DNA of 48,477 bases, taken from NCBI GenBank assembly GCA_905479805.1, contig CAJQNY010000235.1, positions 1 to 48,477 on the forward strand, given 5' to 3'. Origin of the DNA: an uncultured Arenicella sp. (lineage in GTDB: Bacteria; Pseudomonadota; Gammaproteobacteria; Arenicellales; Arenicellaceae). How positions within the stretch are numbered: position 1 is the first letter of the stretch; the number at the start of each line of letters is the position of its first letter. Position numbers and translations under genes: made by a program. Below are positions 1 through 48,477 of this stretch, one piece after another. A model generated the notes under the pieces. The model was given only the letters and a program-made list of their open reading frames with translations. It was not told the DNA's origin and searched no databases.

Positions 1-24
1 CAATTCATAGAACCATTCACTCAT
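1..24 (-). CDS. Possible first codons of a divergent gene running off the left edge
   Basis: On the minus strand an ATG at 24-22 opens eight codons (reading MSEWFYEL) that continue past the window edge without a stop. No clear Shine-Dalgarno precedes it. Too short to identify; it could equally be chance. Positions 25-213 before glnS hold no other recognisable gene. Confidence 0.2.
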
Positions 25-213
25 GCTGTTACGTTTGATCTCGCTCAGATTGTACGCTGACAAGGAAACACATCATAGTAGCGCCAAAACTCTTTGCTCT
101 ACCGAATACCTCATTACACAAATATATCCCAGCTTTTTAAGACGCGCTCTTTTATAATCAACCAGCGCATCTATTTAGACAAAGGCTATTGCTGCCGAAG
201 CAGAACCGACACC

Positions 214-1908
214 ATGAACAAAACAAAATCGTCACCTAAACATTTTATTCGTAGCATCGCATCAAACGATATTGAGCGAGGCGTCTACGAGGGTCTATAT
301 ACGCGCTTTCCACCAGAACCAAATGGATATCTGCACCTGGGTCATGCTAAATCAATCTGTCTAAATTTTGGTCTGGCTGAAGATATGGGCGGGCGCTGCA
401 ATCTGCGATTTGATGACACCAATCCTGAAAAGGAAAGCATTGAGTATATGGAGTCAATCAAAAATAGTGTCGCATGGCTTGGCTTTGAATGGGCGCATCT
501 TCGCTATGCCTCCGACTACTTTGAGGATCTTTACGGATTTGCGGTGCAATTGATTGAAAAAGGTTTGGCTTATGTCGATGATTTGGATGCAGAACAAATG
601 CGTGAGTATCGTGGCACGCTGACCGAGCCGGGTAAAAATAGCCCGAGCCGAAGCCGAGACATAAAAGAGAATCTTGATTTATTTGCGCGCATGCGTGCTG
701 GTGAATTTGAAGAAGGCAGTTACGTATTAAGAGCTAAAATAGACATGTCCTCACCTAATATTGTGATGCGCGACCCTATTATCTACCGCATCCGCTACGC
801 ACATCACTACCGCGCTGGCGATGCCTGGTGTATCTATCCTATGTATGACTTTACTCATTGCATCTCTGATGCTCTAGAGGGAGTGACTCATTCATTGTGT
901 ACTTTAGAGTTTCAAGACAATCGAGAAATTTACGATTGGATATTGGCCAACATCACTATTGAAGAAAATCTACTAGGTGACAAAGGTAGAACAATGCCGA
1001 GACAAATCGAGTTTGGTCGAATGAACCTCGAATATTCTCTGGCGAGTAAAAGAAAATTGGTGCAGTTAGTCAATGAAGAGCATGTTAGCGGTTGGGACGA
1101 CCCTAGATTAACCAGCCTTGAAGGCTTAAAACGGCGCGGTTATACACCGGCCTCGATTCGCAATTTCTGCGCTGAAATTGGTGTCACTAAGAAAGACAGC
1201 GTCATTGAAATGACGGTGCTCGAGAACGCGATACGTAATGACCTTGAAGCTTCGGCTAAACGAGTTTTTGGCGTACTGCAACCATTGAAGGTTGTCATCA
1301 CCAACTATCCTGAAGACACAACTGAATCATTTACGGTAAAGAATCACCCGAAAGATGAAGAAATGGGAACTCGTGAACTGTCATTTAGTCGAGAAGTATA
1401 TATCGACCGAGAAGATTTCATGATGGACCCACCCACTGACTTTTTTAGACTCTCACCAGGTAAAGAAGTGCGCTTACGCTACGGTTACGCAATTACCTGT
1501 GATGATGTGATCACCGATGATGCAGGGGAAATTATCGAACTACACTGCCGTTATGACCCTTTGAGTGCAAAAGGTAAAACGGCTGACGGACGAAAAATCA
1601 AAGGCATAATCCATTGGGTTAATGCCGCAGATGCTATAAACGTCGAAACTAGAGTTTATGATCGTTTATTCACAGCAGCAAACCCCGGCGCCGCTGATGA
1701 TTTTATAGCGTTGATAAACCCAAATTCTTTGCAAACCTATGCGGATGCCAAAGTCGAAGCCAGCGTTTTACATGCTGATCCGGAGGATAGATTTCAGTTT
1801 GAACGAGTTGGCTACTTCTGCTTTGACTCTAAAGACAGTGCTTCTGGTAAATTAGTTATGAATCGTACGGTGAGTCTGCGTGATACCTGGGCTAAGCAAC
1901 AGAGATAG
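214..1908 (+). CDS. glnS: Glutaminyl-tRNA synthetase
   Basis: Cytoplasmic class I synthetase that charges tRNA-Gln with glutamine. The protein is 564 residues, close to the roughly 550 of E. coli GlnRS. The HIGH motif appears as HLGH at residues 41-44 inside [15 protein letters not shown], and the second signature appears near residue 275 as ASKRKL, where the family usually has MSKRKL. The end ([11 protein letters not shown]) matches the usual GlnRS C-terminus. The open frame extends upstream to an ATG at 94, but those 40 residues have no family counterpart, so I start at 214 ([14 protein letters not shown]), which agrees with the normal N-terminus; the ribosome site there is weak. It converges on the lipoprotein gene downstream. 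Identification is secure, the start is fairly sure. Confidence 0.97.
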
Positions 1909-1920
1909 TTCTCACAATAA

Positions 1921-1949
1921 AAGAGTTTAGGGTAATCTCTAAGGCTCTT
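1921..1949. terminator. Weak hairpin between convergent glnS and lipoprotein gene
   Basis: AAGAG and CTCTT arms with an inner TTAG/CTAA pairing form an imperfect hairpin between two convergent stops. There is no proper T-run, so a terminator role is only suggested by location. Confidence 0.25.
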
Positions 1950-1966
1950 GGTATTTGACCATCAAC

Positions 1967-2824
1967 TCAATTTTGTTGATCGTCCTGGGTTTCACCTTCT
2001 GCCGCACGTGAACCTTCTTCAACACTCTGGTTGAGGCGCTCAAGCATAGCTTCAAGGCTGGCTAGAAACTGCTCACCTGCTAGCTGATCATCCGGGTCCA
2101 CATTCTCTAAGTTCAGTGTGAATTCTTCTAATTGTTGGGACAAGGTAGACCCTTCACTTGCTAGCTTCTCGATCAATGGGGCCAATTCTTCCCCTAGTTG
2201 CTCCATTGCCTTAGCCGCTTCTATTTCAGCGTTACTGAGATCTTGTGCCGCCTTCTCAAGTTCTTGCTCTACGTTTTTAAGGGTGCGTTCTGCAGCTAGC
2301 TTTGCGCTATCAATCTGTTCACGCACAGCGTCTTTATCATTGTCGAATTTTTCGCTGCTTAAATACTCTTGGAATGATTCCACCATTTGCGAAGCCGTAC
2401 CTGTGCCCAATTGAATAGCATCGCCAACCATCCAGGCACCGAGTTGCAACATAGAATCTAATCCTTTAATGCTCTGCCCTTCTACCAACATTGACTGGTC
2501 TCGGGCCTCACGATTAACGATTTCTAGCGGCGCGCCGTCCTTAAGTCGATTGACAACGATGGCACTCGCGGCGCCTATTTCTTTTGCGAACTCCTTATCA
2601 ATTTTGAGCTCGAGCACGGAGCCACTGCCGCTCATCTCTACGTCCAACACCTCGCCAACTATTTCACTATTCATATAAATTGCCGCACCTTCCTTGATAT
2701 CTTGAGTCGTATCAAAACTAGTATTGACAACATAATCATTGCTGCCGCACGCCGTTAGAACAGCCGCAACTGAGAACAACAAAACCGCATTTAACTTGGT
2801 TCGTATAGATTTAAATTTGCTCAT
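1967..2824 (-). CDS. MCE/MlaD-like domain lipoprotein with coiled-coil tail
   Basis: A 285-residue predicted lipoprotein. The signal peptide ends in the lipobox LTAC with the acylated Cys at about residue 26. Residues 30-125 resemble a single MCE (MlaD) domain: an N-terminal strand, then 'L-K-x-G-A' and 'I-V-G-E-V' elements typical of the fold. Residues 150-275 are acidic, Ala/Glu/Lys-rich and look like a long coiled coil. MCE proteins bind or move lipids between membranes, usually beside an ABC permease and ATPase; no such partners are here, so the role is inferred. A TGGAG ribosome site precedes the ATG. It lies just downstream of the endonuclease and acyl-CoA synthetase genes on the same strand and could be co-transcribed. 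The domain call is moderate because the MCE match is by eye. Confidence 0.6.
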   Translation of the reverse strand: MSKFKSIRTKLNAVLLFSVAAVLTACGSNDYVVNTSFDTTQDIKEGAAIYMNSEIVGEVLDVEMSGSGSVLELKIDKEFAKEIGAASAIVVNRLKDGAPLEIVNREARDQSMLVEGQSIKGLDSMLQLGAWMVGDAIQLGTGTASQMVESFQEYLSSEKFDNDKDAVREQIDSAKLAAERTLKNVEQELEKAAQDLSNAEIEAAKAMEQLGEELAPLIEKLASEGSTLSQQLEEFTLNLENVDPDDQLAGEQFLASLEAMLERLNQSVEEGSRAAEGETQDDQQN

Positions 2825-2891
2825 TTTTGACTCCAGCTAATTCCTATTTGTTAATCATAATGGCTTCAGAATTCATTTTAACAACACCACT

Positions 2892-3599
2892 CTAGAAAAA
2901 ATAACCTTGTTTAACAAGGATAGAAAGGCTTTCTGGGTCATCAACAAAAGGGTTGCGAGAGCCCTGAATCTGGGCAATTTTGTCATTACGCGCTATTTCC
3001 GATTTATTCGGAGGGTCCAGTTTGTGCCATTTATGGAGAAGCCGGCCCGAAGATTCAAATATGACTAGGCCATGTTCTTTATAACGATGGGCCATATAAA
3101 ACATCGCTCGTGCGACCTCACCACGAACAGCGTTTGCAGGTTCCGCGCTTCGCGCTCGCTCATCCACCTCGAAGTCACATTGCTTGCCATACCGCCGATC
3201 TTCACCGCTGATTTCAGCGAAACGAAAACTGGAACGATCCTGATTCACGTCTGTTCGTGATGGATATAGATTGTGCAAATCAGCTTCAATGCGATTGAAG
3301 GTAGCGCTGTTTCTACGGCACTGTTTCCTGGTACCACAATTCAGTCCATTGGTGACCCAAGACATTGGAAACACATGCTCAACATTTAGCCCATTGCGGT
3401 TTCCCCTGGAAAAAGGCTGCTGGCAATAAAGTGTTTCTCCCCCATTATTATAGAGTTCACCCCAAAATATTTTACGTGCTTCCTTATAGTTTTCGATTGA
3501 AAGAAATGCATCTTTAGCTGCTTTTAGATCAACCGATTCTTGGCATCCGGCAAACAAGATAAGAGTTAGCGTAAATCCACACCTAAATAACCGTTTCAA
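2892..3599 (-). CDS. Endonuclease I family nuclease, predicted lipoprotein
   Basis: A 235-residue protein of the bacterial endonuclease I (EndA/Dns) family, metal-dependent enzymes that cut DNA in the periplasm or outside the cell. The family core is clear: NVEHVFPMSW around residue 75 (catalytic His) and DLHNLYPSRTDVNQDRS around residue 110. Several cysteines in the middle are as expected for an exported nuclease. The N-terminus has a lipobox-like LFAGC, so it may be membrane-anchored rather than free. The start is TTG at 3599, fixed by the signal peptide that begins there; it overlaps the stop of the acyl-CoA synthetase by 4 nt (TTGA), implying translational coupling. A role in using extracellular DNA as nutrient is inference. 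Confidence 0.9.
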   Translation of the reverse strand: MKRLFRCGFTLTLILFAGCQESVDLKAAKDAFLSIENYKEARKIFWGELYNNGGETLYCQQPFSRGNRNGLNVEHVFPMSWVTNGLNCGTRKQCRRNSATFNRIEADLHNLYPSRTDVNQDRSSFRFAEISGEDRRYGKQCDFEVDERARSAEPANAVRGEVARAMFYMAHRYKEHGLVIFESSGRLLHKWHKLDPPNKSEIARNDKIAQIQGSRNPFVDDPESLSILVKQGYFF

Positions 3600-5440
3600 G
3601 AGCCGTGCACCCCATGACCAGAGTACAAACCGTCTACCTGCTCGCTAAACTTGGCCAATACTTTTGGGCGCTTGATTTTTAGCGTAGGAGTCAGTAAACC
3701 TGATTCGATGGTCCACTCATCTAAGGAGGCATGTACCGCGCGAATGCGTGCATAGCCAGGGAAGTCGTTCATTTGCGAACCTATTTTTTGCAAAAGAACT
3801 TTCTGTGCATCCGTCGAATTCAATTTTTCTGGATCCAAGCCAGATTCAATACAGCACGCTCGCCAAAGCTCAGGGTTCAAAACGACCAAGGCACTCAGAT
3901 AAGCCTTACCTTCACCCACTACCATGACCTGCTCGAACAAAGTGTCACGACTAATCGCTGCTTCAATATCAGGTGGAGGCACTTTCTCTCCGTTTGCGAG
4001 TACGAGTATGTCTTTTATCCGACCAATTATGCGAATAAAGCCATCATCATCGATTGAGGCGCGATCTCCGCTTTTCAACCAGTCTTGATCCATCGTCTTG
4101 GCCGTTGCTTCAGGTAGGTTCCAATAACCCAGCATGACATTCTCGCCGCGGATATACAGCTCATCATTGTCCATCAACTTCACTTCTACACCACGCAATG
4201 GTAAACCAATTGAATCCGGCTTGTTCTCATTGATTGTGTTCACGCTAACGATGGGGCTGGACTCTGTTAAACCATAACCTTGTAGCAACGGCATTCCCAA
4301 TGCGGTAAATGTTTTAGCGACTTCAGGCGAAAGCGGTGCGCCACCCACGACGGCAAACTTAAGTTGTCCACCTAGACGGTCTCGAATTGGTTGTGCAACG
4401 ATTCTGTCGAGCACTTTTTTCAATAGAAGACGTGGGTGCCAGCCTGACCTTCCTTGTGCGTATTCAAAGGCATGCCAACCGGTCTTGATGGATCGTTTAA
4501 ATATGTGCTTTTTTATTACGCTGACGGTCGACAAACCTTGGTAAATTTGATTGTGAACGCGCTCGAAAATACGTGGCACAGAAACCAATATGGTTGGTTG
4601 AACTTCGCTCAAATCTTGAGCAAGTTCTGCAATTGACCGGTTGAACGTTACGCTGGCCCCGCCTACGATAGAACCGTAATAGCCTACCGTTCTTTCTAGG
4701 GTGTGAGATAAGGGCAAAAACGATAACAAGCGATCGCTTGGCAGGACAACCACACTGCGCATGCCCGCATAGGCGTTCGACAGCATATTTTTGTGCGAGA
4801 GCATCACCCCCTTAGGTTTTCCGGTCGTTCCAGATGTGTAAACAATAGACGCCAAGTCATCCGCTTGATTAATACCACGCTCTAGCCGCTTTCCCTGCTC
4901 GGGTAACCATTCGCTTATGATACGCACCTTGCCTTCACTGGCGGAGCCGTTGAACACTAGAACATGGTTTATAGCGCTAAGGTCATCATCCGTTTGCGCC
5001 ACCTCGTCCCATTGTTGCTGGCTTTCAAAAACAACTAGCTTGGCCCCAGAGTCCGCAAGAACGTAAGCCATATTTTCAGCTCGATCTGCGGTATAGAGAG
5101 GCACCACTACTAGACCTAGTCGCAACGCGGCTTGGTCAAACACTACCCATTCAATGCTGTTTTTATAACAAATGGCAACTCGATCACCTTTTTTGATACC
5201 TAGATCCTTGATCGCGATTTGCCATCTCTCAACTTGAGTGGCAATTTGTGACCAGGTAAGCCCATACCAATGATTGGCAGATTGATCGTACTGAGAGTAA
5301 GCAACTTTTTCTGGATTACGGCGCACCCGCTCTCGAAATAACTCATCCAATGTACTCGCGGCATCAGGGCGGATGGGGTCGGCATCTGCATTATCTTGCA
5401 GAGCATCTAATGGATATATTTTTGCTTCTCGTATTGACAC
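3596..5440 (-). CDS. Long-chain fatty acid-CoA ligase (AMP-dependent synthetase)
   Basis: A 614-residue adenylate-forming enzyme of the long-chain acyl-CoA synthetase type (FadD15/AMP-binding family), which activates fatty acids through an acyl-AMP. Visible signatures are the P-loop-like YTSGTTGKPKGVMLSH near residue 205, GYGLTESSP near 390 and the hinge/C-terminal SGDRASIDDDGFIRIIGR-x-KD near 455-480 with a catalytic Lys region at LANGEKVPP. The start is GTG at 5440. The exact fatty-acid range cannot be read. It is coupled by a 4-nt overlap to the endonuclease gene and faces adk across about 390 bp containing a strong palindrome. No membrane segment is obvious. Confidence 0.92.
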   Translation of the reverse strand: MSIREAKIYPLDALQDNADADPIRPDAASTLDELFRERVRRNPEKVAYSQYDQSANHWYGLTWSQIATQVERWQIAIKDLGIKKGDRVAICYKNSIEWVVFDQAALRLGLVVVPLYTADRAENMAYVLADSGAKLVVFESQQQWDEVAQTDDDLSAINHVLVFNGSASEGKVRIISEWLPEQGKRLERGINQADDLASIVYTSGTTGKPKGVMLSHKNMLSNAYAGMRSVVVLPSDRLLSFLPLSHTLERTVGYYGSIVGGASVTFNRSIAELAQDLSEVQPTILVSVPRIFERVHNQIYQGLSTVSVIKKHIFKRSIKTGWHAFEYAQGRSGWHPRLLLKKVLDRIVAQPIRDRLGGQLKFAVVGGAPLSPEVAKTFTALGMPLLQGYGLTESSPIVSVNTINENKPDSIGLPLRGVEVKLMDNDELYIRGENVMLGYWNLPEATAKTMDQDWLKSGDRASIDDDGFIRIIGRIKDILVLANGEKVPPPDIEAAISRDTLFEQVMVVGEGKAYLSALVVLNPELWRACCIESGLDPEKLNSTDAQKVLLQKIGSQMNDFPGYARIRAVHASLDEWTIESGLLTPTLKIKRPKVLAKFSEQVDGLYSGHGVHGS

Positions 5441-5674
5441 TTAACTGGCTCTTAAATATTAGCAATTCACAGGCGATTGGAGCCTGACATCTTAGCGTGG
5501 ATACTCATATTGGTCACCAGCATTTAGCAATAGTAGTGGTGAATCCTCGGTATTAGGCTTAGAAATTGGTAAATATTTGTGATAAATTACGTTCCCCCGT
5601 ACGCCAGCAGTACATTTTACCAATTATTGTATCTCTGTCTTTTCGTTGGTTATTAGTTCAACCGACAAGGGATA

Positions 5675-5693
5675 GTCTGGAAATTTTCCAGAC
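5675..5693. promoter_or_regulatory. 19-bp perfect palindrome in the acyl-CoA ligase/adk intergenic region
   Basis: GTCTGGAAATTTTCCAGAC has 9-bp arms around one base. It lies in the 392-bp divergent gap (5441-5832), about 140 bp before adk, and looks like a dimeric repressor site. The arms do not match the LexA or FadR consensus as I know them. Nothing else in the gap is recognisable as a gene; short open frames there lack support. Confidence 0.4.
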
Positions 5694-5820
5694 CACAGTT
5701 CTAGGTAAACGAGATGATTGCAAGGCATACGGCACACAAGCCCTTCCAAAACGTATCTTAACGAATACGTGTCTGAAACAGGAGAGGCTTGGAATTACTA
5801 ATTAGCGAAAGCGATTTTGA

Positions 5821-6498
<678 letters not shown>

Positions 6499-6538
6499 AT
6501 ACTCTTTTAGACCGAGTGGCTTTGAATCCCCAGAGATG

Positions 6539-6602
6539 CTTCAATTTAAAGTCACTTCAATTTAAAGTCTCTTCAATTTAGAGGCACCCCACTTTAAAGT
6601 CG
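6539..6602. repeat. Four 16-bp tandem repeats downstream of adk
   Basis: Units at 6539, 6555, 6571 and 6587. The first two differ only in their last base (CTTCAATTTAAAGTCA and ...TCT); the third and fourth are degenerate. They fill the gap between the adk stop and the convergent glutaredoxin gene. Confidence 0.7.
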
Positions 6603-6660
6603 CTTCGATCCGGGAAGCTAACAACCACTGATGTGGTGCAAAAGGTTTAACTACAAGCGC

Positions 6661-6688
6661 TTATATACGCCGCTGTTGACGTATATAA
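6661..6688. terminator. Hairpin between convergent adk and glutaredoxin-like gene
   Basis: TTATATACG (6661-6669) and CGTATATAA (6680-6688) form a 9-bp perfect stem with a 10-nt loop. There is no clean T-run on either strand, so a bidirectional terminator role is suggested mainly by position between convergent genes. Confidence 0.35.
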
Positions 6689-6702
6689 AGTCGCTCTAAC
6701 CA

Positions 6703-6954
6703 TTAACTCACTAGTTTGTGATTGCGGACATAGCTCAGAATATCGTCCGACTCGTACATCCATTCAACCTGGCCATCACCAGACTCAATTCGTAAACAAG
6801 GCACCTGCGTTTTTCCGCCGCCTTTCATCAAGTCACGATTATTGTCTGCCTCAGATGTGCTCTTTAGACCAATAGAGTGTTGATGCCCCTTAAGGAACAT
6901 CAACACCTTTTGGCAAAAATAACAGTACTTGCTGTAATAAAGGTCGTGTTTCAT
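6703..6954 (-). CDS. Glutaredoxin-like / GST N-terminal domain protein
   Basis: An 83-residue thioredoxin-fold protein. It has the redox motif CYFC at residues 11-14 (CxxC), the cis-proline loop TQVPCL near residue 50 and a Y-E-S-D-D-I motif near 68, the usual glutathione-binding pair of the glutaredoxin and GST-N families. It is probably a small cytoplasmic glutathione-dependent oxidoreductase. It is transcribed in the same direction as the FKBP gene upstream, about 38 nt away, and could share its transcript. Closest named relative could be GrxC or the YibF/SspA-type N-terminal domain; I do not give a symbol. Confidence 0.85.
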   Translation of the reverse strand: MKHDLYYSKYCYFCQKVLMFLKGHQHSIGLKSTSEADNNRDLMKGGGKTQVPCLRIESGDGQVEWMYESDDILSYVRNHKLVS

Positions 6955-6992
6955 CGAACTTTTTGTATCCGTTTAATTTTTGTACGCCAAGA

Positions 6993-7745
6993 CTACTTTA
7001 CTTCTAGTAACTCAACTTCGAAAATAAGTGTTTGATTAGGCCCAATATTCTCTGGACCCTGCTCGCCATACGCTAAGCCAGCTGGAATAACAAAACGGTA
7101 CTTAGCACCTTCTTTCATCAACTGTATTCCCTCTGAAAACCCTGGGAGCACTCCAGTCAAAGGAAAGTCAACCGGCTCATTGCGTTGGTACGAGCTGTCG
7201 AATGGTGTTCCATCAATTAACGAACCAAGATAGTGAACTTTTACCGTATTCTCAGCGATAGGCTGCTTACCTTTGCCTTCACGAACGATTTGATATTGTA
7301 AGCCACTTTCTGTTGTTTGAATTCCTTCTTCTGTCGCATTCTTTGCGAGAAAGGCTTCTCCTTTGGTTTTATTTTCAGCTGAGAGCGTCGCAAACTCTTG
7401 TTGCTTCTTCAGTTGAAAGGTTTGCTGCGCTTGTTGCATTTCCTCGTTGGTCATCCGTGAATCTGCTCCGCTAGCTGAATCCTTGATAGCGGCTATTAAC
7501 GCATCCACTTCAATCTCGTTGCCTAGCCCGCCTTGAATTAAATCACGACCAATGCCGGCACCAATTGTGTAGCCCAGCTTCGCCTTCTCAGAATCTAAGT
7601 TAACACTGCTGGTGGTCCATTTTGTTTTGGATTCGCCTTCGGCTTGTGCCGTATTTGCGCGATTAGCAGCGCCAAATCCGAAATAAGTCGCCGCTACTAA
7701 AGCCGCTAGGCCGCCAACGACGACAAGGTTTTTAGACATACTCAT
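6993..7745 (-). CDS. FKBP-type peptidyl-prolyl isomerase, exported
   Basis: A 250-residue periplasmic chaperone and proline isomerase. Residues 5-25 form an export signal or membrane anchor. Residues 45-135 match the FKBP N-terminal dimerisation domain (SEKAKLGYTIGAGIGRDL start). Residues 145-250 are the FKBP domain with KVHYLGSLIDGTPFDSSY, FPLTGVLPGFSEGIQLM, AGLAYGEQG and the terminal LIFEVELLEVK. The layout is that of FkpA/Mip proteins. AGGAGA six nucleotides before the first ATG supports this start over the ATG two codons later. It follows thrS by about 58 nt on the same strand. Confidence 0.93.
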   Translation of the reverse strand: MSMSKNLVVVGGLAALVAATYFGFGAANRANTAQAEGESKTKWTTSSVNLDSEKAKLGYTIGAGIGRDLIQGGLGNEIEVDALIAAIKDSASGADSRMTNEEMQQAQQTFQLKKQQEFATLSAENKTKGEAFLAKNATEEGIQTTESGLQYQIVREGKGKQPIAENTVKVHYLGSLIDGTPFDSSYQRNEPVDFPLTGVLPGFSEGIQLMKEGAKYRFVIPAGLAYGEQGPENIGPNQTLIFEVELLEVK

Positions 7746-7803
7746 ATAAATCTCCTAATTAAAAATTCTTTCAGTTTTGTAAATGTAAAAATATCTTTGC
7801 CCA

Positions 7804-9744
7804 CTAATCGGTAGTCGCCGATTCAGGTGCAGACTCTTTATTCTCTATTTCCCGTCCATATTCTTCAATGAATTGTTCCAGCGGAATAACCGTTTGAGCC
7901 TTGCTGCCAAAGCGTCGGATAGCAACGGTACCCTCCTCGGCCTCACGCTTGCCGATACACAATATTGCTGGCACTTTTTGTAGGCTATGCTCTCTGACTT
8001 TGTAGCTTATTTTTTCATTGCGTAAATCAACATCCGCTCTAAAGCCTGCATTTCTGCAAGCCGCGGCAACTTGTTCTGCATACTCATTCGCATCGGTCAC
8101 AATAGTCGCGACCATAACCTGCTGCGGAGCAATCCACGCGGGTAAAGCTCCGGCGTGTTGCTCAATCAATATCCCGAGAAATCTCTCAATGGAACCTAGC
8201 GTAGCTCGATGCAACATTACCGGCACTTGTTTGGAGCCGTCTTCGGCAATGTATTCAGCACCTAATCTACCGGGCATAGAAAAGTCTATCTGCATTGTCC
8301 CGCATTGCCATAGTCGGCCAATGCAATCTTTTAAAGAAAACTCTATTTTTGGCCCGTAAAACGCACCTTCGCCGGGCTGTAAGTCCCATTCTAAACCATT
8401 GTCATTCAAAGCCTGTTCTAGTGCTAATTCAGCACGATCCCAGTCTTCATCTTTTCCGACGCGTTGCTCTGGACGAGTAGATAGCTTGTAGATAACTTCG
8501 TCAAAACCAAAGTCGCTGTAAACCATATGAAGAAAATCAATGAATTTCTTCACTTCAGATTGGACTTGGTCTTCGGTACAGAAAATATGTCCGTCATCTT
8601 GGACGAAACTGCGTACTCGCATGATGCCATGTAAGGATCCTGACATTTCATTGCGATGACAGGAGCCAAATTCGGCGAGCCTTAATGGCAAATCTCGGTA
8701 ACTTTTTAGCCCTTGGTTAAAAACTTGTACATGACAAGGGCAGTTCATTGGCTTTACTGCATAGTCGCGATCATCTGTATTAAGCACGAACATATCATCG
8801 CCAAACTTTGAAGCGTGACCAGATTTCTCCCAGAGAGACATATCAACTATCTGAGGAGTCTTTATCTCTTGATAACCATGTTGGTATTGCTTTTCAGCCA
8901 TGTAATTTTGCACAGCTTGATAAATCGCCCAACCTTTTGGATGCCAAAATACGCTACCAGGAGCTTCTTCTTGTATGTGAAAGAGGTCCAAGGCTTTACC
9001 CAGCTTGCGATGATCGCGCTTCTCAGCTTCCTCCATACGTCGGAGATATGCCTTAAGCTGCTTTTTATCCGACCAAGCAGTGCCATATATTCGCTGCAGC
9101 TGCGCATTATTAGAATCACCGCGCCAATAGGCTCCTGCCAGCTTAGTTAGCTTAAAGCCATCTCTCAAAAGACCCGTTGAGGGTAGATGAGGGCCACGAC
9201 ACAAGTCCATGAATTCACCTTGTCGATAGACTGTGATTACTTCGTCACCTGGCAAGTCAGAGATAATCTCTGCTTTATAGTGCTCGCCAATACCTTTGAA
9301 GTACTCCGTTGCCTCGTTGCGCTCCCAGACTTCTCGTTCAATAGTTTCGTTACGCTTAACGATCTCCTTCATCCTAGCCTCAATGGCTAAAAGGTCCTCC
9401 GGAGAAAAAGTCTCTTCACGCGCGAAATCATAGTAGAAACCATTTTCTATAGACGGGCCGATGGTAACCTGTGTTTCTGGATAGAGCTCCTTGACCGCTT
9501 CCGCCATCACATGCGCGGCGTCATGTCGCAAAATTTCTAAACCTGCGTCAGTATCTCGGGTAATAATGTTTACCTGAGCGTCGGTTGATATCTCGCGACT
9601 CAAATCCCATTGATCTCCGTCGACCTCGATGGCAACGGCATTTCTGCGCAAGCCACTGCTAATGCTGTCCGCGATTAGCGTACCTGTGGTTGGCGACTCG
9701 AATGGTTTAATTGAACCATCTGGAAAGGTAATATTTATTGACAT
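7804..9744 (-). CDS. thrS: Threonyl-tRNA synthetase
   Basis: Class II synthetase that charges tRNA-Thr; 646 residues against about 642 in E. coli. Domains in order: TGS (1-62), the editing domain with its HxxxH at H74/H78, the catalytic core, and the anticodon-binding domain from about residue 540. Zinc ligands are visible in MNCPCHV, in the following SCHRNEM segment and in LHRATLGS. The frame is open nine codons further to 9771, but the family N-terminus [11 protein letters not shown] begins at 9744. In many gammaproteobacteria thrS is followed by infC-rpmI-rplT; here an FKBP gene follows instead. The leader has two hairpins that may control translation. Confidence 0.97.
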
Positions 9745-9818
9745 AATTCGTTTATCCGACCATACAAACAATATGTACTAGCCATGGTAATTCCTGTAGT
9801 TTAAGCTAGCCTCACTAC

Positions 9819-9859
9819 CCTGCTAAAGGCAGGACAAAATATATGAGCAAACGAGCTCA
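9819..9859 (-). promoter_or_regulatory. Two stem-loops in the thrS leader, one with a CGU-containing loop
   Basis: On the minus strand TGAGC-TCGTTT-GCTCA (9859-9844) is a 5-bp stem with CGT in its loop, and CCTGC-CTTTA-GCAGG (9833-9819) follows. They lie 75-115 nt before the thrS start. In E. coli, ThrRS represses its own mRNA by binding leader hairpins that mimic the tRNA-Thr anticodon arm. The resemblance here is by eye only. Confidence 0.35.
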
Positions 9860-9882
9860 CCAGACCAACAACCAAGCCGTGT

Positions 9883-9910
9883 ATTGTATCTGAAACATTG
9901 TAAAACGAAA
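9883..9910 (-). promoter_or_regulatory. Candidate thrS promoter
   Basis: Minus-strand TACAAT (9888-9883) with a poor -35 TTTCGT (9910-9905) at 16-bp spacing. It would give a leader of about 130 nt that includes both hairpins. The -35 is weak. Confidence 0.3.
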
Positions 9911-9958
9911 CCTCTAAGCCAAAAATCTAGGATAAAATTACTTAATGTTTTCGGTCGC

Positions 9959-9964
9959 TATAAT
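9959..9964 (+). promoter_or_regulatory. Consensus -10 box for pyrC
   Basis: A perfect TATAAT about 50 bp before the pyrC start. No good -35 lies 17 bp upstream, so this is a partial promoter call. Confidence 0.4.
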
Positions 9965-10017
9965 GGCCACATATCGCGCAGAATGAATAACAGTCGCGTA
10001 GAAACCTTAAAATCTGT

Positions 10018-11055
10018 ATGAAAGAAATCACCATTACCGCGCCTGACGACTGGCATCTCCATTTTCGCGACAATGACCTGCTTGCTGAAACAGTGCCGGC
10101 GACGGCCCGATGCTTCAAAAGAGCCGTTGCCATGCCAAATTTGGTGCCACCGGTTATTAATGCTGAAATGGCCTTGGCTTACCGAACACGCATTAAGGCG
10201 GCCGTACCAGAAGGCCAGTCTTTTGAACCGATTATGACCTTGTATCTGACAAACGAAACAAGCCAGCAAGATATTATTGAAGCGAAAGACGCCAATATTC
10301 TTGCCGCAAAATTGTATCCGGCAGGTGCAACCACCAATTCAGATAAGGCGGTAAACGCCATTAGCACACTCTACCCAGTCTTTAAGACAATGAGTGATCA
10401 AGGGATGTTGCTGTTGATTCACGGTGAAGTGACTGAATCTCATGTGGATATTTTTGACCGCGAAAAGCAATTCATTGACGACTATCTAATCGAAATTACC
10501 CAACGATTCCCAGACCTGAAAATAGTTTTTGAACACATAACGACCGCCGATGCAGCCGATTTTGTATTAGCGGGGTCGGAAAATATTGCGGCAACGATCA
10601 CCCCACAGCATTTACTGTTAAATCGCAATGATTTACTCGTCGGAGGAATTCGCCCGCATAATTATTGCTTACCAGTGCTGAAACGCGATACACACCAAAA
10701 AAGGCTCTGCGAAGTTGCTGTTAGCGGGAACAATAAGTTTTTTCTTGGCACTGACTCTGCGCCACACACCCGAGAAGCTAAAGAATCAAACTGCGGATGT
10801 GCTGGGTGTTACAGCGCTTGGGGTGCCATTGAGCTCTATGCGCAGATATTTGACGATCTTGGCGCGTTGAATAAGCTAGAAGGTTTTGCCAGCCACTTCG
10901 GTGCCGATTTCTACGGGCTAGACCGTAACAACGAAGAACTAACGCTTGTGAAAGACGCCTGGCTCATGCCTGAGCTTATCGAACTAAGTAATAAGCAAAA
11001 AATTGTGCCATTTCACGCTGGGCAATCGCTTGCCTGGCAGGTTAAGGTAAAATAG
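10018..11055 (+). CDS. pyrC: Dihydroorotase
   Basis: Zinc amidohydrolase that cyclises carbamoyl-aspartate to dihydroorotate in de novo pyrimidine synthesis. The 345-residue protein is the short homodimeric type (E. coli PyrC is about 348). Metal ligands are visible: H13 and H15 in DDWHLHF, the carboxylated Lys K98 in AAKLYPAG, a His in LIHGEV, a His in VFEHIT and the catalytic Asp in LGTDSAPH. The ribosome site is weak. It is divergent from thrS and stands apart from other pyr genes. Assignment is secure. Confidence 0.97.
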
Positions 11056-11174
11056 ATTAAGGCAGAATTATTTTCCCAACGAAAACTTGCAGAATCGCCA
11101 ATGGGACAATTAGTATCTGAACCCACTTTACGTTAACAACTAATTACATACTTTCATGCTTAAGGAGCACCACA

Positions 11175-11966
11175 ATGTCGGAACTTTTTACACTCGCTAA
11201 CCTTGTCGATCTTCTACTCTTGATAATGTTGCAAGCCGTATTGGGCTTCGACAACCTACTTTATATCTCTTTAGAGTCACAGCGAGCTCCACTAGAAAAG
11301 CAAAAGTCCGTTCGCTTTTGGGGGATTCTGCTCGCCGTTTTCTTAAGAATCGCGTTATTGTTTCTATTGTTAAATATGATCCAAGCGTTTCAAGAACAAT
11401 TATTCGCCATTAATTGGCCCGGAGTCGTTGAAGCTAAATTTACGCTTCATGCTGTTATCGTGTTGTTCGGCGGCATATTCATACTCTACACCGCAATGAA
11501 GGAAATTTTACACATGATGAGTTTAGAAGAGCTTGATCATGAACAGCGCGAATCAAAACCAGTTGGATTCGTCATCTTTTGGATTGTTGCCATGAACGTA
11601 GTGTTTTCGTTCGATTCAATATTAAGTGCCATGGCAATCACCAGCCAGTTTTATGTAATGGCCATCGCCATCTCCATTGGCGGCCTATTAATGATACTGC
11701 TTGCAGATACGGTGTCAGACTTTTTACAGAAAAACAGAATGTATGAGGTGTTAGGCCTTTTTATCCTGTTCTTAGTCGGAGTTATGCTGATTTCTGAAGG
11801 GGGGCACCTATCCCACATGAAATTATTTGGTGGTGAGATTGTACAAATGTCAAAAACGACCTTTTACTTTGTACTCTTTATTTTAGTCATCAGCGATATT
11901 GTGCAATCCCGCTATCAGAAAAAAATCAATAGAATGAAGAGTAAGGTAATTCCAAGCTCCAAGTAG
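11175..11966 (+). CDS. TerC-family integral membrane protein
   Basis: A 263-residue inner-membrane protein with about seven hydrophobic segments (near residues 8-28, 45-68, 88-108, 130-150, 157-177, 192-210 and 228-248). Acidic motifs inside membrane segments, GFDNLLYISL near 24-33 and VVFSFDSILSAM near 141-152, are the hallmark of the TerC family, members of which export manganese or take part in tellurite resistance. The substrate cannot be read. AAGGAG nine bases before the ATG is a good ribosome site. It follows pyrC by about 120 bp but has no obvious functional link to it. Confidence 0.88.
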   Translation: MSELFTLANLVDLLLLIMLQAVLGFDNLLYISLESQRAPLEKQKSVRFWGILLAVFLRIALLFLLLNMIQAFQEQLFAINWPGVVEAKFTLHAVIVLFGGIFILYTAMKEILHMMSLEELDHEQRESKPVGFVIFWIVAMNVVFSFDSILSAMAITSQFYVMAIAISIGGLLMILLADTVSDFLQKNRMYEVLGLFILFLVGVMLISEGGHLSHMKLFGGEIVQMSKTTFYFVLFILVISDIVQSRYQKKINRMKSKVIPSSK

Positions 11967-12101
11967 TCTTTGTTCGAAATAATGTATGCGAGCGCTTGAT
12001 GGAAGTTTGCATGCATCATTTTAACCCAGCCCGAAATTGAATTTTAGCCTACGCGAGCTTGAAAACAGAACATTGTTTGCAATGTACATTTTCAAACAAA
12101 G

Positions 12102-12110
12102 TGCTATTAT
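12102..12110 (+). promoter_or_regulatory. Extended -10 promoter element before the receiver-TonB fusion gene
   Basis: TGCTATTAT matches an extended -10 (TGn plus a TATTAT hexamer), 56 bp before the ATG. No convincing -35 is present, as is usual for this class. It is the only promoter-like element I see in 11967-12165. Confidence 0.35.
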
Positions 12111-12165
12111 CGATCAGTAGTCCAATAACGTAGAATTGTAATAAGCGCCCCAGAACAGGAGTACC

Positions 12166-13899
12166 ATGATCGATCCTAGTGTGTCTAAATCTGTATTAAT
12201 TATTTCCGACGACTCAACACTCGTTGACTCATTGTTAAAAAATACCAAAGGCGACGAGAAAATTGTTGCTCGCGATAACATCAATGAATTGTTCGAAGAC
12301 ACAACATTGCTCGAAGACAATGCGATCGTGATTTTCGATATTGATACTGGAGAAAATAGCCTCAGCGGTGCGATCGATCAAATAATCAATATTAAGCAGC
12401 AGGATCCTAGTCAGGTATTGATCCTCGTTGGAGAGGCAGAGTTGTTAGGGGAAGTGTTGAAGTCAAATATTCAACCACTGATCTATCGCGCCTTTAACAA
12501 GCCGGTTAGTCCAAATCAAGTTTCTCTCGCGTTTAATTCCGGCAGTGTTTTACACCAAGACTTAGTGAAGCGGCAAGCGGCTGGCGAAGATATTTCGTTG
12601 ATTGGACCTGCAGAGAACCGCACCAGTGTCGATAGTATTGCCAATGAGCGCAAGAAGAGTAATACCGTTGCCTACGCCGCAATTGGTTTTTTGGTTTTGG
12701 CGGTATTAGGTTGGTTACTCGCTGGCGGCAGCAATGAAGAAAATGTAGCAGCCCCAGTGATTGAAACAATAGAGTCCACGCCTATAGATCAAGAGGTTGT
12801 TAACGTCTCTGCCTCGGTACAACGGATTAATGAATTAAACCAAGAGGCCGCCACAGCAATGTTAGAAGATCGAGTCATTGCTCCTAAAGGAGATAGTGCG
12901 CTTGATTATTACGATCAGGTTCTCGCAATTGATGCTTACGACACAACCGCTTACCAGGGTAAAAAGGCCATTGCTGATCGCCTCAGAGCCTCTTATAACA
13001 CTTTGGTAAATAACGCCGAGTTTGATCGCGCGTTAAAGGTTATCAATGTCCTAAATCGAATTGAACCACTAAACTTAGATAATGATGCTCTGCGCAAGGG
13101 CTTAGAAAAGTCTATCGATGTTCATGTTAAGAAGATTCAGGAAAATGGAACTTCCGAGCAAATTGCGGAAACAGCAGCCGTCTTGGAAAAAATTGAAGCT
13201 GATTTCGAAGGGTCTAAGTCAGCTTCGGACGCATTAAAAGCTGAGAAGGTGTTGGTAGCTAAGATAGATAAAGCCTTAGAAGGAGAGAATTTAACTCCAC
13301 CGAAAAAAGGTAATGCTTATTCTCTGGTGTCTGATTCTCTCAAAGCCAATACGGTTAGCAAAGCAAACATAGTACCGAGGGTTAAGACCCTGAGCGCTAA
13401 ATTATTAGTGATTGCAAATAAGGCGATTGCAGGTAAAGAGGCCGAGAACCTTGCCGAGGCTGAAAAAATAGCGTCTTTAGTAAAACGCCTCAATGTTGAT
13501 CGTAAACCCTTGTCTGCATTGAACAAAAAAATTGCAGCACTCAAAGCCGCGGCAAAAGAAACCGTTGCCAAAGTAGATGCTGAAGCGGTTCCTGAAAAGG
13601 TCGTACCGGAACCAGTGAAAATAATCCCTGCGAAAATAATCAGCAGAGCAAGTCCTCGTTACCCAAATAGAGCCCTCAATAAGGATCAAGAGGGTTGGGT
13701 CGAAGTCAATTTCGCCGTCAACATTAAAGGTGAACCGATAAATATTTCGGTCAAGGCTTCGGAACCCCCTAAAGTTTTCGATGAAGCAGCCTTACGAGCT
13801 GTAAAGAAATGGAGATTCTCTCCCGCTCGCAATGAAGAAACCGGCAGAGCGGTGGTGAGCGACGCATTTACGACTAGAGTTGCATTTAAACTCGATTAG
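12166..13899 (+). CDS. Receiver-like / transmembrane / TonB C-terminal fusion protein
   Basis: A 577-residue protein with an unusual order of parts. Residues 8-125 look like a response-regulator receiver fold: paired acids D15-D16, an Asp at the end of strand 3 (D58 in IFDID) and K112-P113. The usual Ser/Thr of strand 4 is not evident, so it may be degenerate. Residues 167-186 form one membrane span after a basic patch. Residues 200-480 are a periplasmic, mostly helical Ala/Lys/Glu-rich region with TPR-like parts. Residues 491-577 are a TonB C-terminal domain (SPRYPNRAL, then GWVEVNF and AVKKWRFSPA). It would put a signalling-type domain in the cytoplasm and a receptor-contacting domain in the periplasm. 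It stands alone, convergent with pgi, 3 kb from the Ton operon. No function is assigned. Confidence 0.8.
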   Translation: MIDPSVSKSVLIISDDSTLVDSLLKNTKGDEKIVARDNINELFEDTTLLEDNAIVIFDIDTGENSLSGAIDQIINIKQQDPSQVLILVGEAELLGEVLKSNIQPLIYRAFNKPVSPNQVSLAFNSGSVLHQDLVKRQAAGEDISLIGPAENRTSVDSIANERKKSNTVAYAAIGFLVLAVLGWLLAGGSNEENVAAPVIETIESTPIDQEVVNVSASVQRINELNQEAATAMLEDRVIAPKGDSALDYYDQVLAIDAYDTTAYQGKKAIADRLRASYNTLVNNAEFDRALKVINVLNRIEPLNLDNDALRKGLEKSIDVHVKKIQENGTSEQIAETAAVLEKIEADFEGSKSASDALKAEKVLVAKIDKALEGENLTPPKKGNAYSLVSDSLKANTVSKANIVPRVKTLSAKLLVIANKAIAGKEAENLAEAEKIASLVKRLNVDRKPLSALNKKIAALKAAAKETVAKVDAEAVPEKVVPEPVKIIPAKIISRASPRYPNRALNKDQEGWVEVNFAVNIKGEPINISVKASEPPKVFDEAALRAVKKWRFSPARNEETGRAVVSDAFTTRVAFKLD

Positions 13900-13904
13900 C
13901 GTTT

Positions 13905-13923
13905 CAGCCAGCCTTATTGGCTG
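13905..13923. terminator. Hairpin between convergent fusion gene and pgi
   Basis: CAGCCA and TGGCTG form a 6-bp stem with a 7-nt loop just after the fusion-gene stop. No T-run follows, so a terminator role is uncertain. Confidence 0.3.
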
Positions 13924-13958
13924 ACGAGTTGGAGCCACCAGAACGACCAACAGGCCTA

Positions 13959-15575
13959 TTATTGCCGACTTAGTTCGGTAATTTTCTTAATGGTTTCTAA
14001 TGTAGATTGATCAATGGTCGTTTCTGTCGGGAGCGGGCTGTCCTCTGCCAAGAGTGGGAGTATCTCCACTGCTAGTCGCTTTCCTAACTCGACCCCCATC
14101 TGATCAAATGAATTAATATTAGCAAGGACACCAAAACAAAAAGTACGATGTTCATAAAATGCTAATAGACTACCCAAGTTACTAGGTGTTAGTTCGTCTA
14201 ATAAGATTGTTGTTGATGGTCGGTCTCCAGAAAATATTTTAGCAGCGATTGCTAACTCCGAGAGATCATCGTCTGCATGAATGGAACGAACAGTCGCCTC
14301 ATCCTGTCCTGCCAATAAAGCAGCGGCTTGCGCTATCCCGTTTGCCAATAGTTCTCGGTGGTGATCAACATGATTATGCTCAGGATTCACAACCAATATA
14401 AATTCTGTCGGTATAAGATTCGTCCCCTGATGCAGCATTTGAAATACAGAATGCTGTGCATCGGTACCTACCCCACCCCAAAGTACGGGTGATGTTTTTT
14501 GATCAACTTTATCACCGTTACGTTGACGATCTTTACCGTTACTCTCCGTTTCAAGCTGTTGGAGGTATCCAACCAAGGAACGTAAACGATGGTCATAGGC
14601 GAAGATTGCCCTGCTCTGTGCTTCAAAATAATTCGTGTAGTAATGGTCAAGGGCCGCCGCAATAAAACTAATGTTTTGCTCCAACGGCGTAGACACAAAA
14701 TGCTTGTCTGCCTCAGCGGCACCCAATAGAAATTCTTTAAATTTGCTTGCCCCCAATAAAATCATTGCTGACAAAGAAACCGCCGACCAGACAGAGTATC
14801 GACCGCCAACCCAATTAGGGAAAGTAATAATATTGGGACTCGCTACTCCGAACTTAGTAGCATTGACCTCATTCGCTGTAACGGCATAAAGATTTTCGTA
14901 GAACACTTCACCGCCGCTTTCCTCGTACCAAGCTTTGATCGATCTAATATTCTGCAAAGTCTCAGCCGTACTGAAGGTCTTAGAAACACCGATAACAAAG
15001 GTATCAGTTACATCACATTGAGCCAGAATGGAAGTTAGTTGATGAGCATCAATGTTCCCTAAAAAGTGGATGGCAACAGATTCATCATGCTTTTTCAGTG
15101 CTTCAAATAAGAGTTGAGTACCAAGAGATGAACCCCCAATACCGACATGGATTATGTTTTTAATCGGTACAGTACGTTGCTTAATTAGCTCCTGGATGCC
15201 GGCCAAGTGTTGATAAAGTTTCTCTTGAGATATCTGTGCTTGGCTTATAAATTCACAGTCATCAACCTCAATACCGTGGTTACCCAAATCTCGAAGCAAT
15301 GGGTGCAATACTGAGCGCTGCTCGGTAATGTTGATCTTTTCGCCTGAAAATAGCTTGGTTCTAAAACCAGTAAGATTTCTCTCTTCCGCAAAAGTTGCAT
15401 ATTCGTCGATCAGATCATTACTAATGTGGGTTTTACTGAAATCAAAGTTAATGCCATTGAGATTAAATGAAAAATCTTCAACTCGGGTATCTCCAACTTC
15501 AAATTGAGCTCGAATACCAGAGTCATGGAGCTTTAGGTCAATCAACTTCTGACGCTTATTGGATTTATTTAGCAT
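13959..15575 (-). CDS. pgi: Glucose-6-phosphate isomerase
   Basis: Interconverts glucose-6-phosphate and fructose-6-phosphate. The 538 residues match the usual 540-550 for the bacterial long form. Visible signatures are HVGIGGSSLGTQLL near residue 145, the phosphate loop GVSKTFSTAET near 197, GGRYSVWSAVSLS near 257, and HQGTNLIPTEFIL near 385. It follows gap on the same strand by about 40 nt, so the two are probably one transcript, pairing upper and lower glycolysis/gluconeogenesis enzymes. The start ATG (MLNKSNKRQ) is the only good one near the family N-terminus. Confidence 0.97.
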   Translation of the reverse strand: MLNKSNKRQKLIDLKLHDSGIRAQFEVGDTRVEDFSFNLNGINFDFSKTHISNDLIDEYATFAEERNLTGFRTKLFSGEKINITEQRSVLHPLLRDLGNHGIEVDDCEFISQAQISQEKLYQHLAGIQELIKQRTVPIKNIIHVGIGGSSLGTQLLFEALKKHDESVAIHFLGNIDAHQLTSILAQCDVTDTFVIGVSKTFSTAETLQNIRSIKAWYEESGGEVFYENLYAVTANEVNATKFGVASPNIITFPNWVGGRYSVWSAVSLSAMILLGASKFKEFLLGAAEADKHFVSTPLEQNISFIAAALDHYYTNYFEAQSRAIFAYDHRLRSLVGYLQQLETESNGKDRQRNGDKVDQKTSPVLWGGVGTDAQHSVFQMLHQGTNLIPTEFILVVNPEHNHVDHHRELLANGIAQAAALLAGQDEATVRSIHADDDLSELAIAAKIFSGDRPSTTILLDELTPSNLGSLLAFYEHRTFCFGVLANINSFDQMGVELGKRLAVEILPLLAEDSPLPTETTIDQSTLETIKKITELSRQ

Positions 15576-15623
15576 GACAATGACTTGATATTCTCTGTTC
15601 GCCTGTTGAACGTAATAAGTTAA

Positions 15624-16616
15624 CTATGTTCCCATTGATAACGCGGTATCCAGCATTCGATTGGAAAACCCCCATTCGTTGTCGTACCACGCCAATACTT
15701 TAACTAGATTACCATTGATTCGAGTTTGTTCCATATCCACCACACACGAATGCGAGTTGTGATTATAGTCGACCGAAACGAGAGGTTGCCTGCTGACATC
15801 AAAAACTCCCTTTCTGGTAGCAGCATAGTCAGCAAAAATATCTTCAAGTTGTGTCAACTCCACCGGTTTGGAGGACACAAATGTAAAATCCAGAAGAGAC
15901 ACGTTTAAGGTAGGTACACGCACTGCTACGGCATTCAACTTTCCATCCAATTCAGGGATGACAGAGCCTATAGCCTTTGCCGAGCCAGTAGATGTCGGAA
16001 TCATTGAATACGCGGCAGCGCGCGCTCGACGTTTGTCTTTGTGATAAGAATCGAGTAAGTTTTGGGTATTGGTATAGGCATGAATGGTGTTGGCCAAACC
16101 ATGCTCAATCCCTAAAGTATCATTGACCGCTTTCGCAACATGCGCCAAACAATTGGTGGTACATGACGCGTTAGACACTAACAGGTCTGTACTGCGCAGA
16201 ACGTCATCATTGACACCATAAACGATAGTTGCATCAAGCCCTTTACCAGGAGCAGATACAAGCACCTTAGTGGCCCCCGCTTGAAGGTGTAAGGATGCTT
16301 TCTCTTTAGATCTAAAAAAACCTGTACATTCAAATACGATGTCTACTGCAAGTTCCTTCCACGGCAATTTCACTGGATCTCGTTGCATAAAAGTCGGTAT
16401 TGGTTTTCCATCGATACTTATTGAATCAGCATCACTTGTTACCTCAGCATTAAATCGTCCATGTGTCGTATCGTACTGAAGTAGGTGCGCATTGGTTTCA
16501 GTAGGCGCCAAATCGTTAATAGCAACTATTTCGATACGATCCTTGTACCCATTCTCATAAAGAGCTCTAAGAACATTTCGCCCAATCCTACCAAACCCGT
16601 TTATCGCTATTTTCAT
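15624..16616 (-). CDS. gap: Glyceraldehyde-3-phosphate dehydrogenase, type I
   Basis: Oxidises glyceraldehyde-3-phosphate to 1,3-bisphosphoglycerate. Residues 1-14 hold the Rossmann signature AINGFGRIGRN. The Asp of AINDL at the end of strand 2 suggests NAD rather than NADP. The catalytic Cys is in SNASCTTNCLAHVAK near residue 153; the family nearly always has Pro where this one has His. The C-terminus WYDNEWGFSNRMLD is canonical. Erythrose-4-phosphate dehydrogenase is the main alternative, but its motifs fit less well. The frame is open to 16646, but GGAG eight bases before the ATG at 16616 and the family N-terminus fix the start. Leader gene of a gap-pgi pair. Confidence 0.94.
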   Translation of the reverse strand: MKIAINGFGRIGRNVLRALYENGYKDRIEIVAINDLAPTETNAHLLQYDTTHGRFNAEVTSDADSISIDGKPIPTFMQRDPVKLPWKELAVDIVFECTGFFRSKEKASLHLQAGATKVLVSAPGKGLDATIVYGVNDDVLRSTDLLVSNASCTTNCLAHVAKAVNDTLGIEHGLANTIHAYTNTQNLLDSYHKDKRRARAAAYSMIPTSTGSAKAIGSVIPELDGKLNAVAVRVPTLNVSLLDFTFVSSKPVELTQLEDIFADYAATRKGVFDVSRQPLVSVDYNHNSHSCVVDMEQTRINGNLVKVLAWYDNEWGFSNRMLDTALSMGT

Positions 16617-16653
16617 TTGTAGTACTCCTACTAACAGTGGAACCAACGCTTCG

Positions 16654-16659
16654 ATTATA
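16654..16659 (-). promoter_or_regulatory. Consensus -10 box upstream of gap
   Basis: Minus-strand TATAAT about 38 nt before the gap ATG; predicted leader about 30 nt. The -35 region is poor. Confidence 0.4.
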
Positions 16660-16769
16660 GATCAACTATTCATTCCTGAGTAGTTACAGTGCTTGCACAG
16701 GTTAAACTTAAAATATTGTTCTAAATTTCTATCGCCTTAGAGCTATCTTAGAGAAATTAAGGCAATAAA

Positions 16770-16793
16770 AAAGGGGTGAACAATCACCCCTTT
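16770..16793 (-). terminator. Intrinsic terminator of the Ton operon
   Basis: AAAGGGGTG/CACCCCTTT 9-bp stem with a 6-nt loop, followed on the minus strand by a T-run (A-run at 16767-16772). It lies just after the last exbD stop, ending the nine-gene operon before gap. Confidence 0.85.
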
Positions 16794-16815
16794 CTTAGAT
16801 TTACAAATTGAATCG

Positions 16816-17226
16816 TCATTCAGTTGATATCGACACAGAAGGTAAGTCGACTTTTGCCTGACGAATACCGTCGACAGCCTGGATGATATATTTTGTTTTC
16901 GCCTTCTTATCTACCTTAACAACCACAGCTGACTCCGGACTCTCAGCCTTGAGTCGTGTAATAGTTGGTTTAACAGCGCGAAAGTCTACCACTCGGTCTT
17001 GGATCTTAATCTCATCCAATTTTGTCACCTTAACCACAATGGGCTTAGGTGCATCTGGATTTGGCGGATCTTCACTAACGGGAGGACTGTATAACCCCAC
17101 TCCAGACTCCTTCACAAAACTCGCGGTAACAATAAAGAAAATCAGCATGATAAAAACCACATCTAACATCGGCGTGATATCAATATCGGTTTCTTCTTCG
17201 TTAAGAGATTTACCAAGTCGTTTCAT
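16816..17226 (-). CDS. ExbD/TolR-family protein (second copy in the operon)
   Basis: A 136-residue inner-membrane protein of the ExbD family, the partner of ExbB-type proton channels. The single membrane span (about 23-43) carries the family hallmark DITPMLDVVFIMLIFFIVTASF, including the proton-path Asp, and the rest is periplasmic with the usual ExbD fold. It is about as long as ExbD1 at 21522 and closely similar in its first 45 residues. It is the last gene of the operon, 51 nt after the second TtpC and followed by an intrinsic terminator. Together they may form an extra TtpC-ExbD channel, as no second ExbB is present. Confidence 0.93.
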   Translation of the reverse strand: MKRLGKSLNEEETDIDITPMLDVVFIMLIFFIVTASFVKESGVGLYSPPVSEDPPNPDAPKPIVVKVTKLDEIKIQDRVVDFRAVKPTITRLKAESPESAVVVKVDKKAKTKYIIQAVDGIRQAKVDLPSVSISTE

Positions 17227-17277
17227 TCAATTCTACCTATTTTAAATTCTATTAGAGCAATACTACAAGTGCGTCGA

Positions 17278-18708
17278 CTAACTATGATTTTGATATTGTT
17301 CTGCTACCAAACCATTCGCAGTTTCTTCGAGAGTTTCTTCAATCCGCTTAGCGCGGCTTGAAGCTAACCAATGTAAGAATACTGTAGGAATCGCTACCAC
17401 TAACCCTAGAACCGTTGTCACAAGAGCTTGTGATATACCCCCAGCCATTGTCTGAGGATCACCCGCACCAAAGAGTGTAATTGCCTGGAATGTTTGAATC
17501 ATGCCGGTAACGGTACCCAATAGTCCAAGCAGTGGAGCTACAACCGCGATGATTTTAATAAACATAATCCACTGATTGAGCTTAGGCCCTTCCTTCAAAA
17601 TGCCTTCCGCAAGCTTTAATTCCATAGATTCAGGATCAGAACTTGGGTTATCTTGATAAATCTTAAGTACGCGTCCCAAAGGATTTTTCAATGAAGGACG
17701 CTTAAGATCCTTAGCTTGCTTTTTAACACTACTTTCTACACCCGACAAAACCATAATACGGAATGCAGCAATAATGAGAGCAATAATACCGAGAGAAATG
17801 ATCACATAACCGACTACACCACCCTCTTGAACCTTTTCCCACAGAGAGGGCCTTTCAACCAAGGCTGACAAAAGTGCGCCTCTGGTTGGGTCCAATTGAA
17901 ACGAAGTAACTCCGTCGGTTGATGATTGCAAAGCATTTGATTGACCGATAAAGCCGGAATCCATCTTTCGATCCAACAAAACTAAACCGCGCTCATTGTC
18001 GTAATTTGCAATGTCGTCACCCGTTACAGCTGAAAATATACCGACTCGAGTTATTTCTCGATCTTCAGTTGCAAAAACGTTGATCAGATCACCTGCTTCA
18101 TTTTCTTCTTGGCCACTCACATAGGTAACAGGAGCGGTGAATTTCACAATCTTACTTTGCTCATTCATTTCATTTTGAAGTTGAAACCAAAGGTCTTCGA
18201 TTTCATCAATAGAAACGAGATCGGTTAAACTCGCCATCTTAGCGACCATTAGCCGTAGGTTCTCAGAACGCTCTGGATAGTGCGTACTAATAAGCGACGT
18301 TTTATAGTCCTCTTGAGCTTCACTAGCCGTCTGCTGTATCACACCAAACAACTCTTTCAGATCACCCAACTCTTTGGCCAAATCAACTTGAAGCTCCTCA
18401 ATAGTGGTTTGATTGACGGTAAATTGAGCATCGAGTTGATCACTAATACGTTCTTGACGAGCTCTCTCATTCTTCATTGAGCTCAAGCGGCCTTGCTGCT
18501 TGTTACGCTCCGATTTAAATGTCTGTTCGCGTGATGCATTGGTCGACTTATCCTTAGATGCAGCAGACCGGGTCGCAGATACTATTCGGTTGATATCCAA
18601 TGCACTAGCACTAGATTGAGCCATACTAACAGTTGGCAACATGGTCGCAGCAACCAACAGGGGTGCAACCAACGCTGCTATTACATTTCTTGTCATGCGA
18701 AGTCTCAT
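17278..18708 (-). CDS. TtpC-like MotA/TolQ/ExbB family protein (second copy)
   Basis: A 476-residue inner-membrane protein. A signal peptide (1-30, ending near VSMAQ) leads to a periplasmic part with a coiled coil at about 55-130 and a globular region to about 300. Three membrane segments follow (near 300-325, 380-405 and 425-450), the latter two carrying the MotA/TolQ/ExbB signature LLGLLGTVTGMIQTFQ and GGISQALVTTVLGLVVAIP. This is the shape of Vibrio TtpC, a part of the TonB2 energy-transfer complex. GGAGG eight bases before the ATG at 18708 supports the start, which overlaps the stop of the DUF3450 gene by 1 nt (TAATG). It is a paralogue of the protein at 22724. Confidence 0.9.
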   Translation of the reverse strand: MRLRMTRNVIAALVAPLLVAATMLPTVSMAQSSASALDINRIVSATRSAASKDKSTNASREQTFKSERNKQQGRLSSMKNERARQERISDQLDAQFTVNQTTIEELQVDLAKELGDLKELFGVIQQTASEAQEDYKTSLISTHYPERSENLRLMVAKMASLTDLVSIDEIEDLWFQLQNEMNEQSKIVKFTAPVTYVSGQEENEAGDLINVFATEDREITRVGIFSAVTGDDIANYDNERGLVLLDRKMDSGFIGQSNALQSSTDGVTSFQLDPTRGALLSALVERPSLWEKVQEGGVVGYVIISLGIIALIIAAFRIMVLSGVESSVKKQAKDLKRPSLKNPLGRVLKIYQDNPSSDPESMELKLAEGILKEGPKLNQWIMFIKIIAVVAPLLGLLGTVTGMIQTFQAITLFGAGDPQTMAGGISQALVTTVLGLVVAIPTVFLHWLASSRAKRIEETLEETANGLVAEQYQNHS

Positions 18709-19505
18709 TACATTACCTCCGGTGCAACTAGTGGGAGGTGCATCAGGCCCCTAGACTCTTTACCTTGGGTGATCCTTATCGCCTGCGCGATACCTTCATC
18801 AAATGAAGAGTCCAGATCATTCCAGGATTTATCGTTTTTGTTCCAATAACCCGACTGTGTGCCATCAAGTGTTTGGTAATATAGTCCAGAGCGTCCAACT
18901 TGAAGAACATTTACAGTTAGGTCGCCTTCAGATAAGGGTAGTGTCTCGACATATACTGCGATCGTAGCACCATAATTATTCTCGATAGAGTAAGCCTCGA
19001 GCACCTGTCTGAATCGCTCTGCAGCTGAGACATTGGCATTAGTAAGGTAGCCGCGAATCCGTTTAATTCTGGCTTCTCTTTCAGGTTTCTTAAATGGAAT
19101 ATCAGCCGCAACAAATTTATCTAAGCCTTCGATCATTCGAAGCATTAATGGAACAATCTGCCGCTCAATTAATGAAGCATCTTCAATTGATTGCTCGAGC
19201 TTACCCATCGCCTCTTCTTGCGCAGTAAGAGTACGACGAAGACGATCGTTATAGACTTTCAATCCCTCAACGACTTTACGCTGCTGATGATATTGAGAAA
19301 CGATCTTATCCGTCGCTTCAGATAATTTATCGATTCGGCCTTGCGACGCAGCACCTGATTTTTGTCGATTCAAGCCGCTATTAACAATCTCATCTGTCTT
19401 ATCAGCCCAAGAAACACTGGGTGTCAGAGCTAGTAATGCGAGGGATACTATCCCCGTTGCCACTCGCTGCTGTTTAGCAGAGTTTTTTCGTAACACTGTA
19501 CTCAT
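18708..19505 (-). CDS. DUF3450 family periplasmic protein (second copy)
   Basis: A 265-residue exported protein of the DUF3450 family, found with TtpC-type Ton systems but of unsettled biochemical role. Its signal peptide ends near VSWADK; a long coiled coil (about 45-110, VVEGLKVYNDRLRR) precedes a conserved half with DIPFKKPERE, AAERFRQVLEAYSIENNYG, GRSGLYYQTLDG and a Trp-rich end. The frame continues 29 codons upstream into the TPR gene, but TGAGG six bases before the ATG at 19505 and the signal peptide fix the start there. It is a paralogue of the protein at 24066 and lies 13 nt after the TPR gene. Confidence 0.87.
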   Translation of the reverse strand: MSTVLRKNSAKQQRVATGIVSLALLALTPSVSWADKTDEIVNSGLNRQKSGAASQGRIDKLSEATDKIVSQYHQQRKVVEGLKVYNDRLRRTLTAQEEAMGKLEQSIEDASLIERQIVPLMLRMIEGLDKFVAADIPFKKPEREARIKRIRGYLTNANVSAAERFRQVLEAYSIENNYGATIAVYVETLPLSEGDLTVNVLQVGRSGLYYQTLDGTQSGYWNKNDKSWNDLDSSFDEGIAQAIRITQGKESRGLMHLPLVAPEVM

Positions 19506-19518
19506 TATTAACCTCATC

Positions 19519-20847
19519 TTAAACTTCGACGTCTGTATTAATGACAATTTCTTTTTGAAGCTCTTTAATTCGATAAACTTCATTGTCGACATACTTAATC
19601 CAATTACGGGCCGCTACAGATACTTTCTCAAACTTGAGTGCTCTGTTAAACGCCGCTTTTGAGCTTTCATACTTCTTTTGTTCAAATCGAACTAGACCTT
19701 GGCTGATCAGAGTCTGTCCAGTATTTTGTAATTTACCTTTACTAAGCGCCTTTGAAATTGCGCTGTCTGCTTCAGCCCATCGATTTAGTGCAATATACGA
19801 CTGCGCTAATTGATTATAAAGCTTGCCATCGGAAGATCTTGAAGCGGCCTTGCTCAAAGGATCAAGCGCTTTTTCGAACTCCTTAGAAAGGTAGAGCGCC
19901 TGCGCATAAATTCGATAATTTTTTAAATCTTTTTTAACAATCCCGTCATTCAGGCCTTTACCTATGATCTCGGAAGCTTTGTGGGGATTATCTTGAGACA
20001 TTTGCAGTGAAGACAAGGTGACAATTTCAGACTCTGCGGTCAATAACCCCTGGTCGTACATAGCTTGATACATTGCAGTCATACGCGCTGGATCATCTAA
20101 CTCGTTATACACACCACCCATCGTCAGAAGATAGGTTTTCTTCGGGTAATGCTGTACGAGCTGCTTAAGTACCGGCAACATTTTTCGATAGTCCGACTTT
20201 TGACGATAGATACTGCTTAACAGATTTAACCAACCTTCTTTAGGAGTACTGCCTAAATCGATATATTTTTGAATACCCTTTTGCACCATTGGGAGTGCTC
20301 GGTTGTAGTCCTTGAGCATATAGTGCGCTTGGCCGACCAACATGTAACCATCAGCCGTTGGTTCTTCTTGTGTTTTCAACCAACGCTGTGCGTAATTTAG
20401 TGCTTCCCGATAGTTCTCCTGAGAGAAATATACCTGGGCAATCACGTACATTATTTGGTTATAGAAGCTTACTGGCACCCCTTCTTGCAAAGACATGATT
20501 TTCTTGAACTCACTCAAAGCACCACGCAAATTGTCCTTACTAAAAAAGATGTTACCTTTATAATTAGCGACGTACGCTTTTTCAATGTTATTAAGGTCAG
20601 GCTCTGCTTCTAATTTGGCCAGTAAACGCTGTGCTTCGGTGATATTTTCAGCGTCGAATGCCTCGTTGATTTTTTCGAAGTTTTTTACATGCTTTTGACG
20701 AATAGATTCTATTCGAACTGCCTTGCGTTTAGTACGTCCTTCACCTTCTTGAGCACTTGCTCCTGCTAGCCCTAAAGAAAGCTCTGCGGTAAACGCAATA
20801 GGCGCTAATAAAACGGCAATCAATATTGGTTTGATAATTCTATACAT
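19519..20847 (-). CDS. Exported TPR-repeat protein of the TtpC/TonB2 operon
   Basis: A 442-residue protein with a signal peptide (cleavage near AGASAQEG) and tandem helical TPR-like repeats from about residue 50 to the end. It matches the TPR gene that follows tonB2 in Vibrio TonB2 operons; its role is probably scaffolding in the periplasm, as inferred from context. Two ATGs two codons apart are possible; AGAGGT touches the first, while the second (20847) sits six bases after it, so I choose the second. It is 71 nt downstream of tonB. Confidence 0.85.
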   Translation of the reverse strand: MYRIIKPILIAVLLAPIAFTAELSLGLAGASAQEGEGRTKRKAVRIESIRQKHVKNFEKINEAFDAENITEAQRLLAKLEAEPDLNNIEKAYVANYKGNIFFSKDNLRGALSEFKKIMSLQEGVPVSFYNQIMYVIAQVYFSQENYREALNYAQRWLKTQEEPTADGYMLVGQAHYMLKDYNRALPMVQKGIQKYIDLGSTPKEGWLNLLSSIYRQKSDYRKMLPVLKQLVQHYPKKTYLLTMGGVYNELDDPARMTAMYQAMYDQGLLTAESEIVTLSSLQMSQDNPHKASEIIGKGLNDGIVKKDLKNYRIYAQALYLSKEFEKALDPLSKAASRSSDGKLYNQLAQSYIALNRWAEADSAISKALSKGKLQNTGQTLISQGLVRFEQKKYESSKAAFNRALKFEKVSVAARNWIKYVDNEVYRIKELQKEIVINTDVEV

Positions 20848-20918
20848 AGTCATACCTCTAATACTTTTTCTGAATCGGTAATTTAATAGTCGATGAAGAT
20901 AAATTGGCCATTAACTGC

Positions 20919-21518
20919 CTAACAGCCACTTTCCATTTCAAATACAATTCTGATTGGAACATTGGGAACATCAACCGGCTTACCACCCACTTGACGCGGC
21001 TTATATTTATACTTCAATGCCGCTTTACTTGCTGATCGCTCAAACATAGAAGACGAACTCGCTGTTACTCTTGGATCACGTGTACCGCCACTTGCCGTAA
21101 CGGTATATGTCAGCTCAACCCACCCACATAAGCCACGCTCTTGCGCACGACGCGGATATATTGGAGGTGCTCTAAAAATAGGCAGATACTCTCCATCATT
21201 TGAATTAAAACCCTTTAGATCACGATTGATGCCAACCTTCACAGCGCCCAGATTCAAGTTGCTATTAATATCTACCCTGTCCGGTGTCAGGTCAGCCTCT
21301 GGTACATCTGGCTGTTCTTGCACATCATCGGGGCGATCAGGTTTAGGGGCAATTGTCTGTAAATCTTCGTTCTTATCAGAATGTACGAAATCCGGCAGTT
21401 TTACGGATTTTTTAGCCGCTAAATCTGGCTCATCCATTTTGATCAGTTGGTACATACCGAAGATCAATGCAAGTGTAACGAATACAGATAGTACCGATGC
21501 GATGATAGTTCTAGACAT
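20919..21518 (-). CDS. tonB: TonB-family energy transducer
   Basis: A 199-residue protein with an N-terminal membrane anchor (about 6-26), a Pro/Asp-rich linker (60-105) and a C-terminal TonB domain starting at APPIYPRRAQERG. It should carry the force from ExbB-ExbD to TonB-dependent receptors on the outer membrane. It is short like Vibrio TonB2. Two cysteines, in ERGLCGWV near residue 130 and as the last residue, could form a disulfide that staples the domain. GGAG before the ATG is a good ribosome site. It lies 3 nt after exbD, with the full complex in order upstream. A numbered symbol such as tonB2 is not certain. Confidence 0.9.
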   Translation of the reverse strand: MSRTIIASVLSVFVTLALIFGMYQLIKMDEPDLAAKKSVKLPDFVHSDKNEDLQTIAPKPDRPDDVQEQPDVPEADLTPDRVDINSNLNLGAVKVGINRDLKGFNSNDGEYLPIFRAPPIYPRRAQERGLCGWVELTYTVTASGGTRDPRVTASSSSMFERSASKAALKYKYKPRQVGGKPVDVPNVPIRIVFEMESGC

Positions 21519-21521
21519 AAT

Positions 21522-21926
21522 TTACTCCGACTCCGTTGCAATCGTTGGAACAGGAATTCCCGCATCTTTCAAAGCTTGAACAACCTTCATAACAGTTTCA
21601 GCGGTTGAATTTTCATCAGCCTGCACAATCACCTCACCATCGGGAGTTTCAGCACGCAAGCGACTTAAATTTGCTTTTACCGCCCGAGGATCCAACTTAC
21701 GTCGATCCAACCAAATCTCATCTTTTTCATTGATTGCTAAAAGAATGCTGGCCTTGGGTTTTGATACAAAAGTTTCAGCATCTGGCTTTTTAACCTTAGC
21801 CCCACTCTCTTTAATAAAACTCGCGGTAACAATGAAAAAGATCAACATAATAAAGACCACATCCAGCATCGGCGTGATGTCAATTTTGGTGTCATCTTCT
21901 TGTTTGTTTCGACTAACTCGTCTCAT
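21522..21926 (-). CDS. exbD: ExbD-family proton-channel subunit
   Basis: A 134-residue protein with one membrane span (about 20-42) containing DITPMLDVVFIMLIFFIVTA, including the proton-path Asp. The periplasmic part (45-134) is a compact ExbD domain. GGGGAGA precedes the ATG. It is located between exbB and tonB with 3 nt before tonB, which fits a coordinated ExbB-ExbD-TonB complex. Confidence 0.94.
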   Translation of the reverse strand: MRRVSRNKQEDDTKIDITPMLDVVFIMLIFFIVTASFIKESGAKVKKPDAETFVSKPKASILLAINEKDEIWLDRRKLDPRAVKANLSRLRAETPDGEVIVQADENSTAETVMKVVQALKDAGIPVPTIATESE

Positions 21927-22032
21927 TTAATTCTCCCCATATTAGGGTTTAATCTGTTTCTAATAGCTCAATCTTATACGCTCATCTAAATTGTTTTAGG
22001 CTTTAGTATTAGCCCAACAACTATTTAGGAGC

Positions 22033-22563
22033 TTAGTGATCCAGCGTTAAATGCTCGCCTAACAATTCACGTTCTTGCTCATATTTACGTTGCAACCAAA
22101 AGCTTAGGAAGAGGCCAGACAAAGCCGCCACCATTCCTGCCATGGTAGGCACAGTTGCTTGCGATACACCACCTGCCATCGCCCTCGCGTTGCTGGTGCC
22201 ATTGACAGCCATAACTTGGAATACTTCAATCATTCCAGTTACTGTCCCCAACAAACCAAATAACGGAGCAAGTGCTACACACGCCTGAATCATAGGTAGA
22301 TTCTCGCGCATCTTGATCGCCACCGAAGAAACTAATTCCTCACGAACCTGATGAGCCGCCCATGAGGTACGCTCTTTACGGCCCTCCCACTGGTCAATCG
22401 CTGCTTTTACCGCTTGCTTATGAGGTCCACGGAAATACATTATTCGCTCTAAAATCATGAACCACATAATAATAAGCAGGCCGGCAATCAAATATAAAAC
22501 CGGACCGCCCAAGTCCATAAAATTACGAATTGATTCGACGATGACTAAAATAAATTCTGGCAT
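22033..22563 (-). CDS. exbB: ExbB-family proton-channel subunit
   Basis: A 176-residue inner-membrane protein with three spans (about 18-38, 92-118 and 130-158) and the MotA/TolQ/ExbB signature LAPLFGLLGTVTGMIEVFQVM followed by AMAGGVSQATVPTMAG. It is the short, TonB2-type ExbB. AGAGGT lies before the ATG. It sits between the TtpC and ExbD genes, in the classic order. It should form the pentameric proton channel with ExbD. Confidence 0.94.
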   Translation of the reverse strand: MPEFILVIVESIRNFMDLGGPVLYLIAGLLIIMWFMILERIMYFRGPHKQAVKAAIDQWEGRKERTSWAAHQVREELVSSVAIKMRENLPMIQACVALAPLFGLLGTVTGMIEVFQVMAVNGTSNARAMAGGVSQATVPTMAGMVAALSGLFLSFWLQRKYEQERELLGEHLTLDH

Positions 22564-22657
22564 CTGTTGAAACCTCTTAGTTTTTACTAGTGTCGATCAG
22601 CAAAAAAGTGCACGAAGCGACGACTAGTAAGGTAAAAATCTCTATTAGTTTGATGCC

Positions 22658-22696
22658 CTAGTTGAGAAAACTAGTTGAGAAAACTAGTTGAAAAAG
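22658..22696. repeat. Three 13-bp tandem repeats between ttpC and exbB
   Basis: Units CTAGTTGAGAAAA at 22658 and 22671 are identical; a third, with two changes, is at 22684. They lie in the 160-nt untranslated spacer of the operon. Confidence 0.75.
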
Positions 22697-22723
22697 CTCT
22701 CAACCAAGGCAAGTCAATTCCTA

Positions 22724-24064
22724 CTAACCTTCTATTTGACGCGCAACCATTCCAGCTGACTGCTCTTCCAATATTTCTTCTACGCGCTTGGCTTTACTTG
22801 CCGCCGCTGTATGAAGTAATACGATTGGAATCGCGACAACCAAGCCACACACCGTGGTCACAAGCGCCTGTGAAATACCGCCCGCCATCAACTTGGGATC
22901 GCCGGCACCAAACAAGGTAATTGACTGGAACGTTTCGATCATACCCAATACCGTTCCAAGTAGACCTGCCAAAGGTGCTACCACAGAAACGATCTTCAAG
23001 AACATTAACCAAGACGTCAGCTTTGGCGTCTCTTTCATGATCGCTTCAGAAAGCTTGAGCTCCAAGGCTTCGGTATCACCACCTGGATTGTTCTGCGCTA
23101 CTTTCAATACGCGGCCCAGTGGGTTTTTGTCTGAAGGTGAACCAGGATTAGCCGCTTGCTTCTGTACCGCGCTGGCAATACCCATTAGCGTTACAATCTT
23201 GTAGATTGCAATCAATGCAGCCAACAAGCCTACACCGAGGATAATGTAGCCAACTGGACCACCTTGATCCACTCGCTCCATCAAGCTTGGGCTTTCAACT
23301 GCCGCACCCAAAAGCGTTCCTTTAGTCGGATCAACTGAAAAACCAACCGTACCGCCAGAAGCGCCCATCAAATCATTGGCTTGGCCAATAAAGCGGCCGT
23401 CGGGTTGACGTGGCAATTCAGCCACACCGCCTGCACCATATGTCAAATAGGCGTCTTCACTCACAAGGTTAAAAACACCTACTCGAGTAACGCTTCTTTC
23501 TTCCTTATCGCCGGCCGCTGTCGCTACCGTAGTATTAAACTTAGAAACCTTGCCTTGTTGCACGATTTCATTAAAGACTTCACGCCACACAGACTCAATC
23601 TCACCAGCCGTTAGCAAAGTATTCGATTGGTTGATTTTCTTAGAAATCGCACCAAACTTAGCTGATCGACCTGGGAATTGTGCTGAAATATTCGAAGTAT
23701 CGAAAGCCGCTTCTGACTCACCCGTAACCTGCTGGATAACACCAAAAAGCTCTTTCAGATCGCCAAGCTCTCGCTCACGTAGACTACGCAAGCCATTTAG
23801 CTCTTCTTCGTTGGTCGCAAATTGATTCTCTAAGGCTTCACTACGCGCTTCAAGCTGTGCTCGTTGCGTTTGCAATGCTGATACGATGCCGGCTTTGCCT
23901 GCACCTGCGCCACGAAAGCGCTTCTCAAGATCCGCAGCGGCTTTAGTTTTCTGTAATGTTCCAGTTCTCACTTGCTCTAACAATTGATCAAGGTTTTGAG
24001 CTTGAACTGGCGCGATGATGATGGCTGCAGTCAAAGCTGCTGCTAATATAAGTAGACGCTTCAT
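22724..24064 (-). CDS. TtpC-like MotA/TolQ/ExbB family protein (first copy)
   Basis: A 446-residue protein built like Vibrio TtpC: signal peptide (1-22, ending PVQAQ), periplasmic coiled coil (about 30-110), a globular periplasmic part and three membrane segments (about 268-293, 350-375 and 395-420). The proton-channel family signature is clear in the last two (GLLGTVLGMIETFQ and GGISQALVTTVCGLVVAIP). It shares long near-identical stretches with the protein at 17278, such as LGDLKELFGVIQQ and ITLFGAGDP. It starts directly after the DUF3450 stop, with a GAGGG ribosome site. It is predicted to work with ExbB, ExbD and TonB in energy transfer to the outer membrane. Confidence 0.9.
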   Translation of the reverse strand: MKRLLILAAALTAAIIIAPVQAQNLDQLLEQVRTGTLQKTKAAADLEKRFRGAGAGKAGIVSALQTQRAQLEARSEALENQFATNEEELNGLRSLRERELGDLKELFGVIQQVTGESEAAFDTSNISAQFPGRSAKFGAISKKINQSNTLLTAGEIESVWREVFNEIVQQGKVSKFNTTVATAAGDKEERSVTRVGVFNLVSEDAYLTYGAGGVAELPRQPDGRFIGQANDLMGASGGTVGFSVDPTKGTLLGAAVESPSLMERVDQGGPVGYIILGVGLLAALIAIYKIVTLMGIASAVQKQAANPGSPSDKNPLGRVLKVAQNNPGGDTEALELKLSEAIMKETPKLTSWLMFLKIVSVVAPLAGLLGTVLGMIETFQSITLFGAGDPKLMAGGISQALVTTVCGLVVAIPIVLLHTAAASKAKRVEEILEEQSAGMVARQIEG

Positions 24065-24065
24065 G

Positions 24066-24752
24066 TTATGAACCCTCTGGTGCAGAAATTGGAAGATTCA
24101 TCAATTCAGGCGCGATTGTTTTAGCCGCCACCTTAATTGCTTTGCGAATATCTCGATTGTGACTGCTGTCTAGCTCAACCCACTGCCCAGCACTCTTATC
24201 CCACATTCCGGAAACTTTCTGATCCTTAGTCTGATAATAAAGACCTAAGCGACCGACCCGGAGCATATCAACAGGCGTTTCACCGACTGTACCTGGATAG
24301 GCTTCGTAAGTATTACCGTATTCGGTTTCAACCCCGTAAATATCCATGATGTTGCGGAATCGATCTGAAGTGGATGCTTCAGAATTAAGCATCAACGCCT
24401 TTAGATCACCGACACTCGCTTTACGCTCGTCTAAATGAAAAGGTAAATCGGCGTTAATGAACTGCTCCAAAGACCCTAACATTTTTGTCAGTATCGGCAC
24501 TACTTGAGGGCCTAAATCTTTCGACTGAACAATAGATGCTCGAATTTCGCCTTTCGCTTTTTGTTGCGCGTCCAACTGCTTTGCCAATTGATCATTGTAG
24601 ACTTTTAAACCTTCTACAAGTTTCAGTTCTTTAGCAAACGCTTGGTCCACTGACGCACCTGATGTCTGCGCTACCGCGGTAGTCGCAGCGGCCAGGCCTA
24701 TAACAACAATTGCTATAGCTTGACTCATCCGATTCAACACAGTTTTTTTCAT
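24066..24752 (-). CDS. DUF3450 family periplasmic protein (first gene of the Ton operon)
   Basis: A 228-residue exported protein with a signal peptide ending near TTAVAQT, a coiled coil at about 35-75 (VEGLKVYNDQLAKQ) and the DUF3450 half: DLPFHLDERKA, TSDRFRNIMDIYGVETEYGN, GRLGLYYQTKDQ. First gene of the operon, directly before the TtpC gene. Two starts are possible: TTG at 24758, four bases after GAGGT, or ATG at 24752, ten bases after; I list the ATG. A candidate promoter overlapping an 18-bp dyad lies just upstream. Confidence 0.87.
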   Translation of the reverse strand: MKKTVLNRMSQAIAIVVIGLAAATTAVAQTSGASVDQAFAKELKLVEGLKVYNDQLAKQLDAQQKAKGEIRASIVQSKDLGPQVVPILTKMLGSLEQFINADLPFHLDERKASVGDLKALMLNSEASTSDRFRNIMDIYGVETEYGNTYEAYPGTVGETPVDMLRVGRLGLYYQTKDQKVSGMWDKSAGQWVELDSSHNRDIRKAIKVAAKTIAPELMNLPISAPEGS

Positions 24753-24777
24753 TTTCAACTTAACCTCGTGTTAATGA

Positions 24778-24813
24778 AATCTATTGTAATAGATTCAATA
24801 GTGGTGGATTCAA
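24778..24813 (-). promoter_or_regulatory. Candidate promoter overlapped by an 18-bp dyad upstream of the Ton operon
   Basis: Minus-strand -35 TTGAAT (24813-24808), 16-bp spacer, -10 TATTAC (24791-24786). The -10 sits in the middle of AATCTATTGTAATAGATT (24778-24795), 8-bp perfect arms with a 2-bp centre, where a repressor could block RNA polymerase. It does not look like a standard Fur box, although iron control would be expected for a Ton system. Confidence 0.35.
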
Positions 24814-25672
24814 CCCAGAAAACATCAAACCAAAAACACGACCATCCCCTAATTGACTTCTTTTCGACATCAACAACTCTTATACAAAAGTCGCTTAATA
24901 AAAAAATCAAATGGAACGGCCTAGCTCTCAGAAAAATAACTTTAGAGCAAACCCCCGTTCAATTCAAAGCATGTGAGCAAAACTACCAGCACAACAAACT
25001 TCAAAACAAATTCTTTTACCCATACAAAGTCTTTTACCCATACAAAGCTCATTCATTTCAATAAAGGAGCTATATACAAATAATTTTGCACAAATAATAA
25101 AAAGAAATTGAAACTTAGAACAAGAACCCAATAAATAGAGCTTAGACCGACTAAGGCGCCTAACGCCCCCGTTAAAAAAACAGGAACAGTTAAATCACGA
25201 ATGAGTCGCCTTCTAGAGAGTGCCTTTTCTTTCGAAAGACGGGGGTACCCCTTTAATCTCAGAAGCTAGTGTATTTCAGAAATTGAAAAACTAACTACTC
25301 TATAAGAGGCATTTTCTCCTAAGGTGTGTCCTTATATTTTTAACTAAAAAAACGGCATCCAATAAAACACCAACATTAGCGCTAAACACGACAGACTAAT
25401 CAAACTTATTATCTTGGTTCTATCTTAAGTAGAACTTCTTGACTTAAAGTCTATACCGAATTTGAAAACCAATCCAATAAAACATTGGTCTTCGACGAAA
25501 TAAACCCTAATCACCCTCGATTCTAGCAGCGAAAAGTTTTCAATTCACTTTCTAATTAATTTTATTTCATCTTTGGCCGTCATTCTAAGCCTTAATTGTG
25601 AATTTATTAGAGTGTACGTCCAGTTAAAGCAACAGATGCTTGCTCAGGGGCGTACTTAGATCTGGAATGGTT
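24814..25672. other. Long non-coding gap between gltX and the Ton operon
   Basis: About 860 bp of AT-rich sequence without a convincing gene on either strand. It contains a direct repeat of an 18-bp unit (25013-25030 and 25031-25048, one mismatch), a more GC-rich patch (25150-25255) with two perfect palindromes two bases apart, TCTTTCGAAAGA (25228-25239) and GGGGTACCCC (25242-25251), and a loose hairpin near 25468-25489. No riboswitch or tRNA motif was recognised. A small RNA gene is possible but not shown. Confidence 0.6.
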
Positions 25673-27082
25673 CTACGAGCGCTCAATTAAAGCTTGCTCA
25701 AAGGCCGGAACAGCCGACTTTAAGCGAACCAAGGTCACTTCCTTTCCCAATAGAGATAAAGTTTGATCTATAGAAGGCGAGACAGTACTGCCCGTCACGG
25801 CAATTCGAACTGGCTGCGCCACCTTACCAAAACCGACCTCATACTCATCAACGATACTCTGCACGCTCTGCTGAATTGCTTCAACACTCCACTCATTCAA
25901 CTCAGCCAATCTACCGATAAGCGCATTAAGCAGCTCCGGAGAGCCAGCCTTGATATGCTTACGTACCTGAGCCTCATCGTAGGAGCTTACCTCTTGAAAA
26001 AAGAATTTCGTCTGCTCAACTAGCTCTAGCAAAGTTTTGCACCTCTCTTTGACCAATTCAACAACCTTTATTGCATGCGCACCATCGCCCCGCTTGAGAT
26101 CCGCTTGATCAAAATGCCATGACGATTTCTCCAATAGGTCTTCAGCTGACATTGCCTTAATAAACTCATGATTCACCCACAACAATTTTTCCGGATTGAA
26201 CGCGGATGCAGAACGACTGACATCTTCAACCTTGAATAATTCAAGCAACTCCTCAATCGTAAATATTTCTTGATCGCCGTGTGACCACCCGAGGCGCACC
26301 AGATAACTCAACAACGCCTCTGGCAGAAAACCATCTTCTCGATACTGCATAACACCAACAGCACCATGGCGTTTTGACATTCTTGCACCGTCTTGGCCGA
26401 GAATCATCGGTACATGTGCATAATGAGGTAGCTCAGCGCCGAGTGCGGCAAGGATATTTATCTGTCGTGGCGTATTATTAATATGGTCGTCGCCGCGGAT
26501 GACGTGAGTAATTCCCATATCCATGTCATCAACGACCACTGTTAAATTGTAGGTCGGCACCCCACCACTTCGAGCGATAACCAAATCATCCAACTCCTCA
26601 TTTGATATGACTATTGGGCCCTTCACCAAATCTTTTATCACCACCTCTCCTTGAAGAGGGTTAGTGAAACGCACAACCGTATTGTCTGCTGCAGGCAGCT
26701 TAAGCCCACGACAACGCCCATCGTACTTTGGCTTATTGCCGGCAGCCTTTTGCTCTTCACGCATTACATCTAGGCGCTCTCGTGAACATTCGCAGTGATA
26801 GGCATTACCCGATTCGAGTAGCTCAGCCACAACCTCTTTGTATCGATCAAACCGGTGGGTCTGATAGTACGGCCCTTCGTCGTAATCGAGACCCAGCCAT
26901 TCCATGCCATCCAGAATAGCTTGCACAGACTCTTGGGTACTTCTTTCAAGATCAGTATCCTCAATACGCAGCACAAACTTTCCTTGGTTCTGCTTGGCGT
27001 GCAACCATGAATACAAGGCTGTGCGCGCGCCGCCTATGTGTAAGTAACCAGTAGGGCTTGGTGGAAATCGAGTAACAGTCAT
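25673..27082 (-). CDS. gltX: Glutamyl-tRNA synthetase
   Basis: Class I synthetase for tRNA-Glu; 469 residues against 471 in E. coli. The HIGH motif is in FPPSPTGYLHIGGARTAL (residues 6-23) and the KMSKS loop is ARMSKRHGAV near residue 240. Cysteines in CECSRERLD near residue 98 and in DGRCR near 124 are placed like the zinc site of E. coli GltX. It is the only gene between the ABC transporter and the long non-coding gap, divergent from the former. The family start MTVTRFPPSPTG leaves no doubt about the initiation site. Confidence 0.97.
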   Translation of the reverse strand: MTVTRFPPSPTGYLHIGGARTALYSWLHAKQNQGKFVLRIEDTDLERSTQESVQAILDGMEWLGLDYDEGPYYQTHRFDRYKEVVAELLESGNAYHCECSRERLDVMREEQKAAGNKPKYDGRCRGLKLPAADNTVVRFTNPLQGEVVIKDLVKGPIVISNEELDDLVIARSGGVPTYNLTVVVDDMDMGITHVIRGDDHINNTPRQINILAALGAELPHYAHVPMILGQDGARMSKRHGAVGVMQYREDGFLPEALLSYLVRLGWSHGDQEIFTIEELLELFKVEDVSRSASAFNPEKLLWVNHEFIKAMSAEDLLEKSSWHFDQADLKRGDGAHAIKVVELVKERCKTLLELVEQTKFFFQEVSSYDEAQVRKHIKAGSPELLNALIGRLAELNEWSVEAIQQSVQSIVDEYEVGFGKVAQPVRIAVTGSTVSPSIDQTLSLLGKEVTLVRLKSAVPAFEQALIERS

Positions 27083-27314
27083 GAGTAATTTTAATCGGTT
27101 TTATAAGACAGCGGATTGTAACGTAATTCATTCATCCAATTGACTGGAAATATCGCATTAATCCAAGATGCCAAGCACATACTCAGTTTCGATATTTCTT
27201 GACTATTAGCCACTGCGTCAATATTAAAGAAACTCTAATCAGAAAAACCATCAAGATCACAAAACCCTTAGACAACATCACCCTCGCTCAACCCTACTCA
27301 ATTGACACCTTTTT

Positions 27315-29087
27315 ATGGCAACTAAAAGCAGCTTCGCAATACTCAAGGGCCTAAGCCAATACCTATTGGCCTACAAACCAAAGCTGCTGGCAGCAGGTGT
27401 TGCACTAATCTTTACTGCGGCTGTGACCCTGGCAATGGGGCAAGGCGTCCGCGTATTGATAGATGAGGGATTCATTGGTGGCTCTACTGAACAACTAAAG
27501 AATGCTGCAAAATTAATCATCGCCATTGCAGTGCTGATGGCGGGCGGTACCTATGTACGCTTCTATTTAGTGTCGTGGCTAGGTGAACGTGTCTCCTCGG
27601 ATATCCGGCAATCGGTGTTTGACCACCTCTTGGACTTGCATCCAAACTATTTTGAAGAAAACAAAAGTGGCGAGATCATGTCGAGATTGACCACCGACAC
27701 TACGCTACTGCAAACCGTTATTGGCTCTTCCGCGTCAATGGCTTTGCGTTCCAGCCTTACTTTTATTGGCGGCTTGATCATGCTGCTTATCACGAATCTA
27801 AAGCTCAGCATTTTGGTGTTGGCCTCTGTCCCAATTGTACTTGTCCCTATTTTATTTTTTGGTCGGCGAGTGAGGTCACTATCTCGCGAGAGCCAAGACA
27901 CCATCGCCGATGTTGGCGCCTACGCTGGCGAGATCATCCAACAACTAAAAACAGTGCAGAGTTTCACACAAGAAAATAACGAGCGGATCGCATTTAGCAA
28001 GCATGTCGAGACGGCATTTGAAGTGGCTACTCGAAGAATTCGACAACGCGCTTTACTAATTGCCGCGGTAATCATATTGATCTTTGGCGGCATAGTGAGC
28101 ATGATTTGGGTCGGAGGAAATGATGTCATCAATGGCACCATGACCGGAGGCGAGCTTGGTGCATTCGTGTTTTACGCAATTGTTGTGGCAAGTGCGGTAG
28201 CCACCATCTCTGAGGTCATCGGAGAAGTACAACGCGCCGCAGGCGCAACAGAGCGATTATTCGAATTACTCGAAGTGGAAAGCTTGATTGACAGCCCACC
28301 CAATCCGCAAACGGCAGACGGCTTACCTGCGGAAATGAATATCCGCTCGGTTTCGTTTCAGTACCCCTCGCGCCCGGGCATCAATGCCTTAGAGAATTTC
28401 AGCTTGCAAATAACCGCTGGGGAAACCCTTGCTTTGGTTGGGCCGTCTGGCGCCGGCAAATCAACCGTATTTGAATTACTGCAACGTTTTTATGACCCCA
28501 ATGAAGGGAGCATCACTATAGGCGGCATTGATATTAAGTCGTTAACACCGCAAGACCTAAGAGCGCAAATTGCGGTTGTGTCACAACAGCCCTCTCTCTT
28601 TAGCGGCGATGTTTTTCACAACATTCGCTATGGAAAATCAAACGCTACTGACGAAGATGTTATGAATGCTGCAAAGGCCGCGCACGCACATGAGTTCATT
28701 GAAAAACTCCCGGATGGTTACCATAGCTTTCTAGGAGAACAAGGAGTGCGCCTCAGTGGCGGACAAAGGCAACGCATTGCCATTGCACGCGCCATTCTAA
28801 AAGACCCTCGAATACTATTACTAGATGAAGCGACCAGCGCCTTAGATTCAGAAAGCGAGTTTCATGTTCAACAAGCGCTAGAATCATTAATGCAAGAACG
28901 CACCACGGTGATTATTGCCCATCGACTTTCAACGATTGTGGGAGCAGATCGTATTGCAGTTCTTGAAGACGGGAAGTTGGCGTCGATAGGGTCGCATAGC
29001 GACCTACTCGAATCATCACCGCTTTATCGGCGGCTTGCGTCTTTGCAGTTCCAAGACGCCACGACTAAATTTAACGAGGTGAAATAG
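27315..29087 (+). CDS. MsbA-like ABC exporter (fused membrane and ATPase domains)
   Basis: A 590-residue half-transporter. Six membrane segments occupy residues 20-320 (type I exporter domain), and the nucleotide-binding domain follows from about 345. Motifs visible are Walker A GPSGAGKST near 380, Q-loop VSQQPSLFSG near 422, signature LSGGQRQRIAIARA near 485, Walker B ILLLDEATSALD near 507 and the H-switch IIAHRLSTI near 540. The family exports lipids, lipid A precursors, drugs or peptides; the substrate cannot be told, and without lpxK beside it I would not call it MsbA. The ribosome site is weak. Convergent with prfC; the gap 27083-27314 shows no other gene. Confidence 0.92.
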   Translation: MATKSSFAILKGLSQYLLAYKPKLLAAGVALIFTAAVTLAMGQGVRVLIDEGFIGGSTEQLKNAAKLIIAIAVLMAGGTYVRFYLVSWLGERVSSDIRQSVFDHLLDLHPNYFEENKSGEIMSRLTTDTTLLQTVIGSSASMALRSSLTFIGGLIMLLITNLKLSILVLASVPIVLVPILFFGRRVRSLSRESQDTIADVGAYAGEIIQQLKTVQSFTQENNERIAFSKHVETAFEVATRRIRQRALLIAAVIILIFGGIVSMIWVGGNDVINGTMTGGELGAFVFYAIVVASAVATISEVIGEVQRAAGATERLFELLEVESLIDSPPNPQTADGLPAEMNIRSVSFQYPSRPGINALENFSLQITAGETLALVGPSGAGKSTVFELLQRFYDPNEGSITIGGIDIKSLTPQDLRAQIAVVSQQPSLFSGDVFHNIRYGKSNATDEDVMNAAKAAHAHEFIEKLPDGYHSFLGEQGVRLSGGQRQRIAIARAILKDPRILLLDEATSALDSESEFHVQQALESLMQERTTVIIAHRLSTIVGADRIAVLEDGKLASIGSHSDLLESSPLYRRLASLQFQDATTKFNEVK

Positions 29088-29094
29088 AACTTGG

Positions 29095-30672
29095 TTAAAT
29101 TTCTCGGGTCTCTCTGAAATCCACATCAGGCCATCGCTCTATCGTAAGCTGCAGATTAACCATATTCGGAGCTATGTATGTCATATGCTCCGCGCCATCA
29201 ATCGCGATATGACTCTCATTTTTACGACGAAAATCTTCTTCAGTTTTACCATCAGGAAAATGCAACCAACGTGCAGTTGAAACCTGAACCGGCTCAAAAC
29301 CACATTCGACGTTGTACTCAGCTTTTAGGCGATACGCAACAACATCAAACTGCAGTATGCCCACAGCCCCTAATATCAAATCATTGTTAATGAGCGGCCT
29401 AAAAACTTGGGTTGCACCCTCTTCACTCAACTGAATCAAGCCCTTTTGCAGTGCTTTGGCGCGGAGCGGGTCTTGCAACCTAACGCGCCGAAATAGTTCG
29501 GGAGCAAAGTTGGGTATCCCAGTAAATTTCAACTCTTCGCCTTCCGTAAAGGTATCGCCTATTTGGATAGTACCGTGATTGTGGACGCCAATGATATCTC
29601 CAGCGTAGGCCACATCCGCTTGATCCCGTTTCGCTGCCATAAATGAGCTTGCATTATTGATCGCCACATCTCGTTTTATGCGTACATGACGAAGTTTTTT
29701 CCCTTTAACAAATTTACCAGAGGTGATGCGCAAGAATGCGATGCGATCGTGATGTGCAGGATCCATGTTCGCCTGAATCTTAAAAACAAATCCAGTGAAT
29801 TTTTCTTCCGATGCACTCACTTCCCGAGTTTCCGCCGAGCGTCCTTGAGGGGGAGGTGCGTGTTCAGCAAAGTTTGCCATCAACTCATCCACCCCTAAGT
29901 TTGCGATAGCTGAACCAAAGAAAACTGGCGTTAAATCACCGCTCAAGTACAACTCATGGTCAAACTCGTTGCTGGCACCTTGAACCAGCTCCAACTCCTC
30001 TCTGAGATCATTTGCTAAATCACCCAAGGCCTCATCCAACTCTGGATTATCCAACCCTTTAATTAGCTGATCATCAGTTTCGTGATTGCCGGGCCGGCCT
30101 GCAAATAGATGAGTCGTGTCGTCATAAAGACGATAAACGCCCCGAAATAACTTACCTGAACCAACGGGCCATGTCATTGGCGCACACGCTATATCGAGGA
30201 CAGACTCAACCTCATCCATGACCTCAATCGGATCACGTCCTTCACGGTCCATTTTGTTGACAAAGGTCATTATTGGCGTGGTACGTAAACGGCAAACATC
30301 CATCAATTTAATCGTTCGCACCTCCACGCCTTTTGCAATATCGATCACCATCAGTGCGGAATCGACCGCGGTTAGGGTTCGATAGGTATCTTCTGAAAAA
30401 TCTGCATGGCCTGGTGTATCCAAGAGATTAATCATCTTATCGCCATACTCAAATTGCATGACTGATGATGTTACTGAAATACCTCTTTGCTTCTCCAACT
30501 CCATCCAATCAGAAGTTGCATGCCTACCGGATTTACGTGCTTTTACGTTGCCGGCCATCTGGATTGCTCCGCCTGACAACAACAAACGTTCGGTCAACGT
30601 CGTCTTACCCGCATCAGGGTGCGAGATAATGGCAAACGTACGACGGTTAGCTACTTCGGTCGAAAGACTCAT
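29095..30672 (-). CDS. prfC: Peptide chain release factor 3
   Basis: GTPase that recycles RF1/RF2 after translation termination. The 525 residues match the E. coli length (529). The G-domain motifs are at residues 15-30 ([15 protein letters not shown]), [14 protein letters not shown] near 88, and [12 protein letters not shown] near 140. The sequence [22 protein letters not shown] is the RF3-type switch region that separates it from EF-G. The start [12 protein letters not shown] is the family N-terminus. A set of imperfect repeats lies in its leader. It is convergent with the ABC exporter with only 7 nt between stops. Confidence 0.97.
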
Positions 30673-30685
30673 GATGATTTAGGCC

Positions 30686-30735
30686 GTTGGGACCAGGATT
30701 ATATTGTTGGAACCAGAATTGGGTTGCTGGAACGG
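30686..30735. repeat. Imperfect tandem repeats in the prfC leader
   Basis: Units beginning GTTGG at 30686 and 30706, with a third partial unit at 30724, share a GTTGG-(G/A)ACCAG core of about 19 bp. They lie within 70 bp of the prfC start, in the 207-bp gap before gspB. Confidence 0.5.
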
Positions 30736-30879
30736 GAGCTAGGTTTAAATAATGCAATTACAGAATGCGCGCGATTATACCCAATCGATCTACGCTGCAC
30801 AGGCTATTTTGTAAGCAAAATGAGTTATCCGCGCTCACAATAATCAGAAGAGGCCAACTAAAATGATTAACAAAAGAGA

Positions 30880-31335
30880 CTAGGGCTTTCTTTCGATTCG
30901 CTGTCCGCGACGATTCAAAATCACCGAGTCGGGACGAATTTCATCCACTTTTAAACCAGGCTCAACAAAATCTCCCTGGCGGAACATTTTGCCGTTGATC
31001 ATAACAAAACGTTGCGCGATTTCGCCTGCGTAGGAAACGACGTTTACGACAACAGGCTGGCTTTCCGTACCGTCACCCAATCGTGTTTGTGCCGCAACCG
31101 TGTCGTTATTGAGTACAATTTTCTTACTAGCACTTTGCTCATCGTTATTCTGGATCACAAACCAGCTAAAGCCGACCCAAGATATCAAAACAAAGAGAGT
31201 CACCAACAGAATAACGAGCAACCTAAACGGCCAAACAGATTGCTCCACAGGCGCCTGCATGGTTGATAAGGTTGGAACCTTATTTAGCTTACGTTCCTGT
31301 TCAGATTTCTTTAGTGCTTCAAGAATAGTCGACAT
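30880..31335 (-). CDS. gspB: Type II secretion GspB-like protein
   Basis: A 151-residue bitopic inner-membrane protein. The N-terminal MSTILEALKKSEQERK is the typical GspB start, a membrane span covers about 37-62, and the periplasmic part (90-151) carries the short GspB domain ending in GQRIERKP. ExeB/GspB works with ExeA/GspA to place the outer-membrane secretin GspD through peptidoglycan. The gene follows gspA by 12 nt, which supports the pairing. No other gsp gene is in the window. Confidence 0.88.
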   Translation of the reverse strand: MSTILEALKKSEQERKLNKVPTLSTMQAPVEQSVWPFRLLVILLVTLFVLISWVGFSWFVIQNNDEQSASKKIVLNNDTVAAQTRLGDGTESQPVVVNVVSYAGEIAQRFVMINGKMFRQGDFVEPGLKVDEIRPDSVILNRRGQRIERKP

Positions 31336-31347
31336 AGCAATTCTAGT

Positions 31348-33381
31348 TTAACGGGTTCTTTCGAATAACACAGGCGTTTGCTCGCCCGTAATTAGCTCAT
31401 TCATTAGCATTTGAGTTTCTGCGCCGATACGGCCGTCGCTGATGATGCCAAAACGCGTTTGCAGTGCGTAGGCTCTTTGCGACATTTCCAAATCAAATTC
31501 TGGACTCAACACTGACTCTAACGCAGCGATACCAGCCCGCTCTAGCGCTTGATTCAACTTTAACTTAAGCGCCAAGATTGACTCTCCGCTAGCACCCTGT
31601 GCAAAAACCCTCTCATTACTTAATGAACCGGCTAGGCCGTCATCAGGTCGCCAAAAAATAACGCCATTACCATTCCAACGTGCTTGTAACTCTCTAACTG
31701 GAACGGTTCGAACAGTGGTGCCTACCGCCACTTCGGCCAAGTCTTGGTTAACGTCACCGATAATCACCCGGTGCAATTGATTCTCATGATTCAACACAAG
31801 AATAGCCGGTCGGTTAAAACGCATCATTTGTTCCCAGTCACCAAAGCCAACACAAGATAGGTTTTTATCTAACAGGACATCGCAAGCGGGTTGAATGAGC
31901 TGGTCAGGGAGCGTCTCTCCCCATAGCTCGGTTAGGTTCCTAAATGCTGATATTCTCCCAGTAGTGTCTGCAGAAGCTTCAAGCAACAATGCCAGTTCGC
32001 TATCCCGATATTCATCAGAAGAATTTAATGTGCTGCTAATTGAAGGGCTCAAGGCGCTATTGTAAAGAGCCGCGGAACCTTCGATCTCCTCATCAATTGA
32101 CGTATTAAGCCGCTGATCACTATCTGACTTGCTTAAGCCCTCGATCGATAATTCGGGGTCGACCGTCGCATCAAGTTCTTTGTCAGCGATAACTACGACC
32201 CCTGGCGAAAGATCGTCAACTTTCTCCTGCGGCTCTTTTGGGGTTTCGCCTATTGTGTTTTCAGCAGCAGTTGGCAGAGCATCGCCTTGTACTCTTTCTA
32301 GGCTGCCGTCAACCAGCGCTGACTTTGTTTCCACCTGCTTGATACCGAGCTCATCTTCGGGATCGTCACTTAGTCGTTCTTCCGAGCCAGCTTGCGTACG
32401 AATTTCATTGACCGAACTCTTCGGGCCTCCCAGATTGTCTAGACCGGAGGCTGGTTTATTCGTAAAAACCCACCACAACAACACATTCAGCATGACAACC
32501 ACAATTGCCAGCGACCACACCCCATTTGATGCCGCAAACTGTTTGATTTTAGAAATGACACCATCCTGATTAGAGGTATCAAAAAACACTTCCTTAGATG
32601 CCTCCTTTATCATCTTAGCATCGACCACAACTTGAGAATTGGCATAAGCGGCTAATAGCGCATGATCTGCGAGTACGTTAATTTTGCGCGGTATTCCTTC
32701 CGTCACAGTGTGTAATTTGTGCAGTGCCTGCTTACTGAACAATGCCTGCTTACAACCCGCTACGCCCAAACGATAATTTACGTACTCCTCAATCTCATTT
32801 CGCTGCAACGCACCTAGATGGTAACGAGCAGTCACTCGTTGCGCTAATTGTCGCAAATCATTTCGAGTCAGCAAATCGTTGAGCTCAGGCTGACCAATTA
32901 AAATTATTTGCAGTAACTTTGATGTATTAGTTTCTAAATTCGTTAGCAACCGAATTTGTTCGAGCACATCACGACTTAGTAGTTGCGCTTCATCAATGAT
33001 TAACACCGTATGTCGGTTATCTGAAAATGTGCTTAGCAAATACTCATTGATAAGGTCTAGTAGTTGCTTTTGAGTCGCGTCCTGCGAATAAGGTATTTTC
33101 CGTTCGTCACAGATAGTTTGAAGAAGCTCAACTTCATTGATATTCGCATTAAGAATTAATGCAATGTCTACATTGTCAGGAAGCTGCCCCAACAAATTGC
33201 GACATAAAGTTGTTTTCCCTGTACCGACCTCTCCCGTCAAGACGATAAAACACCCACCCTGCGACAGCCCGTAACTCAAATGAGCCATCGCCTCTTTATG
33301 GCGTGAACTCATATAGAGATATTGAGGATCAGGGGCGATCGAAAAAGGTCGCTCTGTTAATCCGAAATAGGATTCGTACAA
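31348..33381 (-). CDS. gspA: Type II secretion ATPase/peptidoglycan-binding protein GspA
   Basis: A 677-residue ExeA-type protein. Residues 1-270 are an AAA ATPase with MYESYFGLTERPFSI start, Walker A GEVGTGKTT (50-58) and Walker B VLIIDEAQLLS near 128. A membrane span lies at about 290-310. A long acidic, disordered linker runs from 320 to 455. A periplasmic part follows that looks like a degenerate C39-peptidase-like domain (about 465-590), and a peptidoglycan-binding domain (about 595-665, ending DGRIGAETQMLM). ExeA remodels or anchors to the cell wall during secretin assembly. The C39-like call is tentative. It begins the gspA-gspB pair; the gap to the exonuclease gene is about 160 bp. 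Confidence 0.88.
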   Translation of the reverse strand: MYESYFGLTERPFSIAPDPQYLYMSSRHKEAMAHLSYGLSQGGCFIVLTGEVGTGKTTLCRNLLGQLPDNVDIALILNANINEVELLQTICDERKIPYSQDATQKQLLDLINEYLLSTFSDNRHTVLIIDEAQLLSRDVLEQIRLLTNLETNTSKLLQIILIGQPELNDLLTRNDLRQLAQRVTARYHLGALQRNEIEEYVNYRLGVAGCKQALFSKQALHKLHTVTEGIPRKINVLADHALLAAYANSQVVVDAKMIKEASKEVFFDTSNQDGVISKIKQFAASNGVWSLAIVVVMLNVLLWWVFTNKPASGLDNLGGPKSSVNEIRTQAGSEERLSDDPEDELGIKQVETKSALVDGSLERVQGDALPTAAENTIGETPKEPQEKVDDLSPGVVVIADKELDATVDPELSIEGLSKSDSDQRLNTSIDEEIEGSAALYNSALSPSISSTLNSSDEYRDSELALLLEASADTTGRISAFRNLTELWGETLPDQLIQPACDVLLDKNLSCVGFGDWEQMMRFNRPAILVLNHENQLHRVIIGDVNQDLAEVAVGTTVRTVPVRELQARWNGNGVIFWRPDDGLAGSLSNERVFAQGASGESILALKLKLNQALERAGIAALESVLSPEFDLEMSQRAYALQTRFGIISDGRIGAETQMLMNELITGEQTPVLFERTR

Positions 33382-33543
33382 AACACACTCCAGTTTATTT
33401 CAGTGTCTATCTGTGGCTTAACTACAACGCCAATGTTTACAGGCCAAACCCCGCAACAATCGCGTATCGATCAGTATAATACCGAAGCCAGATGGATTAA
33501 CAAGGTGATTAACCTGTCGGTAAGGATCTCTTAACTTGTTGAT

Positions 33544-34455
33544 TTAACGGACGCCCCGTGATGAGTACACCAAACGACGGAATACACCATCTCCACGCCC
33601 ACCAATAATTTGGCTGATCTCTTCAAACACTCCAACTTCCGCTGCTCCTCGCTTAAGCTCTTCCATGTTTTGTGCCACCGGCGCGTCGTACGCGACAGTT
33701 GCTAAGCGTTTAGACAAAAGCGCCTGATCATGATTAGTCCGAAGTTTTGCTGCGAGTGTTTTTGCGCCGCGTATTTTCAGGTGCGCGACCTTATCTAGAT
33801 TTGCATAGAGCTCTTCTACGGTTGCAAATTCTTGTAGTAATGCTGATGCAGTCTTTGGCCCTACGCCCGGAACACCTGGAATATTATCAACCGCATCTCC
33901 ACATAAACCGAGGTAGTCTTGGATCGCTTCTGGCGGCACGCCAAATTTATCGACAACCCGAGCCGCATCCAATTGTTGGTTACGGGCAAAGTCCCACCAT
34001 AAATCATCACCGCGCAACAATTGCGCAAGATCTTTATCACCACTGACAATAATATTTCTAAAGCCCTGGTTTCGCATCGACAGCGCCAAACTGGCGATCA
34101 AATCATCGGCTTCGTAATGCTGGCTGCCCACGCAATAAAACCCAGCCGCTTCAGCAACTCGACGACAGAGCTTAAATTGATTAGCTAATTCTTCCGGCGG
34201 CAGTTCGCGGTTCATCTTGTATTGCGGATAAATCTCGTTTCTAAAGGAAGATGTTAGGCTTTCATCAAACGCCACGCCGATATGCGTTGCGTCACTCTTT
34301 TCAACGAATTCAGCGAGAAACCGACAAAATCCATAGACCGCGTTAACGGGGCTCCCATCAGCGCCCTTCATGGAATCTGGAACGGAAAACCAGGCTCTAA
34401 AAATATAGATACTTGCATCTATTAAATAAACGGTCGGCTGGGAAGTTGTGGACAT
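33544..34455 (-). CDS. Stand-alone 5'-3' exonuclease / flap endonuclease
   Basis: A 303-residue protein equivalent to the 5'-3' nuclease part of DNA polymerase I (Xni/ExoIX or phage T5 exonuclease family). Acidic metal residues are visible in LIDASIYIFRAW near 12, VAFDESLTSSFR near 63, HYEADDLIASLA near 115, VSGDKDLAQLL near 140 and DYLGLCGDAVDNIPGVPGVG near 185, the helix-hairpin-helix that holds DNA. It should remove flaps or RNA primers. The gene sits between corC and gspA on the same strand. It has the catalytic acids expected of an active enzyme; whether it is the Xni orthologue is not certain. Confidence 0.9.
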   Translation of the reverse strand: MSTTSQPTVYLIDASIYIFRAWFSVPDSMKGADGSPVNAVYGFCRFLAEFVEKSDATHIGVAFDESLTSSFRNEIYPQYKMNRELPPEELANQFKLCRRVAEAAGFYCVGSQHYEADDLIASLALSMRNQGFRNIIVSGDKDLAQLLRGDDLWWDFARNQQLDAARVVDKFGVPPEAIQDYLGLCGDAVDNIPGVPGVGPKTASALLQEFATVEELYANLDKVAHLKIRGAKTLAAKLRTNHDQALLSKRLATVAYDAPVAQNMEELKRGAAEVGVFEEISQIIGGRGDGVFRRLVYSSRGVR

Positions 34456-34483
34456 GATTTAGTTGGATTATTGTTTTTGTGGT

Positions 34484-34513
34484 GGTTTTAATCTTTACTC
34501 ACAGATTAAAACC
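34484..34513. other. 11-bp perfect hairpin at the corC stop
   Basis: GGTTTTAATCT (34484-34494) and AGATTAAAACC (34503-34513) flank an 8-nt loop, overlapping the last codons of corC. On the minus strand only a weak T/A-rich tail follows, so it may be a leaky terminator or an RNA-processing or stability element between corC and the exonuclease gene. Confidence 0.55.
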
Positions 34514-35348
34514 GAACGCTGATTAAATGAATGCGTCGGGAATCGGCATGAATTATTTCAAACTTAATGGTGTCTAACTCGATGGTTTCACCGCGCTGCG
34601 GCACGTGGCCCAAGGTTTGCGAAATAACACCGCCGACGGTATCGCTCGCACGTTCGCTCAAACCACTTTTGAAATGCTCGTTAAACTCATCTACGGGCAG
34701 TACGGCTTTAATAATAATCTCACCGTCATCTAACTCTCGAATCATGCTCTCTTCTTCTTCGAAATCATGCTCATCTTCGATATCGCCGACAATTTGCTCT
34801 AGCACATCCTCAATAGTCACCAAACCAGCGACGTTGCCGTATTCATCAACGACCACAGCCATGTGATTTCGATTTTGACGAAAATCACTCAACAATACAT
34901 TAAGCCTTTTACTCTCCGGCACAAAAACCACGGGACGAGTTAGGTCGCGCATATTAAATTTTTGTTTGTGGTCTTCATCAAAAAATCTAAGCAAGTCCTT
35001 TGCTAACAGAATCCCAATAATCTGGTCTCGCTCGTTGTCCACCACCGGAAACCGCGAATGCGCACTCTCCACCATCACATCAAGACAGCTATCCAATTGA
35101 TCATCCTTCTCAACCGAAATCATACTGCTTCGTGGGATCATAATGTCTCGCACCTTAAGATCTGAGACATAGAGCACTCGCTGCATCATATCATAGGCAT
35201 CACGCGCAACAATTCCGTCCTGCTCAGCCATGCGTAGGTTTTCTAGGACATCAGCTTTGGATTCTGCGCGCTGAATGGGGAGCCATCCAGCAATCATTTT
35301 AAGAAAGGCGTTGGGTGGTCTCGAAGGAGGTTTTTCAGGCTTATTCAT
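34506..35348 (-). CDS. corC: CorC/HlyC-family CBS-domain protein
   Basis: A 280-residue cytoplasmic protein with two CBS domains (about 62-125 and 135-185; VSDLKVRDIMIPRSSM and VVDEYGNVAGLVTIEDVLEQIVG) and a C-terminal CorC_HlyC domain (about 200-280). This is the small YbeX/CorC form without the membrane domain. In E. coli it sits in ybeZ-ybeY-ybeX and is linked to magnesium transport and ribosome function. Here it follows ybeY by 23 nt. The usual next gene, lnt, is absent and an exonuclease gene takes its place. Start at the ATG at 35348. Confidence 0.93.
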   Translation of the reverse strand: MNKPEKPPSRPPNAFLKMIAGWLPIQRAESKADVLENLRMAEQDGIVARDAYDMMQRVLYVSDLKVRDIMIPRSSMISVEKDDQLDSCLDVMVESAHSRFPVVDNERDQIIGILLAKDLLRFFDEDHKQKFNMRDLTRPVVFVPESKRLNVLLSDFRQNRNHMAVVVDEYGNVAGLVTIEDVLEQIVGDIEDEHDFEEEESMIRELDDGEIIIKAVLPVDEFNEHFKSGLSERASDTVGGVISQTLGHVPQRGETIELDTIKFEIIHADSRRIHLISVRF

Positions 35349-35371
35349 AATTCATTGTATTCTATTGTCAG

Positions 35372-35935
35372 CTAAGTCCTATAAGGGTTTTTCACACCGA
35401 GCATTGCTAAAATTTCTATTTCCATAGCCTCCATTATAGAAGCCTCTTCATCATCTTGATGGTCTAAACCACAAAGGTGTAAAACCCCATGGGCGACCAT
35501 ATGCTGGTAATGTTGATCAATGGTTTTACCTTGGGCTTGGGCTTCCTCGATAATCACCGGATGACAGATCACAACATCTCCTAACACGCCAAGATCCACA
35601 TCACGAAACTGGTCTTCACCGTCCTCTAACAGCGGTTCGAACTGGTTTTCAATCTGGAATGACAAAACGTTTGTTGGTTTATCTTTGTGACGATAGGTTC
35701 GATTTAGAGTCTGCATTTCTTCCACGCCGACGATTCTAATAGCGAGCTCCTTACAATCATGCCCGGCCTTCCCAGTCATCTGTCTATCCAAATAGACAGC
35801 CAAACTGTGTTGTGCACAATTACTCAACATAGCATCGCTCGGAACTAAGGCAGACATATCTCTTTCCACGGCATTCTGCACCACAACTTCAATGAGAACG
35901 CTTGAGTCAAGCTTGTCACTACTGGCGATATTCAT
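35372..35935 (-). CDS. ybeY: Endoribonuclease YbeY
   Basis: Metal-dependent endoribonuclease used in 16S rRNA maturation and ribosome quality control. The zinc motif HGVLHLCGLDH at about residues 149-159 is intact, and NVLSF with a preceding Asn-rich turn near residue 90 is typical. The 187 residues are somewhat longer than the E. coli 155, with about 25 extra residues at the N-terminus. The start ATG overlaps the phoH stop by 1 nt (TAATG), so the two are probably coupled. It belongs to a miaB-phoH-ybeY-corC block. Confidence 0.95.
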   Translation of the reverse strand: MNIASSDKLDSSVLIEVVVQNAVERDMSALVPSDAMLSNCAQHSLAVYLDRQMTGKAGHDCKELAIRIVGVEEMQTLNRTYRHKDKPTNVLSFQIENQFEPLLEDGEDQFRDVDLGVLGDVVICHPVIIEEAQAQGKTIDQHYQHMVAHGVLHLCGLDHQDDEEASIMEAMEIEILAMLGVKNPYRT

Positions 35936-36906
35936 TAGTCGTGACGCTCATTTTTTTCATAAGCTTCGACGATTCGTTGCACTAAAGGGTGGCGAACAAT
36001 ATCTTTAGCAGAAAATTTAGTCACTAAAATACCCCGCACATTACTGAGAATAGTCAACGCGTGCTTCAAACCCGAATACGTCCCTTTCGGCAAATCTACT
36101 TGAGACAAATCGCCATTGATGACGACCTTAGAGCCAAAGCCCGTTCGGGTTAGCAACATTTTCATCTGCGACACAGTGGTGTTTTGCGCTTCATCCATAA
36201 TCACGAACGCATCAGAGAGCGTACGCCCTCGCATATAGGCTAGCGGTGCTAGCTCAATAGCATTGCGCTCAATCAACTTAGTCACTCGTTCGTAGCCCAA
36301 TAAATCATACAAAGAATCATAGAGCGGTCGTAAATAAGGGTCGATTTTCTGGCTTATATCGCCAGGTAGAAAACCCAGGTTCTCACCCGCTTCAACGACC
36401 GGGCGAACCAAAACAATTCTGGACACCTCATCGTTGATTAATGCGTCAACCGCCTTGGCCACCGCCAAATACGTTTTGCCAGTTCCGGCCGGCCCAATCC
36501 CAAACACCACATCATATTTATCGATAGCGTTCATGTAATCGCTTTGCGACTTGGACTTTGCAATCACCTGTTTGAGTGGCGCTTGGATTCGTGCGAATTC
36601 GATTTCTTGAGAGGCGGTTTCGGACATATTGTTGATTACTTGATAGATTCTAGATTCTTCTAAAACGTTATTATTCTGGGTTAGCTGGTAAAGTTTACGC
36701 AGTACTTTTTCGGCAATTTCAATTTGCTCCACATTCCCTTGCAGCACAAAGTCAGCGCCTTGTTGATAGCATTTAACTAACAATTCTTGCTCTATGGTTT
36801 GTATATTGCGATGCCGTTCACCACAAAGTATTGAGAGTCGAGCGTTGTCAGCAGGTACATCTGGAGAGCCCAATGAAATTGTTTGGGCTGGTAAGGCTTG
36901 GTTCAA
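35935..36906 (-). CDS. phoH: PhoH-family ATPase
   Basis: A 323-residue nucleotide-binding protein of the PhoH-like (YbeZ) group, partner of YbeY. Walker A is in FGIGPAGTGKTYLAVAKA near residue 138, Walker B at VIMDEAQNTT near 238, and the N-terminal KH-like region precedes them. The start is TTG at 36906 because AGGAGG eight bases upstream is a full Shine-Dalgarno and no ATG is nearby. A 313-bp gap separates it from miaB. E. coli YbeZ is about 346 residues, so the length is normal. Confidence 0.93.
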   Translation of the reverse strand: MNQALPAQTISLGSPDVPADNARLSILCGERHRNIQTIEQELLVKCYQQGADFVLQGNVEQIEIAEKVLRKLYQLTQNNNVLEESRIYQVINNMSETASQEIEFARIQAPLKQVIAKSKSQSDYMNAIDKYDVVFGIGPAGTGKTYLAVAKAVDALINDEVSRIVLVRPVVEAGENLGFLPGDISQKIDPYLRPLYDSLYDLLGYERVTKLIERNAIELAPLAYMRGRTLSDAFVIMDEAQNTTVSQMKMLLTRTGFGSKVVINGDLSQVDLPKGTYSGLKHALTILSNVRGILVTKFSAKDIVRHPLVQRIVEAYEKNERHD

Positions 36907-37219
36907 CGAGCCGCCCTCCTACTTAAAGGCTTCTTCTTGCTTAGAAAGAGTTGAGTGAAGTCGTTAATTGTATGACACAGGCAAACTCTGAGGTTTAATC
37001 CCATTAGATGATAGCCTCGAAGGCACTTATGTTAGACATCAATTATGTGTAGTCCTTTACGGCAATATGCTGGCCGCACTTAATGTTTTGCATTGATTCT
37101 GATGTGTTATTCAAACAATTAAATAAAGTGAGATATGTAAACTTCATAAATCTTTTATAGTCCAATTTTTTTGATAAAACAAGACCAAATAGTTTTATAG
37201 CTTAGATGTAAGCTCATAC
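36907..37219. other. Intergenic gap between miaB and phoH
   Basis: 313 bp of AT-rich sequence. The only structure I can point to is a perfect 6-bp hairpin AGCTTA-GATG-TAAGCT (37199-37214) just after the miaB stop, lacking a T-run. No promoter with both good hexamers, and no gene, is seen. Confidence 0.6.
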
Positions 37220-38542
37220 TCAAACAATCACGCCTCTAAGTGAGTTCGGGAGCGCTTCAGTTATTTCCAGATCTACAAAATGACCGATTAGGCTGTGATC
37301 TCCGTCGAAGTTGACGACCCGGTTATTCTCAGTACGACCCGATATCTGCTGTGGGTCCTTACGCGCGGGTCGATCGACTAACACTGTCTGGCGAGTACCA
37401 ACCATAGACTCGCTTATGCTCATCGACATCTCTGTAATTCTTTTTTGTAGCCGCTGCAAACGTTCTCTCTTCACATCCATTGGTACGTCATCCGCAAGAT
37501 CGGATGCTGGAGTGCCAGGGCGTGCGCTGTAAATAAAACTAAAGGATAGGTCATAACCAATCGTTTCAATAAGCTCCATGGTCTGCTCGAAATCTTCATC
37601 AGTTTCACCAGGAAAACCAATAATAAAATCAGATGACATACTTATGTTCGGGCGAATCTTGCGTATTTTTTCAATAATTTTGACATAGTCAGCCGCTTTA
37701 TAACGACGCTTCATCGCTGCGAGAACTTTATCAGAACCGGACTGCACCGGTAGATGCAGATGGTTTACCAGCTTGGGCACATCAGCGTATACGCTGATCA
37801 GACTATCTGTGAACTCAAGCGGGTGGGAAGTGGTATAACGAATTCGACCAATACCTTCGATTTCTGAAACATAGCGAATGAGTAGCGCAAAATCTGCCAT
37901 GCTGCCATCGTGCATCTCTCCCCAATACGCGTTCACATTTTGACCTAGCAATGTGACCTCTCGAATCCCTTGCTCTGCTAATGAGTATATCTCAGCTATC
38001 ACATCGTCGAAGGGACGAGAAAACTCCTCACCACGAGTGTACGGGACAACACAAAACGAACAGTACTTACTACATCCTTCCATAATTGAAACAAAGGCTG
38101 TTACGCCTTCAGCCTTGGGCGCGGGAAGTGCATCAAATTTCTCAATTTCAGGGAAACTGATATCGACACTCGGAGCGTTAGTTTGCACCACTTCGTCATA
38201 CATCTTAGGCAAACGATGCAAAGTTTGCGGCCCGAAAACCATATCAACGTAAGGAGCTCGTTTCATAATCGCATCGCCTTCTTGGCTTGCTACGCACCCT
38301 CCCACACCAATAATAAGATCCGGGTTTACATCTTTAATTTTCCGCCATCGACCCAGTTGTGAGAACACTTTCTCTTGGGCTTTTTCTCTGACCGAGCAAG
38401 TATTAAGAAGCATTATGTCTGCCTCTGCTTCAACCTTGGTTGCCACCACTCCATGCGAATCATTCAGAGTGTCGAGCATACGGTTTGAATCGTACTCGTT
38501 CATCTGACACCCAAAGGTTTTAATAAATACTTTCTTAGCCAT
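37220..38542 (-). CDS. miaB: tRNA-2-methylthio-N6-dimethylallyladenosine synthase
   Basis: Radical SAM methylthiotransferase that modifies A37 of tRNAs reading UNN codons. The N-terminal cluster cysteines are in [12 protein letters not shown] (C11), [12 protein letters not shown] (C47) and [11 protein letters not shown] (C81); the SAM cluster is in [19 protein letters not shown] near 155-162. A TRAM domain ends the protein (about 375-440). The 440 residues are slightly shorter than E. coli MiaB (474). The start ([13 protein letters not shown]) is the family N-terminus. It heads the miaB-phoH-ybeY-corC block on the minus strand. Confidence 0.96.
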
Positions 38543-38654
38543 GGTCTGCTTATTAAATATGTGAAATTAGGTCTGGTCTCACCGACATCGGCGGGACTAT
38601 GACTGGGGGCGGTATTCTAACGATAAACGCGCCTATTCCATATGCCTTAAACGC

Positions 38655-38684
38655 AAAAAAGGCCAGTAATTACTGGCCTTTTTT
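38655..38684 (-). terminator. Strong intrinsic terminator after the C25 peptidase gene
   Basis: GGCCAGTAATTACTGGCC is a perfect dyad flanked by A-runs and T-runs, so it could work on both strands. It lies 20 bp past the minus-strand stop of the peptidase gene and before miaB. Confidence 0.9.
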
Positions 38685-38703
38685 AAGTTACTCAAAATGA
38701 CTT

Positions 38704-40896
38704 TTACTGCGGATTAATCTTCAATGCAGGATCACCAATGATTTGGTAACCCAAAATTATTCCGGAATTACCGGGAGACCGTGCTGCAAACGCTTTCTTG
38801 GCGGCGATCACTGCTTCGCCAATCGTGATGTTTGCAGCAAACATTCTCTTATTTAGTTCTATCCCAAACTTTCTCTCACCTGACGCCGTAGTAAGCGTCG
38901 ACGCACCCAAAACGGTTGCAGCACCGTTGGTACCACTGGTTAAGAAAACGTCAGCCATGGAATTGCCACCTGGGTCTACGAAGAATGCGTTCCAACAACC
39001 CCACTGCGTAATTAAAGTAGGTCGACCTGTATTCGCTAAGGCTGGAATCTCGCTCGCCGTCAACATAGCAGGGCTTGTTCTACCCCAGACTTGTTGCGAA
39101 GAGTGTCCGATGTAAGCCGTAACCAAAACACCATTATTAATCGCCGCAATCGTTTTGTCGTGAGCTACTTGATCACCGTCCACATCCGGCAATGCAAGAT
39201 ATTGTTCGCTAATGCTAGAAGACCATTGTTCAGGCATAACATCCATCATGGCAGTCACATCATTAGTAAAAGACACGCTATTTCCAGCGTCTTCTTTATC
39301 TGCGGCAAACAAAATACTACCCGCATAACCCGTTCTGTCTTCGTATTGTTTAAGCTTTCCGACGACTAGCCCCAGTTCAGCCTTGGTTCGTACGGACAAA
39401 CGACCTACTGGTATATCCGGAACACTGTCACCATCGATATCTCCATACAAAGCATCAGTTGGTGTTTGTTGAACATCCAGTGAACCGCCTAAAGTGGGTC
39501 GGTAATTGGTAGGTATAAAACTTATAGATTCAGAGATATGATTCTTATAGTCATAGGTATCGCTGCCGATTAATACCACAAAACGAGTACCCAAATTGGT
39601 TGCTGCAAATTTAATATAATCATGAATTGCTAGGGCATTGGGCTGATGATTCCCAAACTGACCATAAATTTGTTCAACATCTACAACCTTTACAGCATAC
39701 TCGTTGCGCAATGCAACCAGCTCACTAAGTTCAGCTCCCTTGAATGCGTCGTGAGTAATTATCAAATATTCCGCTGACTCACTGGAGATATCTTTATCAT
39801 CATTAATCAATCTAATAGCAGGTTTTTTAAATCCTTGGGGTCCTACAACTATATATTGCCCAGCGACACCACCGGTGCTGAACTCTGCTGCTTTCGATTG
39901 CTTTTTGACCCCTTTGATCTTCACCACAGAACCATTGTGATTGCGACGATAAACCGAGGAATTACGCCCGCTTAAGCCAGAAGCCTTAACTTGCTTATGC
40001 GTTATCCAGCCCTCTAAATAATCTCCATTGACGCCGATGCCTCGTGGGTAATGAACAGTCAATTTATTTAGACCAATCACATCAAATGGTACATCGGCAA
40101 TACTGCGGCCATAGAGCGTAAACCTATTTCCTGTATCTGATACAGGGACGTTCTCTATTCGCATGGTATGTAGGGAAAAGCCATCAAACTGCTCATTACC
40201 AACTTCAGCACCATTAACATTGGCGACTATATGGTGATCATTGGTAGCGATTAAGGTATCGCGCAAGCCGTAAACCTCCACTTCAATAGTTGCTGTCGCG
40301 CCGACCAGACCAGGCAATTCAAAATCAATACTCGGGCCTTCCGTATCTCCTGTTTTATAGATAAATGTTTGCCCAAAATGCCAAGGGTCGTCACCGCTAT
40401 CAGCTAGATAGTCAAACTGGTAATTTTGCTCAAATTGGGTGCTCTGAATATAATTTTCTGATGTGGACTGAGTCTTGTCCAACCTGTTCTTTACACTGCG
40501 AATTTGTTTTCTAGGCGCTCCGTAATGGAGCGTAATCACTCGCTTATCCGTATAACGGCTAATTAAAGTCTCACTGTAAAATTCTATATAACCACCAGGA
40601 CCGAAAAACTTACTTCTACCCTGTGACTTATTTTGGCCTTTAGTCCGGATTCCTACTTGCTGACCATCGCTTCTTAGACTAAATTTCCGGTGTTCGAATC
40701 CGCTGAGATCAACGCCTTGCTCACCGAGCTCCTCATAACTTATACGGTGCATGCCTGTTTCAGGAGTTACAAAATTGATGATTCCAGTGCTAGAGCTTTT
40801 CGCCAGGACGAAAGGTGAAAATACACATACCAGGGCAAAGAGTACCCAAGGTAGGAACCGAGAAAGCTGTAATGCCGCTTTTACTAAAAGTTTCAT
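38704..40896 (-). CDS. C25-family (gingipain-like) cysteine peptidase, secreted
   Basis: A 730-residue exported protein. A signal peptide covers about 1-32 (hydrophobic core, end near FVLAKS). The N-terminal 300 residues are a beta-rich propeptide-like part. From about 385 a C25 catalytic core is visible: VVLIGSDTYDYK, DALYGDIDGDSVPDIPVGRLS near 485 and the proposed dyad His598 in YIGHSS and Cys634 in QWGCWNAFF. The end GYQIIGDPALKINPQ is normal for the family; no type IX sorting domain follows, so export is presumably Sec plus another route such as type II secretion. AAGGAGGTGA just before the ATG is a near-perfect ribosome site, and the ATG overlaps the upstream stop by 4 nt. Cleavage specificity is not predicted. 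Confidence 0.88.
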   Translation of the reverse strand: MKLLVKAALQLSRFLPWVLFALVCVFSPFVLAKSSSTGIINFVTPETGMHRISYEELGEQGVDLSGFEHRKFSLRSDGQQVGIRTKGQNKSQGRSKFFGPGGYIEFYSETLISRYTDKRVITLHYGAPRKQIRSVKNRLDKTQSTSENYIQSTQFEQNYQFDYLADSGDDPWHFGQTFIYKTGDTEGPSIDFELPGLVGATATIEVEVYGLRDTLIATNDHHIVANVNGAEVGNEQFDGFSLHTMRIENVPVSDTGNRFTLYGRSIADVPFDVIGLNKLTVHYPRGIGVNGDYLEGWITHKQVKASGLSGRNSSVYRRNHNGSVVKIKGVKKQSKAAEFSTGGVAGQYIVVGPQGFKKPAIRLINDDKDISSESAEYLIITHDAFKGAELSELVALRNEYAVKVVDVEQIYGQFGNHQPNALAIHDYIKFAATNLGTRFVVLIGSDTYDYKNHISESISFIPTNYRPTLGGSLDVQQTPTDALYGDIDGDSVPDIPVGRLSVRTKAELGLVVGKLKQYEDRTGYAGSILFAADKEDAGNSVSFTNDVTAMMDVMPEQWSSSISEQYLALPDVDGDQVAHDKTIAAINNGVLVTAYIGHSSQQVWGRTSPAMLTASEIPALANTGRPTLITQWGCWNAFFVDPGGNSMADVFLTSGTNGAATVLGASTLTTASGERKFGIELNKRMFAANITIGEAVIAAKKAFAARSPGNSGIILGYQIIGDPALKINPQ

Positions 40897-42194
40897 TGTT
40901 CACCTCCTTCTGAAGCCAATTTTCGTAAGCGATTTAGTCGCTTGCTTAATAGGGCTTTGGGTTTACTCGCTTGCTTGAGACCCAAACGAATATCTCTCCA
41001 GTCGACCTCACTCACCTCAGCGAGAGAATCGCCATAGCTTTTACCAAGCTTATACGGCCCATGCGGTGTCAGCTCTTCTGTGGTGGAAACATCTATTAAA
41101 GTAAACCATTCACCTTCAACATTATTGGCCCGATACTGATAACTTTTAACCCCCATGGCATCACCACCAGAGGTGTGATGGAAGATCAGATCATCATTTA
41201 ACAAAACCCAATCGCTTTCACCTCGTGCATAAAGTTGGAACCCCAAATGGCCAACTTCATTTGAGGTTTCCCAATCAAACACCACGCTACTACCAAGCTG
41301 TTCTGAACTAAACCTTGTGACTGTCGCAGGAGTTGTCGTATCGGCAATAGCGACTGTAGTCAAACCAATCTTTTGGTTACTCGGTGCTTGGCCAGAATCA
41401 CAGGGCTCATTTGATGAATATCTGATTTCCAATTCGCTGACCGTATAAGTAGCTGGAAAATCGAAGGTGATATTAGCCGCGGCCGATCCGTTACCGGTAT
41501 TAGAAACACCGTCCCAGCCTTCTAAACCGACTACATTATTTTCCTCGGAATTAGCTCCGACAGTCACAACGGAGGGTAAAATATCTCTAACATTCACACC
41601 GTCGGCAAAAACTTGTACCGCATCATCAAAATCCGATTGATCTACATCGGTTAATGCGAACCCCAGATCGCGGACGCCGACCCCATCTCCAGCTCCGTTT
41701 TCAAACGTTAAACGCACGATTAGTTTGTCATTTGCTTCGCAAGTATCGTGCTCGATCTCCATGTGTAAATAGTTAGATATACCCCCAGAAGGACTAGTTT
41801 CATAACTAAATGGCCCATTATTAATGGTATCGAAATCGATGGTGTCTATTGTTCCGTCAGCATCAGTTATCTGGCCGGCTGCATCAATATCGGTGAGGGG
41901 TCGCTCAACACCGTCAATAACCAACACGGTTGCCACGTTCATTACGAGTGTGCTGCCGGTTCCAGTTACCGATGGGTTAGCTATATTGTTGCCGTCGGCA
42001 ACGCCTAAGCTTGACCACTCGAAATCTACCGAAGCCGCAGTGTGAGAAAACAGAAGAGCTATCAAGCCGATAAACGCTTTGCTGGCCATGAAAAGCTGGT
42101 GCTTCACATTACCTTTAAACCCTGACTTCCTAACCTTCTTTTTTACTTCAACCCTATTACCCCGAACCCTTTTACTGCTCATTATTTTGTACAT
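40893..42194 (-). CDS. Exported beta-rich protein coupled to the C25 peptidase
   Basis: A 433-residue protein I do not recognise by name. After a basic leader, a signal peptide ends near SHTAAS. Residues 55-280 are a beta-rich, Asp/Asn-rich region resembling surface-anchor or carbohydrate-binding modules, with a Cys pair. Residues 290-390 form a second domain (FSSEQLGSSVVFDWETSN, then GFQLYARGESDWVLLN), a fold seen on large extracellular proteins and, to my reading, on the N-side of some C25 peptidases. A basic tail with LSKRLNRLRKLAS ends it. Its stop overlaps the peptidase start by 4 nt. Start: ATG at 42194, 11 nt after a GGAGG; the frame is open to a TTG at 42215, and an ATG at 42089 gives a shorter signal peptide. 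Confidence 0.7.
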   Translation of the reverse strand: MYKIMSSKRVRGNRVEVKKKVRKSGFKGNVKHQLFMASKAFIGLIALLFSHTAASVDFEWSSLGVADGNNIANPSVTGTGSTLVMNVATVLVIDGVERPLTDIDAAGQITDADGTIDTIDFDTINNGPFSYETSPSGGISNYLHMEIEHDTCEANDKLIVRLTFENGAGDGVGVRDLGFALTDVDQSDFDDAVQVFADGVNVRDILPSVVTVGANSEENNVVGLEGWDGVSNTGNGSAAANITFDFPATYTVSELEIRYSSNEPCDSGQAPSNQKIGLTTVAIADTTTPATVTRFSSEQLGSSVVFDWETSNEVGHLGFQLYARGESDWVLLNDDLIFHHTSGGDAMGVKSYQYRANNVEGEWFTLIDVSTTEELTPHGPYKLGKSYGDSLAEVSEVDWRDIRLGLKQASKPKALLSKRLNRLRKLASEGGEQ

Positions 42195-42264
42195 AGACGT
42201 CTCAACCTCCCCCAAGGTGATTAATTAAACCGAGAATTTCTATGCGATTAATCTAGACGGGAAG

Positions 42265-42285
42265 ATGGGGGCGAACAACCCCCAT
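42265..42285 (-). promoter_or_regulatory. GC-rich hairpin in the leader of the C25 operon
   Basis: ATGGGGG/CCCCCAT, 7-bp stem with a 7-nt loop, 70 bp before the first gene. No T-run, so not a terminator; it may affect transcript stability or translation. Confidence 0.5.
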
Positions 42286-42331
42286 AAGGGTGAAATGACT
42301 AATAATTAATCAATAAATGATAAATAACGCT

Positions 42332-42360
42332 TATATATCAAAGACATATAACATACTCAA
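42332..42360 (-). promoter_or_regulatory. Candidate promoter of the C25 operon
   Basis: Minus-strand -35 TTGAGT (42360-42355), 17-bp spacer, -10 TATATA (42337-42332). It would drive the two-gene peptidase operon and place the GC-rich hairpin in the leader. Based on hexamers alone. Confidence 0.4.
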
Positions 42361-42413
42361 TAATTGACAAACGACCAACAATGAAGACGACAAAATATGT
42401 CAAACTCACTTCT

Positions 42414-42429
42414 GTCTGATTATGCAGAC
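42414..42429 (-). terminator. Hairpin just after the fba stop
   Basis: GTCTG/CAGAC 5-bp stem with a 6-nt loop, four bases past the fba stop codon. No T-run follows, so termination is doubtful and read-through into the C25 operon is possible. Confidence 0.3.
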
Positions 42430-42432
42430 GGC

Positions 42433-43503
42433 TTATGCGTTCCTTTGAAGGCAATTTAGATCAGAAAAGGCGCCTTCCAGACGCGCAACGAAATGCTGTT
42501 CGCCGTTTCTTAACACTTTTCTAGGGTCATAATACTTCTTGTTGGGGACATCCTCTCCTTCTGGATTGCCAATCTGTGTATCCACGTAGTCCTTGAATTG
42601 CGTATAGTAATCCCTTAAGCCTTCGTTAAACGCCCATTGCATGTCGGTATCGATATTCATCTTGATCACGCCGTAGCCAATCGCTTCACGTATTTCATCT
42701 GCTGTAGAACCTGAACCACCATGAAATACAAAACTGACTGGCTTAGTCCCTGCTTTACCTATTTCATCGGCGACAAATGATTGAGAATTTTTAAGAATAA
42801 TGGGAGATAGTTTCACATTACCGGGCCTATACACTCCATGCACATTGCCAAACGCAGCCGCAATAGTGAAATTAGTACTGATTTTACTCAATATCTCATA
42901 AGCATAGAAAACTTCTGATGGTTGCGTGTAGAGCTTGCTGCTATCCACATCACTATTGTCTACGCCGTCCTCTTCCCCGCCAGTGATACCGAGTTCAATC
43001 TCCAACCCTATATTGATTCGTGACATCCTCTGCAAGTAGCGCTCACAAATTTCAATATTCTCCTCAATCGGCTCTTCTGATAGGTCTAGCATGTGAGAGC
43101 TATAAAGCGGGCGTCCATGTTCAGCGAAATAGACTTCTTGATAGTCCAATAATTTGTCAATCCAAGTAATATTCTTCAGTGAACAATGATCAGTATGAAG
43201 AATAACACTCACGCCATAGAGCTCAGCCATGGTGTGCACATGCATAGCGGCACTAATACAGCCTGCTACCGAAGCGACAAAACCGGTGTCGTCTAAGCTC
43301 TTACCCGCATAGAAATGCCCACCGCCGAATGAGAGCTGAACAATAACAGGGGAGTTCAATTTAGCGGCCGTTTCCATAACAGCATTGATTGTGCTGGTAC
43401 TAACAACATTAACAGCAGGCAAGGCGTATTCATTCGCCTTCGCATCTGCATATACTTCATTTACCTCATCACCAAACAAAACACCAGTGCGAAACTTAGC
43501 CAT
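42433..43503 (-). CDS. fbaA: Fructose-bisphosphate aldolase, class II
   Basis: Zinc-dependent aldolase that splits fructose-1,6-bisphosphate. The 356-residue protein is the class IIA type (E. coli FbaA 359). Zinc-ligand and active-site motifs visible are VILHTDHC near residue 105, LEIELGITGGEEDGVD near 172, AAAFGNVHGVY near 220 and VFHGGSGS near 259, with the Schiff-free catalytic Asp in HTDH. The C-terminal ARLEGAFSDLNCLQR is typical. It begins after a leader that contains a small open frame and, further up, the tRNA-Lys array. It is distant from gap and pgi. Confidence 0.96.
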   Translation of the reverse strand: MAKFRTGVLFGDEVNEVYADAKANEYALPAVNVVSTSTINAVMETAAKLNSPVIVQLSFGGGHFYAGKSLDDTGFVASVAGCISAAMHVHTMAELYGVSVILHTDHCSLKNITWIDKLLDYQEVYFAEHGRPLYSSHMLDLSEEPIEENIEICERYLQRMSRINIGLEIELGITGGEEDGVDNSDVDSSKLYTQPSEVFYAYEILSKISTNFTIAAAFGNVHGVYRPGNVKLSPIILKNSQSFVADEIGKAGTKPVSFVFHGGSGSTADEIREAIGYGVIKMNIDTDMQWAFNEGLRDYYTQFKDYVDTQIGNPEGEDVPNKKYYDPRKVLRNGEQHFVARLEGAFSDLNCLQRNA

Positions 43504-43549
43504 ATCATTACCTTAAATTTTATTAGAACTCTGCGAAGACAATTGCAGA

Positions 43550-43651
43550 TCAATGAACGCAAGGATCGTTAAAGCCCTGTCGTTCTTCGTGGACGCCTAG
43601 TTTACCCAATAAACAGTCGGGATTCGATAGCCATGCCACTATTTTTTGCAT
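43550..43651 (-). CDS. Possible 33-residue leader ORF upstream of fba
   Basis: Minus-strand ATG at 43651 with GGAGG eight bases upstream, reading MQKIVAWLSNPDC and ending in TGA 46 bases before the fba start. The same GGAGGTAGAGCAA string occurs in the tRNA-linked repeat at 43931-43945 but there the ATG is ACG, so this copy may have acquired or kept a start by chance. The product has no recognised relative. It could be a leader peptide, a spurious frame in a repeat element, or a short protein; the evidence is the ribosome site and position only. Confidence 0.3.
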   Translation of the reverse strand: MQKIVAWLSNPDCLLGKLGVHEERQGFNDPCVH

Positions 43652-43688
43652 TGCTCTACCTCCTCCAGGCGTGCGCTTCTGCTCAAAC

Positions 43689-43710
43689 AAAAAAAACCCG
43701 CAAAAGCGGG
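43689..43710 (-). terminator. Intrinsic terminator 3 of the tRNA-Lys array
   Basis: CCCGC-TTTT-GCGGG on the minus strand followed by eight T. It ends the array before the small ORF and fba. Confidence 0.85.
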
Positions 43711-43744
43711 TCTGTCGATAAGATGAACATTGGTTATGTGTTTT

Positions 43745-43853
43745 GGGCGCGGTTACTCGTATCATCCATGATACTCGCCCTACGGGCGGCCTCTGGCCGT
43801 TCAAATTCGTTCCAGACGAATTTGTCGAACGGACGCGTTCTACCGGCACGCCC
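43745..43853 (-). ncRNA. Structured element, unit 3 of the tRNA-Lys array
   Basis: On the minus strand it begins GGGCGTGCCGG and ends GCGCCC, which can pair with the start. Inside are five dyads: a 36-nt hairpin at 43797-43832 whose CTGGA loop holds GGA, GGCC-AGA-GGCC (43788-43798), GCCC-GTA-GGGC (43777-43787), and GTATCA-TGGA-TGATAC (43759-43774). It is followed by a terminator. It is not open to translation in a credible way. No known RNA family was recognised. Confidence 0.45.
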
Positions 43854-43866
43854 CAACAACACAAAC

Positions 43867-43888
43867 AAAAAAACCACCCGAAGGTGGC
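43867..43888 (-). terminator. Intrinsic terminator 2 of the tRNA-Lys array
   Basis: GCCACC-TTCG-GGTGGT on the minus strand followed by a run of seven T. It lies directly after the 75-nt tRNA-like unit. Confidence 0.85.
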
Positions 43889-43902
43889 TTTATTCGTTTG
43901 AG

Positions 43903-43977
43903 TGGTGGGGCGTTGGCAACTGCTCCTGCGTTGCTCTACCTCCTGCATCCCTGCAGTCGTGCGCTCCGGCACACCCC
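43903..43977 (-). ncRNA. 75-nt tRNA-Lys-like element without cloverleaf, unit 2 of the array
   Basis: On the minus strand it starts GGGGTGT and ends ACGCCCCACCA, which can form a 7-bp acceptor-like stem with one G-T pair, and it ends in CCA and the same CTCAAA...AATAAAG spacer as tRNA-Lys. Its length is 75 nt against 76 for the real tRNA. The inside is not a cloverleaf: it has CTGCA-GGGA-TGCAG (43943-43956) and GGTAGAGCA, which also occurs in the tRNA D-arm. It may be a rearranged remnant or a distinct RNA. Confidence 0.45.
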
Positions 43978-43984
43978 ACAACTC

Positions 43985-44010
43985 AAAAAAAAACCGCCAG
44001 AAGGCGGTTT
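43985..44010 (-). terminator. Intrinsic terminator 1, after tRNA-Lys
   Basis: AAACCGCC-TTCT-GGCGGTTT on the minus strand followed by a run of nine T, ten bases after the tRNA 3' end. Confidence 0.9.
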
Positions 44011-44021
44011 CTTTATTTGAG

Positions 44022-44097
44022 TGGTGGGGCGTGCGCGGTTCGAACGCGCGACCACCTGATTAAAAGTCAGATGCTCTACCAGCTGAGCTAACGCCCC
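44022..44097 (-). tRNA. tRNA-Lys(UUU)
   Basis: Complete 76-nt cloverleaf on the minus strand: acceptor GGGGCGT/ACGCCCC, D-arm with AGCTGGTAGAGC, anticodon loop CTTTTAA giving TTT, T-arm GCGCG-TTCGAAC-CGCGC, and an encoded CCA. A tRNA-Lys gene near queC is also found in Pseudomonas-type Tol-Pal loci. A strong promoter lies just upstream. Confidence 0.98.
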
Positions 44098-44115
44098 ATA
44101 CTCAAATGAGGCGTG

Positions 44116-44144
44116 ATTATCTTGTCATTGACTCGCTTGGTCAA
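44116..44144 (-). promoter_or_regulatory. tRNA-Lys promoter
   Basis: Minus-strand -35 TTGACC (44144-44139), 17-bp spacer, -10 GATAAT (44121-44116), about 20 bp before the tRNA 5' end. It is near consensus and the best promoter in the window. Confidence 0.75.
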
Positions 44145-44264
44145 CCTTTTTTATGAATATTTTGACGAATCTACCCCTTATTAATTCGCTTGCCATAATC
44201 ACTTTAAATACTTAACCTGCGCAAAGTCAATTTACGCTGTGATTTAACGTTTATGAGGAGTTTT

Positions 44265-44777
44265 ATGTCTAAACGCAACATTTGTGCACTTGTTTTAATC
44301 TTGGCCTCGTTAGGCTGTCTTTATCCCGGCCTAGTGTTTGCCATGATGACAATAAAGGTGGGCGCGGTTGTACCTTTTGTTGGTCAACTTAATCTGTATG
44401 AGTCTACTCAAAGCATAATTCAGACAATTGAGAATTTATTTACAATGCAGAACTATTTGGTTGCTTGGCTTATTCTACTATTCAGTGTGGTTATTCCGTT
44501 GTTGAAAGCGGTAATACTGCTGATTGTGCTGTTATTTGAAAAACATGCACTGCGTGAGCAAATGCTTAAATTCGTCTCTGTTATCGGCAAATGGTCGATG
44601 GCGGATGTTTTTGTTGTGAGTATTTTTATGGCGTATTTGGCAACACATTCTAATGAAGCTGTCTCAGCCACGTTACATGAGGGCTTCTACTACTTTACCG
44701 CTTACTGTGTACTCTCTATTTTGGGTACACAATTAATTCAGCTGCATTACGATACGCCAACTGGCTCAACCGAGTAA
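44265..44777 (+). CDS. PqiA-family (paraquat-inducible protein A-like) membrane protein
   Basis: A 170-residue inner-membrane protein with four hydrophobic segments (about 6-28, 66-90, 113-135 and 140-160). IGKWSMADVFVVSIFMAYLA near 104-123 is the diagnostic PqiA segment. PqiA proteins accompany MCE transporters in lipid homeostasis. It has only one PqiA half and no PqiB neighbour, so the role is unclear. The frame is open to an ATG at 44253, but AGGAG four bases before the ATG at 44265 favours the latter. It is divergent from tRNA-Lys and convergent with queC, and breaks the usual queC-tRNA-Lys order. Confidence 0.82.
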   Translation: MSKRNICALVLILASLGCLYPGLVFAMMTIKVGAVVPFVGQLNLYESTQSIIQTIENLFTMQNYLVAWLILLFSVVIPLLKAVILLIVLLFEKHALREQMLKFVSVIGKWSMADVFVVSIFMAYLATHSNEAVSATLHEGFYYFTAYCVLSILGTQLIQLHYDTPTGSTE

Positions 44778-44802
44778 GCGAAATGGTATTTCCCGTTAGT
44801 GA

Positions 44803-45483
44803 TTAAATAGCGGGGTCGGCAGTGCCTAGAGAAGCAAAGCCAGCGGCGCGAATTCGACATGAGTCACATTCATTACAGACAACTCCATCTGATGCAGGGT
44901 TGTAACAAGAGATGGTCTGCCCATAGTCAACACCAAGTTCTATACCGGTTTTAATAATTTCGGCTTTGCTCAGAGTCAGCAGCGGTGCCTCAATACTAAT
45001 AGTATCGCCTTCCACGCCCGCTTTAGTAGCGAGATTAGCCATTGTTTGAAACGAGGCTATGTATTCTGGTCGGCAATCTGGGTAGCCTGAGTAATCCACT
45101 GCATTGGCGCCGATAAAAATTGCCTTGGCCTGCAACACTTCTGCCCAACCTAACGCCACCGATAAAAACACCGTGTTACGGGCGGGCACGTAGGTGACAG
45201 GAATCTGCTCATTATTTTGATCAGTATTTTCTTCAGTCGGCACATTGATGCTGTCATCAGTCAGAGCGGAACCTCCAAAATTGCCAATGTCAATTTTGAT
45301 CACTCGATGCTCAACTGCACCATTGGATTCTGCAACTACTTTAGAGCGCTCCAGCTCAATTCCATGCCTTTGCCCATAATCCATACTCAAGGCGTAACAT
45401 TCAAAGCCTTGTGCGCGGGCAATTGCCAAAACGGTAGCGGAATCTAAACCGCCTGACACTAATATCACCGCTCGTTTGCTCAT
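44803..45483 (-). CDS. queC: 7-cyano-7-deazaguanine synthase
   Basis: ATP-dependent enzyme that converts 7-carboxy-7-deazaguanine to preQ0 in queuosine synthesis. The 226-residue protein has the PP-loop SGGLDSAT at about 10-17, [10 protein letters not shown] near 36-45, and a zinc site of four cysteines in [19 protein letters not shown] near 186-204. The start ATG overlaps the queE stop by 4 nt, so they are translationally coupled. The family length (about 230) is matched. Confidence 0.96.
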
Positions 45484-46118
45484 CTTCCTGCCTCGTCATC
45501 CCAAAGTACTTTATGCATCTGCAGTTGCAACCGAACGGGGAGTTGATCGCGAATAATCCAATCCGCTAGCTGTGTGGGATTAAGCTGATCGGCGGAAGGT
45601 GAAAAGAACACTTCGGCTAAAGTATCCAGCTCCCGTTGTGCAAGTATCTCCTTAGCCCATCGATAATCATCTTCATTGCAAATGACAAACTTCAATGCAT
45701 CACTTGGTTTAATGGCATCCAGGTTGTGATACTTATTATTTGGCTCTTCCCCAGACTCAGGAGTTTTAATATCCAATACGACGTAGACCCGAGGATCAAC
45801 TTCAGCAATATCCATTGCTCCCCCAGTCTCGATAGAAACTGAGTATCCTTTGTCACATAGTTGGGTCAATAAATCGATGCATTCTGGCTGCGCCAATGGT
45901 TCCCCACCTGTCACTGTCACGTGCTTAGTGCGATAACGCCCTACCTCATCGAGTATCTCTTCAATCTCAAATTTGGTCCCGCCATGAAAGGCATACGCTG
46001 TATCGCAATAGGTACAGCGCATGGGGCAACCAGTCAGCCTAACAAAAACGGTGGGCAAACCCACCGTTTTAGATTCACCCTGAATGGAGTAAAATATTTC
46101 AGTAATTTTTATCGACAC
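45480..46118 (-). CDS. queE: 7-carboxy-7-deazaguanine synthase
   Basis: Radical SAM enzyme making 7-carboxy-7-deazaguanine from the QueD product. The SAM cluster is C31, C35 and C38 in GCPMRCTYC, followed by [19 protein letters not shown] near 70 completes the radical SAM core. The 212 residues fit the short bacterial type. It is between cpoB and queC; the queC start overlaps its stop. No queD or queF is seen in the window, so the pathway continues elsewhere. Confidence 0.95.
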
Positions 46119-46179
46119 AGCAGATCACAATATTCGAAAAGTAAAAATAACTCAGACTTTAAAGCGTAAATTCAAACCA

Positions 46180-47550
46180 CTACTTGCTTAATTCGGTCAG
46201 TCTATTTTTAGCTGAAATCGCAGCATTAGAGCGTGGATGGTATTGGATGATTTCCTGCAATAGAATACGCGCTTCTATTTGGTTACCTTGCTCTTGTTCA
46301 ATATAGGCGGTCTTCAACATTGCATCAGGCAGTCTTGGACTTTGCGAAAAATTATCCATGATTGCTTTAAAATAAAGTTTTGAATTATCAAGTGAACGAT
46401 TCACGTACATTGATTCCGCAATCCAATAGTGTGCGTCGTCTGCATAATCACCTTGCGGATAATTAACAATTTGCTTTTTAAAAGTATCAACCGCTTGGGC
46501 ATGGTTGGATTGCTTCAACAATCCAAAACCTTTTTGGTAATAATCCTGCTCTGAAATCACTAAGGCCGGTGTGGCTACTTGAGGAGCTTGTTCGACTCTC
46601 GCTTGCGGAGAATCTATCCCACCCGCGTTGGCAGCAACCACCTGGCTTGGGTCATATTGCTGCTGTTGACCGTTTGCATTTGGAGCCGTTATTGGAACTT
46701 GGCCCGTAGCATTCACAGCGGGGACGGCAATAACGCCAGTACCTGCTGCTGCTTGTGTCGCCTGGGTAGCCGGTTGCTGCTGTGCATTGGGCAAAGTTGA
46801 TACTGGTGGGTTCTGAGTAATTTGACCGCCACCAAGCTGTCCGTTTGGCTGCGTATTATTCACCACGACAGGCCGTTGTGGGGCAACACTTCCATTGTTA
46901 GCACTCGGCCTTGCGTTATTTACACCGTTATTTACACCGTTATTTACACCATTGTCACCACTCTCAACATCAACTCCAACCCTGCGTTCTTCAACAGGCG
47001 GGTAAGCATTTGCGGCCGATACTGGAGCAGCAGATGGTGCTTGATTATTCTCGTAGGGGTTATAAAAATCTGCATCATCAGCTGGCAAATCAGCCGTCGA
47101 TGACGCTGGGCTAGGCTGTTGTGCCGGATAAGCAGGAGTGCTCGACGCTGTTGGATCTATCGGTGTTTGTGAAGCATCTACCCAAGGCTCACCGACATTA
47201 TTGCTGTCTGTTGGCGTCGGATAGTTGGATGCAGACGATTGCACGGCGGGATAAGCAGGCGATGCTTCGGTGTAATTAGGCACCCCTGTTGGATTATCAA
47301 CGCTATTACTAGAGCGACTGCCAGAGCTATTATTCGCCGCTTTCTGCATGCGTCGAAGCTGATAACCTTGTCGATCTACCATATCCCTAAGTTCAGCTAT
47401 CTCCGATCTTAAGGCTTGAATTTCCAACAACATAGCCGCTTGCTGACTTGTGGTCGTTTTATTTTGTTGCGCGTACGCAGGCATCCACACCGTTGAAACT
47501 AGTACAGTGACGACGACGAGGGCAACAACAGTATGTTTATTCATGGGCAT
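46180..47550 (-). CDS. cpoB: Cell division coordinator CpoB-like protein with a long linker
   Basis: Periplasmic protein of the Tol-Pal system (YbgF/CpoB) linking peptidoglycan synthesis to outer-membrane constriction. Signal peptide ends near MPAYAQ; a coiled coil at about 35-70 (trimerisation region) is followed by a Ser/Pro/Gln/Asn-rich disordered linker from about 75 to 335, and a TPR domain (about 340-456, YYQKGFGLLKQSNHAQAVD). The total is 456 residues where E. coli CpoB has about 263, with nearly all the excess in the linker, including three GVNN repeats. Starts at 47550 and 47544 are both possible; neither has a good ribosome site. A 329-bp gap separates it from pal. Confidence 0.9.
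   Translation of the reverse strand: MPMNKHTVVALVVVTVLVSTVWMPAYAQQNKTTTSQQAAMLLEIQALRSEIAELRDMVDRQGYQLRRMQKAANNSSGSRSSNSVDNPTGVPNYTEASPAYPAVQSSASNYPTPTDSNNVGEPWVDASQTPIDPTASSTPAYPAQQPSPASSTADLPADDADFYNPYENNQAPSAAPVSAANAYPPVEERRVGVDVESGDNGVNNGVNNGVNNARPSANNGSVAPQRPVVVNNTQPNGQLGGGQITQNPPVSTLPNAQQQPATQATQAAAGTGVIAVPAVNATGQVPITAPNANGQQQQYDPSQVVAANAGGIDSPQARVEQAPQVATPALVISEQDYYQKGFGLLKQSNHAQAVDTFKKQIVNYPQGDYADDAHYWIAESMYVNRSLDNSKLYFKAIMDNFSQSPRLPDAMLKTAYIEQEQGNQIEARILLQEIIQYHPRSNAAISAKNRLTELSK
46915..46950 (-). repeat. Three 12-bp tandem repeats inside cpoB
   Basis: Identical units GTTATTTACACC (plus strand) encode three successive Gly-Val-Asn-Asn units in the disordered linker. In-frame multiples of 3 mean copy-number change would not break the gene. 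Confidence 0.85.
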
Positions 47551-47879
47551 GGAGTTTATTTTTTAATCGGATATAAAGAAATCTAGGACTTTGCGCATCT
47601 TAGATTTAACACATATTACGGTGTTCTAACACAATGGTTGAATTTAAATAATGTTGCATGGCTTACCTTTACCTACCTCAAACCAACCACAATTGCAGTT
47701 TGAGACAGTCTGTAGAAGAAGCCGTTAGAGGCAGAAAAAGCGTTGCACCAAGCAAGAGACCCTATTTTGGATCTTGTGTTCGATACAACGCTTAATTAGT
47801 ACACCTTCACTATTCCGTGAAAATGATCCCAACGGCCAACAAAATAACCGTTGAGCTGCCGTGTGTAACTGAGTACTTC
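47551..47879. other. Intergenic gap between pal and cpoB
   Basis: 329 bp, unlike the near-adjacent pal-cpoB spacing of E. coli. It holds one CAACGG/CCGTTG hairpin (47830-47853, 12-nt loop, no T-run) shortly after the pal stop and an imperfect stem around 47741-47790. No gene or clear promoter is seen, though cpoB may have its own. Confidence 0.55.
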
Positions 47880-48398
47880 TTAGTAAGAAATCTCTACACG
47901 ACGATTTTTCTGCCAAGCACCTTCGTTATGAGCAGAGTCAGCTGGGCGTTCTTCGCCGTATGAAACTGAATTATAAGAAGACCCCGATCCAGAGGCCGCC
48001 ATCAAATTTGCTACGGCTTGTGAACGACGCTCACCCAATGCAAGGTTAAAGTCACGAGTTCCACGCTCATCGGCGTGTCCTTCCAAGGTAACTTTGGCGC
48101 CACCACGTTCTGCTAAAGACCTAGCGTGTGCACGCGCAATGATTTGCGAACGACGATCGATTTCAGTGCTGTTGTATTGGAAGTACAGTGTTTTGTACTC
48201 CAATGGGTTGCCGTTTATGCCTAAAGAAGCCAAATCAGCGGCTGATAGACCTGTTCCATACATGTTGTTGTTTTCAACGGGGATGCTCGTTCTCTCGCCT
48301 GAATCATCAGGAACAACTACTTGCTCCTTTTTGCCACCACAGGCAGATAAAGATAGGCCAAGAACAACTAGTAATAATAGATGTAGCTTGCGATTCAT
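47880..48398 (-). CDS. pal: Peptidoglycan-associated lipoprotein
   Basis: Outer-membrane lipoprotein that ties the outer membrane to peptidoglycan in the Tol-Pal complex. The 172-residue protein has a lipobox LSACG at about 17-21 and an OmpA-like C-terminal domain (about 62-172) with VTLEGHADERGTRDFNLALGERR, whose Asp and Arg bind meso-diaminopimelate. GGAG before the ATG is a good ribosome site. The next gene upstream, expected to be tolB, is outside the window; 48399-48477 is its spacer or 3' end and holds no complete gene. Confidence 0.96.
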   Translation of the reverse strand: MNRKLHLLLLVVLGLSLSACGGKKEQVVVPDDSGERTSIPVENNNMYGTGLSAADLASLGINGNPLEYKTLYFQYNSTEIDRRSQIIARAHARSLAERGGAKVTLEGHADERGTRDFNLALGERRSQAVANLMAASGSGSSYNSVSYGEERPADSAHNEGAWQKNRRVEISY

Positions 48399-48477
48399 AA
48401 TTCACTCCAAGAAGGTTTGTTTTTTGCTTTTTCAGCGATTATTAAAATTAAATGTGTACTGCTGTCTTAAAACTTGT

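Follow-up and report, generated by a model that had tools for sequence, protein, structure and literature searches.

Among the closest described systems is the TonB2 system of Vibrio, whose operon has the order ttpB2-ttpC2-exbB2-exbD2-tonB2-ttpD2 and in which TtpB2, TtpC2, and TtpD2 are each essential for TonB2 uptake (PMC6957404). In Xanthomonas, the cluster tonB-exbB-exbD1-exbD2(-exbD3) places extra ExbD genes in one Ton cluster, much like the third ExbD of some Arenicella described below; iron uptake does not require its exbD2, whereas trans-envelope responses do, and only ExbD is multiplied, with no TtpB or TtpC reported (PMC3551730). The tonB1 cluster of Teredinibacter turnerae is an ExbD-bearing Ton set without its own ExbB, although the cluster carries two tonB genes and has been classed apart from the TonB2 and TonB3 clusters, which bear ttpB/C/D (PMC10734418). 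The ExbB-ExbD-TonB and TolQ-TolR-TolA complexes of E. coli are 5:2 motors (PMC9389320). Compared with E. coli ExbB, TtpC carries a long additional periplasmic arm. The E. coli Ton complex has no known counterpart of TtpB or TtpD.

In the window (the whole 48,477-nt stretch of DNA that was analyzed, from an uncultured Arenicella metagenome-assembled genome, or MAG, that is 78% complete), nine genes lie on the minus strand from 24752 to 16816, all in one direction and followed by a terminator. The features, in order of transcription, are:

24776 to 24796, minus strand: inverted repeat of the GAATCTA/TAGATTTC type, directly 5′ of TtpB1 (in 9 of 11 Arenicellaceae leaders)
24066 to 24752, minus strand: TtpB1, the first DUF3450 copy, with a signal peptide and a shortened N-terminal coil (PF11932, 2.2e-57)
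22724 to 24064, minus strand: TtpC1, a periplasmic coil/beta domain plus a MotA/TolQ/ExbB channel domain (PF01618, 2.2e-28)
22033 to 22563, minus strand: ExbB, short form, the sole ExbB of the operon (PF01618, 2e-23)
21522 to 21926, minus strand: ExbD1, with the transmembrane (TM) aspartate motif PMLDVVF (PF02472, 6.4e-28)
20919 to 21518, minus strand: TonB, 199 aa, with one N-terminal TM segment and a TonB C-terminal domain (PF03544, 2.5e-13)
19519 to 20853, minus strand: TtpD, a periplasmic TPR protein (TPR models; position as for Vibrio ttpD2, PMC6957404)
18708 to 19505, minus strand: TtpB2, the second DUF3450 copy, with a full-length coil (PF11932, 2.2e-72; tree; AlphaFold model)
17278 to 18708, minus strand: TtpC2, the second TtpC, which keeps the ancestral pore motif GLLGTVTGMIQTFQAI (PF01618, 1.1e-29; tree; AlphaFold model; fold search)
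16816 to 17226, minus strand: ExbD2, with the PMLDVVF TM helix kept and a diverged periplasmic domain (PF02472, 6.7e-24; tree; alignment)
16764 to 16793, minus strand: terminator hairpin with a T-run, which ends the nine-gene unit (sequence; stem scan)

Pfam matches were strong for all nine products (DUF3450 twice, MotA_ExbB three times, ExbD twice, TonB_C, and TPR), giving the order TtpB1-TtpC1-ExbB-ExbD1-TonB-TtpD-TtpB2-TtpC2-ExbD2. The first six genes belong to the same families and stand in the same order as the Vibrio TonB2 operon, as a first-pass annotation of this DNA had proposed, so the names TtpB, TtpC, and TtpD transfer directly; the Vibrio operon stops after ttpD, whereas the Arenicella operon adds three paralogs, has a shortened TtpB1, and has no standout Fur site. 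The same annotation had described paralogous DUF3450, TtpC, and ExbD genes following in tight coupling before a terminator, with no ExbB among them, and open reading frames, Pfam families, local sequence, and gene content all agree with this description. The paralogs are 39% (TtpB1/TtpB2), 45% (TtpC1/TtpC2), and 41% (ExbD1/ExbD2) identical. Set 2 (TtpB2-TtpC2-ExbD2) has no ExbB, TonB, or TPR protein, and since three of six components are missing it would not constitute a TonB2 system by itself; only the nine-gene unit does. None of the operon proteins reached the NCBIfam equivalog cut-offs for E. coli-type ExbB, ExbD, TolQ, or TolR, as would be expected of a separate branch that is related to the E. 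coli type without being equivalog to it. In the open-access library searched, a scope outside which most subscription journals fall, three papers mention both Arenicella and TonB, and none of the three treats the operon by title or abstract.

The arrangement of the nine genes suggests co-transcription. The most likely start of TtpB2 is the ATG at 19505, rather than the longer open reading frame start at 19592, which leaves ∼13 nt between the TtpD stop and the TtpB2 start; TtpB2 and TtpC2 overlap in TAATG, TtpC2 and ExbD2 are separated by 51 nt, and the hairpin at 16793–16764 is GC-rich and followed by a T-run. At the ttpD-ttpB2 junction of the window, a promoter would fit only inside the ttpD gene, whereas the corresponding gap is ∼75–105 nt in most relatives, so that an internal promoter is possible there. 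The best Fur-like site upstream of the operon matched 12 of 19 positions, the same as in shuffled sequence, which gives no sign of Vibrio-like Fur control; such control is not among the traits that define the TonB2/Ttp family. A scan for sigma-70 promoters found fewer sites than shuffled sequences (9 vs. 17) and is uninformative. The leaders with the GAATCTA/TAGATTTC inverted repeat (9 of the 11 Arenicellaceae leaders compared) also carry conserved CATTA and GAGGTTA elements, and the repeat may be an operator or a leader hairpin; its consensus fold had no covariation support. Separately, the 160-nt gap between TtpC1 and ExbB (22564–22723, minus strand) holds a short direct repeat (ttttctcaactag repeated).

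The doubled arrangement is characteristic of the family. Two DUF3450 genes were present in 20 of 21 sampled Arenicellaceae genomes, the exception (G018) having none, and the pair lay 4.7–5.4 kb apart in all 16 genomes with both copies on one contig; in the remaining four two-copy genomes the genes were on separate contigs. Direct reading established the nine-gene order in 13 loci (the window and 12 others); in two further loci (L037 and L038) the contig ends just past TtpC2. Across 321 genomes sampled from Gammaproteobacteria, DUF3450 was present in 75, of which three were Arenicella, and a closely spaced pair was found in none of the other 72. The TonB2-type operons of Gammaproteobacteria, Alphaproteobacteria, and Myxococcota have the same six genes, some with two tandem ExbD genes; another ∼60 loci, drawn from a range of Proteobacteria and from Myxococcota, and 40 chosen gammaproteobacterial loci contained a single operon, mostly in the order TtpB-TtpC-ExbB-ExbD-TonB-TPR, with variants that included a second tandem ExbD (several lineages), an undetected ExbD or TPR gene, a displaced ExbD, and, in one locus (L109), several TonB-like genes, some of these loci reaching contig ends. 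None of these comparison loci held a second TtpB-TtpC pair, and none held a complete TtpB-TtpC-ExbD set with flanking DNA that lacked ExbB. Some Arenicella carry a third ExbD paralog 3′ of ExbD2 (L035:12002, L036:12040, L043:12239, L047:3347, and L055:1467). Set-2 genes also appeared in one genome of another family (G034; L012/L033), on a 3.7-kb Arenicella-like contig with 78% identity to the query, for which binning contamination is the probable cause. The doubled cassette is a genuine expansion of a known system, long established and specific to this family, and neither a chance nor a one-off arrangement.

Phylogenetic trees, obtained by quick searches with SH-aLRT support only, agreed on the origin of the second set. 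In each of the DUF3450, TtpC, and ExbD trees, set 1, set 2, and a single-copy outgroup operon from an uncultured genome labeled Pseudomonadales (L048) formed one clade (support 97–100), within which set 1 and set 2 were each monophyletic (99–100) and the third ExbD copies branched with ExbD2. The concatenated TtpB-TtpC-ExbD tree recovered the same clade (100), the branching of L048 relative to the two sets not being settled there, and in the unduplicated ExbB, TonB, and TPR genes L048 was sister to Arenicellaceae (100). The joint clade and the sister position of L048 indicate that ttpB-ttpC-exbD doubled on the Arenicellaceae stem, or possibly that the duplication happened slightly earlier and was followed by loss in L048. 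Given three agreeing trees, one duplication event would be the simplest account, and several events are possible. The ancient duplication of a module within one operon that the first-pass annotation had suggested is therefore borne out by all three gene trees as well as the concatenation, and the second set groups with set 1, not with non-Ton MotA/TolQ systems.

Each copy has kept and lost different ancestral features. Of the conserved columns (defined for DUF3450 as those kept in ≥90% of outgroup proteins), TtpB1 retained 17 of 26 and TtpB2 22 of 26, TtpC1 and TtpC2 each retained 81 of 92, and ExbD1 retained 25 and ExbD2 24 of 26, ExbD2 having lost a conserved alanine. TtpB1 lacks ∼34 N-terminal coil residues in every Arenicellaceae member examined, its PF11932 match beginning at profile position 57, and is 228–233 aa long in all relatives, as against about 255–290 aa for full-length copies. 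In TtpC1, two residues beside the pore motif, Q405 and A409 in TtpC2 numbering, are replaced (Q by E, T, or D; A by S), whereas neither residue varies among the 60 outgroup proteins or the 18 TtpC2 proteins. On the other side, ExbD2 has the longer branch (1.01 vs. 0.43) and the more diverged periplasmic domain. The ion-path threonines (GLLGT and TT; T399, T431, and T432 in TtpC2) are invariant in both TtpC copies, and the PMLDVVF motif is present in both ExbD copies, whose TM helices are 87% identical. Decay of one set is contradicted by the similar retention of conserved columns. Both copies are under constraint, and neither set is the intact ancestral one; the ancestral states lost in set 1 argue against an unaltered TonB2 set 1 with set 2 as a spin-off, and the mosaic of losses suggests a division of labor between the copies.

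Possible partners of the two sets were sought in the rest of the genome. Outside the operon, two MotA_ExbB genes with adjacent ExbD/TolR genes and one MotA-like gene are present in the window's genome, and no further free ExbB for set 2 was found in this incomplete MAG; complete congeners show a like pattern, except that G005 and G015 each have one additional MotA_ExbB gene. TonB-dependent receptor plugs numbered 16 in the window's genome and 18–38 in more complete congeners, and these receptors are possible clients of the operon's motor. Distance-residual correlations ("mirror tree") were calculated in runs of 11 and 13 taxa, in which several values hinge on single taxa and gene adjacency confounds the comparison. 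With that confounding, TtpB1, TtpC1, ExbB, and ExbD1, which are neighboring genes, correlated strongly with one another (r 0.59–0.89), the highest ExbB values being those with TtpB1 and TtpC1 (r 0.82–0.85), ExbB also correlated with TtpC2 and TtpB2 (0.66–0.69; 0.69 for TtpC2), and TtpB2 correlated with TtpC2 (r 0.65). A correlation of TonB with set 2 in the first run was gone in the second.

Taken together, the reading that we favor, with a probability of roughly 0.55, is that the doubled TonB2/Ttp operon builds one enlarged proton-driven Ton machine in which both sets share ExbB, TonB, and TtpD. After ttpB-ttpC-exbD had doubled and been retained in one transcription unit, pentameric wheels of ExbB and the channel domains of TtpC1 and TtpC2 would surround axles of ExbD1 and ExbD2 in the inner membrane; the N-terminal domains of TtpC and their soluble homologs TtpB1 and TtpB2 would form long periplasmic arms, and force would reach TonB-dependent receptors through the single TonB with TtpD. 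The ancestral roles would be split between the two sets, with ExbB, TonB, and TtpD common to both. A shared machinery is favored because ancestral features are distributed as a mosaic, the loci examined outside the family included no ExbB-less TtpB-TtpC-ExbD set, and no other free ExbB was found in the genome. In a fold search the TtpC2 channel domain matched structures of ExbB and TolQ. The stoichiometry of the wheels, the sharing of subunits, and the function in uptake are inferred.

The strongest competing explanation, which we consider possible and clearly less probable than a shared machine, is that a pentameric TtpC2 ring, the ExbD2 dimer inside it, and TtpB2 form a separate motor driving something besides the operon's TonB, for example signaling, envelope maintenance, or the conserved neighboring 577-residue TonB_C protein. 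TtpC2 has all the elements of a self-sufficient channel, namely an ExbB/TolQ-like fold with T399, T431, T432, and GLLGT kept, and ExbD2 retains an intact TM helix with its motif; ExbB and the set-1 genes covary as one block, a pattern confounded by adjacency, and precedents exist in the other task of Xanthomonas exbD2 (PMC3551730) and in the T. turnerae tonB1 cluster without exbB (PMC10734418). Against this, ExbB accompanies TtpC in the other complete loci examined, set 2 holds neither TonB nor another output protein, and on intact contigs set 2 always occurs together with set 1. Somewhat less probable again is a Ton machine with two wheels, one of TtpC1, ExbB, and ExbD1 acting on TonB and the other of TtpC2 and ExbD2 powering periplasm-spanning arms of TtpB2 and TtpC2; if true, differently composed ion motors would cooperate in one outer-membrane transport event. 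That set 2 merely supplies more arm and axle subunits to one motor is unlikely: both sets are in one operon and the ExbD TM helices are nearly alike, but the paralogs are only 39–45% identical, and pure dosage would not preserve family-wide, copy-specific changes such as the TtpB1 deletion and the TtpC1 Q/A replacements. Transfer of set 2 from an unrelated Mot/Tol/Ton system, with which the low identity between copies would agree, is highly improbable and is contradicted by the trees, all of which set it beside set 1 and L048 and show no relative from a foreign lineage.

The proposed arms draw on a comparison of DUF3450 with TtpC, in which, according to Pfam, the AlphaFold model of TtpC2, and the fold search, a secreted N-terminal domain is fused to a MotA/TolQ/ExbB domain. 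In the AlphaFold model of TtpB2 (mean pLDDT 83.5), a helix of 98 residues is followed by two more helices, five strands, and a final helix. The model of TtpC2 (mean pLDDT 86.2) likewise opens with a helix of 98 residues and continues with two main helices, five strands, and a further helix ahead of the channel domain; the order of elements is identical and their lengths similar, the models being read separately and without superposition. At 1.5 Å per residue, a 98-residue helix would be ∼147 Å long. Comparison of DUF3450 and TtpC periplasmic domain profiles gave a colinear match over ∼190 columns (E 3e-5, probability 72–74%), in which coiled coils can inflate scores. Colinear profiles and matching predicted architecture make it probable that DUF3450 is homologous to the TtpC periplasmic domain, as a secreted arm without a channel. 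This link is only partly new, since a 2025 paper counts DUF3450 among the N-terminal appendages of MotA/ExbB-like proteins (PMC12505986). When the DUF3450 model was compared with PDB folds, no match was significant, and a PDB sequence search with the DUF3450 profile returned mostly coiled-coil noise.

Several neighboring genes were also recorded. The 577-residue protein (12166–13899, plus strand) has a TonB C-terminal domain, one TM segment, and a large N-terminal region that resembles a receiver on visual inspection and has no Pfam match, and a homolog lies a few kilobases past the operon in most Arenicella loci. Elsewhere in the window are a 730-residue protein with a Peptidase C25 (gingipain-type) domain (38704–40896, minus strand), which adjoins a 440-residue protein without a Pfam match, and a 677-residue AAA ATPase (31348–33381, minus strand) with a weak, below-cut-off match to a GspA C39-like domain.

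TonB2-type motors are widespread, and Arenicellaceae offer a natural experiment in which three of the six components, and no others, were duplicated and then retained over the age of the family. The retained triple identifies ttpB-ttpC-exbD as a unit of evolution whose copy number can rise while ExbB, TonB, and TtpD stay single, and the predicted architecture shared by DUF3450 and TtpC provides a testable model for a domain of unknown function, that of an arm and its channel-less homolog. For the family itself, these results suggest that the Arenicellaceae operon encodes an enlarged form of a nutrient-uptake machine already known.
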